Origin: an uncultured Eudoraea sp. | Lineage (GTDB): Bacteria; Bacteroidota; Bacteroidia; Flavobacteriales; Flavobacteriaceae | Assembly (NCBI RefSeq): GCF_947260015.1 | Contig: NZ_CAMYOM010000026.1 | Location: forward strand, 1-45,215 | Direction: 5' to 3' | DNA length: 45,215 nt | In this document: positions 1 through 45,215 of the stretch, piece by piece | Layout: every line of letters begins with the position of its first letter | How positions within the stretch are numbered: position 1 is the first letter of the stretch | Made by a program: the position numbers and the translations under genes | Notes under the pieces: generated by a model | The model's input: only the letters and a program-made list of their open reading frames with translations | Told to the model about the DNA's origin: nothing | Database searches by the model: none

Positions 1-23
1 ATTTTCATTTTAATATCTTTCAT
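1..23 (-). CDS. Start of a downstream gene cut by the window edge
   Basis: An ATG at 21-23 on the minus strand follows the TAA of the next upstream gene without any gap (TAAATG), and the frame stays open to the window edge. Only MKDIKMK can be read, and a second in-frame ATG lies five codons in. The contact suggests translational coupling with the four-helix membrane protein at 24-398. Nothing can be said about function. Confidence 0.35.
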
Positions 24-398
24 TTAGGCCATCAGGTATTTCTCGATAAGCATACATCCTACATAAAAGGAGGCGATAATGATCCAGACAATTTGTGGAA
101 TCATCCATTTATATTCCTTAATTGGGAGTTTCCGCAATTTTCGCATATAGGCTACTGTTGCCCATAAGGTAATTAGATTGCCTAAAAAAGCAACTTCCAA
201 CTGGTTGAAGAGAAAGGTGTATAGTGGATATATCCATACCAGGACCAGCATGAAAACACCGAAGTGGAAGACTGGATGTATCCGCCCTTCTGTTTCATAT
301 ACTTTATAAAGAAGCCAGAACATGATGATTGTAAGGAAAATCCAAACGGTTGCAGCGGCAGAATCTATCCAGGAAAGTGCATTGATGATGTTTTCCAT
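24..398 (-). CDS. Small four-helix integral membrane protein, function unknown
   Basis: This 124-residue protein has four hydrophobic stretches, at about residues 15-33, 42-62, 66-84 and 98-119, separated by short charged loops. It has no cleavable signal, no cysteine pair and no motif that I recognise. It lies 28 bases downstream of the esterase gene on the same strand and touches the next gene through a TAAATG junction, so it may be the middle gene of an operon. It is aromatic-rich (several Trp and Tyr in helices), but I see no TspO signature. Inner-membrane location is inferred from hydrophobicity; function is not assigned. Confidence 0.7.
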   Translation of the reverse strand: MENIINALSWIDSAAATVWIFLTIIMFWLLYKVYETEGRIHPVFHFGVFMLVLVWIYPLYTFLFNQLEVAFLGNLITLWATVAYMRKLRKLPIKEYKWMIPQIVWIIIASFYVGCMLIEKYLMA

Positions 399-426
399 AC
401 TATTTATATTGTAGTGTGTTTAAAAT

Positions 427-1119
427 TTATTTGGTCAGTACGGGCTCCAATACTTCCCATACATTATTAGCCACTATTTTTTGTCCTTCCACGGTAGGGT
501 GAATACCGTCTTCCTGGTTTAATTCAGGAATACCTGCAACCTTATCCAGTAAAAATGGAATAATTAACGTCTCATTCTTATCAGCCAGGTCAGGGAAGAT
601 CCTTCTGAATTCCGCTGTATACTCCTGGCCCATGTTTGGTGGTATCTGCATCCCTGCAAGGATGATAACCGTATCCGGGTTTTTCTTCCTAACTGAATCC
701 ACAATATCCTGGAGGTTTTGACGTGTCTCATGTAATGGTATGCCTCGCAAACCGTCATTGGCACCTAGTTCCAAAATAAACACATCCGCTTTTTGATTCA
801 GCACCCAGTCAAGCCTGTTCCGTCCGCTGGCCGTTGTTTCACCGCTTAGTCCGGCGTTCACAACTATGTAATTTAAATTTAGGGAATCTACAATTTGCTG
901 AATTACCGCCGGAAAAGCCTCCTTCGTGTCAAGACCGTAGCCTGCTGTGAGGCTATCACCAAAGAACACAATGACCTTGCTGTTATCGGTTTTAGCGACA
1001 TTATTTTCCGTTTGCTCGGTTGTATCCGAAGAATTTCCACTGGTTTGGCCGGACTTGCCTCCACAAGCCACTAATAGTAAAAACACCAAAAAATAACGAA
1101 ACTTTAAGAGGGTCTGCAT
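427..1119 (-). CDS. SGNH/GDSL esterase lipoprotein (TesA-like arylesterase)
   Basis: This is a secreted hydrolase of the SGNH family, probably acting on short acyl esters or lysophospholipids in the envelope. The four family blocks are visible: GDSL with nucleophile Ser near residue 56, a glycine in the VVNAGLSGE stretch near 90, GAND near 119-122, and DGIHPT near 204-209 with the catalytic Asp and His. The N-terminus is a lipoprotein signal ending LLLVAC, with Cys19 as the lipidation site, followed by a Ser/Thr/Asn-rich linker. The length of 230 suits TesA plus that linker. It is divergent from a YbbA/YbbP-type exporter, the arrangement known from E. coli tesA-ybbAP. The exact substrate is unknown. 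Confidence 0.9.
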   Translation of the reverse strand: MQTLLKFRYFLVFLLLVACGGKSGQTSGNSSDTTEQTENNVAKTDNSKVIVFFGDSLTAGYGLDTKEAFPAVIQQIVDSLNLNYIVVNAGLSGETTASGRNRLDWVLNQKADVFILELGANDGLRGIPLHETRQNLQDIVDSVRKKNPDTVIILAGMQIPPNMGQEYTAEFRRIFPDLADKNETLIIPFLLDKVAGIPELNQEDGIHPTVEGQKIVANNVWEVLEPVLTK

Positions 1120-1193
1120 GGTTTAAGGGTCTAAAAGTCGAAATCATTTCCTTATTTTGCTGCTTCGTTGCAAACAAAATTTAATTTCTGATA

Positions 1194-1883
1194 ATGTCAA
1201 AGATATTAAACGTTGATCAACTTGGGAAGACCTATTCCAGTGGTTCTAAAAAACTAACCGTTCTTGATGCTATTTCATTTGAAATAGAGGAAGGGGATAC
1301 CTTTGCCATTGTGGGCCCTTCAGGTAGCGGCAAAACTACTTTATTGGGGCTTTGTGCAGGTCTAGATGAACCCGATTCTGGTTACATAGAACTTTGCGGC
1401 ACCCGAATTAGCGAATTAAGTGAAGATCAACGTGCCCTTTTGCGCAATAAAGAAGTGGGGTTTATTTTTCAGGACTTTCAGTTACTTCCTACGCTGACTG
1501 CGCTGGAGAATGTGAGTGTTCCGTTAGAATTACAAGGGGTAAAGGATGCCAGGAAACAGGCGATGGAACTTTTACATAAAGTAGGATTGGCCGACAGATC
1601 ACACCATTATCCCTCTCAGTTATCAGGCGGTGAGCAACAAAGGGTTGCTCTGGCAAGAGCCTTTAGTAATAGGCCTTCTATCCTTTTTGCCGATGAACCA
1701 ACCGGTAACCTTGATGAAGAAACAGGAGAAAAAGTTATAAGACTTCTTTTTGAACTTAATAAAGAAGCAGGTACTACTTTGGTTATTGTAACACATGACC
1801 TGGACCTTGCAAAACGGACTCAGCATATTCTCAGGCTTAAAGGAGGAAAGATAGCTGCTAATGAAAGCACAGCAATCTCGTGA
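1194..1883 (+). CDS. ABC transporter ATP-binding protein, YbbA/LolD-type
   Basis: This cytoplasmic ATPase subunit powers the large permease encoded next. Walker A is GPSGSGKTT at residues 41-49, the signature is LSGGEQQR near 143-150, and Walker B ILFADEPT near 163-170 is followed by an H-loop in VTHD. The 229-residue length is typical of MacB/LolD/YbbA ATPases. Its TGA overlaps the GTG start of the permease gene by four bases (GTGA), so the two should be translationally coupled. In E. coli the equivalent YbbA-YbbP pair sits divergently from tesA as here; a role in moving lipids or lipoproteins out of the inner membrane is inferred only. Confidence 0.93.
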   Translation: MSKILNVDQLGKTYSSGSKKLTVLDAISFEIEEGDTFAIVGPSGSGKTTLLGLCAGLDEPDSGYIELCGTRISELSEDQRALLRNKEVGFIFQDFQLLPTLTALENVSVPLELQGVKDARKQAMELLHKVGLADRSHHYPSQLSGGEQQRVALARAFSNRPSILFADEPTGNLDEETGEKVIRLLFELNKEAGTTLVIVTHDLDLAKRTQHILRLKGGKIAANESTAIS

Positions 1884-4435
1884 AAAAGCGACAGAAAGCC
1901 TCATCTATTGCAGGCACAGGCTGGCTTTTTAAAATGGCCTGGCGTGATGGAAAGGCGAGTGGGGCCAGACTAATCTTGTTTATGGCCTCTATCATCCTGG
2001 GCATTACAGCGCTGGTTTCAATCCAATCTTTTAGTGATAATCTTAAAGAAAATATTAGTCTTCAGTCGAAATCGCTTATGGGAGCTGATTTTATTATAGA
2101 TTCAAGACAACTTCCAAATGAAAGAGTGCGGGGAATCATGGATTCATTAGGCGGTTCGAAAGGTATGGAAGTAAATTTTGCATCCATGGCCGCATTTCCA
2201 AAAAATGAGAGCAGTAAACTGGTTCGTGTGCGGGGGCTGGAAGGTGCATTTCCACTCTATGGGAAATTAGAGACTGAGCCTGCAGATGCGGCAACAACAT
2301 ATATTTCTGAAGAAGGAGCTCTTGTAGACGCCACCGTAATGTTGCAGTTTGGATTAAAAGCTGGAGATATAATTAAAATAGGCAATGTTAGTTTACCAAT
2401 TACGGGGACACTTATATCTGCACCCGGTAATAGCGCATTTGGCAGTTCTGTAGCACCACCGGTTATTATTCCATTTAGCATTATTGAACGAACCGGGTTA
2501 TTGCAGGTTGGGAGCCGACTGGACTATAACTACTATTTTGTTGCACCTCTTGAGATGGACCTCGATGCTCTTGACAAAGAACTCGACCCTATTTTGGATG
2601 CTGAGAATGCAGATCTTGATACACATACCTCCGGGAGCAGACAACTCGGTAGGTCTTACGGAAATGTTGGAAAATTCCTCAACCTGGTTGCATTTATTGC
2701 TCTTTTATTGGGCTGTGTAGGTATCGCAAGCTCTGTACAAATCTATATAAAAGAAAAGTTGAGGTCGGTAGCCGTGCTTAAATGTATGGGTGCCAGCCGA
2801 AAACAGACCTTCCTTATTTATTTGATTCAAATAGCGGGCATGGGCCTTCTGGGGGGTGTTATAGGAACTTTAGGGGGCATATTGCTGCAGTTGACATTTC
2901 CAAGCCTTTTACAGGAGTTTTTGCCTTTTGAGGTGCAATTGTCTTTATCACCTCAACCAATTATAATGGGGCTATTGCTGGGCGTGTTTATGTCTGTACT
3001 ATTTGCGCTACTGCCACTTATGAGTACCTGGTATGTTTCTCCATTACAGGTTCTTCGTATACAGGAAACACCGGAGGAACGTCCCAGAAAAGCCAGGGCC
3101 CTTGTGTTTATGGGAATAATAATCTTTATTTTCCTGTTTTCCCTTTGGCTTTTAGAAGACTTGCGTTATGCCCTGGGTTTTGTGATCAGTATTGCGGTAA
3201 CTTTCTCCATATTGGCCGGTGTTGCCACGCTTTTTATGAAAGGAATTAAGAAATACTTCCCCTCCTCATGGGGATTTACCTCAAGACAGAGCCTGCTGAA
3301 CCTTTTTCGGCCTAATAATCAGACTATGGTATTATTGGTAGCAATTGGAGTTGGTGCTTTTTTAATTAGTACCCTCTATTTTACAAAAGATATGCTGTTA
3401 GCTATGGCACAGCTTGATAGCAATAGTAACACTCCCAACATAATTCTCTTGGACGTGCAGAGCGAGCAAAAGGAAGATGTTGAAAATAGCATAACCCCTA
3501 AAGGTTTTCAGGTATTAGATAATATTCCAATAGTTACTATGCGTATGCATACGATAAAAGGACGCGCTGCGAATGATCTTAGACAGGACACAACCCTGAC
3601 AATGAATAAATGGGTTTTAAATCACGAATTTCGGGTTACTTACCGTGATACCATGATTTCTTCGGAAACCCTTACTGAAGGTGAGTGGGTACCTGAAATT
3701 CCAAAAGAAGGTCTTATCCCTATTTCCATAGCTGATAATATTGCAAGAGATGCTGAGGTTGCAATAGGTGATACTATTGTTTTTAATGTACAAGGCGTTC
3801 TGATGGAAACAGTTGTGGGTAGTATTCGCGCTGTAGAATGGGCAAGAATGCAACCTAATTTTAACCTTGTCTTTCCCAAGGGCGTTTTAGAAAATGCCCC
3901 ACAGTTTCATGTAATAACAACCAATGCACCCACCGCCGAGGCTTCAGCCAACCTCCAGCGAGAACTGGTTCAAAAATTCCCCAATATCTCGGTGCTCGAT
4001 TTACGGCAAATCGTAACGCTCATAGAGAACGTCCTTGATAAGATTGCTTGGGTAATTAACTTTATGGCCTTTTTTAGCATCCTTACCGGTATTATTGTAT
4101 TAATTGGAGCCGTGCGCACCAGTAAATATCAGCGCATTAAGGAAAGCGTTCTTTTACGAACCCTGGGTGCAAAAAGTAAACAAATTCTGCAAATCACAGC
4201 CCTTGAATACTTTTACCTGGGAGTATTGGGAAGTGGTATAGGCATATTACTTTCACTGATAAGCAGTCAGTTACTGGCCACATTTGTTTTTAAAGCGCCA
4301 TTTGTGCCTTCGCTAGTGCCCTTTTTAGTATTGCTGCCCGGGATAACATTACTTGTTCTCTTAATCGGCCTTAGTAACAGCAGGAGTGTGTTAAACAGCC
4401 CTCCATTGGTTGTTTTGCGTAAAGAGGGAAGGTAA
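1880..4435 (+). CDS. FtsX-family ABC permease, YbbP-like
   Basis: This is an 851-residue inner-membrane permease with two FtsX-type modules. A first helix near residues 30-50 is followed by a periplasmic MacB-like domain, then membrane segments around 265-390. Further helices near 410-465 precede a second extracytoplasmic domain at about 510-740, and a last trio of helices occupies about 750-850. The ERLRSVAVLKCMGAS-type stretch after the first core helix (here EKLRSVAVLKCMGAS) and its repeat ESVLLRTLGA near 750 are typical FtsX signatures. The start is GTG at 1880, inside the stop of the ATPase gene. The pair resembles YbbAP; the substrate is unknown. Confidence 0.92.
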   Translation: MKKRQKASSIAGTGWLFKMAWRDGKASGARLILFMASIILGITALVSIQSFSDNLKENISLQSKSLMGADFIIDSRQLPNERVRGIMDSLGGSKGMEVNFASMAAFPKNESSKLVRVRGLEGAFPLYGKLETEPADAATTYISEEGALVDATVMLQFGLKAGDIIKIGNVSLPITGTLISAPGNSAFGSSVAPPVIIPFSIIERTGLLQVGSRLDYNYYFVAPLEMDLDALDKELDPILDAENADLDTHTSGSRQLGRSYGNVGKFLNLVAFIALLLGCVGIASSVQIYIKEKLRSVAVLKCMGASRKQTFLIYLIQIAGMGLLGGVIGTLGGILLQLTFPSLLQEFLPFEVQLSLSPQPIIMGLLLGVFMSVLFALLPLMSTWYVSPLQVLRIQETPEERPRKARALVFMGIIIFIFLFSLWLLEDLRYALGFVISIAVTFSILAGVATLFMKGIKKYFPSSWGFTSRQSLLNLFRPNNQTMVLLVAIGVGAFLISTLYFTKDMLLAMAQLDSNSNTPNIILLDVQSEQKEDVENSITPKGFQVLDNIPIVTMRMHTIKGRAANDLRQDTTLTMNKWVLNHEFRVTYRDTMISSETLTEGEWVPEIPKEGLIPISIADNIARDAEVAIGDTIVFNVQGVLMETVVGSIRAVEWARMQPNFNLVFPKGVLENAPQFHVITTNAPTAEASANLQRELVQKFPNISVLDLRQIVTLIENVLDKIAWVINFMAFFSILTGIIVLIGAVRTSKYQRIKESVLLRTLGAKSKQILQITALEYFYLGVLGSGIGILLSLISSQLLATFVFKAPFVPSLVPFLVLLPGITLLVLLIGLSNSRSVLNSPPLVVLRKEGR

Positions 4436-4460
4436 TAATTGAATTATAATATTAAGGATA

Positions 4461-5120
4461 GATTTCTCAATCGTTGCTTCGCAACTCATGTCGAAATGAC
4501 TGTTTGGTTTTAAATAAGCCGGTGCAACGTATAGCTGTCATTTCGAACCGCACGAAGTGCGCGTGAGAAATCTCAATTTATGTATTTCCCATACACTTGC
4601 GTGCAGTCTGGATTTCTCAATCGTTGCTTCACAACTCATGTCGAAATGACCGTTAGGTTTTAAATAAGCCGGTGCAGCGTATAACTGTCATTTCGAACCG
4701 AACGCAGTGAGCGTGAGAAATCTCAAAATAACTGTTTTCAATTACACTTGCGTGCAGTCTGGATTTCTCAATCGTTGCTTCGCAACTCAAGTCGAAATGA
4801 CTGTTTGGTCTTAAATAAGCCGGTGAAACGTATAACTGTCATTTCGAACCGAACGCAGTGGGTGTGAGAAATCTCAAAATAACTGTTTTCAATTACACTT
4901 GCGTGCAGTCTTGATTTCTCAATCGTTGCTTCGCATCTCATGTCGAAATGACTGTTAGGTTTTAATAAGCTGGTGCAATGTATGGCTGTCATTTCGAACC
5001 GCACGAAGTGCGCGTGAGAAATCTCAATTTATGTATTTCCCCATACACTTGCGAGCAGTCTGGATTTCTCAATCGTTGCTTCGCATCATTTCGAACCGAA
5101 CGAAGTGGGTGTGAGAAATC
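4461..5120. repeat. Inverted-repeat array, left block (units 1-5)
   Basis: Five copies of one unit start at 4461, 4611, 4762, 4913 and 5063, a period of 150-151 bp. A full unit of about 112 bp has a left arm (GATTTCTCA, a small hairpin with loop TTC, CGAAATGAC), a linker of about 36 bp, and a right arm (GTCATTTCG, a small hairpin with loop GAA, TGAGAAATC). The outer and inner 9-mers of the two arms are exact reverse complements. Units are joined by a 38-39 bp spacer of two kinds: units 1 and 4 carry one, units 2 and 3 the other. Unit 5 (5063-5120) has lost its linker and the inner half of its left arm. Short frames across the array are repeat translations, not genes. Confidence 0.93.
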
Positions 5121-5123
5121 TAA

Positions 5124-5423
5124 TCAAATGATCTCTTGATTTAGAAATTCCCATTCCGGATTGAATGCATTTATTAGTACTTCTTTCTTTTTTCTACGCC
5201 ATTTTTTGATTTCTTTTTCTCTTAGTATGGCACTATTTGGGTCTTGGAAACCTTCGTAATATATTAGATAAAAGCAATTATATTTTCCTGCAAAAGACTT
5301 TTTTGAATTATGGCTATCAAAATAATGTTGTGATAATCGTCTTTGTATATTATTGGTTATTCCGATGTATATCGTGGTTCTGTTTTCATTAGTGGTTATA
5401 TATACAAAGTAACGGTACAGCAT
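5124..5423 (-). CDS. GIY-YIG endonuclease domain protein embedded in the repeat array
   Basis: This 99-residue single-domain protein of the GIY-YIG superfamily (the UvrC N-terminal/homing-endonuclease fold) matches the small stand-alone proteins common in Bacteroidota. From the ATG at 5423, F6-V7-Y8 takes the GIY place, followed by Y19-I20-G21, R28/R29 and H33, then E69 in the REKEIKKW helix and N89 in NPEW. All catalytic positions seem present, so the enzyme should be able to nick or cut DNA. An upstream TTG at 5441 is rejected because it is part of repeat unit 6. The stop codon is three bases from unit 5 and the start codon eight bases from unit 6, so any promoter must lie in the repeats. 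Its target is unknown. Confidence 0.88.
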   Translation of the reverse strand: MLYRYFVYITTNENRTTIYIGITNNIQRRLSQHYFDSHNSKKSFAGKYNCFYLIYYEGFQDPNSAILREKEIKKWRRKKKEVLINAFNPEWEFLNQEII

Positions 5424-5431
5424 TTCTTTTA

Positions 5432-5942
5432 GATTTCTCAATCGTTGCTTCGCAACTCATGTCGAAATGACTGTTTAGTTTTAAATAAGCCGGTGCAACG
5501 CATAGCTGTCATTTCGAACCGAACGAAGTGGGTGTGAGAAATCTCAAAATAACTGTTTTCAATTACACTTGCGTGCAGTCTGGATTTCTCCATCGTTGCT
5601 TCGCAACTCATGTCGAAATGACCGTTGGTTTTAAAATAAGCTGTTGCAACGTATAGCTGTCATTTCGAACCGAACGCAGTGTGCGTGAGAAATCTCAAAA
5701 TAACCGTTTTCAATTACACTTGCGTGCAGTCTGGATTTCTCAATCGTTGCTTCGCAGCTCATGTCGAAATGACCCGGTTGGCTATATAATTTTATGTAAA
5801 ATATAGCTGTCATTTCGAACCGCACGAAGTGGGTGTGAGAAATCTCAATTTATGTATTTCCCCATACACTTGCGAGCAGTCTGGATTTCTCAATCGTTGC
5901 TTCGCAACTCATGTCGAAATGACTGGTTGGTTTTAAATAAGC
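5432..5942. repeat. Inverted-repeat array, right block (units 6-9)
   Basis: Four further copies of the unit start at 5432, 5583, 5734 and 5884, again 150-151 bp apart. Units 6, 7 and 8 are full length; unit 9 keeps the left arm and the first part of the linker and then the similarity stops near 5942. Spacers after units 6 and 7 are the kind containing AACTGTTTTCAATTACAC (one base different in unit 7); the spacer after unit 8 is the other kind, with ATGTATTTCCCCATACAC. Unit 8 has a divergent linker while both arms are kept, which points to selection on, or recent spread of, the arms. Confidence 0.92.
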
Positions 5943-6166
5943 CTATGTTGTCCAAATCTGTCAATCATTCTTTTATAATCCATCTAGAAACCCGGCTTAA
6001 TTACCCAAAATACCGATGAAGGGTTTTTCACTTCAATTCGTTTCATCCGAAATTTTTATCGCTTTATCGCAAATTTTTCCAGCTACCGAAAAATAAGGGC
6101 TTTCAGCGATTAATACCTTAAGGATATCACTTTCTGTAGTTATTTTATTATACCCAATCTAATAAC
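5943..6166. other. Intergenic stretch between the repeat array and a small secreted ORF
   Basis: These 224 bases follow the truncated ninth repeat unit. I see no long open frame, no tRNA and no convincing hairpin terminator. The stretch just before the next ATG is A+T rich and probably carries the promoter and leader of the small gene at 6167, but no clear TAnnTTTG box can be placed. Confidence 0.5.
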
Positions 6167-6424
6167 ATGAAAGCCTTTTTAACCTTAGTACTTATACTTT
6201 TATTCGGAGCTGTTGCTCTAGCCCAAAAAACTACAGACTATGGTAAAGTTGAAACATTTCAAATGGATATTGTTCTGGATTATAGCCTTCTTCTTTCTCA
6301 CGATAGTGGGCAAATTGAGGGAACAAAAGAAGACGCTGTTGCGCGCTTATACAAATTCAAGAATTCAAGAATAAAAAAAGCTTTGGCTTTTTCTACTAAA
6401 AAAAATAAACCCAAATTAGCATAA
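6167..6424 (+). CDS. Small secreted protein of unknown function
   Basis: This 85-residue product starts with a clear Sec signal peptide (MKAF, a hydrophobic core, then AVALAQ with cleavage near residue 19). The mature part of about 65 residues mixes acidic and basic residues and ends in a lysine-rich tail (STKKNKPKLA). No family is recognised. It is followed after 11 bases by a 37-codon membrane ORF on the same strand. The region is flanked by repeats and unexplained sequence, so a young or decaying gene cannot be excluded, but the signal peptide supports a real product. Confidence 0.6.
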   Translation: MKAFLTLVLILLFGAVALAQKTTDYGKVETFQMDIVLDYSLLLSHDSGQIEGTKEDAVARLYKFKNSRIKKALAFSTKKNKPKLA

Positions 6425-6435
6425 TTCCCAAACCT

Positions 6436-6549
6436 ATGATACTATTTATTCTATTATTACCCGTTGCACTTTTAGTAAGTTATACAATTGTTTTTCCAAA
6501 AACAAAAGGCGTTTTGAGGCCTATTAAAGTGCCCAAAGGAAGTAGATAA
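6436..6549 (+). CDS. Putative 37-residue membrane miniprotein
   Basis: This short frame has an ATG start 11 bases after the preceding small secreted gene. The product is one hydrophobic helix (residues 2-19) followed by a basic tail containing several lysines and arginines and ending GSR. This positive-inside shape is common in bacterial membrane miniproteins. Length and position are the only support; homology cannot be judged by eye. Confidence 0.4.
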   Translation: MILFILLLPVALLVSYTIVFPKTKGVLRPIKVPKGSR

Positions 6550-6825
6550 ATTCTCCCTTTGTATTTTTAATAAAGCAAGAGTCTCATTATATTTCTAATT
6601 TTCTTTTTACTGGCCTTTTGGGATGTTTATCATATCACTTCCGGACTGGTATTTACAGGGCCAAGAGCTAAGCTCTCTTTGGAAATAAATTACGGCTATG
6701 GGCAATCGGATATGAATAGGCAATCCAACCTGATAAGGCCATCACCAGCTTGACCATAGTACCTGCCTTTAATGACCTGATCTCTGTGATATCTATCTCA
6801 GACTTCATCCCTGCCAATAGGCTTA
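6550..6825. other. Unassigned 276-base stretch with weak open frames on both strands
   Basis: Neither strand holds a convincing gene. On the minus strand an ATG frame at 6668-6808 would give 46 residues with a hydrophobic middle. On the plus strand a start-less frame of about 55 codons begins with a hydrophobic run and ends near 6752. A perfect 13-base palindrome (AGAGCTAAGCTCT, 6665-6677) lies inside but is not followed by a T-run. The stretch may be the decayed end of a gene next to the repeat array. Confidence 0.4.
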
Positions 6826-9351
6826 TCAATCATTTTTCTTTGGAATCTTAATTTTATCACCCAGGAAGAGGGCATTCAAAAACAATCGGTTGGTTCCGTA
6901 CCATGAACCCCGGAAATTTGGATTATCCGCGAACAAAACTACTCTGCCATCACCTAAGGGACTTACTATAAGTGAAGCGGAAGATTTTAAGAATTCTTCG
7001 CTGTTCTTTCTACTTATATACCCGTCTATTAGGGCATTCCTGGAGTACTTCGCTACTGTGGAATATTCATTTCTACTTGGTGAAAGCCATACATTATTGT
7101 TTTTGTAAACCGGAATGTCTGTATCTCTGTAACCAAATGCCAGCGGATGGGTTATATCCAGATCGGCCTTAAGTATAATTCCTCCCAGTCTTTCTCTACC
7201 CAGATTCTCTGCCGCATCTACATAGGGTTTTCGCAATACTGCCTTGGTAGAATCTACCTCGGATTTGGTAAGTTTCTCTTTAACTAATTTTTTATCGATA
7301 ACCCATTTGGAGGCGGTTCCGATAGTAATAAGTGTATTCCCTTTTTTAACCCAGTCCGAAAGTTTGGTTCGCTGCTTCTCTGTAAGGCTATATTTACCCG
7401 AAACCATCACCAATGTATTGTATTCTTCGAGCTTTGCCTTATCGTAATTCCTGAGAGGTATTTTTGTAATTGGCATATGTACCCTGGTATCTAATAAATG
7501 CCATACCTCTCCGGCTTCATAAGAGCGAGTTCCATTTCCTATAAGCAATGCGGCTTTCGGTTTGGTTAACGGCCGAACATGCCTGCTACCAAGATCAATT
7601 CCCCGGCTGTTGTAACCCGTGGCCATCCCATAAATAGGTACCTGATATTTTTCCTGTGCTTCAAGCACCCATTTGTATACTTCATCCGCATCTTTTTTTT
7701 GAAGGCTTACGGGTAGAATTAAGGCTCCATAATTAAAAGACTTGCTGGTATTATTAACCGTTGTGGTAAATGGTTTAAAGGCAGAAGAGATTACCAATTT
7801 CTTGGACTGAAGAAAATTTAAAACTGCAGGTGCGTTGTAATCATCCCAATCTATAATATAGGCATAAGAAGATTTTTGTACAGGTTGGACGTTTATAAGA
7901 TCGGCTGTAGAAGTTATTTTATCTCCCCGATTAAGCTTCTTTATTCCCCTATAGTTAATATTATAGAAATTTGCCACAGACCAGGCAGAAGCATCGTAAA
8001 AAACGCTGTCCCGGTATTTTTTATAAGTTTCAAACATGGTTTGCACCATTCTGTATTGCGGTTGGGATGTGGGCACTACATAGGAATCATTTCCGTATTT
8101 GTATACATCTATTTTGTGGATTAATAATTTATCAATAAATGCCTTTACCCTGTTTTTGTCATAGCGATCTCCAAAGCTGTATCCTTGAAGTCCTTTTATT
8201 GCCGAATTCATCATAGCCGTTTTAAAGAACTCTTTTTGATATGATCTCAGATAGTCTTTGTTTTCAACTGCGGCTTTCACAGTTGTGATACTCGAAGTGT
8301 ACTGGTTGCGAATAGTGAAGGGAAATGTGATTTCCCCAAAGGCAGTTTTCTGCTTATGCCCCCTTGAGCTGGCCTGTTCAAACAACAGCCCAAGGCCACC
8401 CTGAATATCAGGATAGGAAGAGCCGTAACCCGGATAGGTACCGTCAAAAACTTCTTTGGTAAAATAAAATGAGCCTATGCTGTCTAAGGCCTTTGCAAAA
8501 TAGTTTCCAAACAGATTATTTAGATCTTCATAGTTCTTTTTAGGCATAATTGGGTTAAGAGAACCGTTCGCTTTCATTGGTTCAAAGAAATAGGTGCTTT
8601 GTGAACCCATTTCATGAAAGTCTGTAACTACATTGGGGTACCATTCATGATACCATTTAAGTTTACCACGACTCTCCGGGTTTATTGCCAGAAGCCAGTC
8701 GCGGTTGAGGTCGAACCAATAGTGATTGGTGCGCCCGCCAGGCCAGTATTCGTTGTGTTCTGCATCCTGGGGGTCTGCCACCAGTGGATTACCCTGATAG
8801 CTATTTGCCCATTGTGTATGCCGATCCCGACCATCAGGGTTGATAGTAGGATCTATAAAGATTACTGCGTTGGTTAGGTAATTAAGTATCTCAGGATTAT
8901 CAGAAGCTACAAAAGTATAAGCGCTTAAAAGGGCTGCTTCGGAACTGGATGGCTCATTCCCATGTACGTTATAACCCAAATTAATAAAAATTGGAAGTGA
9001 TGCGTCGGGGGCAGAGGATTTGCCTGGATCTGTAAAGGTAAGATGCCTTTCCTTAATAGATTCCAGATTAGCCAAATTATCTGGGGTTGTAATGGTTAAG
9101 ATTAGCAGTTTTCGTCCCTCATATGTACTTCCATATTCATGAATAGAGGCCCGGTCTGAGAGTTCTGCCAGTTTTTCTAAATAGGCGACAATAAGATCAT
9201 GCCTGGTATGACGTTCTCCAATTGCATAACCTAAAAACTCTTCAGGAGAAGGAATGTTACTATTAAAAGGATGGTATTTTTTGAGAAAGTAATCCTGACA
9301 GAATATAAGGCTACTACAAAGTAAAAAACAGACTAGTAAAATATTCTTCAT
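6826..9351 (-). CDS. Secreted M14-family zinc carboxypeptidase
   Basis: This 841-residue exported peptidase starts with a signal peptide (MKNILLVCFLLCSSLIFCQ). The M14 domain fills roughly residues 40-380. Zinc ligands are the His and Glu of GYNVHGNEPSSSE near 130 and the His of DFHEMGSQ near 245; the likely catalytic Glu is in LLFEQASSRG near 328. The large C-terminal half (about 390-841) contains a class I amidotransferase-like Rossmann region, as in other long Bacteroidota M14 proteins. It is probably periplasmic or extracellular and degrades peptides for nutrition. A second TAA follows the TGA stop. It is separated by about 119 bases from the upstream kinase gene, so it is likely transcribed on its own. 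Confidence 0.9.
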   Translation of the reverse strand: MKNILLVCFLLCSSLIFCQDYFLKKYHPFNSNIPSPEEFLGYAIGERHTRHDLIVAYLEKLAELSDRASIHEYGSTYEGRKLLILTITTPDNLANLESIKERHLTFTDPGKSSAPDASLPIFINLGYNVHGNEPSSSEAALLSAYTFVASDNPEILNYLTNAVIFIDPTINPDGRDRHTQWANSYQGNPLVADPQDAEHNEYWPGGRTNHYWFDLNRDWLLAINPESRGKLKWYHEWYPNVVTDFHEMGSQSTYFFEPMKANGSLNPIMPKKNYEDLNNLFGNYFAKALDSIGSFYFTKEVFDGTYPGYGSSYPDIQGGLGLLFEQASSRGHKQKTAFGEITFPFTIRNQYTSSITTVKAAVENKDYLRSYQKEFFKTAMMNSAIKGLQGYSFGDRYDKNRVKAFIDKLLIHKIDVYKYGNDSYVVPTSQPQYRMVQTMFETYKKYRDSVFYDASAWSVANFYNINYRGIKKLNRGDKITSTADLINVQPVQKSSYAYIIDWDDYNAPAVLNFLQSKKLVISSAFKPFTTTVNNTSKSFNYGALILPVSLQKKDADEVYKWVLEAQEKYQVPIYGMATGYNSRGIDLGSRHVRPLTKPKAALLIGNGTRSYEAGEVWHLLDTRVHMPITKIPLRNYDKAKLEEYNTLVMVSGKYSLTEKQRTKLSDWVKKGNTLITIGTASKWVIDKKLVKEKLTKSEVDSTKAVLRKPYVDAAENLGRERLGGIILKADLDITHPLAFGYRDTDIPVYKNNNVWLSPSRNEYSTVAKYSRNALIDGYISRKNSEEFLKSSASLIVSPLGDGRVVLFADNPNFRGSWYGTNRLFLNALFLGDKIKIPKKND

Positions 9352-9470
9352 AAGGGCAATTTTTGAATTAGTCGGCTAAATATAGGTATAAATTGACTTA
9401 GTAGAACTGTTTTACAGCAGGAAGAATAAGTGTCAGAAACAGAGATTAACCGTTCACAGCTTAGGTTTTT

Positions 9471-10691
9471 TTATGCTACTGATTGATGAATGTCGCTCTG
9501 ACCTATTTCTTTAAAATTCACAATATAGTTTGTTCCTTTTTTGGAAAAGTCCCTGATTATGGATCCTTTTAGCTGACGGGCAAGGTTATGAATTAGCTTT
9601 AAGCCCAGGGAAGGTGTATTTTTAAAATTCACTTCGTCTGAAAAACCAACACCATTGTCCCCAATATTAAGTACGTAGTCCTTATTGGCTATTTTCTTTA
9701 ACTCAATATGAATTTCCCCCTGGTCATTGCCTTTTATTCCATATTTAAGGGCATTTGTAAGTGCTTCGTTAATAAGGAGGCCAAGAGGAATAGCGGTATC
9801 TATGCCTAATTCTATTTGAGGAATGTTAATGTTTACCTTAACGTTACTATCGGCACCCTTTACAGATTTCACGAGGTATTCACTTAATTCTTGAACATAG
9901 GATTTATAATCTATTTTAGACAAATCGTCGTGCATATAAAGCATTTCATGAACCATGGCCATGGAGATGACTCTGTTCTGACTGCTTTTAATAAGATTTT
10001 TTACTTTCTCATCCTTTATTCCCCTTGATTGAAGACTTAATAGGCTGGAAACGGTTTGCAGATTATTTTTAACCCTGTGGTGCACTTCTTTGAGCAGTGT
10101 GTCCTTTTCATGTATCCGTTCTTCAACTTCCATCTTGGTTTTATAAAGGTTGTGGTGTGCTTTTAACAGGTTTTTACCCAGAACTCCACCCAGGAGGTAA
10201 ACTGAGAACAAAACGCTTAAAAAGCTAAATAGGTTTTGGCTCTCGGCGGGAACCACATTCCGGGTTAACGAAAAATCGGAAATTCCCTGAACAAAAATTA
10301 AAGCAATAATCAGAAGAGTGATGTACAAATAGATTTTCCCATAATTGCGTGTTGTCGCATATCCCGCAAATACAACAATGGCGAGTACAAAAATAAATGG
10401 ACTGTTTATGCCGCCTGTTAACATGGTGATGGCTGTAGCCGAGGCTAATCCAAGTATAGAAAGGATGTTATAGGTAAGGGTTAGGTTTTTATGAGATGCA
10501 TAGGCCAGGTTATTAATTACACTCAACGCGCCAAAGGCAATAAATATATGGGGAACTACTTCATAAATATCCAGAAAACCAAGACAAATCAAGCCAAATA
10601 GCAATGAGAAAATAGATGCAAAATAGCTAACCCTTAGGGTCAGACGTATTTTATCCTGTATTCTGTGCTGATGTTTGATTGGTTTTTCCAT
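9471..10691 (-). CDS. Orphan membrane sensor histidine kinase, HisKA_2 type
   Basis: The first 175 residues of this 406-residue protein form about six transmembrane helices without a recognised ligand domain. A short coiled linker (about 178-200) leads to the HisKA_2 block EVHHRVKNNLQTVSSLLSL, with the phosphorylatable His at 204/205. The HATPase domain follows: N box LINEALTNALKYG, then GDNGVGF and a GLKLI stretch. This is the kinase class of bacterial light and stress sensors that often signal to separate response regulators. No response regulator is encoded next to it, so its partner must be elsewhere. The signal sensed is unknown. Confidence 0.9.
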   Translation of the reverse strand: MEKPIKHQHRIQDKIRLTLRVSYFASIFSLLFGLICLGFLDIYEVVPHIFIAFGALSVINNLAYASHKNLTLTYNILSILGLASATAITMLTGGINSPFIFVLAIVVFAGYATTRNYGKIYLYITLLIIALIFVQGISDFSLTRNVVPAESQNLFSFLSVLFSVYLLGGVLGKNLLKAHHNLYKTKMEVEERIHEKDTLLKEVHHRVKNNLQTVSSLLSLQSRGIKDEKVKNLIKSSQNRVISMAMVHEMLYMHDDLSKIDYKSYVQELSEYLVKSVKGADSNVKVNINIPQIELGIDTAIPLGLLINEALTNALKYGIKGNDQGEIHIELKKIANKDYVLNIGDNGVGFSDEVNFKNTPSLGLKLIHNLARQLKGSIIRDFSKKGTNYIVNFKEIGQSDIHQSVA

Positions 10692-11112
10692 GGTCTTAGG
10701 TTATATTCATTAATGTAGTCATGCTACATATAGGAAATCGCAACCGAATTTGGGAAGCGAATTCCCTTAATAGTGTAAAGCTAGATATGTTTTATCAAAT
10801 ATTCAACAGCTATGAGGACAAATAGTAATTTAATTATTTACAATGCCAATAAGTGTTTTATTTTATTGTTATAAGGGCTTCAACGGTAATTGAAAAACTG
10901 CAATAAGGTTTTTGCCTGACTTTTTTCGCATCCAGAAAGGCCTGACATTTAGTTTTATCTGTCGTTAGCGGTTTTCGGTAAGTACATCGCATCCCATTTC
11001 CATTGGAGAAGAGGTAGCTGGCATGCTAATGGAAGTCAGGAATTTATGTCGGGAAGATTTCATATCAAAGGAAAATAAAGTGCTAGTACTTAAAAATATA
11101 GCATTATAAACT
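10692..11112. other. Intergenic region between secA terminator and kinase gene
   Basis: About 420 bases lie between the kinase start codon and the secA terminator hairpin. A 66-codon frame on the minus strand runs through the secA terminator and is rejected. Part of the plus strand at 10970-11080 is open and could be the remnant of a small gene, but no start codon, leader or family is recognisable. The kinase gene itself begins at the right-hand end of its own coding sequence, so its promoter should lie just above 10691. Confidence 0.45.
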
Positions 11113-11142
11113 AAAAAGGCGTCCATATACGGACGCCTTTTT
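11113..11142 (-). terminator. Intrinsic terminator downstream of secA
   Basis: This is a perfect 12-bp stem (AAAAAGGCGTCC / GGACGCCTTTTT) with a six-base loop, 19 bases past the secA stop. The T-run is present on both strands, so it can act for transcripts from either direction. Confidence 0.88.
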
Positions 11143-11161
11143 AGTGATAGTAGAGATTTTG

Positions 11162-14100
11162 TCAATCTTCAATCAATACCCATTCCCCCCGGTCTATAAG
11201 GGGCTCTGCCTGTTTGAATTTGACAGTCTTGCTTTCGCCCGACATTACATTTTTTATAGTGACCCTTTCATTTCTGCCAATTTTAGGTTTTACCCTGACA
11301 ATGGTTTCTGTAATCGGGGCTCTACCACCTTGATTTTGCCCTACTGCCCTGTTCCGGGCGGCTAATTCATCATTATTCGGAATTTCCTCCTTAGTGGTCT
11401 GCAGCTTTTCTTTTGGTCTTCGCACATTCCTTGCTTCCTGAATCTCATTGGTGTCAGCTGAGGGCAATTCCCCTTTGAACAGGAAGGAAACAACTTCTTT
11501 GTTTACGTTGTCAATCATGCTTTTAAAAAGTTCAAAAGCTTCAAATTTATAGATCAACAAAGGATCTTTCTGCTCGTGAACAGCCAACTGAACAGACTGT
11601 TTTAACTCGTCCATTTTCCTCAGGTGAGTTTTCCATGCGTCATCAACTATGGCCAGAGTTATATTCTTTTCAAAATCTGTAACCAATTCTTTACCATTCG
11701 ACTCATAGGCATTTTTAAGATTGGTAACCACATTAAGTGATTTAATACCATCTGTAAAAGGAACCACAATGCGTTCAAATTTATTGCTGCTGTCCTCGTA
11801 TACCTTTTTAATTACAGGGAACGCCGTGGCGGCACTTCTCTCCATTTTACTCTGGTAATAATCATATGCCGCAGTATAGGTGGTATTTGCGATCTCCAGA
11901 AAACTCTGTTTTGCGAATTCCTCTTCTGTAACCGGTGAGGTAATGGAAAAATACTTGATGAGTTCAAACTCAAAATTCTTGAAATCGTTAGCTGCCTTAT
12001 TGGTATCAGCAATTACCTCACATGTATCATAAACCATGTTTGCAATATCTACCTTAAGTCGCTCGCCCTGCAGTGCATGTCGTCTTCTTTTATAAACTAC
12101 TTCCCGTTGGGCATTCATTACATCATCATACTCTAATAGTCGTTTACGAATACCAAAGTTATTTTCTTCTACTTTTTTCTGTGCCCGTTCAATAGATTTG
12201 GTCATCATAGAATGCTGGATCACTTCTCCTTCTTCAAGACCCATTCTATCCATCATTTTTGCAACCCTGTCTGAACCAAAAAGGCGCATTAAGTTATCTT
12301 CCAAAGAAACATAAAATTGCGAACTTCCAGGATCTCCCTGACGTCCTGATCGTCCTCTCAACTGCCTGTCGACCCTTCTGGAGTCGTGTCTTTCTGTACC
12401 TACGATGGCCAAGCCCCCTGCTTTTTTAACTTCTTCAGATAATTTTATATCGGTTCCTCGTCCTGCCATGTTTGTTGCAATGGTTACGATACCGGCATAA
12501 CCCGCTTCTGCCACAATATCTGCTTCTTTTTTATGCAGTTTCGCATTCAAAACATTGTGTGGAATTTTTCGTATTCCCAGCATTCGTGATAGTAATTCAG
12601 ATATTTCCACGGAGGTGGTACCAATAAGCACCGGTCTTTTTTGTTCAGAAAGCTTGGTAACTTCGTCAATAATGGCGTTGTATTTTTCTCTTTTGGTCTT
12701 ATAGATAAGATCGTTTCTGTCATCCCTCACAATAGGCCTGTTTGTAGGGATCTCCATAACATCCAATTTATAGATCTCCCATAATTCACCTGCTTCGGTT
12801 ACTGCGGTACCTGTCATACCTGAAAGCTTTTTGTACATTCTGAAATAATTCTGTAAAGTAACCGTAGCAAAAGTCTGTGTCATTGCCTCGATTTTTACAT
12901 TCTCTTTCGCTTCAATGGCCTGATGTAATCCGTCTGAATACCTGCGCCCGTCCATAATACGGCCGGTCTGTTCATCAACTATCATCACCTTATTTTCAAT
13001 AACCACATACTCCACATCTTTTTCGAAGAGCGTATATGCCTTTAATAGCTGGCTCATAGTGTGGATACGTTCGCTTTTTATTGCAAAATCTTTAAATAAT
13101 GCCTCTTTTTCTGATGCTTCCTTCTCGATTTCCAGGTTTTGATTTTCGATTTTTGCAATCTCACTTCCAATATCCGGCATCACAAAAAAGTCTTTTTGAT
13201 GATCTCCGGAAATATATTCTATGCCCTTATCTGTAAGTTCAATCTGGTTGTTCTTTTCATCGATAACGAATAATAATTCCGCATCTACCTGAGGCATTTC
13301 CCGATTGTTATCCTGCATATAAAAATTCTCAGTTTTTTGAAGCAGTTGTTTTATGCCTTCTTCACTTAGAAATTTTATAAGAGCTTTATTCTTGGGTAAG
13401 CCCCTGTGCACCCTAAGCAATTGAAAACCACCTTCTTTAGTATTTCCGGCGGAGATTTCTTTTTTGGCTTCTGCCAGAACTCCAGTAAGGTACTGACGTT
13501 GTTTTTGGACAATGTCTGACACTTTAGGCTTCAGTTCATTAAATTCATGACGATCTCCTTCCGGAACGGGCCCGGAGATGATTAAAGGAGTACGGGCATC
13601 ATCAACGAGTACAGAATCTACCTCATCCACAATAGCATAGTGGTGTGGCCGTTGTACAAGGTCGCCAGGTGTATGGGCCATGTTATCTCTAAGGTAATCG
13701 AATCCAAATTCGTTATTGGTTCCATAGGTAATATCTGCGTTGTAAGCTGCTCTTCTACCTTCAGAATTAGGTTGATGCTTGTCTATACAGTCCACGGAAA
13801 GCCCATGAAATTCGAATATTGGCGCCATCCACGCACTATCCCTTTTAGCCAGATAATCATTTACAGTAACCAGATGGGCCCCTTTTCCTGCCAGCGCATT
13901 CAGGTACATTGGAAGTGTAGCAACAAGTGTTTTACCTTCACCCGTCTGCATTTCTGCAATTTTACCCTGATGCAAAGCAATCCCGCCGATTAACTGTACG
14001 TCGTAGTGTACCATATCCCAGGTAACTTCTTTTCCGGCGGCATCCCAAGAGTTTTGCCATACTGCATTATCACCCTCCAGGCTTAAGTATTCTTTGGAGC

Positions 14101-14524
14101 CAGATAACAATCTGTCAAATTCTGTGGCTTCAACAGTAATGGTTTCATTATTTACAAATCGCTTTGCGGTTTCTTTAATTACGGCAAAGGCCTCGGGAAG
14201 AATCTCGTTTAAGGTGTTCTCAGTAATCTTATAGACTTCGTCTTCAAGTTTATCTATTTCTGCATATATTTCCTCATTTCTGTCAATATCCAGAGAGGCT
14301 TTAACTTCTTCTTTCAATATGTCAATCTGCTTCTGAAGTTCTTCAGATGCCTTTGATATTGTTAGTTTGAACTCTATTGTTTTTTGCCTGAGTGCATTGT
14401 GGTCTAAGCTTTCAATAGCTGCCTCAAAGGATTTGATCTCCTTTAAAAGAGGTTGTAGTTCCTTGACATCTTTCTTTGCCTTGTCACCTACAAATGCCTT
14501 GATGACTGAATTTAAAATACTCAT
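11162..14524 (-). CDS. secA: Preprotein translocase ATPase SecA
   Basis: SecA is the cytoplasmic motor that pushes unfolded preproteins through SecYEG. The Walker A region MQTGEGKTLVA lies near residue 190, and DEVDSVLVDDARTPLI near 295 is the DEAD-type Walker B. Motif GRGTDIKL is near 690 and the arginine-finger block GRSGRQGDPG near 735. At 1120 residues it is longer than the roughly 900 of E. coli SecA; a long insertion lies between the nucleotide-binding and crosslinking domains (about 350-480), as in other Bacteroidota. The C-terminal CxCx8C(H/C) zinc tail is absent; the protein ends in a TIKNVMSGE-type segment. Transcription ends at the hairpin 11113-11142. Confidence 0.97.
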   Translation of the reverse strand: MSILNSVIKAFVGDKAKKDVKELQPLLKEIKSFEAAIESLDHNALRQKTIEFKLTISKASEELQKQIDILKEEVKASLDIDRNEEIYAEIDKLEDEVYKITENTLNEILPEAFAVIKETAKRFVNNETITVEATEFDRLLSGSKEYLSLEGDNAVWQNSWDAAGKEVTWDMVHYDVQLIGGIALHQGKIAEMQTGEGKTLVATLPMYLNALAGKGAHLVTVNDYLAKRDSAWMAPIFEFHGLSVDCIDKHQPNSEGRRAAYNADITYGTNNEFGFDYLRDNMAHTPGDLVQRPHHYAIVDEVDSVLVDDARTPLIISGPVPEGDRHEFNELKPKVSDIVQKQRQYLTGVLAEAKKEISAGNTKEGGFQLLRVHRGLPKNKALIKFLSEEGIKQLLQKTENFYMQDNNREMPQVDAELLFVIDEKNNQIELTDKGIEYISGDHQKDFFVMPDIGSEIAKIENQNLEIEKEASEKEALFKDFAIKSERIHTMSQLLKAYTLFEKDVEYVVIENKVMIVDEQTGRIMDGRRYSDGLHQAIEAKENVKIEAMTQTFATVTLQNYFRMYKKLSGMTGTAVTEAGELWEIYKLDVMEIPTNRPIVRDDRNDLIYKTKREKYNAIIDEVTKLSEQKRPVLIGTTSVEISELLSRMLGIRKIPHNVLNAKLHKKEADIVAEAGYAGIVTIATNMAGRGTDIKLSEEVKKAGGLAIVGTERHDSRRVDRQLRGRSGRQGDPGSSQFYVSLEDNLMRLFGSDRVAKMMDRMGLEEGEVIQHSMMTKSIERAQKKVEENNFGIRKRLLEYDDVMNAQREVVYKRRRHALQGERLKVDIANMVYDTCEVIADTNKAANDFKNFEFELIKYFSITSPVTEEEFAKQSFLEIANTTYTAAYDYYQSKMERSAATAFPVIKKVYEDSSNKFERIVVPFTDGIKSLNVVTNLKNAYESNGKELVTDFEKNITLAIVDDAWKTHLRKMDELKQSVQLAVHEQKDPLLIYKFEAFELFKSMIDNVNKEVVSFLFKGELPSADTNEIQEARNVRRPKEKLQTTKEEIPNNDELAARNRAVGQNQGGRAPITETIVRVKPKIGRNERVTIKNVMSGESKTVKFKQAEPLIDRGEWVLIED

Positions 14525-14688
14525 ATATTATTCATGTTTTGATAGCATGCTCTTCAGGACTTAAAGTGCAATTGAATAAGTCTTAAAAATGAGCAAGATG
14601 CTATAGAATTGCAATATCCTTTTTAAAGCAAAAGGTATTCCAGATTTCATATTTCTCCTTAAACTTCATTAAGCCTGTCAAAATTACA

Positions 14689-14716
14689 TAAAAAAAAAGC
14701 CTCAAATGAGACTTTT
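14689..14716 (-). terminator. Intrinsic terminator after the DUF2795 gene
   Basis: Read on the minus strand this is AAGTCTCA-TT-TGAGGCTT followed by a run of eight or nine T. The eight-pair stem contains one G-T wobble. It lies 22 bases past the DUF2795 stop codon and separates that gene from secA. Confidence 0.75.
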
Positions 14717-14737
14717 AATAGGTTTTAGGAAACTTCT

Positions 14738-14962
14738 TTAATATTCATCCTCATTCCAGAGGTAATCTTCTTCTGTGGGGTAATCAGGCCATATTTCTTC
14801 TATTGATTCGTATATCTCACCGCCTTCTTCTTCCATAGATTGTAAATTTTCAACTACTTCCAAAGGAGCACCAGTTCTAATAGCATAATCAATTAATTCG
14901 TCTTTGGTAGCTGGCCAGGGCGCATCGCTTAAATAAGATGCTAGTTCTAATGTCCAATACAT
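14738..14962 (-). CDS. DUF2795 domain protein
   Basis: This 74-residue acidic protein begins MYWTLELASYLSDAPWPATKDELIDYAIRT and belongs to the DUF2795 family: a small helical domain with the conserved APWPATKDELIDYA block, here followed by the acidic tail found in flavobacterial members (EEGGEIYESIEEIWPDYPTEEDY). It is close to secA and the cobalamin adenosyltransferase gene, an order I recall from many Flavobacteriia. The role is unknown; DUF2795 domains have been noted near stress and membrane genes, but no activity is assigned. Its own terminator lies at 14689-14716. Confidence 0.88.
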   Translation of the reverse strand: MYWTLELASYLSDAPWPATKDELIDYAIRTGAPLEVVENLQSMEEEGGEIYESIEEIWPDYPTEEDYLWNEDEY

Positions 14963-15098
14963 GGGTTAATTCTGATTTTAAAATTTTTGCAAAAATAGAT
15001 TTTTAACCCATATTGCCAAGAAAAATCTGAGTAAAATCACTTATTTTATCAACAATTTAAGGTTTTGATAATTTCATAACGAAGAAAAAGTGTAATTA

Positions 15099-15674
15099 TT
15101 AGCCATTTTTCTCTGGAATCCACTTTATTTCATCCGTCTTCAAATCGTATGACAACTTCCTTGCCAATACAAATAAATAGTCTGAAAGACGATTGAGGTA
15201 AGTTAAAACCATGCTATCAACAGGCTCATTTTCATGTAGTAGTGATACCATTCGCTCTGCTCTTCTGCAAATAGTACGAGCAATATGACAGTATGACACT
15301 GTTGTGTGACCACCGGGAAGGATAAAATGGGTCATTGGCGGCATGGTTTCATTCATAATGTCCATTTCATTTTCTAATTGCTCTACATCTGCCATGCTTA
15401 TCAAAGGGATATTCAGACGATCTTTGCCACTTTTTAACTGTGCTTTTTCAGGATCTGTAGCTAAAATGGCACCTACGGTAAACAATTTAGCCTGGGTAGT
15501 AATAAGAATCTCTCTGGAATGTACATCCATTTCCTGATCCCTGAGGAGTCCAAGCCAAGAATTTAGTTCATCTACAGTACCATAACCGTTAATGCGAATG
15601 TGATGTTTAGCAACCCTTGTACCTCCAAAAAGTGAAGTTGAGCCCTTGTCTCCGGTTTTGGTATATATTTTCAT
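15099..15674 (-). CDS. Cob(I)alamin adenosyltransferase, PduO type
   Basis: The enzyme transfers the adenosyl group of ATP to reduced cobalamin, giving adenosylcobalamin. This 191-residue trimeric PduO-type protein shows the N-terminal ATP site KIYTKTGDKGSTSLFGG, then VDELNSWLGLLRD. The middle block FILPGGH and CRRAER are near residues 120-140, and the C-terminal helix is LNRLSDYLFVLAR. All are standard family blocks, and the length is typical. No cobalamin biosynthesis genes are in the window, so the cell may salvage the vitamin; methylmalonyl-CoA mutase would be the usual user. It is probably transcribed alone. Confidence 0.95.
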   Translation of the reverse strand: MKIYTKTGDKGSTSLFGGTRVAKHHIRINGYGTVDELNSWLGLLRDQEMDVHSREILITTQAKLFTVGAILATDPEKAQLKSGKDRLNIPLISMADVEQLENEMDIMNETMPPMTHFILPGGHTTVSYCHIARTICRRAERMVSLLHENEPVDSMVLTYLNRLSDYLFVLARKLSYDLKTDEIKWIPEKNG

Positions 15675-15763
15675 AGGCTATTTTAAAACTTTTGAGTTGC
15701 AAGTTAGGAAATTGGCTTTATATGAAATTTTTACTCTGTGATAAATAGGAAACCATAAAAGAT

Positions 15764-15910
15764 TTACTCTTTTTTCTTTTTATCCTTCCGCTCATAACCA
15801 TCCATAAATTTCCTTGATTTTCTTTTCTTTGAGTTTTTTTTACCAAGAATAGAAATGACTAAATAGATCAGGACCACTGCGGCTAATATGTAATAGATAC
15901 TGTTATTCAT
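15764..15910 (-). CDS. 48-residue single-helix membrane protein with basic tail
   Basis: This is a short frame from an ATG at 15908-15910 to a TAA at 15764-15766. The product has a hydrophobic helix at about residues 4-22 (IYYILAAVVLIYLVISILG) followed by a strongly basic cytoplasmic tail of Lys and Arg. The composition, a proper ATG and the position between two minus-strand genes 34 bases downstream of the previous stop support a real miniprotein. No function is known. Confidence 0.6.
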   Translation of the reverse strand: MNNSIYYILAAVVLIYLVISILGKKNSKKRKSRKFMDGYERKDKKKKE

Positions 15911-15943
15911 AGTTTATAAATAATCTATCTTAAAGTTAAGAGT

Positions 15944-16444
15944 TTAAATTCGAATCTTAAAATGTTCCCGGGCTTGTGTTTTATGGAAAAAAAGAATGCC
16001 GCCAAAATACATATCAACGCTAACTGTCACAAAATCGGCAAGAAGTAATTTATCCCACAGTTCTTTCGAGGTTTTGTTTTTCCTGATATCGCTAATATAT
16101 ATTATTCCCTTGGGTTGTTGTTTGGCGTAGTTTTCCATAGCCAAAATTTGAGATTCTGTAACCAGTGTCCAATAGTATTTTATATCAAATGGATCTTTAA
16201 AGGAAAGAGATGGAAATTCGTCTTTTACTTTATTTCTTAAAAGTTCATTTCCTTCTTCAAAACCAAGGCTCTTTGGCTTGAAGTAATTAATGCATTTGAA
16301 AAATATATTCAGTGATTTTGATCTGCAGTATTTATGTTTTATATACAGACCCTTTGTAACAAAACGATAAATAAATGGAGAATGGATTCCATGCTGGTTA
16401 GTTGCCTTAAACCAAAATTTCAGATATTGAAAGGTACCAGACAT
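15944..16444 (-). CDS. Degenerate methyltransferase-like protein lacking the SAM-binding core
   Basis: The 166-residue product has the ends of a flavobacterial class I methyltransferase family of about 240 residues. The N-terminal block NQHGIHSPFIYRFVTKG and the C-terminal block VTVSVDMYFGGILFF...REHFKIRI are as in that family. What is missing is most of the Rossmann core: after YFKPKS, where an ELGTSLG-type SAM loop is expected, the sequence reads LGFEEGNELL with no GxGxG-like loop. Later, IIYISDIRKNKTSKELW matches the IFDDIHWS region without its acidic pair. The frame is intact, so the gene may be kept for another role such as binding, or may be decaying. The family call is from memory of such proteins. 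Confidence 0.7.
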   Translation of the reverse strand: MSGTFQYLKFWFKATNQHGIHSPFIYRFVTKGLYIKHKYCRSKSLNIFFKCINYFKPKSLGFEEGNELLRNKVKDEFPSLSFKDPFDIKYYWTLVTESQILAMENYAKQQPKGIIYISDIRKNKTSKELWDKLLLADFVTVSVDMYFGGILFFHKTQAREHFKIRI

Positions 16445-16499
16445 AAAAGTAGATTCTTATTATCAGTAAATTCAAATATTGCAATTACCACTTTGTGAA

Positions 16500-18380
16500 T
16501 TAGTCTTCCAATAGCACCGAAAGCTCAAACCATCGCTCTGTTTTATTCTCAAGATTTTCTATAATATCTTTTAATTGTATTGATAAAACGTCTATTTCTT
16601 CCCCAGATAATTCGGTATTAGCAAATTTATTTTGAAGCTCCTCTTTTTGTTTTTCTAAGTGCTGAATGGATTTTTCCAGCTTGTCATACTCTTTTTGCTC
16701 CTCAAAAGACAGTTTTTTGCTTTTGTCATCAGACCGCCAGGAAGTTTTATTTGTTTTACTTTGGGTGCTGTTTCCCTTTTCGGCCCTTTGTTCTAAAACC
16801 ACACTGTCTTCATATGCCCTGTGATCTGAATAATTCCCCGGGAAATCTTCAATAAATCCATTCCCCCTAAAAATAAATAAATGATCTACTATCTTATCCA
16901 TGAAATAGCGATCATGGGATACTACCAGCAGGCACCCGGGAAAGTCCAGCAAAAAGCTCTCAAGGATGTTTAAGGTGATAATATCCAGATCATTGGTTGG
17001 CTCATCGAGGATCAGGAAATTAGGATTCTGTATAAGGACGGTACATAAATACAATCTCTTTCGTTCACCGCCACTCAGTTTATCTACAAAATCATATTGT
17101 TTCTTTCTATCAAATAAAAATCGCTCCAATAGCTGCTGAGCCGAGAGTTGTCTTCCTTTTTTTAAAGGAATATAATCCCCGAATTCGCGGATAACATCAA
17201 TTACTTTCTGACCTTCTTTTATTGTAATCCCGTTTTGGGTATAGTATCCGAATTTAATGGTCTCCCCAACTACAATTTTCCCACTATCCGGCTGTTCAAA
17301 GCCTGTTACAATATTCAGAAAAGTAGATTTACCAGTACCATTTTTACCAATAATTCCGATTCGTTCTCCCCTTAAAAAATTATAATCAAATTTATCGAGT
17401 AAGATAATTCCGGGGTAGGCTTTAGAGACTTTATGAAGTTCCAGTATTTTACTGCCCATACGCTCCATATTTATCTCCAATTGTATTTCATGGTTCTCTC
17501 TGCGTTGGTTTGCCTTTTCTTTGATGGTATGGAAATCATCAATACGCGATTTAGATTTCGTGGTTCTTGCTTTAGGCTGTCTTCGCATCCAGTCCAGTTC
17601 TTTCTTATAAAGCAATTTTGATTTATGTTGTTCTACCGCTTCGCGTTCCATTCTGCCTTCTTTTTTCTCCAGGTAGTAAGCATAATTTCCTTTGTAAGAA
17701 TAAAGCTGACCATTATCTAATTCCAGAATCTCATTACAAACCCTTTCCAGAAAATACCTGTCATGAGTAACCATAAAAAGTGTAATCTTTTTACGACTAA
17801 AATAATCTTCGAGCCATTCTATCATTTCCAGATCTAAATGATTTGTGGGTTCATCCAGAATTAATAGATCTGGCTCATTCAACAGGGCATTGGCCATTGC
17901 AAGTCTCTTTTTTTGGCCACCGGATAGACTGCTTACTTTGGCTTTAAGATTGTCCAGTTTTAATTTGGAAAGAATTTGTTGATATTGGGTTTCAAAATCC
18001 CAGGCGTTATTCCTTTCCATAGACTCAAAAGCTTTTTGGTAAGCTTCTTCATTTTCGGGATTGTCCAGAGCTGCTTCATAGGCAGCAATAATCTTTAGAA
18101 CCTCATTGTCAGATTCCAAAATGGTTTGCTCTACGGTTAGTTGAGGATTAAGATCTGGTTCTTGTTCCAGAAAAGATATTCGAATTCCTTTACGGTAGTT
18201 TACGGCACCGCCATTTGGGACATCTTTCCCTGCCAGAATATTCAAAATTGAAGTTTTGCCTTCTCCGTTTCGGGCAACCAACGCAATTTTCTGATTCTTA
18301 TTTATGCCAAACGAGAGTTCTTCAAACAGGACTAATTCTCCATACGATTTGGCTATATTTTCTACGGAAATCAGATTCAT
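16500..18380 (-). CDS. ABC-F family ATPase (Uup-like)
   Basis: This soluble protein of 626 residues has two ABC domains and no membrane part. The first domain shows GEGKTS near residue 41 (unusual Ala-Arg before it: VARNGEGKTS), signature LSGGQKKR and Walker B LLILDEPTNHLD. The linker near 240-310 is rich in Arg and Lys. The second domain shows GKNGTGKST, LSGGERKR and FLILDEPTNDLD. The C-terminal coiled coil (about 560-626) is of the Uup type. ABC-F proteins act on ribosomes or, for Uup, have been linked to DNA transposon excision and ribosome work. It overlaps the DUF4105 gene by four bases (ATGA). Confidence 0.93.
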   Translation of the reverse strand: MNLISVENIAKSYGELVLFEELSFGINKNQKIALVARNGEGKTSILNILAGKDVPNGGAVNYRKGIRISFLEQEPDLNPQLTVEQTILESDNEVLKIIAAYEAALDNPENEEAYQKAFESMERNNAWDFETQYQQILSKLKLDNLKAKVSSLSGGQKKRLAMANALLNEPDLLILDEPTNHLDLEMIEWLEDYFSRKKITLFMVTHDRYFLERVCNEILELDNGQLYSYKGNYAYYLEKKEGRMEREAVEQHKSKLLYKKELDWMRRQPKARTTKSKSRIDDFHTIKEKANQRRENHEIQLEINMERMGSKILELHKVSKAYPGIILLDKFDYNFLRGERIGIIGKNGTGKSTFLNIVTGFEQPDSGKIVVGETIKFGYYTQNGITIKEGQKVIDVIREFGDYIPLKKGRQLSAQQLLERFLFDRKKQYDFVDKLSGGERKRLYLCTVLIQNPNFLILDEPTNDLDIITLNILESFLLDFPGCLLVVSHDRYFMDKIVDHLFIFRGNGFIEDFPGNYSDHRAYEDSVVLEQRAEKGNSTQSKTNKTSWRSDDKSKKLSFEEQKEYDKLEKSIQHLEKQKEELQNKFANTELSGEEIDVLSIQLKDIIENLENKTERWFELSVLLED

Positions 18381-19582
18381 TGGAGACTTGGGTTGGAATT
18401 TGTGAAATAGCGATAAAGTAGGGCGTATCTATGGCCAAGTATGGCAAATACCACTGCAATTAGCGGAGAAAACTGTTGAATTTGAAAAATCCAAAGTATC
18501 AGCGTAATAGCCATTAAAACGAGTAGTATCAAAATATATTTACCCATCCATTTTGGGATTCGGTCTTTTCTTAGGAGAAAATAACAGGCTGCAATATTGA
18601 ATGGAAATGCCCAAAGGATATTAAAATTATTTGCGGTTGCCGAATGATCGGTCAGGAACCATAGGTAGAAAATGAGTAATCCCGCAGATCCGGTGAACAG
18701 AAACAAAAAAAAATCGAGCCTCCTGCTCCGTGTTCCATTTCTTAAATCTATATATGATATTGTGAGGGTAAAGAGTAATAAAAGAAGTAACCAAAAAAGC
18801 GGTGATAGGCCAAAATTATTACTAAATATTTTGTTGTTATAATCCAGAACGGCACGTTCCCGAAGGACCAAAGGGCTCTCGGCTAAAGTTGTATTATTCA
18901 TTTGTAGCATAACATATTTGGGCAGGAACATATACTCTTCAGGGGCAGCTTCCCTATCTATCACGGACCCCAGAGCAAGGTCTATCCCAAAACTTGACCA
19001 TGAATTAGTAAGAAGATTTTGTTGTATCAGATCTCTAAAAGTGTAATGGTTTTTAAGATGCTCTCCATTAAATTCAAGGCTGTTTCCAAGAACTTTTTTT
19101 AATACCTCTGGTAATTTAGTGGCACAATTATCAAATAAGAAGTCGTATTTATAATCTCTGTTTTCGGGCTTTCGGTTGTTTTCTAAAAACCGAAATAATG
19201 TGTTTCGATCTTCCCGATCAAGGTTTAATATTTGTTCTTTTACCCATCTGTTTTCCAGTTCATAAGTAAAAAGAAAATCTGAAAATTTTGACACGCTTAA
19301 GGAATAAAGCAATTTCCCACTGGCAAATTTATAATAGAAATTAGGGGTATTAAAATCAAACGTTCCGTAATTATAAACCCAATTTATTCCTTGTGCGGAG
19401 TCCTGAACTCGAAAAGCACTGTGCCCGAAACTCGAGTACAAATCCTGGCCTGAGTCACATGTAATTATACTAATTTGGGCATTATCTGATAATTGAGCCT
19501 GAAGCGAAAAACCAAAAAAGGTGATCCATAATAAGTTAAGGAAGCGAAGTTTTTTAAATTGAATTCTTAGTGCTCTGATCAC
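18377..19582 (-). CDS. DUF4105 protein with Lnb-type N-terminal domain and membrane helices
   Basis: This is an envelope protein of about 401 residues. After a signal segment ending near FGFSLQAQ comes the DUF4105/Lnb N-terminal domain (SFGHSAFRVQD, then YDFLFDNCATKLPEVL), whose His and Cys suggest a papain-like NlpC-type active site. The C-terminal part has five or six hydrophobic helices. The Lnb comparison is known from lipoprotein N-acylation in some Firmicutes; activity here is unproven. The start is uncertain: GTG at 19582 gives a basic signal peptide, while an in-frame TTG at 19606 would add eight residues. It is co-transcribed with the ABC-F gene downstream (four-base overlap) and divergent from pssA. 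Confidence 0.82.
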   Translation of the reverse strand: MIRALRIQFKKLRFLNLLWITFFGFSLQAQLSDNAQISIITCDSGQDLYSSFGHSAFRVQDSAQGINWVYNYGTFDFNTPNFYYKFASGKLLYSLSVSKFSDFLFTYELENRWVKEQILNLDREDRNTLFRFLENNRKPENRDYKYDFLFDNCATKLPEVLKKVLGNSLEFNGEHLKNHYTFRDLIQQNLLTNSWSSFGIDLALGSVIDREAAPEEYMFLPKYVMLQMNNTTLAESPLVLRERAVLDYNNKIFSNNFGLSPLFWLLLLLLFTLTISYIDLRNGTRSRRLDFFLFLFTGSAGLLIFYLWFLTDHSATANNFNILWAFPFNIAACYFLLRKDRIPKWMGKYILILLVLMAITLILWIFQIQQFSPLIAVVFAILGHRYALLYRYFTNSNPSLQ

Positions 19583-19676
19583 TTGTGGAATAACTATTAA
19601 CGACAAATATCCGAATAAAATATGTTAAGAAAGAGTTAGAATAAAAATTATATTATTTTTACTGAAACCACCAGCC

Positions 19677-20426
19677 ATGAAGAAACATATTCCACAGTTT
19701 ATTACAATGCTTAATATTTTATGTGGATGTATTGCTACGGTATTTGCGGTTTTAAATATGCTGGAACTTGCGGCAATTTTTGTTTTTCTGGGAATTGTTT
19801 TCGATTTTTTTGACGGACTTGCCGCAAGATTGCTGGATGCACAGAGCGAATTAGGAATCCAGCTCGATTCATTAGCTGATGTAATAACTAGTGGTCTTGT
19901 TCCGGGTATTGTTATGTTTCAGTTGCTTGCTATGTCTCAAACCGGTGGATGGAATTTCGATTTATCAGGCACTTCAGAAGCTTTAACATGGACAGGATTT
20001 AAAATTTCATTCCTGCCTTTTTTTGGTTTTTTAATTACCCTGGCTTCTGCTTACAGGTTAGCAAAATTTAATATTGACGAAAATCAGGCCACCTCATTTA
20101 TTGGTCTTCCTACTCCTGCCAATGCCTTATTAATACTTTCACTTCCGTTAATACTATTATATCAGGGAAATGACTATTTAAATCAAATAATCCTAAATCC
20201 TTGGTTTCTGATCATAATTACCATTCTGAGTTCCTATCTGTTAAATTCGAGGATAGAATTATTTGCTTTAAAATTTAAGAACTGGAGTTTTAAAGATAAT
20301 GCCTTACGTTATATTTTCGTAATTGTAAGTTTAGTCTTGCTTTTGACCATGAAATTTTTAGCGGTACCAGCCATTGTTCTTTTTTATATAGTTAGTTCCA
20401 TGGTATATAAGATTGGTGACAGATAA
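19677..20426 (+). CDS. pssA: CDP-diacylglycerol-serine O-phosphatidyltransferase
   Basis: This inner-membrane enzyme makes phosphatidylserine, the precursor of phosphatidylethanolamine. The CDP-alcohol phosphotransferase signature is complete near residues 43-70: D-F-F-D-G-L-A-A-R, then eight residues later G, and the D...D pair in QLDSLAD. About seven hydrophobic helices fill the remaining 249 residues. Its length and lack of phospholipase D motifs place it in the Gram-positive/Bacteroidota type II group. It is transcribed alone, divergent from the DUF4105 gene across a 94-base gap. Confidence 0.94.
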   Translation: MKKHIPQFITMLNILCGCIATVFAVLNMLELAAIFVFLGIVFDFFDGLAARLLDAQSELGIQLDSLADVITSGLVPGIVMFQLLAMSQTGGWNFDLSGTSEALTWTGFKISFLPFFGFLITLASAYRLAKFNIDENQATSFIGLPTPANALLILSLPLILLYQGNDYLNQIILNPWFLIIITILSSYLLNSRIELFALKFKNWSFKDNALRYIFVIVSLVLLLTMKFLAVPAIVLFYIVSSMVYKIGDR

Positions 20427-20523
20427 ATTCCTATAGGAATATAAATCAATTTTCGTTGACTTCCCTATTATCCGGGCTGTTTACCAAATATGTTTATTGC
20501 CTGGTCCTTGTAGAAGGAGTATT

Positions 20524-21264
20524 TTAAAAATCCAATTTCTTTTTACGAAGTTCAAAATTCTTTCCTAAATAGACTTTGCGCACCATTTCGTCTTCTGCAA
20601 GATCTTCAGGTATGCCCGATTTTAAAATGCCACCCTCAAACATCAGGTAAGATCGTTCTGTTATTGCGAGGGTTTCCTGAACATTATGATCAGTGATCAG
20701 GATACCAATATTCTTATTTTTTAATTGAGCCACAATTCGCTGAATATCTTCAACCGCAACCGGGTCAACACCAGCAAACGGTTCATCAAGTAGTATAAAT
20801 TTAGGGTCAGTAGCCAAGGCTCTTGCTATTTCTGTACGTCTGCGTTCACCACCGGATAACAAATCTCCTCTATTCTTTCTAATATGCCCAAGTCCAAACT
20901 CTTCTATAAGCAACTCCATTTTTATGTGTTGCTCTTTTTTGCTCAGTGTCGTAAGTTGTAAAACGCTTAAGATATTATCCTCAATACTTAATTTTCTAAA
21001 TACTGATGCCTCCTGGGCTAAATAGCCTATACCGTTTTGAGCCCTTTTATACATCGGAAATTTTGTAATCTCAGTATCATCTAAAAAAATCTGTCCTCCA
21101 TTGGGTTTTATAAGCCCTACAATCATGTAGAAGCAGGTAGTCTTTCCAGCTCCATTGGGACCCAGCAGCCCTACTATTTCTCCCTGGTTAACTTCCAGGG
21201 AAATACCCTTAACCACCTTGCGCCCTCTGTAGGCTTTCATTATGTTATCTGCTCTTAATTTCAT
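20524..21264 (-). CDS. lptB: LPS export ABC transporter ATP-binding protein
   Basis: LptB is the ATPase that, with LptF/LptG, extracts LPS from the inner membrane for transport to the surface. Walker [10 protein letters not shown] is near residues 34-42. The Q-loop region [10 protein letters not shown] is near 83-92, the signature LLSGGERRR near 135-143 and Walker [14 protein letters not shown] near 155-167, with the H-loop in LITDHN. The GERRR and DEPFAGVDP forms are typical of LptB. Its length is 246 residues, as usual. It is the last gene of kpsF-tatC-(small ORF)-lptB, with a gap of 225 bases from tatC that contains the apparent frameshifted ORF. Confidence 0.94.
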
Positions 21265-21327
21265 TCAGAAGAATTATCTTTCAAATCTAAGTCATTCTAC
21301 TTTCTACTGTTCAGAATTATAGTTTTT

Positions 21328-21481
21328 TTAACCTTCCTGAAACTCCAGTTGCTCCCAATAATTCTTAGATTTTTCATTCAAAACACCTTCAATATGTCCG
21401 TTTATATCCAGATTGAAGATCCTCTTTATTATTTTGTTGTTATCAGTAACAATTTCCCATTCATTTTAAAACGGCAGGCAT
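21328..21481 (-). pseudogene. Small ORF between tatC and lptB, apparently frameshifted after codon 5
   Basis: An ATG at 21481-21479, with a GAGGAG ribosome site overlapping the tatC stop, starts MPAVLK and meets TGA after six codons. Just past an AAAA run the +1 frame opens and encodes NEWEIVTDNNKI and on to YWEQLEFQEG before TAA at 21330-21328. Removing one A joins the two into a clean 50-codon reading frame. The codon use and hydrophilic, charged product look like real protein. It could be a recent loss, a sequencing error in the homopolymer, or programmed slippage. No family is recognised. Confidence 0.5.
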
Positions 21482-21489
21482 TAAACTCC

Positions 21490-22329
21490 TCAACTGGTTT
21501 TGATATTTTTATTTTCTTTTTTTGCTTCTCTCCGTAATACAACTTTTGAAATGTAGATGCTTATCTGGTAAAGGATAAGAACGGGTACAGCTACTATAAT
21601 CTGGCTTGCGACATCCGGAGGTGTGATTACAGCGGAGAGTATAAGTACAATAACGAGAGCAATTTTTCTATATTTTTTAAGTATCTCCGGGGTAACCAAC
21701 CCAACTTTTGTAAGAAAGAATATAATTATTGGTAGTTCAAATATTATACCGCAGGCGATTACAGCCGCCCTTACGGTTGAAATATACGAGCTTAAATCTA
21801 TCTCCCTAACAATTTCATCACTGACGGAATAACCACCTAAAAAATTTATTGAAAGAGGGGCTACAACATAATAACCAAATAGTACGCCCAGAAAAAATAG
21901 GGAAGAAGCAATAAATATAAAACCACGGGAATTGCTGCGTTCCTTATCATATAATCCGGGACTGACAAATTTCCACATTTCATAAAGAATGTAAGGGAAA
22001 CCAAGAATAAATCCAGCCCAGATAGACGTCCAAATATGGGCAGAAAACTGTTCCGCCATTTGCCTGCTCTGAACAGTAAATATCGGTTCCGTTACACAAA
22101 ATGCTTCACTAAAACCAAGGAGCCTGGAGAGTTTACAGAATACGCCATAGGTGGGAAAGTCTGGTTTTTTTGGTCCGAAAATAACCGTGTCGAAAATAAA
22201 GTCTTTCATTAGAAAAGCCACTATACCAATCAGAACTACCGCAATAGTTGATCGAATAAGATGCCAACGCAGTTGTTCCAGATGGTCCAAAAAGGACATT
22301 TCATTAGGGTCTCCAGTTGCTTGTGCCAT
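21490..22329 (-). CDS. tatC: Twin-arginine translocase subunit TatC
   Basis: TatC is the receptor of the Tat pathway that exports folded, often cofactor-containing proteins. This 279-residue polytopic protein has the N-terminal SFLDHLEQLRWHLIRS stretch with the conserved Glu and Leu-Arg used in signal recognition. Six hydrophobic helices follow, with the conserved FILGFPYILYEMWKFVSPGLYDKER region near residues 110-140. A loop of about 30 residues (FGPKKPDFPTY...) after the first helix is as in other Bacteroidota. Its ATG overlaps the kpsF stop by one base (TAATG). No tatA is adjacent. Confidence 0.95.
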   Translation of the reverse strand: MAQATGDPNEMSFLDHLEQLRWHLIRSTIAVVLIGIVAFLMKDFIFDTVIFGPKKPDFPTYGVFCKLSRLLGFSEAFCVTEPIFTVQSRQMAEQFSAHIWTSIWAGFILGFPYILYEMWKFVSPGLYDKERSNSRGFIFIASSLFFLGVLFGYYVVAPLSINFLGGYSVSDEIVREIDLSSYISTVRAAVIACGIIFELPIIIFFLTKVGLVTPEILKKYRKIALVIVLILSAVITPPDVASQIIVAVPVLILYQISIYISKVVLRREAKKENKNIKTS

Positions 22330-23294
22330 TAAAGTATTCCTTCATTAATTAGATTATGTAAATGAACAACACCTACATATTCTTCTCCATTCACAGCCAG
22401 TAATTGAGATACGCCGAAAGATCGCATTTCTTTCAATGCTTTTATGGCAAGAACATCTGCACCAATCGTCTTAGGATTAGTTGTCATTATGTCTTTAGCC
22501 TTCAAGCCATTTATGTTTTCATATTTGTTAAGCATCCGCCTGAGATCACCATCTGTAACAATTCCAACAATTTTGTCATTGTTCAAAACGGCAGTCACAC
22601 CCAACAATTTTTCAGAAATTTCAATAATAACCTGCTTTACATCAGCATCAACGTCCACTTGGGGTTTTAAATTGTTTCCGACAATATCGGAAACTCTCAG
22701 GTAAAGTTTTTTTCCAAGTGTTCCACCCGGATGATATTTAGCAAAATCCTGACTACTGAATCCTCGCAATTCCAAAAGACAGATAGCGAGGGCATCACCC
22801 ATTACAAGTTGGGCCGTAGTACTGGTAGTTGGTGCCAGGTTATTTGGGCAGGCTTCTTTTTGAACAAAAGTGTTCAAAACAAAATCTGCATTTTCAGCCA
22901 GAAATGAATCTAAATTCCCACACATTCCAATTAACCGGTTATTTCCCTGTTTAATTAACGGAACCAACATTTTTATTTCAGGCGTATTTCCGCTTTTGGA
23001 GATGCAAATTACTACATCATTTTTCTGGATTGTACCCAGATCCCCATGTATAGCATCGGCTGCATGCATAAAAATTGCCGGTGTCCCCGTAGAGTTCAAG
23101 GTAGCTACTATTTTAGAAGCAATGATTGCACTTTTGCCAATACCAGTAATTACTACACGCCCCAATGATTTATAAATGCAATTTACGGCAAGTGCAAATT
23201 GTTCATCCAAAAGTGTGGACAAGTGTGCAATGGAGTCGCTTTCCGTTTTGATGGTTTTTTTAGCAGTAGCTATTATAGCTTTGTGATTACTCAA
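22329..23294 (-). CDS. Arabinose-5-phosphate isomerase, KpsF/GutQ family
   Basis: The enzyme interconverts ribulose-5-phosphate and arabinose-5-phosphate, the first step towards KDO of LPS. The SIS domain is about residues 35-180, with GIGKSAIIASKIVATLNSTG near 51-70, HAADAIHGDLG near 78-88, and ISKSGNTPE near 98-106. Two CBS domains follow (about 205-260 and 268-321), the usual KdsD build. Its length of 321 is typical. It heads kpsF-tatC-small ORF-lptB, linking KDO supply with LPS export, and is divergent from recQ. The exact sub-role (KdsD or GutQ) cannot be told. Confidence 0.93.
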   Translation of the reverse strand: MSNHKAIIATAKKTIKTESDSIAHLSTLLDEQFALAVNCIYKSLGRVVITGIGKSAIIASKIVATLNSTGTPAIFMHAADAIHGDLGTIQKNDVVICISKSGNTPEIKMLVPLIKQGNNRLIGMCGNLDSFLAENADFVLNTFVQKEACPNNLAPTTSTTAQLVMGDALAICLLELRGFSSQDFAKYHPGGTLGKKLYLRVSDIVGNNLKPQVDVDADVKQVIIEISEKLLGVTAVLNNDKIVGIVTDGDLRRMLNKYENINGLKAKDIMTTNPKTIGADVLAIKALKEMRSFGVSQLLAVNGEEYVGVVHLHNLINEGIL

Positions 23295-23533
23295 TATGGT
23301 TTTGAAATTATATGTTTACGATTATAGAAATTAACTTAATATGTAAACAGATTTTAAAAGAATGTATTATATTTAAGAAAACAAAATTACACAAACTTAT
23401 TTTATAGGAGATTCTAAACTACAAACAATATAATTTATCATAATTACTCGCCTAAGGACAAAAAGAAATATCTTAAGTTTAAATACGATTATAGTTATAA
23501 TAGCAGACTCGACATACTAAATTTGCACTGATT
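23295..23533. promoter_or_regulatory. Divergent promoter region of kpsF and recQ
   Basis: This 239-base A+T-rich gap must hold both promoters. A TAAATTTG, matching the flavobacterial -7 element TAnnTTTG, lies at 23518-23525, only nine bases ahead of the recQ start, so recQ might have almost no leader; no good TTG at -33 pairs with it. A 7-bp inverted repeat (GTTTAC.. / ..GTAAAC) sits at 23314-23349 near the kpsF start. Assignments are tentative. Confidence 0.4.
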
Positions 23534-25729
23534 TTGAATGAAATTGAACTACATGCTGCGCTAAAAAAATATTTTGGGTTTTCCAAATTTAAAGGACTGC
23601 AGGAAGATATTATAAGAAATGTCATTCAAAACAAAAACACCTTTGTAATTCTGCCTACAGGAGGTGGAAAATCACTATGTTATCAGCTTCCTGCCCTTTT
23701 AAAAGAGGGGACAGCTATAGTGGTATCTCCTTTAATAGCTCTAATGAAAAATCAGGTTGATGCCATTCGAGCTGTTTCCTCACATGCCGGAATTGCTCAT
23801 GTTCTGAACTCTTCTTTAACCAAAACTCAGGTTAAGGAAGTAAAACAAGATATTTTAGATGGTGTAACAAAATTGCTCTATGTAGCACCCGAATCCCTCA
23901 CAAAAGAGGAATATGTGCAATTTTTACAATCTGTACCTCTTTCATTTGTTGCGGTTGACGAGGCGCATTGTATTTCTGAGTGGGGACACGATTTCAGGCC
24001 GGAATACAGAAATCTAAGGGCTATTATTGACAGGTTGGGCGATAACATCCCGATTGTTGGTTTAACGGCAACAGCTACACAAAAAGTCCAGGAAGATATT
24101 ATCAAAAACCTTGTAATAACAAATGCAACGGTTTTTAAAGCATCTTTTAACAGGCCCAATTTGTTCTACGAAGTAAGGCCTAAGACAAAAAATGTAGATG
24201 CGGATATTATTCGTTTTGTAAAGAAGAATAGTGGTAAATCGGGAATAATTTATTGTTTAAGCAGGAAAAGAGTTGAAGAACTAGCCCAGGTATTGCAGGT
24301 TAACGGGGTAAGTGCCGTGCCTTATCATGCCGGATTTGATGCCAAGACACGTTCCAGGTATCAGGACATGTTTCTTATGGAAGATGTGGACGTGGTCATC
24401 GCGACTATTGCTTTTGGAATGGGAATAGACAAGCCAGATGTGCGATATGTCATCCATCATGACATACCCAAAAGTATTGAAAGTTATTATCAGGAAACAG
24501 GACGTGCAGGAAGGGATGGAGGTGAAGGCCACTGCCTCGCATTTTATTCTTATAAGGATGTGGAAAAGTTAGAGAAATTTATGTCCGGAAAACCGGTGGC
24601 AGAACAGGAAATTGGGAACGCCCTTCTTCAGGAAATTGTTGCATATGCCGAAACATCTATGTCAAGAAGAAAGTTTATTCTTCATTATTTTGGAGAAGAA
24701 TTTGATGAGGTGAATGGCGATGGTGCAGATATGGATGATAATGCCAGAAATCCTAAGGAAAAGGAAGAAGCGAAAGAAAATGTTATCAAGCTAATCAAAA
24801 CGGTCCAAGGCACTAAAGAAAAGTTTAAGGCTAAAGAAATTGTCCTGGCACTTATGGGCTCTACTAATGCACTAATTGCTTCACACAAAACCGATGAAAA
24901 ACCTTTTTTTGGTATTGGATCTGACAAGGACAAAAGTTATTGGATGGCCTTAATCAGGCAGGTATTGGTTGCCGGGTTACTAAAAAAGGAAATTGAACAA
25001 TACGGAATATTACATGTTACAAGTGAAGGATCTTTATTTCTTGAAAATCCTACTTCCTTTATGATGACGAAGGATCATGTATATAACAAAGAAAATGACG
25101 ACGCCATAATTACTGCCTCAAAGAGTGCTGGAGGGGCCGCAGACGAAAAATTATTGCGTTTACTTAAAGATCTCAGGAAAAGTGAAGCTAAAAAGTTAAA
25201 TATTCCCCCTTTTGTTATCTTCCAGGATCCCTCCCTTGATGACATGGCTCTAAAATACCCTATTTCCATGGAGGAAATGATAAATATTCATGGAGTAGGT
25301 GAGGGCAAGGCAAAAAAATATGGAAAACCCTTTGTGTTACTTATTACGAATTATGTTGAGGAGAATGAAATAATTAGGCCGGATGACCTTATTGTAAAGA
25401 GTACAGGAGCTAATTCCGCTCTTAAGTTGTATATTATTCAGAATGTGGATAGAAAGTTGCCTTTGGATGATATTGCCTCTGCAAAAGGACTTGAATTGCA
25501 AGATTTAGTGAAGGAAATGGAACAAATTGTTTTTAGCGGTACTAAATTGAACATAGGCTATTGGATAGACGAAATATTGGATGAGGATCAACAGGGTGAT
25601 ATTCATGATTATTTCTTGGAAGCTGAATCTGACAATATCGAAGAAGCACAAAAAGAATTTGATGGTGAATATGAAGATGAAGAATTGCGACTATACCGGC
25701 TAAAATTTATGAGCGAGGTAGCCAATTAG
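23534..25729 (+). CDS. recQ: ATP-dependent DNA helicase RecQ
   Basis: This 3'-5' helicase works in recombination repair. Motif 0 with FKGLQEDII is near residue 20, Walker A LPTGGGKSLCYQLP near 40-53 and DEAH with the aromatic loop (VDEAHCISEWGHDFRPEYR) near 137-155. The GRAGRDG motif is near 325 and an HRDC-type domain (about 525-600) ends in HGVGEGKAKKYG. An acidic C-terminal tail ends the protein. Unlike E. coli RecQ, the segment after SRRKFILHYFGEEF has no zinc cysteines (it reads GDGADMDDNARNP). The start is TTG at 23534, because no in-frame ATG or GTG fits. The terminator is at 25758-25784. Confidence 0.94.
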   Translation: MNEIELHAALKKYFGFSKFKGLQEDIIRNVIQNKNTFVILPTGGGKSLCYQLPALLKEGTAIVVSPLIALMKNQVDAIRAVSSHAGIAHVLNSSLTKTQVKEVKQDILDGVTKLLYVAPESLTKEEYVQFLQSVPLSFVAVDEAHCISEWGHDFRPEYRNLRAIIDRLGDNIPIVGLTATATQKVQEDIIKNLVITNATVFKASFNRPNLFYEVRPKTKNVDADIIRFVKKNSGKSGIIYCLSRKRVEELAQVLQVNGVSAVPYHAGFDAKTRSRYQDMFLMEDVDVVIATIAFGMGIDKPDVRYVIHHDIPKSIESYYQETGRAGRDGGEGHCLAFYSYKDVEKLEKFMSGKPVAEQEIGNALLQEIVAYAETSMSRRKFILHYFGEEFDEVNGDGADMDDNARNPKEKEEAKENVIKLIKTVQGTKEKFKAKEIVLALMGSTNALIASHKTDEKPFFGIGSDKDKSYWMALIRQVLVAGLLKKEIEQYGILHVTSEGSLFLENPTSFMMTKDHVYNKENDDAIITASKSAGGAADEKLLRLLKDLRKSEAKKLNIPPFVIFQDPSLDDMALKYPISMEEMINIHGVGEGKAKKYGKPFVLLITNYVEENEIIRPDDLIVKSTGANSALKLYIIQNVDRKLPLDDIASAKGLELQDLVKEMEQIVFSGTKLNIGYWIDEILDEDQQGDIHDYFLEAESDNIEEAQKEFDGEYEDEELRLYRLKFMSEVAN

Positions 25730-25757
25730 GACTTATATTGTACTGCCAGTTACAAAT

Positions 25758-25784
25758 AAAAGACCCTCAGTACGAGGGTCTTTT
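25758..25784. terminator. Bidirectional terminator between recQ and the CCC-motif gene
   Basis: The perfect 11-bp stem AAAAGACCCTC / GAGGGTCTTTT with a five-base loop has a T-run on each strand. It lies between convergent genes, 29 bases after recQ and 30 bases after the CCC-motif gene, so it can serve both. Confidence 0.9.
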
Positions 25785-25813
25785 ATTTAAGTCTAATTCG
25801 TTAAATTTTGTTT

Positions 25814-26113
25814 TTAAAAGTTTCCGCTAGTAATAAAAGCAGCTATAACCCCAAAATAAAGGATTCCGAAAACGAGATATATTAAGGCCAGGGCCATTCC
25901 AACATAAGACAAAATCCGGCCGGTTCTGACACTTTCATAACCAGAATAATTTTCAGGATGTTCTTTGTAAAGCGCCTCCGCTTTATTGGCACTACTTAAG
26001 CCAATTGCACTAAAAATAATTGCAAAAGGGCCGCAACATGTTATGGCTCCTATGATGGAAATTATTCCCATCGTCAGAGCATTGCTAGCCCCCGGTAATG
26101 GTTGTAGATTCAT
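25814..26113 (-). CDS. CCC-motif membrane protein (first type)
   Basis: This 99-residue protein has two membrane helices, residues about 13-40 and 68-92. The first ends in the cysteine motif ITCCGPFAIIFSAIGL, and a short cytoplasmic loop contains YKEHPENYSGYESVRTGRILS. That loop is shared with the next gene, so the two are paralogues. Bacteroidota proteins of this kind are annotated as CCC-motif or DUF4190-like membrane proteins with no known activity; here the motif has only two adjacent cysteines. It is the third gene of the run DUF2752-CCC-CCC. Confidence 0.8.
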   Translation of the reverse strand: MNLQPLPGASNALTMGIISIIGAITCCGPFAIIFSAIGLSSANKAEALYKEHPENYSGYESVRTGRILSYVGMALALIYLVFGILYFGVIAAFITSGNF

Positions 26114-26135
26114 TTTTTTAATTTTCTAATTAGAT

Positions 26136-26462
26136 TTATTCCTCCCATTGTTCCGTCATTTCCTGAACTTGTTCCATATAAGCGTCCCAACCACCTATTT
26201 TATTAATCTGATAAACGGATATAGAGAACCAAATTATTCCTAATACCATTCCAATGATCGATAATATTTTAGCTGTTTTTAGCTGACTGTAGTTTGAGTA
26301 CAATTCCGGATTTTCTTTATACTTATTTTCATCCTTATATACCAGAAAAAATGCTATTCCTGCAATAATAGCCGCCGGAAAGCCACCAAAACAGCAACAT
26401 AGGTATGAAAGAATTGAAAGTACAATGGCTATGGTTACATTAGGTAATTTTTGTTGTTCCAT
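26136..26462 (-). CDS. CCC-motif membrane protein (second type)
   Basis: This 108-residue paralogue of the downstream gene has a first helix containing LSYLCCCFGGFPAAIIAGIAFFLV, with three consecutive cysteines. Next come the loop YKENPELYSNYSQLKTAKILS and a second helix, then an acidic amphipathic tail. The two genes are 22 bases apart and on the same strand as the DUF2752 gene. The cysteines could bind a metal, be lipidated or form disulfides; none of this is shown. A shared role with DUF2752 is suggested only by the operon. Confidence 0.82.
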   Translation of the reverse strand: MEQQKLPNVTIAIVLSILSYLCCCFGGFPAAIIAGIAFFLVYKDENKYKENPELYSNYSQLKTAKILSIIGMVLGIIWFSISVYQINKIGGWDAYMEQVQEMTEQWEE

Positions 26463-26477
26463 GAAGTATTCGCTTGA

Positions 26478-26783
26478 TTAGAAAAATTTTAAAATAAAGT
26501 TGATCAATATTGTTGTTACACTGGCTATCATTAAGAATATACTTATCTTATTTGCATATTTTATGGTCATTAAATTATCTAACAATAAAAAGCCCAAAAG
26601 CAGTATTATAGGGTATATTGCGGGATACATTTTAAAAGCCTCAATAAATTCTCCATGAAAGAGTAAAACAGCTGCTCTTTGAATACCACATCCAGTACAT
26701 TCTATACCTAAAAGCTGCTTATTCATGCAGGGTAACATATAATCTTCATTCAAAAAAAGCAATATGGATGAAGCTATTTTCAT
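26478..26783 (-). CDS. DUF2752 membrane protein
   Basis: This 101-residue protein has the DUF2752 core MNKQLLGIECTGCGIQRAAVLLFHGEFIEAF near residues 20-50, where C-x-G-C-G-x-x-R is the family hallmark, followed by two or three helices. The N-terminus is short and hydrophobic. It starts a three-gene minus-strand run with the two CCC-motif proteins (15 and 22 base gaps). Activity is unknown in the family; the repeated cysteine motifs in all three proteins suggest a common partner or cofactor. Confidence 0.85.
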   Translation of the reverse strand: MKIASSILLFLNEDYMLPCMNKQLLGIECTGCGIQRAAVLLFHGEFIEAFKMYPAIYPIILLLGFLLLDNLMTIKYANKISIFLMIASVTTILINFILKFF

Positions 26784-26826
26784 TTTGGCAGATTATTCAA
26801 CCGAAAAATACCATTATTTTTGAGGA

Positions 26827-26994
26827 ATGAAAACAAATCGAATCATTTATTTTTTGCTTATTATGGCCGGTGCAATTATTATGGCTACGGGAGACCAGTT
26901 GGTTAAGAAGGAGTATGCCATGTGTGTAGGCATAATTTTACTGATGTTTGGAATTTATAAATCTTCTAAGGTTTGGACTAAAACAGATGAATAA
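26827..26994 (+). CDS. 55-residue membrane miniprotein
   Basis: This short frame runs from ATG at 26827 to TAA at 26994, with GAGGA just upstream (26823-26827) as a weak ribosome site. Two hydrophobic segments (about residues 5-21 and 32-46) are separated by a short charged turn (TGDQLVKKEY), and the tail is polar. Divergent from the DUF2752 gene and 16 bases ahead of the Smr gene, it may share that gene's transcript. No family is recognised. Confidence 0.6.
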   Translation: MKTNRIIYFLLIMAGAIIMATGDQLVKKEYAMCVGIILLMFGIYKSSKVWTKTDE

Positions 26995-27010
26995 ATAATG
27001 AGAAAGGACA

Positions 27011-27559
27011 ATGAGAAATTTTAAAGAAGGAGACAAGGCTGAAGTCATAGACGATAACATTACAGGGATAGTTATGCTTATTAAGGGCGATTTAATAACA
27101 ATACGGACTCCTGAAGGTTTTGATATGGATTTTACTGCATCCGAATTGATGCATACTGAAGGAATAAATACTATTAAAGTAAGTAATATTGAAGTTGCAC
27201 AGGTGAAGGCAGTCAAGGAACAGACGGGGAAACCAAAAATCAGAAAAGTTAAAGCAAAAGAGCGTAGTGCACCCAAAATGGAAGTTGATTTACATATTAA
27301 TCAACTCGTTTCTTCTTCAAAGGGGATGACTAATTATGATATGCTGAATATACAAATGGAAACGGCTAAAAGACAGCTTGAATTTGCCATTCGCAAAAGA
27401 ATACAAAAAGTGGTGTTTATTCATGGAGTAGGGGCAGGGGTTCTTAAAGAAGAATTGAATTATTTATTTAAGCGATACGAAAATGTAAAATACTATGATG
27501 CAGATTATCAAAAATATGGTTTAGGTGCTACTGAAGTCTATATTTATCAGAATTCGTGA
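27011..27559 (+). CDS. Smr-domain protein (MutS2-like C-terminal domain)
   Basis: The 182-residue product has an N-terminal beta-rich segment (about 1-60, VGDKAEV-like: EGDKAEVIDDNITG) as in flavobacterial Smr proteins, a basic linker, and the Smr domain at about 90-182. The domain shows VDLHINQLV, then HGVGAGVLKEEL with the conserved HGxGxG, and YGLGATEVYI at the end. Smr domains nick or bind branched DNA, and related ones act on collided ribosomes; which applies here is open. The stop codon is only five bases from the stop of the convergent lipoprotein gene. Confidence 0.88.
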   Translation: MRNFKEGDKAEVIDDNITGIVMLIKGDLITIRTPEGFDMDFTASELMHTEGINTIKVSNIEVAQVKAVKEQTGKPKIRKVKAKERSAPKMEVDLHINQLVSSSKGMTNYDMLNIQMETAKRQLEFAIRKRIQKVVFIHGVGAGVLKEELNYLFKRYENVKYYDADYQKYGLGATEVYIYQNS

Positions 27560-27564
27560 ATAGA

Positions 27565-28071
27565 TTACTCCGTGGTGGTTATGGTGCCAAAATCATTAAT
27601 CTGCAGGTCAGATATTCGCTGACCTTCTGCATTTACCAGTGAAATTCCACTTAATTCAATTTTGTGCTCATAAATGGTTGAATCGCTTTCACTCTTCACA
27701 GTTGTAATAAATACGTCTCCCCCTTCACCTTCGAACTCCTCAACCACCGTTGGTGTGATTGGTGGTACCGCATCACAAAAATAATTATTAGAGATATTGT
27801 CGGAAAAAGTCCGATATATCAACTGGGATTGTCCTGGAATTGCACTCTTAATAGTGTCTGTAGAAACTTCATTCTTAAGGATACCACTTTGCAATTCAAG
27901 AACTAAAGCTTCGGCTGAATTGAGTTTAAAGAATAGCGTGCTGTTAATAGTTGTAGTAGATTCACAGAATGTGATACTGATATCGTTAAAATCTACTGCT
28001 TCTATTATTAAATCTCCGTCATCACATGAGTTGAAAAAGCAAAAAATAAAAAATAAAAATACTCTGTTCAT
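27565..28071 (-). CDS. Hypothetical lipoprotein
   Basis: This 168-residue protein has a lipoprotein signal: MNRVFLFFIFCFFNSCDDGD, with Cys16 after FNS as the lipid site and an acidic CDDGD start to the mature part, which in flavobacteria fits surface export (lipoprotein export signal-like acidic residues). The rest is beta-rich and Ser/Thr-rich with several conserved-looking cysteines (ITFCES and NYFCDAVPP). No family is recognised. It is convergent with the Smr gene and divergent from the cysteine desulfurase gene. Confidence 0.75.
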   Translation of the reverse strand: MNRVFLFFIFCFFNSCDDGDLIIEAVDFNDISITFCESTTTINSTLFFKLNSAEALVLELQSGILKNEVSTDTIKSAIPGQSQLIYRTFSDNISNNYFCDAVPPITPTVVEEFEGEGGDVFITTVKSESDSTIYEHKIELSGISLVNAEGQRISDLQINDFGTITTTE

Positions 28072-28186
28072 GCCTCAAATTTAAATGAATTTAAGGCTAT
28101 TATCCTAGTGACTTGAGTTGATTTTGTGAAGAGTTTAAGTTTATTTCGATTATTTTTGGTTTTGTTTCTCAATCCAAAGCTTATTC

Positions 28187-29335
28187 ATGCAAAAGATCTA
28201 TTTTGATAATGCTGCTACAACCCCTGTCAGGGAAGAAGTAATTGCAAAAATGCAGGATGCCCTGGTCAACTCTTATGGTAATCCTTCTTCTATTCATGGA
28301 TTTGGAAGAAGCGCCAAAACGGAAATTGAGCAAGCGCGCAAAACAATTGCCAAATATTTGAACGCCCAACCTTCTGAAATTATTTTTACATCCGGAGGTA
28401 CCGAAGCAGATAACATGATTTTAAGAAGCGCTGTCAAGGACATGGGGGTTCAAACTATTATTACTTCAAAAATAGAGCATCATGCCGTATTACATACTGC
28501 AGAGGCCTTACAAAAGCAGTTCGGTATCCTTATTGAATTTGTTGACCTTGATAGTTTTGGTAATCCGGACATTCAGCATTTGGAAAAGTTATTATTGGCA
28601 GATGATTCAATAAAATTAGTTAGCCTAATGCATGTAAACAATGAAATTGGTAATATTTTGGATCTTCAGGAGATCGCGGTGATATGCAAAGCTAATGGTG
28701 CACTTTTCCATTCAGACACAGTACAATCTATAGGTCATTTCAAATGGGACGTACAAACCACACCGATTGATTTTATGGTAGCCTCAGCTCATAAATTTCA
28801 TGGACCCAAAGGGGTTGGCTTTGCTTTTATAAGAAAAAACACCAATTTAGAACCTCTAATACTAGGCGGCTCACAAGAACGCGGTTACCGGGCAGGAACT
28901 GAACCAATTCACAATATTGTAGGGTTAAAAGAGGCTTTCGTTGCTGCCTATGATGATCTGGAAGAGGAAAGAAAATACATCACCGGCCTTAAAGAATATT
29001 TTATTAAAAAGATCAAAGTAGCTATACCTGAGGTTGAATTTAACGGATATTCGGGAAATTTGGAAAGGAGTACCTATACTTTGGTAAATGTTTGCCTGCC
29101 ATTTAGTAAAGAGAAATCGCAAATGCTTTTATTTCATTTGGATCTTAAAGGGATTGCTTGTTCGGAGGGGAGTGCCTGCCAATCAGGCGCCAGTGGCGGT
29201 TCACATGTACTGGCAGAAATTTTGTCTGATGAAGAACTGCAAAAGCCTTCTGTCAGGTTTTCTTTTTCAAAATATAACACAAAAGAAGAAGTAGACTACG
29301 TAATTGGGGTTTTGAAAGAGTTTAGTCAGACTTAG
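28187..29335 (+). CDS. Cysteine desulfurase, NifS/IscS class
   Basis: This PLP enzyme takes sulfur from cysteine for Fe-S clusters or thiolation of tRNA. The start is MQKIYFDNAATTPVREEV. The PLP lysine is in SAHKFHGPKGVG near residue 203, and the catalytic cysteine loop SEGSACQSGASGGSHVL is near residues 325-341, where Cys takes the persulfide. The length of 382 residues is typical. The loop is the long form of class I (IscS/NifS) enzymes. Its 3' end overlaps the 3' end of the convergent secreted-protein gene by 14 bases. No isc or suf genes lie nearby, so it probably acts as a general desulfurase. Confidence 0.94.
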   Translation: MQKIYFDNAATTPVREEVIAKMQDALVNSYGNPSSIHGFGRSAKTEIEQARKTIAKYLNAQPSEIIFTSGGTEADNMILRSAVKDMGVQTIITSKIEHHAVLHTAEALQKQFGILIEFVDLDSFGNPDIQHLEKLLLADDSIKLVSLMHVNNEIGNILDLQEIAVICKANGALFHSDTVQSIGHFKWDVQTTPIDFMVASAHKFHGPKGVGFAFIRKNTNLEPLILGGSQERGYRAGTEPIHNIVGLKEAFVAAYDDLEEERKYITGLKEYFIKKIKVAIPEVEFNGYSGNLERSTYTLVNVCLPFSKEKSQMLLFHLDLKGIACSEGSACQSGASGGSHVLAEILSDEELQKPSVRFSFSKYNTKEEVDYVIGVLKEFSQT

Positions 29336-29984
29336 GATTTTTATTCATTCTTATCCTCCCCTTGTCATATGGAAATTTGCGCACCAGTTTTTTCATCATT
29401 TTATCAATCATGTCAGCTGTATTTCTTCCGGATTTTTTATTGATTTCATTCTCGTATTTCCACAGTAATTTCCCTGTTTTTCCATCACTTATTTTGATGC
29501 CGATTCTACCGTGATTAGAATCACCTATGAAATAGTCCATAAAGCTAAACTCAACAGGAATTCCTTTAGAGAGCAGGATATTTAGTTCCAAATTCCCACT
29601 TACTATGGCATCTACCTCCAGAATTTCTGAAAGTTCTTTAATGGTATAAGTATCTATATTATTGTAAGTAATGTTTTTTTTAGCGAGTAAGGCATTAGTG
29701 TTTTTAATATTTTGAAAATCAACTGTGAATTTCTTCTTTTTCTTTCCCAGGCCAAAATAGGTCTCCAGGGCATCCTGTACCGCATAGCCTTCTTTTTCTT
29801 CTAATTTAGAAGATTCCTCCTTGGTAATTTTTTCTTCTAAGGTAAGATGCGTAAAAAACGGAATAATAGCCAGCACATGATGATCCTTACTAAGGGCATC
29901 AAATTTGCTGCTTTCGTATACATTTTTTTGGGCATTGATAAAAGTGCCGCAGGCAAGAAGGGTAATTAAAAGTAATTTTTTCAT
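29322..29984 (-). CDS. Secreted protein resembling CsgG/GNA1162-type fold
   Basis: This 220-residue protein has a signal peptide ending at FINAQ. The mature part contains the blocks HVLAIIPF, ELSEILEVDAIVSGNLEL and ISDGKTGKLLWKYENEI, the order seen in CsgG- or GNA1162-like envelope lipoproteins, though there is no lipid cysteine at the signal end. It is encoded 10 bases after the TonB-dependent receptor in the same run, which suggests that it helps at the outer membrane. The fold call is by eye, so the function is open. It shares 14 bases with the convergent desulfurase gene. Confidence 0.65.
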   Translation of the reverse strand: MKKLLLITLLACGTFINAQKNVYESSKFDALSKDHHVLAIIPFFTHLTLEEKITKEESSKLEEKEGYAVQDALETYFGLGKKKKKFTVDFQNIKNTNALLAKKNITYNNIDTYTIKELSEILEVDAIVSGNLELNILLSKGIPVEFSFMDYFIGDSNHGRIGIKISDGKTGKLLWKYENEINKKSGRNTADMIDKMMKKLVRKFPYDKGRIRMNKNPKSD

Positions 29985-29994
29985 TCTAAATTAA

Positions 29995-32463
29995 CTAAAA
30001 ACGCATACTTAATTTCAGGTTGAACACACGGGATGTCATGTAATTGGGAACCGCAAACTCCAGTTTACTATCCACATCTCTTACCCATGTGTTGGTTATG
30101 GAATTTTGATTGTTAAATAAGTTGTAAATCTCAAAACCAAAGTTTAATTCTTCAAAGCTATATAACCAGTGACCTTTTGGGTATTGTTTATTTAATCCTA
30201 CAAAAATATAGGAAATACCCAAATCTGCACGTTTATAATCTCTTAATCTATTCTGAAAATTATAAGGATCGGCATAACTTGGTGAACCTCCGGGTACTCC
30301 GGTGTTGTAAACAAGATTCAAATACATCCTTAAACTGGGTATTGTTGGGATGTAATCCTGCCACAATATGCCTAATTGAAACCTTTGATCTGTTGGCCTT
30401 GAAATATACCCTCTGTTATCAATATTTTCTTCGGTTTTAAGAAAACCAAGGCTTACCCAGGATTCTGTTCCCGGGACAAATGCACCATTCATTCTCATAT
30501 CAAATCCATAAGCATAGGCCTTCGCATTATTAGCAGCGGCATAACGTATTCTGACATCATCAAGAGTGTAAGGATTTACATTAGTCAAATTCTTATAATA
30601 CAATTCGCTTACTAGTTTAAAAGGCCGGTTCCAGAGCTCAAAGCTATATTCATTGCCAACTATAAAATGTACAGATTTTTGTGCTTTTACGTCTGGTTGA
30701 ATAGTACCAGTGGGGTCTCTTAATTCACGATAAAATGGAGGTTGTTGATAGACCCCCGCGGCAATTCTAAATAACATATCGACCCTCCATGAGGGTTTGA
30801 TTGCAAACTGTCCTCTTGGGCTGAAAATAATCTGAGAATTACTGGAAAACCCTTCCCCGCTAACCGTCCAATATTGGGTCCGGAATCCTAGGTTATAATA
30901 AATATTACTGCTGTTCCATAGTGCTCTTCGGCTATATTGAAGATATCCGGACAGACGATTATTTTTTACGAAATTCAAAGCGGAAACAGATGTGTACGGT
31001 ACTATTGCTGCGTTAAAAGGATCTTGCGGTTGATTGTTTATAAACTCATCAGTTGGAGGTCTCACCGAATAGCCTAAAGAGTCCAAAAATTCAGATTCAC
31101 GTATTTGATCTCTAAAGTCTTCATGAGTATATTTAATCCCCCATTCCCAGGACTCCTCGTTTTTACTCAGTTTGCCTTTATGTGCCACATTCAATATGAG
31201 CGCGTCAAGATCATTTCTTGCTCTGTTAAACTGAGTACCTAATCCCCTTGTGGAGGTTACATCACCAAGATTGTTACTGCCGAGATCTGTATCAATCTCA
31301 CCTAATTCATATTGTGAAATAACATCGGAATATTCTTCTTCCGTTGTATGGTAAACAGAAGTTATAAAACTTAGTGAAACATTGTCATTTACGTAATAAT
31401 CAGCTTTTAGTGCCCCTAGGCTGGTTTTATAGTTATTATCTTCTTCTCCTTGATAAAAAACAACAAGAGCCTTAGGATCGCTAATTGTTCCAAAATTGGT
31501 CTGTCTGGAAAAAGGCACATTTTTATAATCATTAACAGAAAGATTTCCTAAAAAGTTCAAGTTGAATTTTCTGGAGAAATGGTAAGTAAGATAGGTTTGT
31601 ACATCTGCAAAGGCCGGTGTAAAATTCGTATTGGTCTGCTGGCTATTTACCAGAAGGCTATTGTCTCTGTAACGGACACCGGTTACACTAGTGAAATTTT
31701 TATTTTTGGATATAGTTTCAAGTGTAACTCCTCCTCCAAGAAAACTAGCTTCAATATTCAACCCGAACTCGGTTGGACTTTTATAGGTAATATCCAAGAC
31801 AGAGGATAGTTTATCCCCATAATGAGCCTGAAAACCACCAGCTGAGAATTCCAGATTTTGGACCATATCACTATTTACGAAACTTAATCCTTCTTGCTGA
31901 CCGGAACGCACTAGAAACGGCCGGTAGACCTCAATATCATTGATATAAACCAGGTTTTCGTCATAATTCCCGCCCCTCACAAAATACTGCGTACTTAGTT
32001 CATTATTGGAAGAAACTCCCGGAAGTAATTTCAGCACATTTTCTACACCTGCATTTGCTCCTGGAATTTTTCGTACAAGTTGTGCGGAAATGGTTGTTAT
32101 ACCTTCCGCGCTTTTTTCTCCGCTTGCCGTAACTTCAACACCATCTACCTGAATTACATCAGTTTTCATTACCGGGTTGAATTCAAAAGTCTCATTAGTA
32201 GTAAGGATTAAATTCTCCAGGATTACATTTTTATGGCCTAAATGAGTAAAAATAATTGTTATTTCCCTGTCAGGAATTACTTCTAGTAAATAAAATCCGG
32301 TTGAATCCGTATAGGTGCCATGACCCTTGGTAGTTATGTTTACATCGGATAATGGCTCATCATTAACTCCCAGAACTACCCCTGTTATTGATGCCTTTTG
32401 CCCGCTTACCAAAGTAATCGAACCCAATAGAGCAAGAAGGAATAAGAGTTTAGAACACTTCAA
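29995..32463 (-). CDS. TonB-dependent outer-membrane receptor with carboxypeptidase-like domain
   Basis: This 822-residue receptor has a signal peptide (about 1-21), then a carboxypeptidase-regulatory-like domain (ITGVVLGVNDEPLSDVNI, about 24-110). The plug follows (about 115-225, with LKLLPGVSSNNELS and FVRGGNYDENLVYINDIEVY), then a 22-stranded barrel to the end, closing with ...NLKLSMRF. No SusD partner gene follows, so it is not a canonical polysaccharide system; metal, siderophore or vitamin uptake or another small molecule is possible. The M23 peptidase gene lies four bases upstream, and a CsgG-like protein lies ten bases downstream. Confidence 0.93.
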   Translation of the reverse strand: MKCSKLLFLLALLGSITLVSGQKASITGVVLGVNDEPLSDVNITTKGHGTYTDSTGFYLLEVIPDREITIIFTHLGHKNVILENLILTTNETFEFNPVMKTDVIQVDGVEVTASGEKSAEGITTISAQLVRKIPGANAGVENVLKLLPGVSSNNELSTQYFVRGGNYDENLVYINDIEVYRPFLVRSGQQEGLSFVNSDMVQNLEFSAGGFQAHYGDKLSSVLDITYKSPTEFGLNIEASFLGGGVTLETISKNKNFTSVTGVRYRDNSLLVNSQQTNTNFTPAFADVQTYLTYHFSRKFNLNFLGNLSVNDYKNVPFSRQTNFGTISDPKALVVFYQGEEDNNYKTSLGALKADYYVNDNVSLSFITSVYHTTEEEYSDVISQYELGEIDTDLGSNNLGDVTSTRGLGTQFNRARNDLDALILNVAHKGKLSKNEESWEWGIKYTHEDFRDQIRESEFLDSLGYSVRPPTDEFINNQPQDPFNAAIVPYTSVSALNFVKNNRLSGYLQYSRRALWNSSNIYYNLGFRTQYWTVSGEGFSSNSQIIFSPRGQFAIKPSWRVDMLFRIAAGVYQQPPFYRELRDPTGTIQPDVKAQKSVHFIVGNEYSFELWNRPFKLVSELYYKNLTNVNPYTLDDVRIRYAAANNAKAYAYGFDMRMNGAFVPGTESWVSLGFLKTEENIDNRGYISRPTDQRFQLGILWQDYIPTIPSLRMYLNLVYNTGVPGGSPSYADPYNFQNRLRDYKRADLGISYIFVGLNKQYPKGHWLYSFEELNFGFEIYNLFNNQNSITNTWVRDVDSKLEFAVPNYMTSRVFNLKLSMRF

Positions 32464-32467
32464 AAGT

Positions 32468-34159
32468 TTATTTTCTGTAAAAACTACTGGTAAAGGTATT
32501 TGAATTCCCTACGTTATCTGTAACGATTACTTTAAGCTCACATTGCGTTTGATTTAGAATTTTGTCATCAAAATTATAGGTAAGTGTTTTTGTTTTGGGT
32601 TCGTATTCCATTAATATCCATTCGCCATTTAATGTGGCAGAATAAGTGTCAATGCCACTTAGATCATCAGAAATCGTAAGACTGAGATAACGGTAGTTAT
32701 TTAACCATTGCTTTTCCTTAAAGTTCTTAGAACGTATTTTTGGTTGAATTGTATCCTTCGCCAGGGTATAAGTACCAAGGCTTCTGGTTCTGGTAGTAAA
32801 GGTTGTCCCTCTTTTAAAAGTGGTCATATAATTAGCCTTCTTTTTTCTGTCGAGACGAGCTATGAACATTTTCTTTCGCTGCTGTGGAGGATATTTAGTT
32901 ACATCAAAAGTAATTGTAAAGTTTTTGTGTGCCGGGATCCTATTGTTGTGAATCACAACTGTATCCTTACCTTTTTGGAGGTCCATATAAAAATTATTAT
33001 AAAAGGTATTTGCCGGAAAATAGACTTTTGCTGCACTTAGGTCATAATTATTAGGTTGTTTAGATATAATAAAATAATCTGTCTTCAATTCATTCTTAAT
33101 AGCAAGTGGCTGCTGTCTTTTTCCTTCAACAGGAATAACTAGTTTTACCAGATTATCATGCAGATCCTTTATTAGGATTTCCACTTTGTAGTAAAGTCCT
33201 TCTGCAACAGCAATTTTTCCTTCATTATATAGTTGATTATATATTTCAAGTCGATTTCCCGGTGCAATAAAGCAGCGTTGTATGCGCTGGTGATATTTCC
33301 CAAAATGGTCGTAATCTATCAGAGTATTGATATATCGGGTTTCTTTAAATGAGAACGATTCAAAATTAAAATCGGTGTAAATTTTTCCATTCACTAATTG
33401 TTGAATAGAATAGATTCCATTCTTATTGGCCGCGAGATCTTGCCTGTCATAGGTGTTTACACCAAAACCAATTGTTCCGGAGGCGTAGACTTTATCTGCC
33501 AGGTAAGATCCATCCTTTTGTTTGTTGAATTTAATTTGAATCTTCTTACTGCTTCTATTTACCTGCGCGTCTTTAGACAATGGATAAGCAAATAAACTAA
33601 CAAGCGTTGGATTGGTGGCATCGCGCACCTCTAAACCATAAAGAAGTGGGTTAGTTGGTTTTTCAGAAATACTACTTCTTATTTCAAAATGCAAATGAGG
33701 CCCCGAAGACCCTCCTGTGTTTCCGCTATAGGCTATAAGCTGATCTTTTAAGACCTTAATGTCGCCATAATCGGGAAATATTTCAACTTCATATGACTTT
33801 TTCTCATATTGAACCCTTTTAATAAAGGATTCAATTTCCGGCGAAAATTTTTGAAGATGTCCATATACCGAGGTATAACCATTGGGATGGGCGATGTATA
33901 TAACTTTCCCATATCCCCAAAGTCCTATTTTTATTCTTGTTACCGTACCATTACCTATCGCATACACGGGCAATCCCTGTCGCTGTTGGGTTTTAATGTC
34001 AATACCAGAATGAAAATGATTTGATCGTAATTCACCAAATGTACCTGCGAGTACTAACGGGATATCCAAAGGAGGCCTGAAAGTGTTTAGGGGGTACTTT
34101 TCCTGACCCAAACCAGTAAGAACGGTAAGAAGAAGTAGGCTTAATATAAGTATTCTCAT
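32468..34159 (-). CDS. M23 family metallopeptidase
   Basis: The 563-residue exported protein (signal peptide MRILILSLLLLTVLTGLGQE) has the LytM/M23 core at about 30-180. First comes HSGIDIKTQQRQG, with the His and Asp zinc ligands near residues 49 and 53, then the loop VYAIGNGTVTR and GYTSVYGHLQ. Last is GPHLHFEIR with the HxH pair near 153-155. All three motifs are intact, so it should be an active endopeptidase on peptidoglycan cross-bridges. The C-terminal half has beta-rich repeats of unknown role. It starts the run M23-TonB receptor-CsgG-like protein, so it may open the wall for, or help assemble, the receptor system; this is inference. Confidence 0.93.
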   Translation of the reverse strand: MRILILSLLLLTVLTGLGQEKYPLNTFRPPLDIPLVLAGTFGELRSNHFHSGIDIKTQQRQGLPVYAIGNGTVTRIKIGLWGYGKVIYIAHPNGYTSVYGHLQKFSPEIESFIKRVQYEKKSYEVEIFPDYGDIKVLKDQLIAYSGNTGGSSGPHLHFEIRSSISEKPTNPLLYGLEVRDATNPTLVSLFAYPLSKDAQVNRSSKKIQIKFNKQKDGSYLADKVYASGTIGFGVNTYDRQDLAANKNGIYSIQQLVNGKIYTDFNFESFSFKETRYINTLIDYDHFGKYHQRIQRCFIAPGNRLEIYNQLYNEGKIAVAEGLYYKVEILIKDLHDNLVKLVIPVEGKRQQPLAIKNELKTDYFIISKQPNNYDLSAAKVYFPANTFYNNFYMDLQKGKDTVVIHNNRIPAHKNFTITFDVTKYPPQQRKKMFIARLDRKKKANYMTTFKRGTTFTTRTRSLGTYTLAKDTIQPKIRSKNFKEKQWLNNYRYLSLTISDDLSGIDTYSATLNGEWILMEYEPKTKTLTYNFDDKILNQTQCELKVIVTDNVGNSNTFTSSFYRK

Positions 34160-34313
34160 AGCTGCTAAGTTGATGCGAATTTAATTAATACGAGTTAAAC
34201 TTGGAAAAAAGGTCTGTTAACAACCATAATTTTCTTTAATATTTATTTCAATTTGTGGAATAGTCCTATTTCTTGGATTTAAAGTGTTACTTCAGGAATA
34301 ATTGCAAAAACTA

Positions 34314-34344
34314 TTGCGAAGTCGTTTGAGGTGTGTTAACTTTG
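34314..34344 (+). promoter_or_regulatory. Flavobacterial promoter (TTG-N20-TAACTTTG) for the coiled-coil gene and zapA
   Basis: TTG at 34314-34316 and TAACTTTG at 34337-34344 are separated by 20 bases, matching the flavobacterial consensus TTG-N17-23-TAnnTTTG. Transcription should begin a few bases later and give a leader of roughly 15-20 bases before the ATG at 34369. This also rules out the in-frame GTG at 34333 as a start, since it lies inside the -7 region. Confidence 0.7.
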
Positions 34345-34368
34345 TGTAAAACGTATTGTAATTTGCAT

Positions 34369-34659
34369 ATGAGCGAATTGGTTGAAATCGTTGATTCCTT
34401 AGAGAATAAAATTAGCAAGCTCCTACACAAAATAGAATTGCTAAATCAGTCTAAAATAAAATTGGAGCAGGAAATTGTTACTCTTAAAAATGAGGATGAG
34501 ACAATAAGGAATACCATTTTGGAATGGGAAGAAAGATATAATTCTCTTAAGCTTGCAAATTCAATGCTGGGCAGTGATAATAATAAAACTGAAGCAAAGC
34601 TCAAAATAAATACATTAGTTAGAGAGTTGGATTATTGTATAGCTCAACTTGCTGAGTAG
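34369..34659 (+). CDS. Short coiled-coil protein upstream of zapA (ZapB-like, unproven)
   Basis: This 96-residue protein is almost wholly a helical coiled coil. Hydrophobic residues recur every three or four positions in LENKISKLLHKIELLNQSK and LEQEIVTLKNEDE. The start is the ATG at 34369; the promoter at 34314-34344 excludes the longer GTG version. The stop TAG is followed by zapA with a 14-base gap. A short coiled coil ahead of zapA is a recurring layout in flavobacteria, and it suggests a role at the divisome like that of ZapB, but sequence identity to ZapB cannot be claimed. Confidence 0.75.
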   Translation: MSELVEIVDSLENKISKLLHKIELLNQSKIKLEQEIVTLKNEDETIRNTILEWEERYNSLKLANSMLGSDNNKTEAKLKINTLVRELDYCIAQLAE

Positions 34660-34673
34660 TGTTAATAAGAAAT

Positions 34674-34970
34674 ATGGGAGAGAAGCTGAAAATAAAGCTC
34701 TCTATCGCAGATAGGGTATATCCTTTGACCATTGACCCGAGTCAGGAAGAAGGACTAAGAAAGGCTGCAAAGAATATAGAACAGCTTGCCAAGAAATTTG
34801 AGCAAAATTATGCCGTTAGGGACAAACAAGATGTCTTGGCCATGTGTGCCTTGCAGTTTGCCTCCAAGATTGAACAAAGAGGCATAGATAATACAGAGGA
34901 TACCAAAGAAGTTAAAGAACGCCTAAGGGCGTTGGATCAGCTGGTAAACTCTAAGCTTAGTATAAAATAA
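34674..34970 (+). CDS. zapA: Cell division protein ZapA
   Basis: ZapA bundles FtsZ filaments at mid-cell. This 98-residue protein has the ZapA core (KIKLSIADRVYPLTIDPSQEEGLRKAAK, about residues 5-32) and an antiparallel helix to the end with QDVLAMCALQFASKIEQ. Its length is typical. The ATG at 34674 is preferred to the in-frame GTG at 34659, which begins inside the stop of the upstream gene. It is co-transcribed with the coiled-coil gene and is followed by the 6S RNA, as in many bacteria. Confidence 0.9.
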   Translation: MGEKLKIKLSIADRVYPLTIDPSQEEGLRKAAKNIEQLAKKFEQNYAVRDKQDVLAMCALQFASKIEQRGIDNTEDTKEVKERLRALDQLVNSKLSIK

Positions 34971-34989
34971 GTTCTTTAACATAATACAA

Positions 34990-35110
34990 AGTTACTGCCC
35001 ACATTGGTATTTAATTTTTGACGAACTCAACACTAATTTGGATCAATTTGTTAGCCCTAAACCTGTTTATAGGAGTTTGTACAGAACTTCACCAATGTGG
35101 GTTTTTTATT
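34990..35110 (+). ncRNA. ssrS: 6S RNA, 6S-Flavo type
   Basis: 6S RNA binds the housekeeping RNA polymerase holoenzyme and lowers transcription in stationary phase. The closing stem CCCACATTGGT (34998-35008) pairs with ACCAATGTGGG (35091-35101) without mismatch, followed by TTTTTTATTT as terminator. Inside, ACGAACTC (35021-35028) pairs with GAGTTTGT (35073-35080), enclosing an open centre with small hairpins. The position between zapA and rny is the known one for the flavobacterial form. Exact ends are estimated. Confidence 0.85.
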
Positions 35111-35283
35111 TAAATTGGTTTTATGAATCATTTTGAGACCTGATCTCGATTTGTTTTTTACCCGTTGGGGATTAACAATAATAGTTTTAAAGTCAAATTA
35201 CTTAGTGATTGCTCGCATTATTTTCAAGCGCTGCATTCATACTTTAACTAGGGGCAGGAAAGTATTAATTATTAAAATAGGTT

Positions 35284-36852
35284 ATGGATATTACAACAAT
35301 TGCAATAGCAGCTTTAGTTGGTTTGGTAATAGGATTAGTTGTAGCAAAAGTCTTAGAGAAGGGTAAGGCATCAAAGACCGTTGCTAATGCAAAAAAAGAA
35401 GCGAATTCTATCCTAAAAACAGCCAATATAGAAGGCGAGAATATTAAAAAAGATAAGATTTTTCAGGCTAAGGAGAAGTTTTTAGAATTAAAAGCAGAAC
35501 ACGAGAAAGTAATCATAAACAAAAACAAAAAGATTGCCGAATCTGAAAAACGAACAAGGGATAAAGAATCACAGATAAGCGGAGAATTGGCTAAGAACAG
35601 AAAGCTAAATGAACAACTTGAAATTAGACTTAAAGATCTCGAGCACAAATCTGAACTTTACGATAAAAAGCAATCTGAACTTGAAAAACTTCATAAAAGA
35701 CAGGTTCAACAGTTAGAGGTCATTTCCGGCTTATCGGCAGAAGATGCAAAAAGCCAGCTCCTTGAATCTTTAAAGGAAACAGCCAAAACAGATGCAATGG
35801 CTTATTTGCAGACCACAATGGAGGATGCTAAGCTTACAGCGCAGCAGGAAGCCAAGAAAATCGTCATAAACACAATTCAGCGCATTGGTACTGAAGAAGC
35901 TGTTGAAAACTGTGTATCTGTATTCAACCTTGAATCTGATGATGTTAAAGGTCGTATTATTGGAAGGGAAGGACGAAATATCAGGGCACTTGAAGCTGCA
36001 ACAGGAGTAGAAATAATTGTTGATGATACCCCGGAGGCTATTATACTATCTTGCTTTGATTCTGTTAGAAGAGAAGTAGCCCGATTGTCTTTACATAAAC
36101 TTGTTACGGATGGCAGAATTCATCCGGCCAGGATTGAGGAGATTGTGCGAAAAACTGAAAAGCAAATAGAACAAGAAATTGTTGAGGTTGGAAAACGCAC
36201 TGTTATTGATTTGGGCATTCATGGATTGCATCCGGAATTGATTAAAGCCGTAGGTAGGATGAAATATAGATCTTCATACGGACAGAACTTATTACAACAC
36301 TCAAGAGAAGTAGCAAAACTTTGTGGGGTAATGTCGGCAGAATTAGGGTTGAATCCAAAAATAGCCAAGCGAGCAGGTTTATTACATGATATAGGTAAAG
36401 TGCCAAATACCGAGGTAGAAGTGGAAACACCTCATGCAATTTTAGGGATGCAATGGGCCGAGAAATTTGGGGAAAAACCGGATGTCTGCAACGCCATTGG
36501 AGCCCACCATGATGAAATAGAAATGAAAACCTTAATATCACCAATCGTACAAGTATGTGATGCTATTAGTGGTGCCCGTCCCGGAGCAAGAAGACAGGTG
36601 CTGGATTCCTATATTCAAAGACTAAAAGACCTTGAAGATATCGCCTTTGCTTTTGGAGGTGTACAAAAAGCTTATGCCATTCAGGCCGGAAGGGAATTGA
36701 GGGTTATTGTTGAAAGTGAAAAAGTAAGTGATGAGAAAGCTGCACAGCTTTCATTTGAAATCTCTCAGAAAGTTCAGACCGATATGACCTACCCTGGCCA
36801 GGTAAAAGTTACAGTAATACGTGAAACACGTTCGGTCAATGTGGCCAAATAA
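35284..36852 (+). CDS. rny: Ribonuclease Y
   Basis: RNase Y is a membrane-anchored endonuclease that starts mRNA decay. This 522-residue protein has one N-terminal helix (about 4-22) and a long coiled coil (about 25-200). A KH domain follows ([33 protein letters not shown], about 212-245), then an HD domain with [12 protein letters not shown], then GLLHDIGK (HD at 369/370) and HHDE. All HD residues look intact. The gene has a 173-base leader after the 6S RNA, in which no clear promoter could be placed. It ends with a terminator at 36873-36900. Confidence 0.96.
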
Positions 36853-36872
36853 AGAGCCATCTATACAAATTT

Positions 36873-36900
36873 AAAAACGAGCTTTAAGCTCGTTTTTTTT
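36873..36900. terminator. Terminator between rny and the DUF3570 gene
   Basis: The stem AAAAACGAGC / GCTCGTTTTT with loop TTTAA is followed by a further T-run. It lies 20 bases past the rny stop and 53 bases past the convergent DUF3570 stop, with A/T runs on both sides, so it can work in both directions. Confidence 0.88.
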
Positions 36901-36953
36901 CATATATACTGGGTTGTCTTAACAAAGGACATTCAAATATAACGGCAATCGTT

Positions 36954-38276
36954 TTAATCAACTACAAATTTAAAACCGGCGGTAATAATTCCTGCGCTTA
37001 AACCTGTATTCCTTTTGTAATAATTATATTTTAAATCAATACTCTTCAAACCTAATTTCAATTTATGTTGTTTCATAATTATGTTGGTATAACTAATACC
37101 GAAACCATATTGATTTGCATTGTAATCAGACAAATCATAATCTGAAGTGTAGAATTGCGAGCTTGAAAGATGTTCATTATATGGCGCAAAATAATCTGCG
37201 GCCTTTTGGTTGTAAAAGCGATATGAAGGATATAAAGTGAATTTTTCCGCAATTTTTACGGGAACTTCAATACTTAGTGTATTTGAATTTATGCCCCAAT
37301 CATCAAAATAATATCTATAATATGATCGTACAACCAGATATTCATTGATAAAAAAGTTAAGTCGGCCCCCCAGTGCTACTTTAAACCTGGAATACGGCAA
37401 GCGTTCAATATCATCCGCGAGATGAAAATTATCAATAAAAGAATCTGCAACATCACTAAAGTAAACCCGCTGAAAAGGTGTGGAAAGCAAGCCTTGCTGC
37501 AATACTAAATCGGCTAAAAAAGTTCCTTGTATGTTTTTGGAAAGGATTTGCGACAAACCAACGCCAAAAGAATAGGAATTTCTATTCTCATCCGTTAAAA
37601 CAGTAAAAGACGGATTGTAATCAGGATTTCCTGTAATGGTATTTTCTATAAATAAAAAATCATTCAATCCCCTGCCACCCGGGGCAAAGGGTCGAAGTTC
37701 ATAGGGGTAGATGAGCGTCCATTTATCTAGAAATACATTACCCCTAAACCCAAGTTCGGTATTTTTCTCATTGAATAATCTTGTATAGCTACCCCCAAAA
37801 CCCAGAGAGGTGTAATCGTATTCTGTGGAATATGAAAGATTTGCGGTCCATATGGAATTCCTATCCTCTGAACTATGGCTGTAATTTCCTGAAATATTAT
37901 ACCAGGTATCATCCCTGGAGGCGCCCGAGGCAGCTATAAAAGGATCTGCAAAACCTTTGTCAAACGGGTTTATGTTACTAGATGAGGCAGAGGTGTATGC
38001 CGAAATACCGGCATCCACTGTTAGTACGTCATCATCACTTAAAGGAATTGCAATTACCAATGTTCCGGTAATATCTGTTAACTCTTCAGTGCCAAGTCCA
38101 CCTGTTACAGCCGCATTTTGGCCATCCTGACTATAGTAACTAGCTAAAATGTCTATTTCAGCGGTTTCCAAAACCCTCTTTTTATAATCTCCGTCACTTT
38201 GGCCCGGATTCTGAGCATGGCAAATACCAAAGACCATGAAGAGACCAATAAAAAGTATGAGTTTATGAAATGACAT
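36954..38276 (-). CDS. DUF3570 outer-membrane barrel protein
   Basis: This 440-residue protein has a signal peptide ending near GICHAQ, then DUF3570: alternating hydrophobic strands rich in Tyr and Asn, with a C-terminal strand ending KFVVD. It looks like an outer-membrane beta-barrel of about 16-18 strands. It is the last gene of thioredoxin-ApbE-DUF4266-DUF3570, a set that recurs in many bacteria. The function is unknown; a pore or receptor that works with the flavin-handling protein is possible. The gap to the DUF4266 gene is 44 bases. Confidence 0.85.
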   Translation of the reverse strand: MSFHKLILFIGLFMVFGICHAQNPGQSDGDYKKRVLETAEIDILASYYSQDGQNAAVTGGLGTEELTDITGTLVIAIPLSDDDVLTVDAGISAYTSASSSNINPFDKGFADPFIAASGASRDDTWYNISGNYSHSSEDRNSIWTANLSYSTEYDYTSLGFGGSYTRLFNEKNTELGFRGNVFLDKWTLIYPYELRPFAPGGRGLNDFLFIENTITGNPDYNPSFTVLTDENRNSYSFGVGLSQILSKNIQGTFLADLVLQQGLLSTPFQRVYFSDVADSFIDNFHLADDIERLPYSRFKVALGGRLNFFINEYLVVRSYYRYYFDDWGINSNTLSIEVPVKIAEKFTLYPSYRFYNQKAADYFAPYNEHLSSSQFYTSDYDLSDYNANQYGFGISYTNIIMKQHKLKLGLKSIDLKYNYYKRNTGLSAGIITAGFKFVVD

Positions 38277-38320
38277 AGTTTTTCTAAAAAAAGGGGAGTT
38301 TAATTCTGCTCATCGTCAGA

Positions 38321-38533
38321 TTAATTGCATCCACAACCGCCACCAGTTTTACCTCCATTTGCACCAACTGCAGCTTCCCGATAAGAATGAAATATGGTTA
38401 TGTTTCTGTCTGATAACTTTTCCGATAGTACCATATCAGGATCATTGATATTTACTTTTTCGTATCCCTTTACTGCAACACAACTATTTAAAGCTAAAGG
38501 GATACATGCTACTAAAACAATTTTTTTAATCAT
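38321..38533 (-). CDS. DUF4266 small lipoprotein with C-terminal GGGCGCN
   Basis: This 70-residue lipoprotein has a signal ending ALNSC, so Cys18 is lipidated. The mature part has the DUF4266 pattern PDMVLSEKLSDR and HSYREAAVGANGG, and ends in TGGGCGCN. The two terminal cysteines, spaced by one glycine, are highly typical of the family and may bind a metal or form a redox pair. Its ATG overlaps the apbE stop by four bases (ATGA). No flavinylation motif (D-x-x-S/T-G-A-S/T) is present. Together with DUF3570 it probably works in the periplasm, facing ApbE; this is inference. Confidence 0.85.
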   Translation of the reverse strand: MIKKIVLVACIPLALNSCVAVKGYEKVNINDPDMVLSEKLSDRNITIFHSYREAAVGANGGKTGGGCGCN

Positions 38534-39516
38534 ATCCTGTCTATTTCTATATTATCGGAAGTAAATACTTTCCCACTTTCGTCAATAATTATGCACTCTA
38601 CCTGAGGTAACTGATTAATTCGGTTTAATCCTGTTTCTTTACCCATTACAAATACAGATGTTGCAAGCGCATCTGCCAATTCTGCTTTTGGAGCAAATAC
38701 AGTTACGCTCAAAATACCGGTAGCGGGATAACCTGTTCTAGGGTCAATAATATGCGCGTATCGAATACCGTTAAATCGCACAAATTTCTCATAATTGCCG
38801 GAAGTAACTACAGCACCATTCGAAATTGGCAAAACGGCAGCCGCTTTGGTTTTATTTAGTGGATTCGTAATAGCCACGGTCCATTCATTACCATTAGGCT
38901 GTCTGCCCCATGTATTCATGTCTCCCGATGCATTAATAATACCTGCCTTAACGTTGTTTTTAACCAATAAGGCTTTTGCCTTATCTGCCGCATATCCCTT
39001 CCCTATGGCTCCGAATCCAATTTTCATTCCTTTTTCTTTAAGGAAAACCGTTTTATTCCCGGAATCCAGAATTATTTTTTGGAATCCCACCTTATCAACG
39101 GATGACTTTATTTCTTCGTTTGAAGGCATTTTTTTCATACTACCATCAAATCTCCAGATTTTGTCCATAGACGCATAACTTATATCAAATGCGCCATCAG
39201 TTAATCCTGAAAGACCTATAGCCCTTTCAATTAAGTTGTATAATTCTGCACTTACTTTAACCGCCTTAATTCCGGCATTCAAGTTGATTTCAGATGTCTC
39301 GGAATTAGGGTCCCAGGAAGAAATGAGCTTTTCAATTCTTGAAATCTCTTTTACTGCAAGGTCTATTACGCTATTGGCTTCAGTTGAATCCTTTACGACC
39401 ACAGTAATTTGAAAACCACTGCCCATTAATTTTAGGTTTCTATGAAAGGATTGCTGTGCCATTAAAGGAACAGTACTTAAAAGTAGAATGAAAATGATGC
39501 TAATTTGTTTTGCCAT
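38530..39516 (-). CDS. FAD:protein FMN transferase, ApbE family
   Basis: ApbE enzymes attach FMN to threonine or serine of target proteins in the envelope. This 328-residue exported protein (signal ending near LMAQQ) has the family blocks MGSGFQITV, GFGAIGKGYAADKAKALL near 170-187, INASGDMNTWGRQ, HIIDPRTGYPATG near 255-267 and the late block ELADALATSVFVMG near 278-291. The usual acidic Mg2+ ligands are present. No neighbour shows a clear target motif, so the acceptor is either elsewhere or unusual. Its ATG touches the thioredoxin stop (TAAATG). Confidence 0.92.
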   Translation of the reverse strand: MAKQISIIFILLLSTVPLMAQQSFHRNLKLMGSGFQITVVVKDSTEANSVIDLAVKEISRIEKLISSWDPNSETSEINLNAGIKAVKVSAELYNLIERAIGLSGLTDGAFDISYASMDKIWRFDGSMKKMPSNEEIKSSVDKVGFQKIILDSGNKTVFLKEKGMKIGFGAIGKGYAADKAKALLVKNNVKAGIINASGDMNTWGRQPNGNEWTVAITNPLNKTKAAAVLPISNGAVVTSGNYEKFVRFNGIRYAHIIDPRTGYPATGILSVTVFAPKAELADALATSVFVMGKETGLNRINQLPQVECIIIDESGKVFTSDNIEIDRI

Positions 39517-39954
39517 TTACCCGGAAAAAGATTCTAAAAGACTGATATATTCTTTAACGGTTATTTTCTTATAACCAGTTTGTCCCAAAACCTTCCCATC
39601 TTTATCAAGGACAACAACTAATGGAAAGTATCCATTTTTATTATAAGTTTCCGCTAGCTGTTCATTTTTTTCCTGCTGTTCGGCCGTGAGCATATTTTGT
39701 TTTTTACGCGGAAAATCTGCCAATACCATAACAAAATGGTCTGAAGAATAATTTTTGAATTCTTCAGAGCTCCAAATCTGTTGATCAAGTTTTATGCAAG
39801 GTGCACACCAATCTGAGCCTTGAAAAACTAAAATTATCGGTTTATTTCCAGCTTTAGCCATTTCTTTGGCATAGTTGAAATCTGTCTGCCATTCCTGAGC
39901 CCAAATTGTCGCCGAACCAATAAATAGTATCAGAAAGAAGGTTCTTATTTTCAT
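39517..39954 (-). CDS. Periplasmic thioredoxin-fold protein with CxxC
   Basis: This 145-residue exported protein has a signal peptide ending SATIWAQ and then a thioredoxin fold. The active site is SDWCAPCIKL near residues 47-56, and the cis-proline region is GYFPLVVVLDKDGKVLG near residues 110-126. It resembles the DUF255/Thioredoxin_7 proteins that reduce disulfides in the envelope. As first gene of the ApbE cassette it may keep the DUF4266 cysteines reduced; this is inference. The adjacent apbE starts on its stop codon. Confidence 0.88.
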   Translation of the reverse strand: MKIRTFFLILFIGSATIWAQEWQTDFNYAKEMAKAGNKPIILVFQGSDWCAPCIKLDQQIWSSEEFKNYSSDHFVMVLADFPRKKQNMLTAEQQEKNEQLAETYNKNGYFPLVVVLDKDGKVLGQTGYKKITVKEYISLLESFSG

Positions 39955-40098
39955 ATGATAGATTAACGCTTTTTTTTAAGATTTCGTATCCTGTTTTTGA
40001 TAGGGACCACCTACTTTTATTAGGATTTTAAGATAATCGCGATTCATGTGGTTAGTTACATAATTACACAGGGTGGCTGGGTATAGATACTGCCAAAT

Positions 40099-40674
40099 TT
40101 AAAGTATCTCTTTGAAGCTTTTCAAAAGATCATCGCTGGCTATTACAGTAGCGAATTCATTATGTAAACTGGCTAATTCAACTTCATGAATCATTTCTGC
40201 TTTGTATTTTGTTCCATCGGCACCTACTTTATCAAAAGTAGCCGTTGCGTCAGCAACTAAAAATGTATCATATCCCAAATTCCCTGCCATTCTTGTACTA
40301 CTCGACACACAGTGATCTGTAGTAAGTCCAACTATCACAATTTTTTTTATTGCAAGTTCGTCTAATTGTTGTTTTAAATTTGTACCAATAAAAGCACTGT
40401 TCACCTCTTTCTCTATAATTGTTTCGCTCGCCAATGGCTCTACAATAACCTTGAATTCGTTCCCTGGCTGGCCCTTAGCAAGCGGGGAATTCGGATTGGT
40501 TGAGTTATGTTTAATATGAAATATGGGAAGCTTATGATTTCTCCAGAATTCGAGGATTCTTCTTGCATTTGATTCAGCTTGAAGATTATTTCTATGGCCT
40601 CCGTAGTAGTCAATATCATCTAACCCTTTCTGAATATCGATAAGAAGTAATGCCGGTTTACTATCAGAATTCAT
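40099..40674 (-). CDS. Isochorismatase-family cysteine hydrolase
   Basis: This 191-residue hydrolase has the Asp-Lys-Cys catalytic set: Asp in LLIDIQKG near residue 12, Lys in IIEKEVNSAF near 101, and Cys in LTTDHCVSSST near 134. Members hydrolyse amides, nicotinamide or isochorismate; the substrate here cannot be told. The ATG at 40674 lies one base past the modC stop. A longer version from 40719 would overlap modC and is less likely. It is the last gene of a six-gene run that carries molybdate transport. Confidence 0.88.
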   Translation of the reverse strand: MNSDSKPALLLIDIQKGLDDIDYYGGHRNNLQAESNARRILEFWRNHKLPIFHIKHNSTNPNSPLAKGQPGNEFKVIVEPLASETIIEKEVNSAFIGTNLKQQLDELAIKKIVIVGLTTDHCVSSSTRMAGNLGYDTFLVADATATFDKVGADGTKYKAEMIHEVELASLHNEFATVIASDDLLKSFKEIL

Positions 40675-40675
40675 A

Positions 40676-41551
40676 TTATTCAATTTTATAGAGAATTGGA
40701 TTAAAGGCTTTAGAGGCAACTATTACTTTATCACCAATGCCCAGGGATTGTACCTCAGATTTATCGGCAACTACTTTAACCACATTGTTTTGAATAAGAA
40801 CCGAAACAATAACGACAACATCCTGGGGTTCTATCTTCAAAACTTCCCCGACAAATTTAAATTTACCGCTGACTTTTTTGTTGGAAAAGATATCATTTGG
40901 AATACCTTTTCTGGCAATTTTTCCCTGTTCAAGTACAAAAACCCGATCAGAAAGTTTGATAATCTCGCCTATATCATGACTTACCAATAAAGTAGTCAGA
41001 CCATATTCATTATGAATTCTTGTAATGTAATCCTGGAGTTTCAATCGAATTTTATAGTCCAGGGCGGCAAGTGGCTCGTCCAATAAAAGAATATTTGGTT
41101 TGCGAACCAGAGCTCTGGCCAGGGCAACCCTTTGTTGCTGACCCCCTGAAAGTGTTTGTGGTTTTCTAAGTTGCAGATCACCAAGTTCCATCATTTCTAT
41201 AAGATCTGTGATCACTTTTTTATGCTGTCCTTTTTTAGATGCGAACTCCAGATTTTGTAGTACCGTCATATTTGGAAATAAGGCATAATCCTGAAAAACA
41301 TATCCTATATTCCTATTTTGGGGAGACAAATAACTCCTATTTTTGGTGTCTACCCAATTGTCATTTTCTACAGTTATAATACCCTTATCTGGCTTTAATA
41401 AGCCGGCAAGGATTCTTAAAGTAGAGGTTTTTCCGGCACCGGATTCACCATAAAGAGTAACCAATTCCCCTTTTTTAATTTCACATTTTATGCGAAGGTT
41501 CATTTGTCCGTCAGAGGCACTTAAAGTTTTATGAATATCAATTTTAATCAT
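40676..41551 (-). CDS. modC: Molybdate ABC transporter ATP-binding protein
   Basis: This ATPase subunit powers molybdate uptake. It has Walker A GESGAGKTS near residues 33-41, the signature TLSGGQQQR near 126-134 and Walker B ILLLDEPLAALD near 147-158, with the H-loop in VSHD. A TOBE domain follows at the C-terminus, about 225-291. The ATG at 41551 overlaps the modB stop by four bases (ATGA). A longer frame from 41608 would run far into modB. A separate di-Mop protein is encoded upstream between modA and modB. Confidence 0.93.
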   Translation of the reverse strand: MIKIDIHKTLSASDGQMNLRIKCEIKKGELVTLYGESGAGKTSTLRILAGLLKPDKGIITVENDNWVDTKNRSYLSPQNRNIGYVFQDYALFPNMTVLQNLEFASKKGQHKKVITDLIEMMELGDLQLRKPQTLSGGQQQRVALARALVRKPNILLLDEPLAALDYKIRLKLQDYITRIHNEYGLTTLLVSHDIGEIIKLSDRVFVLEQGKIARKGIPNDIFSNKKVSGKFKFVGEVLKIEPQDVVVIVSVLIQNNVVKVVADKSEVQSLGIGDKVIVASKAFNPILYKIE

Positions 41552-42222
41552 TTCCAAAAGCGCTTTAGATACCCACCGTTTATTAAATAAACCATAAGCA
41601 GGATACAAAATGTAATGATAAACAATACTGTAGCATAGAAATTAGCGGCACCATAATTCATCGCTTCAACTTCCTCATATATTGCTATTGACGCAACTTT
41701 GGTCTTTCCGGGAATACTACCGCCTATCATCAGTACAACTCCAAATTCACCTACGGTATGTGCAAAAGCAAGCACAATGCCGGTTAATAAGGAAGCTTTG
41801 CAATTGGGTAGCAGTACCTTGAATAAAGTGGTCCATTTTGATTTTCCCATCACCTGGGAAGCTTCCGTGAGTGAATGAGGTAGAATGCTAAGACCCGATT
41901 GTATGGGATGAACCATAAAAGGCAGGCTATAGATTATGGAGGCAAGGACAAGTCCACCAAATGAGAACACCAGTTTAAGGCCCAGCCATTCATCTATCCA
42001 ATTCCCAAATGCGTTTCCCGGACTGAAGGCTACGAGGAAATAAAATCCCAGTACAGTTGGAGGCAAAACCAAAGGCATGCTAATAAGAGTTTCGATAAAG
42101 GGTTTGGATCTGGATTTTGTATTTACTAACCAGTATGCCAATGGTATGGAAATAGCTAATAAAATTACCGTAGTAACAACAGCAAGTTTTAAGGTAATAA
42201 AAAGTGGATCCCAATTCATCAT
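41548..42222 (-). CDS. modB: Molybdate ABC transporter permease
   Basis: ModB is the membrane subunit of molybdate import. This 224-residue protein has five or six helices. The coupling loop for ModC is EASQVMGKSKWTTLFKVLLPNCKASLLTG near residues 120-148, the EAA motif of binding-protein-dependent permeases. The N-terminal LPPTVLGFY stretch fits the ModB family. It overlaps the di-Mop gene by four bases at its start and modC by four at its end. Confidence 0.93.
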   Translation of the reverse strand: MMNWDPLFITLKLAVVTTVILLAISIPLAYWLVNTKSRSKPFIETLISMPLVLPPTVLGFYFLVAFSPGNAFGNWIDEWLGLKLVFSFGGLVLASIIYSLPFMVHPIQSGLSILPHSLTEASQVMGKSKWTTLFKVLLPNCKASLLTGIVLAFAHTVGEFGVVLMIGGSIPGKTKVASIAIYEEVEAMNYGAANFYATVLFIITFCILLMVYLINGGYLKRFWK

Positions 42223-42620
42223 TCAGAGAGCATAATTTCATTAGTTTTAACCATAGCACATACGGTTAATTCTTCTTCTAAACTAAGCTGATCCAAGGCA
42301 TTGGTAGTAATAATGGAACTTATGTCACCCGCCGGGGTATTGATCATGATATTGCTTAATAATAAACCACGTTCAATAGTTCTTATTACCCCTCTAACTT
42401 GATTTTGAAGGCTTATTAAATGCTTTATGTCCCTGCCGATAATAACTTCTGTTTCCTTAAATAAAACCTTAACCAAATGACCTGGAGTTAAATAGGAAGC
42501 CGTTTCCGGAGTTTCTATGACGATGGCCTTAAATAGTATTTGATCAGAAAGCGCTACAGTTACAAGCGACAAATTACCGTTTACCTGCACTTCTTTGATA
42601 TGACCCTCTAAACTATTCAT
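42219..42620 (-). CDS. Di-Mop (double TOBE) molybdate-binding protein
   Basis: The 133-residue product consists of two TOBE/Mop-like domains, about residues 1-65 and 70-133. Each shows the pattern of an N-terminal GxIxxV strand and a later LTPGHLVKVLFKET- or LSLEEELTVCAMVKTNEIM-type segment ending the domain. Small Mop proteins bind molybdate or tungstate in the cytoplasm and buffer it. Its place between modA and modB is unusual, as most modABC genes are contiguous. It overlaps modA by eight bases and modB by four. Confidence 0.82.
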   Translation of the reverse strand: MNSLEGHIKEVQVNGNLSLVTVALSDQILFKAIVIETPETASYLTPGHLVKVLFKETEVIIGRDIKHLISLQNQVRGVIRTIERGLLLSNIMINTPAGDISSIITTNALDQLSLEEELTVCAMVKTNEIMLSE

Positions 42621-43434
42621 CTACCGAATATCCGAAATCTTTTAATATAATCTTCGCCTCTTTGGAGAAAAGAAATTTATAAAATTTATACGCCTGCGAA
42701 TTATTTCTATTGGGTTGATTTATTACGACTACACCCTGTGAAATTGGAGTATAGCTTGAATCATTTATAAAAACCCAATACCCCTCACCCTTCATTTCAG
42801 GTGAAAGTACCACTGATTGGGCCGTAAATCCTATTTCAGCCGATTTCGAATATATAAATTGATTGGTTTGGGCAACACTTTCACCATATACCAATTTATT
42901 CTCAAGACCATATAAAAGCCCATTTTTTTCCAGTACTTCAAGAGCTGCCTGTCCATAGGGTGCTGTTTTAGGATTTGCGAGTGCTATATGTTTAATGTCA
43001 GAATCATTTAAGTTTTCTATAGATATCGGCAGTCCGTCAACCATTGTCCAGAGCACTAATTTTCCATAGGCATAGATCTCAGGGGCTGCTGTGGTTAGGC
43101 CTTTCTTATAAAGATCCGAAGGGTATTTCATATCAGCCGAGACAAAAATATCAAAGGGTGCGCCTTCAATAATTTGAGCGGTATGCTTACCAGAAGAACC
43201 TATGATCAATTCACAGCTTATACCAGTCTTTTCAGTAAATTTTTCTATAATTGACTCCAATGCGTATTGGGTATTAGCCGCAGCCGCAATCGTAATTTTA
43301 GAAGGTTCATTTACCCCGGTACAGGCATAAACAAGAGCTATTAAAGCAATTCCTATTAGGTTAAAAACTATTTTTTTTTCAATCTGTAATTTGTTATATA
43401 GAAGGACTTTAAAATTCCAATTCGGCATAGGCAA
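42613..43434 (-). CDS. modA: Molybdate ABC transporter substrate-binding lipoprotein
   Basis: ModA binds molybdate outside the inner membrane. The 273-residue frame has a lipoprotein signal ending ALVYAC with Cys at about residue 38, then the ModA fold: TIAAAANTQYALESIIEKF, GSSGKHTAQI, and IFVSADMKYPS, and later ...SAEIGFTAQSVVL. The start is doubtful: the ATG at 43434 gives an unusually long polar N-terminus and overlaps the yedK-like gene by 26 bases. A start nearer IEKKIVFNL would give a normal signal peptide but needs a rare start codon. Family membership is firm. Confidence 0.88.
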   Translation of the reverse strand: MPMPNWNFKVLLYNKLQIEKKIVFNLIGIALIALVYACTGVNEPSKITIAAAANTQYALESIIEKFTEKTGISCELIIGSSGKHTAQIIEGAPFDIFVSADMKYPSDLYKKGLTTAAPEIYAYGKLVLWTMVDGLPISIENLNDSDIKHIALANPKTAPYGQAALEVLEKNGLLYGLENKLVYGESVAQTNQFIYSKSAEIGFTAQSVVLSPEMKGEGYWVFINDSSYTPISQGVVVINQPNRNNSQAYKFYKFLFSKEAKIILKDFGYSVDE

Positions 43435-44173
43435 CTTCTTTTGTAATTTCTCTTATATTACCCGGATAATCTTTCCCCCTTAACCGGCTTACTGTGTGAG
43501 CTTTTAGTTCATCTTCCGGATATGATTGTATCAATTCCTGAATAGTTCTTTTATCCAAATCGTCCTCGATATGCTCCAGCCATTTATCTGCCAGTTCATC
43601 TGGCAAAATTAAAGGCATTCGGGGTCCAGCTGCCTTTGGATTATTATGGATCCTGGACATCATAGCATTGCCTACCGTTGTCACTATAGAAAAGGTATTG
43701 ATCAATTCCCCAGTTTCTGTATCTACCCATTCACTCCAGAGTCCGGCCAGCGGCAAAGGTTCATTATCCTTCCTGCTCACATAAAATGGATAGGTTTTGC
43801 CGGCATAATGATGATGTTCATAAAAGCCGTCTACATAAATAATACATCTTTTATTTTTGGCTGAATTTCGGAAGGAGGGCTTCTCAAAAATGGTTTCTCC
43901 TCTTGCGTTAAGAGTATTGTTCCACAGTTTTTTTAATTGTGACTTATCTTTTACCCAAAACGGAACAAGACCCCAGGTTGCAAGAGTTGGTTCATATGGA
44001 GAACGATCCGAATAAATAAATAATTTTGGGTGATTAAAACCCGATACATGATAAAGCGGCAGGTCCGATAAGGGCGCCAGTTTTTCAATGATCTCCTCAA
44101 TGGCCTTCTCGTTTCCGTAATGTCTGGCCCTTTTTAACTGGGCTTCCAGACTTGCCTTGATATCGTAACACAT
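43409..44173 (-). CDS. SOS response-associated peptidase, YedK/HMCES family
   Basis: YedK/HMCES proteins form a stable thiazolidine link to abasic sites in single-stranded DNA and shield them. The mature start MCYDIKAS exposes Cys2, the residue that makes the DNA crosslink. Later ones include ATWGLVPFW near 81-89, NARGETIFEKPSF near 108-120 and RCIIYVDGFYEHHH near 129-142, with the His of the active site in RMPLIL. The SRP signature is intact over 254 residues. It heads the minus-strand run that continues with modA, overlapping it by up to 26 bases; it has no obvious connection to molybdate. Confidence 0.93.
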   Translation of the reverse strand: MCYDIKASLEAQLKRARHYGNEKAIEEIIEKLAPLSDLPLYHVSGFNHPKLFIYSDRSPYEPTLATWGLVPFWVKDKSQLKKLWNNTLNARGETIFEKPSFRNSAKNKRCIIYVDGFYEHHHYAGKTYPFYVSRKDNEPLPLAGLWSEWVDTETGELINTFSIVTTVGNAMMSRIHNNPKAAGPRMPLILPDELADKWLEHIEDDLDKRTIQELIQSYPEDELKAHTVSRLRGKDYPGNIREITKEVAYAELEF

Positions 44174-44306
44174 ATCTCAATTTTTAGATCATGAGGAAGA
44201 ATTAAATTTAAGAAATTTTGTTCAATAATTGATTGTTGAAAAAATTAGGTTAACTACTGAATTAGTCAAAACCAGTAAAGACAAGATAAAGGTTTGATTT
44301 ACAACT

Positions 44307-45215
44307 TTATAAAGGCATCCAAACCAGTAGTGCCGACTGAATGATAAAAAATAAAATAAATGGAATTACGAAGAACCCCATAATATCTCTTGCCTGCAAT
44401 TTGGTTCCGGCTGCCATTACAGGAAAAATTATAAGTAAATAGAAAGGTTGAAGGGCATTACTCAGGCTTTCTCCATAAGCTATGGCCATTGATGCTCTGG
44501 CAATCATGGACGTAACTTCAGATTCACTCAACCCTGCACCCAGTTCCTTTACTACATTAATAATGCTCGGACCTATTACAGCAAATTCTCCACCTGCGGA
44601 TGGGATGGCAAAATTCACCAAACCACCGGAAACATAGGCTAAAAAAGGATAGTTGGTCATGGTGGCAATTGATGATTGAATTTCTCCAATTTTATCACCC
44701 AAACCCGTTGAAAACATAATTCCCATAATACCGGCATAAAATGGAAATTGGAAAAGAATTCCAGAAATATTGCTACTCGAACGTTTCATGGATATGCTAT
44801 AACGAAGCGGGGTCTTATGCAGAAATAGGCCAATCATCAAAAACATAAATATGATGATATTAAAATTCAGATCAAACCCATTTGTGTAGAAGTAGTGGCC
44901 AATATAAATGAAACCAAAAAGTGCAATGGTCATTTGTAAATAGGCGCTATTATTCAAAATGTCGGAGAGGGCCCTAAAAGGAAGCTGATATGATTCTGCT
45001 TCTGCTTTTACTGAAGTTTCTTTTTCTGAATTATCCAGGATCAAAAGATCAGATAATTCTTTTTGCTTGTTGTTTTTTGGAATCAAAATGAGGAATAACA
45101 ACGGACCTACCACAATAAAAAGCACAATCATGGCCAGATTGACCGCAGAACCTAGAGTATAGGAAGTTGGAATCAATTCTGAAAGAATTCCAGCTTCTAT
45201 TAAAAAATTATTCTC
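44307..45215 (-). CDS. Short-chain fatty acid transporter, AtoE type (5' end missing)
   Basis: The frame is open to the window edge and reads ENNFLIEAGILSELIPTSYTLGS before the first residues seen. About 300 residues and at least seven helices are visible, with the AtoE-type blocks GLVNFAIPSAGGEFAVIGPSI and MAIAYGESLSNALQPFYLL. A full AtoE has about 450 residues, so roughly a third is outside the window. The family carries acetoacetate, butyrate or related acids across the inner membrane. The TTG at 45176 is not a start: the reading frame continues upstream. Confidence 0.9.
   Translation of the reverse strand, partial: ENNFLIEAGILSELIPTSYTLGSAVNLAMIVLFIVVGPLLFLILIPKNNKQKELSDLLILDNSEKETSVKAEAESYQLPFRALSDILNNSAYLQMTIALFGFIYIGHYFYTNGFDLNFNIIIFMFLMIGLFLHKTPLRYSISMKRSSSNISGILFQFPFYAGIMGIMFSTGLGDKIGEIQSSIATMTNYPFLAYVSGGLVNFAIPSAGGEFAVIGPSIINVVKELGAGLSESEVTSMIARASMAIAYGESLSNALQPFYLLIIFPVMAAGTKLQARDIMGFFVIPFILFFIIQSALLVWMPL

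Follow-up and report, generated by a model that had tools for sequence, protein, structure and literature searches.

According to passages of Di Nocera et al. 2013 (PMC3733652), most REPs can be sorted into two large superfamilies, the GTAG and the CGTC types, and REPtrons have been deleted in many E. coli strains. The CGTC REPs, which include the Neisseria dRS3 and the Rickettsia RPE-4 and RPE-6 repeats, carry the tag CGTC, TGTC or CCTC and nearly always begin their stem with a complementary AT; their published form has a stem of 8-9 bp, a loop of 4-5 and a CCA tail. S. meliloti, A. lipoferum and the Neisseriae are given as CGTC-positive. The same passages state that CGTC REPs "apparently lack a dedicated transposase" and regard the other transposase genes near them as a fortuitous association only.

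Here we describe a locus at which arms resembling CGTC REPs enclose a gene for a small GIY-YIG nuclease. From sequence comparison, we propose with a probability of roughly 0.7 that the combination of REP, GIY-YIG gene and inverted REP is, or descends from, an autonomous mobile element of ~0.4 kb, an analogue of the REPtron with a GIY-YIG nuclease in the place of RAYT, and that gene-less arm pairs, including the other units of the array described below, would be its non-autonomous relatives.

The array and its nuclease gene

The window, by which we mean the whole stretch of 45,215 nucleotides that was analysed, contains a tandem inverted-repeat array that, as read from the sequence, extends from 4461 to 5923. 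Its unit of ~112 bases consists of two inverted arms with their GTC tags pointing inward, and recurs with a period of 150-151 bases. Unit 1 (4461-4572) is REP-like, with a minus-strand arm at 4461-4500 and a plus-strand arm at 4537-4572 whose GTC tags stand face to face. A minus-strand arm is likewise followed by a plus-strand arm in unit 2 (4611-4722; arms 4611-4650 and 4687-4722), unit 3 (4762-4873; 4762-4801 and 4838-4873), unit 4 (4913-5023; 4913-4952 and 4988-5023), unit 6 (5432-5543; 5432-5471 and 5508-5543), unit 7 (5583-5694; 5583-5622 and 5659-5694) and unit 8 (5734-5844; 5734-5773 and 5809-5844), and a lone minus-strand arm, half unit 9 (5884-5923), ends the array. Unit 5 (5063-5120) is collapsed: a truncated left arm (5063-5085) is fused to the right arm (5086-5120), ~54 bases are gone, and the tag of the right arm reads ATC in place of GTC. 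The array would have grown in tandem through slippage or unequal recombination.

The gene for the GIY-YIG nuclease (99 aa) lies on the minus strand at 5124-5423, with its ATG at 5423 and its stop codon at 5124-5126, and occupies the place of the usual ~40-base linker between the tails of units 5 and 6. A preliminary description had the gene wedged between two arms, and indeed it ends 3 bases from the unit 5 arm (which ends at 5120) and has its ATG 8 bases from the unit 6 arm (which starts at 5432). GATTTCTC and GAGAAATC, which it had named as inverted ends around the gene, are also seen in the sequence. One correction to it is that unit 5 is incomplete. It had also proposed that expression of the gene comes from the repeats. 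From the gene's own view, the 5' arm, with its tail facing the ATG, reads tag-to-tail toward the start codon and the 3' arm is inverted, which leaves both tags pointing outward. In the window the gene lies in intergenic DNA, and so do the genes at the annotated loci that were read.

From the tag onward, the window arms read GTCATTTCGA...GAGAAATC. The pattern GATTTCTCN{8,26}TCGAAATGA has 16 exact matches in the window's own 3.42-Mb genome, all of them within the array, and its backward control has 0; a left-arm 23-mer allowed up to 3 mismatches has 9 matches in that genome, where 0.00 are expected. Arms in this genome are restricted to the array, and gene-less copies were found nowhere else in it. 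The window arms share with the CGTC REPs the GTC tag, the complementary AT at the stem base (GTCAT...ATC is present in the 15 intact arms) and the arrangement in inverted pairs, and they are clustered, as CGTC REPs are in Neisseria. The intact right arms have the tag TGTC in 7/7 cases. Unlike the published form, the arms have a 5-bp outer stem that encloses 22-26 nt and no CCA tail, and all 8 intact left arms carry AGTC or GGTC and not CGTC, TGTC or CCTC. Because of these departures in stem length, loop, tail and left-arm tag, we call the window arms relatives of the CGTC REP superfamily, which they resemble, rather than strict members of it. With this resemblance, the scope is wider than was first thought.

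Folded as DNA, the stretch 4461-4573 adopts a four-way form made of an outer stem and three hairpins (z -3.5), and the four intact single arms that were folded are weak (z +0.1 to -1.7). A Rfam search over 4300-6100 of the window returned nothing at the gathering threshold, the array DNA had no match in the plasmid collection, and PADLOC returned two weak PDC-S14 matches of 17 bits and nothing else.

The protein matches PF01541 with 65.0 bits (E 7.9e-18; the query had one extra codon upstream). Two alignments, one with 12 and one with 40 sequences, have among their invariant columns two Tyr, Arg, His, Glu and Asn, which we take to be the I-TevI active-site positions Y6/Y17/R27/H31/E75/N90, and the catalytic residues are intact, as had been suggested. 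The AlphaFold2 model has a pLDDT of 94, and a fold search with it ranks UPF0213 1zg2 (E 5.5e-4) before Slx1 (from 0.014), UvrC (0.14) and I-TevI 1ln0 (1.3); one of the Slx1 entries is titled for branched DNA substrates. The protein is a single domain, and a second DNA-binding domain is absent.

Arms beside related nuclease genes

Two samples of relatives were used for counting. The family sample covers 100 genomes, 67 with a match, with the window protein as the sole query, and its count takes 100 of the first 101 listed matches besides the window, one broken fragment being omitted; the 7 of these 100 genes with broken frames were kept in the near-gene arm count and dropped from the tree, triplet and orientation analyses. 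For the GTDB sample, at least 583 stretches were confirmed and the top 80 taken; the search used 12 query proteins of which 11 came from plasmid-collection loci, most of them already seen to carry REPs. The generic arm motif reads GTC, then AT and three bases, and further on their reverse complement, AT and C (GTC-ATxyz...z'y'x'AT-C), and the AT at the stem base is therefore built into the motif used for relatives.

Among the matches listed, the two closest family relatives (67% identity) are surrounded by arms of the same type, and five further family relatives that were examined have repeats of other sequence, which mostly obey the same rule of GTC, AT and triplet followed by reverse complement, AT and C. 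Arms come to within 200 bp of the gene in 47 of the 100 first-listed family cases, versus 67 of 797 for ORFs more than 1 kb off, and in 61 of the 80 top-ranked among at least 583 GTDB loci, versus 29 of 327 for other ORFs; 44 of these 80 loci have arms on both sides. The expectation that such nuclease genes would lie near such repeats in other genomes was thus borne out. The titles of the GTDB records span Alpha-, Beta- and Gammaproteobacteria, Bacteroidota, Armatimonadota, Omnitrophota, Ignavibacteriales, candidate phyla and one archaeal MAG. Among 50,697 phage records, the GIY protein of locus L151 had no match at E 1e-5.

A chance association, or an artefact of intergenic space, would have in its favour only that the gene is located in intergenic DNA. 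Four scrambled motifs were found at 0, 1, 0 and 2 of the 100 family genes and five at 0, 0, 2, 0 and 0 of the best 80 of at least 583 GTDB loci. The enrichment also holds per noncoding kb, with 4.11 arms near the genes vs 0.40 far from them in the family sample (10.4-fold) and 5.23 vs 0.28 in the GTDB sample (18.6-fold). The 360 flank segments hold 319 GTCAT tags. The reverse-complement triplet and ATC come after 183 of them, and the control triplets (complement, reverse and same) after 0, 2 and 4. We consider this explanation to have a negligible probability: chance was rejected on the scrambled motifs, the control ORFs and the control triplets, and intergenic bias on the near and far rates.

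Arms with the canonical CGTC form are also found at such genes. In Rhizobium CIAT894, S. meliloti Ak57 and Shinella WSC3-e, a canonical CGTC REP lies 22 nt before the GIY gene and an inverted REP lies 33, 11 and 17 nt after it, respectively, the one in Ak57 with one extra base; in Neorhizobium, the distances of the canonical REPs from the gene are 55 nt on the 5' side and 27 nt on the 3' side. In Azospirillum lipoferum the gene is preceded by two REPs, one strict and the other imperfect and inverted, and followed by a strict pair, and the N. gonorrhoeae gene sits amid dRS3-type repeats, one of them 3 nt past the stop codon. The canonical rhizobial relatives carry CCGTCATCCTCGGGCTTGACCCGAGGATCCA; the S. 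meliloti REP has a 9-bp stem and a 5-nt loop, and the canonical stem, loop and tail were recognised by eye in L151, L153 and L154. For the plasmid collection, 7 of 11 matches were fetched in one search and 9 of the 42 listed in another, and a strict arm lies within 200 bp in 11 of the 15 full-length loci read. By eye, L155, L161 and L163 have variant tagged palindromes, L158 has no recognisable one, and stem bases of the AC/GT and GC variants occur in Sphingobium and Novosphingobium. Planktothrix plasmid p1 has a GIY gene with REPs on both sides, whose neighbours are a type IIL restriction-modification gene and the DISARM gene drmA.

The arms have a preferred orientation. On the 5' side and on the 3' side alike, 84 of 153 genes have an arm within 150 nt. 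The nearest 5' arm reads toward the ATG in 59 of the 84 genes (9/19 for control ORFs), and the nearest 3' arm is inverted in 61 of 84 (4/21). The commonest distance of the 5' arm is 20-30 nt, which in GTDB loci was measured from the match start, sometimes a few codons inside the gene, and the 3' arm mostly lies within 20 nt. Arms so near to ATG and stop codon could be regulatory, acting as terminators or mRNA hairpins that were recruited to the gene with no link to mobility, and passages of PMC3733652 do place REPs mostly downstream of coding regions. However, the 3' orientation is opposite to that at control ORFs, and a regulatory role does not account for a duplicated unit bounded by REPs or for the joint presence or absence of gene and REPs at the sites described below. 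We regard it as very unlikely.

Arms lie beside 43 of 73 intact genes of the window's clade. Another clade of small GIY-YIG genes, which we label UPF0213-like, is nearly free of repeat association, with arms at 1 of 20 (Fisher p 8.7e-6, both clades being drawn from one bacterial family). This contrast bears on passive hitchhiking, in which recombining or duplicating REPs would trap small intergenic genes by accident. Tandem growth in the array and in Sinorhizobium Ak57 does look recombinational, but the second clade is barely affected, and neither are small ORFs in general (20/153 with an arm in the family sample, 8/97 in the GTDB sample). We judge hitchhiking to be slightly less probable still than a regulatory role.

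We also compared arm type, scored as the triplet of one arm per gene, with the nuclease tree, which is built on a short alignment and has many weak forks; the tree includes 10 of the 15 full-length plasmid-collection loci (L155, L158, L161, L162 and L163 were omitted), and 116 of its 184 rows are labelled. The triplet changes 47 times vs a shuffled mean of 75.0, and 16 times vs 27.6 on the family-only tree, and in both cases 0/300 shuffles are as low. In a weaker test, shuffles confined to genomes (7 genomes with several types, 21 genes) were as low by parsimony in 28/1000 cases; in 27/45 cases the triplet is shared with the nearest relative from a different genome, a score that within-genome shuffles reach in 8/1000, again the weaker kind of test. 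By these sequences arm type tracks the nuclease tree, less strongly inside genomes. A host-wide repeat background was rejected on the within-genome shuffles, the weaker tests. One stretch of ~6 kb in genome G087 (contig C1, 1187344-1193543; L141) holds four small GIY-YIG genes, with arms at one only.

Duplicated, occupied and empty sites

Rhizobiales bacterium AFS094519 carries two copies of the unit, 375 bp long by blastn and 85.3% identical, within unrelated flanks. The duplicate runs from the CCGTC of the 5' REP to the GAC of the 3' REP, that is, between the outer REP tips; a second aligner gave the same right end and a left edge 18 bases beyond the REP tip, at 84%. By eye, the copy on contig C48 has an apparent frameshift near its start. 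A relative of this genome, G113, whose flanks are 90% identical, has neither gene nor REP at the site.

Occupied and empty sites also occur in the window genus, Azospirillum, Sphingobium and Sinorhizobium. In A. lipoferum, the gene with REPs on both sides stands between sufB and sufC, and A. ramasamyi, A. oryzae and Azospirillum strain B510 have neither REP nor gene there; in eight more Azospirillum rows the alignment is split into two pieces and lacks the middle. Among the Sphingobium matches listed, 7 records have the gene and 4 have the flanks with no gene match at that place. Of two such empty sites that were read, the one in strain TomTYG72 has no such REP and the one in TomTYG74 has, by eye, one tagged palindrome; Sphingobium REPs are of the AC/GT variant and are missed by the generic motif. 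S. meliloti Ak57 (L152) has a full copy at 1443-1820 beside an internally deleted copy at 1160-1318 between REPs, and Sinorhizobium K101 has imperfect REP pieces only at this site. The shortened copy beside the full one resembles a MITE derived from its parent.

At the window site, the neighbouring gene was matched in 6 other congeners. There is no arm in G101 and a single one in G103 and in G104, in the latter followed by the contig end; G100 has arms and then an assembly gap, and G108 one intact and one degenerate pair with no gene; G107 has one pair, a gene 92% identical to that of the window, and two further pairs. No target-site duplication could be read at the empty sites, where the intergenic DNA is too diverged. 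By eye, palindromes at gene-less sites in L165 (~657-697) and L272 resemble two inverted REPs reduced to their outer halves and are possibly scars of excision or deletion. An arm-less clade (L076, L112, L124 and L136) is syntenic, with homology extending 762-1367 bp past the gene, so that not all members are mobile; the proteins of this subclade end in ...NPDWKDLSEYI or similar, and it is perhaps a domesticated member.

The preliminary description had also expected arms to depend on the nuclease, and here the outcome is mixed. Across 100 family genomes, counts of GTCATTYYGA-type arms and of GIY matches are positively correlated (rho 0.52, vs 0.27 for the backward control motif, with totals of 690 arms and 90 control matches). 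Genome by genome, dependence is not strict: arms occur in 8/10 congeners, some of them incomplete assemblies, and the cognate gene in 2; seven other congeners have nothing closer than a GIY relative at 28-40% identity. In G094 the arm pattern has 55 matches and a small GIY-YIG gene is absent, and three family genomes with at least 8 arm matches have no GIY match. Conversely, a strict arm within 200 bp is missing from 30 of 73 clade genes and from 19 of the best 80 of at least 583 GTDB loci, and a relaxed search for tagged hairpins left 17 of these 19 loci without one. Repeats may outlive their own enzyme, as PMC3733652 describes for the REPtrons deleted in many E. coli strains, or another route may spread REPs.

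These observations bear on the chief rival, a selfish free-standing nuclease of the homing type that cuts a REP-containing site and is copied into it by repair, the REPs themselves being spread otherwise. REPs outnumber the gene and also occur without it, most congeners hold arms without the cognate gene, certain genes lie within REP clusters (L156), and I-TevI is among the weak fold matches. However, no generic-motif REP is present at the empty sites of three Azospirillum, of G113 and of G101 in the window genus. These sites suggest that gene and REPs arrive or leave together, and the homing reading fits them less well. The short distance of the REPs with their tags outward, and the tracking of nuclease clade by arm type, also argue against it, and we consider it unlikely.

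The proposed element and known systems

At the level of sequence, the comparison establishes the association of gene and arms, their outward orientation and short spacing, the matching of types, a duplicate bounded by REP tips, and occupied and empty sites. In the mobile element that we favour, a REP, the gene for a one-domain GIY-YIG nuclease and an inverted REP would follow one another, each REP having its GTC tag at the outer end. The nuclease would recognise its own REP type, extruded as a hairpin or a four-way structure, and cut there; since its fold is close to that of Slx1, a branched-DNA nuclease, the extruded REP is the most likely target for this putative activity. The break or nick would then lead to the copying of the unit to a new site through transposition or repair. 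The suggestion in the preliminary description of a REP/RAYT-like pair with a GIY-YIG enzyme thus gains support from the enrichment, the outward tags, the tree-tracking arms, the duplicate and the empty sites. We see the odds as evenly balanced for a broader proposal, in which these units would form a bacteria-wide class of transposable elements with a single-domain GIY-YIG transposase and CGTC-type REP hairpin ends, the source of the CGTC REP superfamily (dRS3 and its kin) and a second, independent counterpart of RAYT-REP, whose enzyme would cut its own type of REP when this is extruded as a four-way structure or hairpin.

GIY-YIG proteins and CGTC REPs were both known already, and their pairing is new as far as we could find. 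The range searched, the open-access full-text literature, yielded among the papers listed none that links GIY-YIG to REPs; the term 'GIY' is absent from the text of PMC3733652 and has 0 occurrences in passages of PMC12306157, PMC5082802 and PMC6006769. The pairing offers a candidate enzyme for the CGTC REPs, whose spread passages of PMC3733652 leave open, and it predicts which nuclease belongs to which repeat, in units of ~0.4 kb that are small enough for bench tests. If the proposal is true, small genes annotated merely as 'GIY-YIG nuclease family protein' would gain a role, and two unrelated nuclease folds would be linked to REP-type repeats.

Several known systems share single features with this locus. 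The small UPF0213 GIY-YIG proteins (1zg2, 1ywl) are alike in size and fold. Free-standing GIY-YIG homing endonucleases and Slx1 have the same catalytic fold and motif, but here the ends are hairpin repeats and the loci intergenic; unlike a homing endonuclease, the 99-aa protein has no separate DNA-binding region and its gene is not inserted in a conserved target gene. As in an insertion sequence or MITE, the unit present in two copies in AFS094519 is bounded by terminal inverted repeats. In layout the locus is like the REPtron, which combines GTAG REPs with RAYT/TnpA-REP. The two differ in their enzyme, an HUH/Y1 tyrosine transposase of the IS200/IS605 group there and a PF01541 GIY-YIG nuclease here, and in their tag, GTAG there and GTC here. 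In both, short palindromes surround a nuclease gene and the repeat type fits the enzyme type. Repeat copies elsewhere in the genome without the gene, a further trait of the REPtron, are seen in the congener G107 and in Rhizobiales genomes and not in the window genome.
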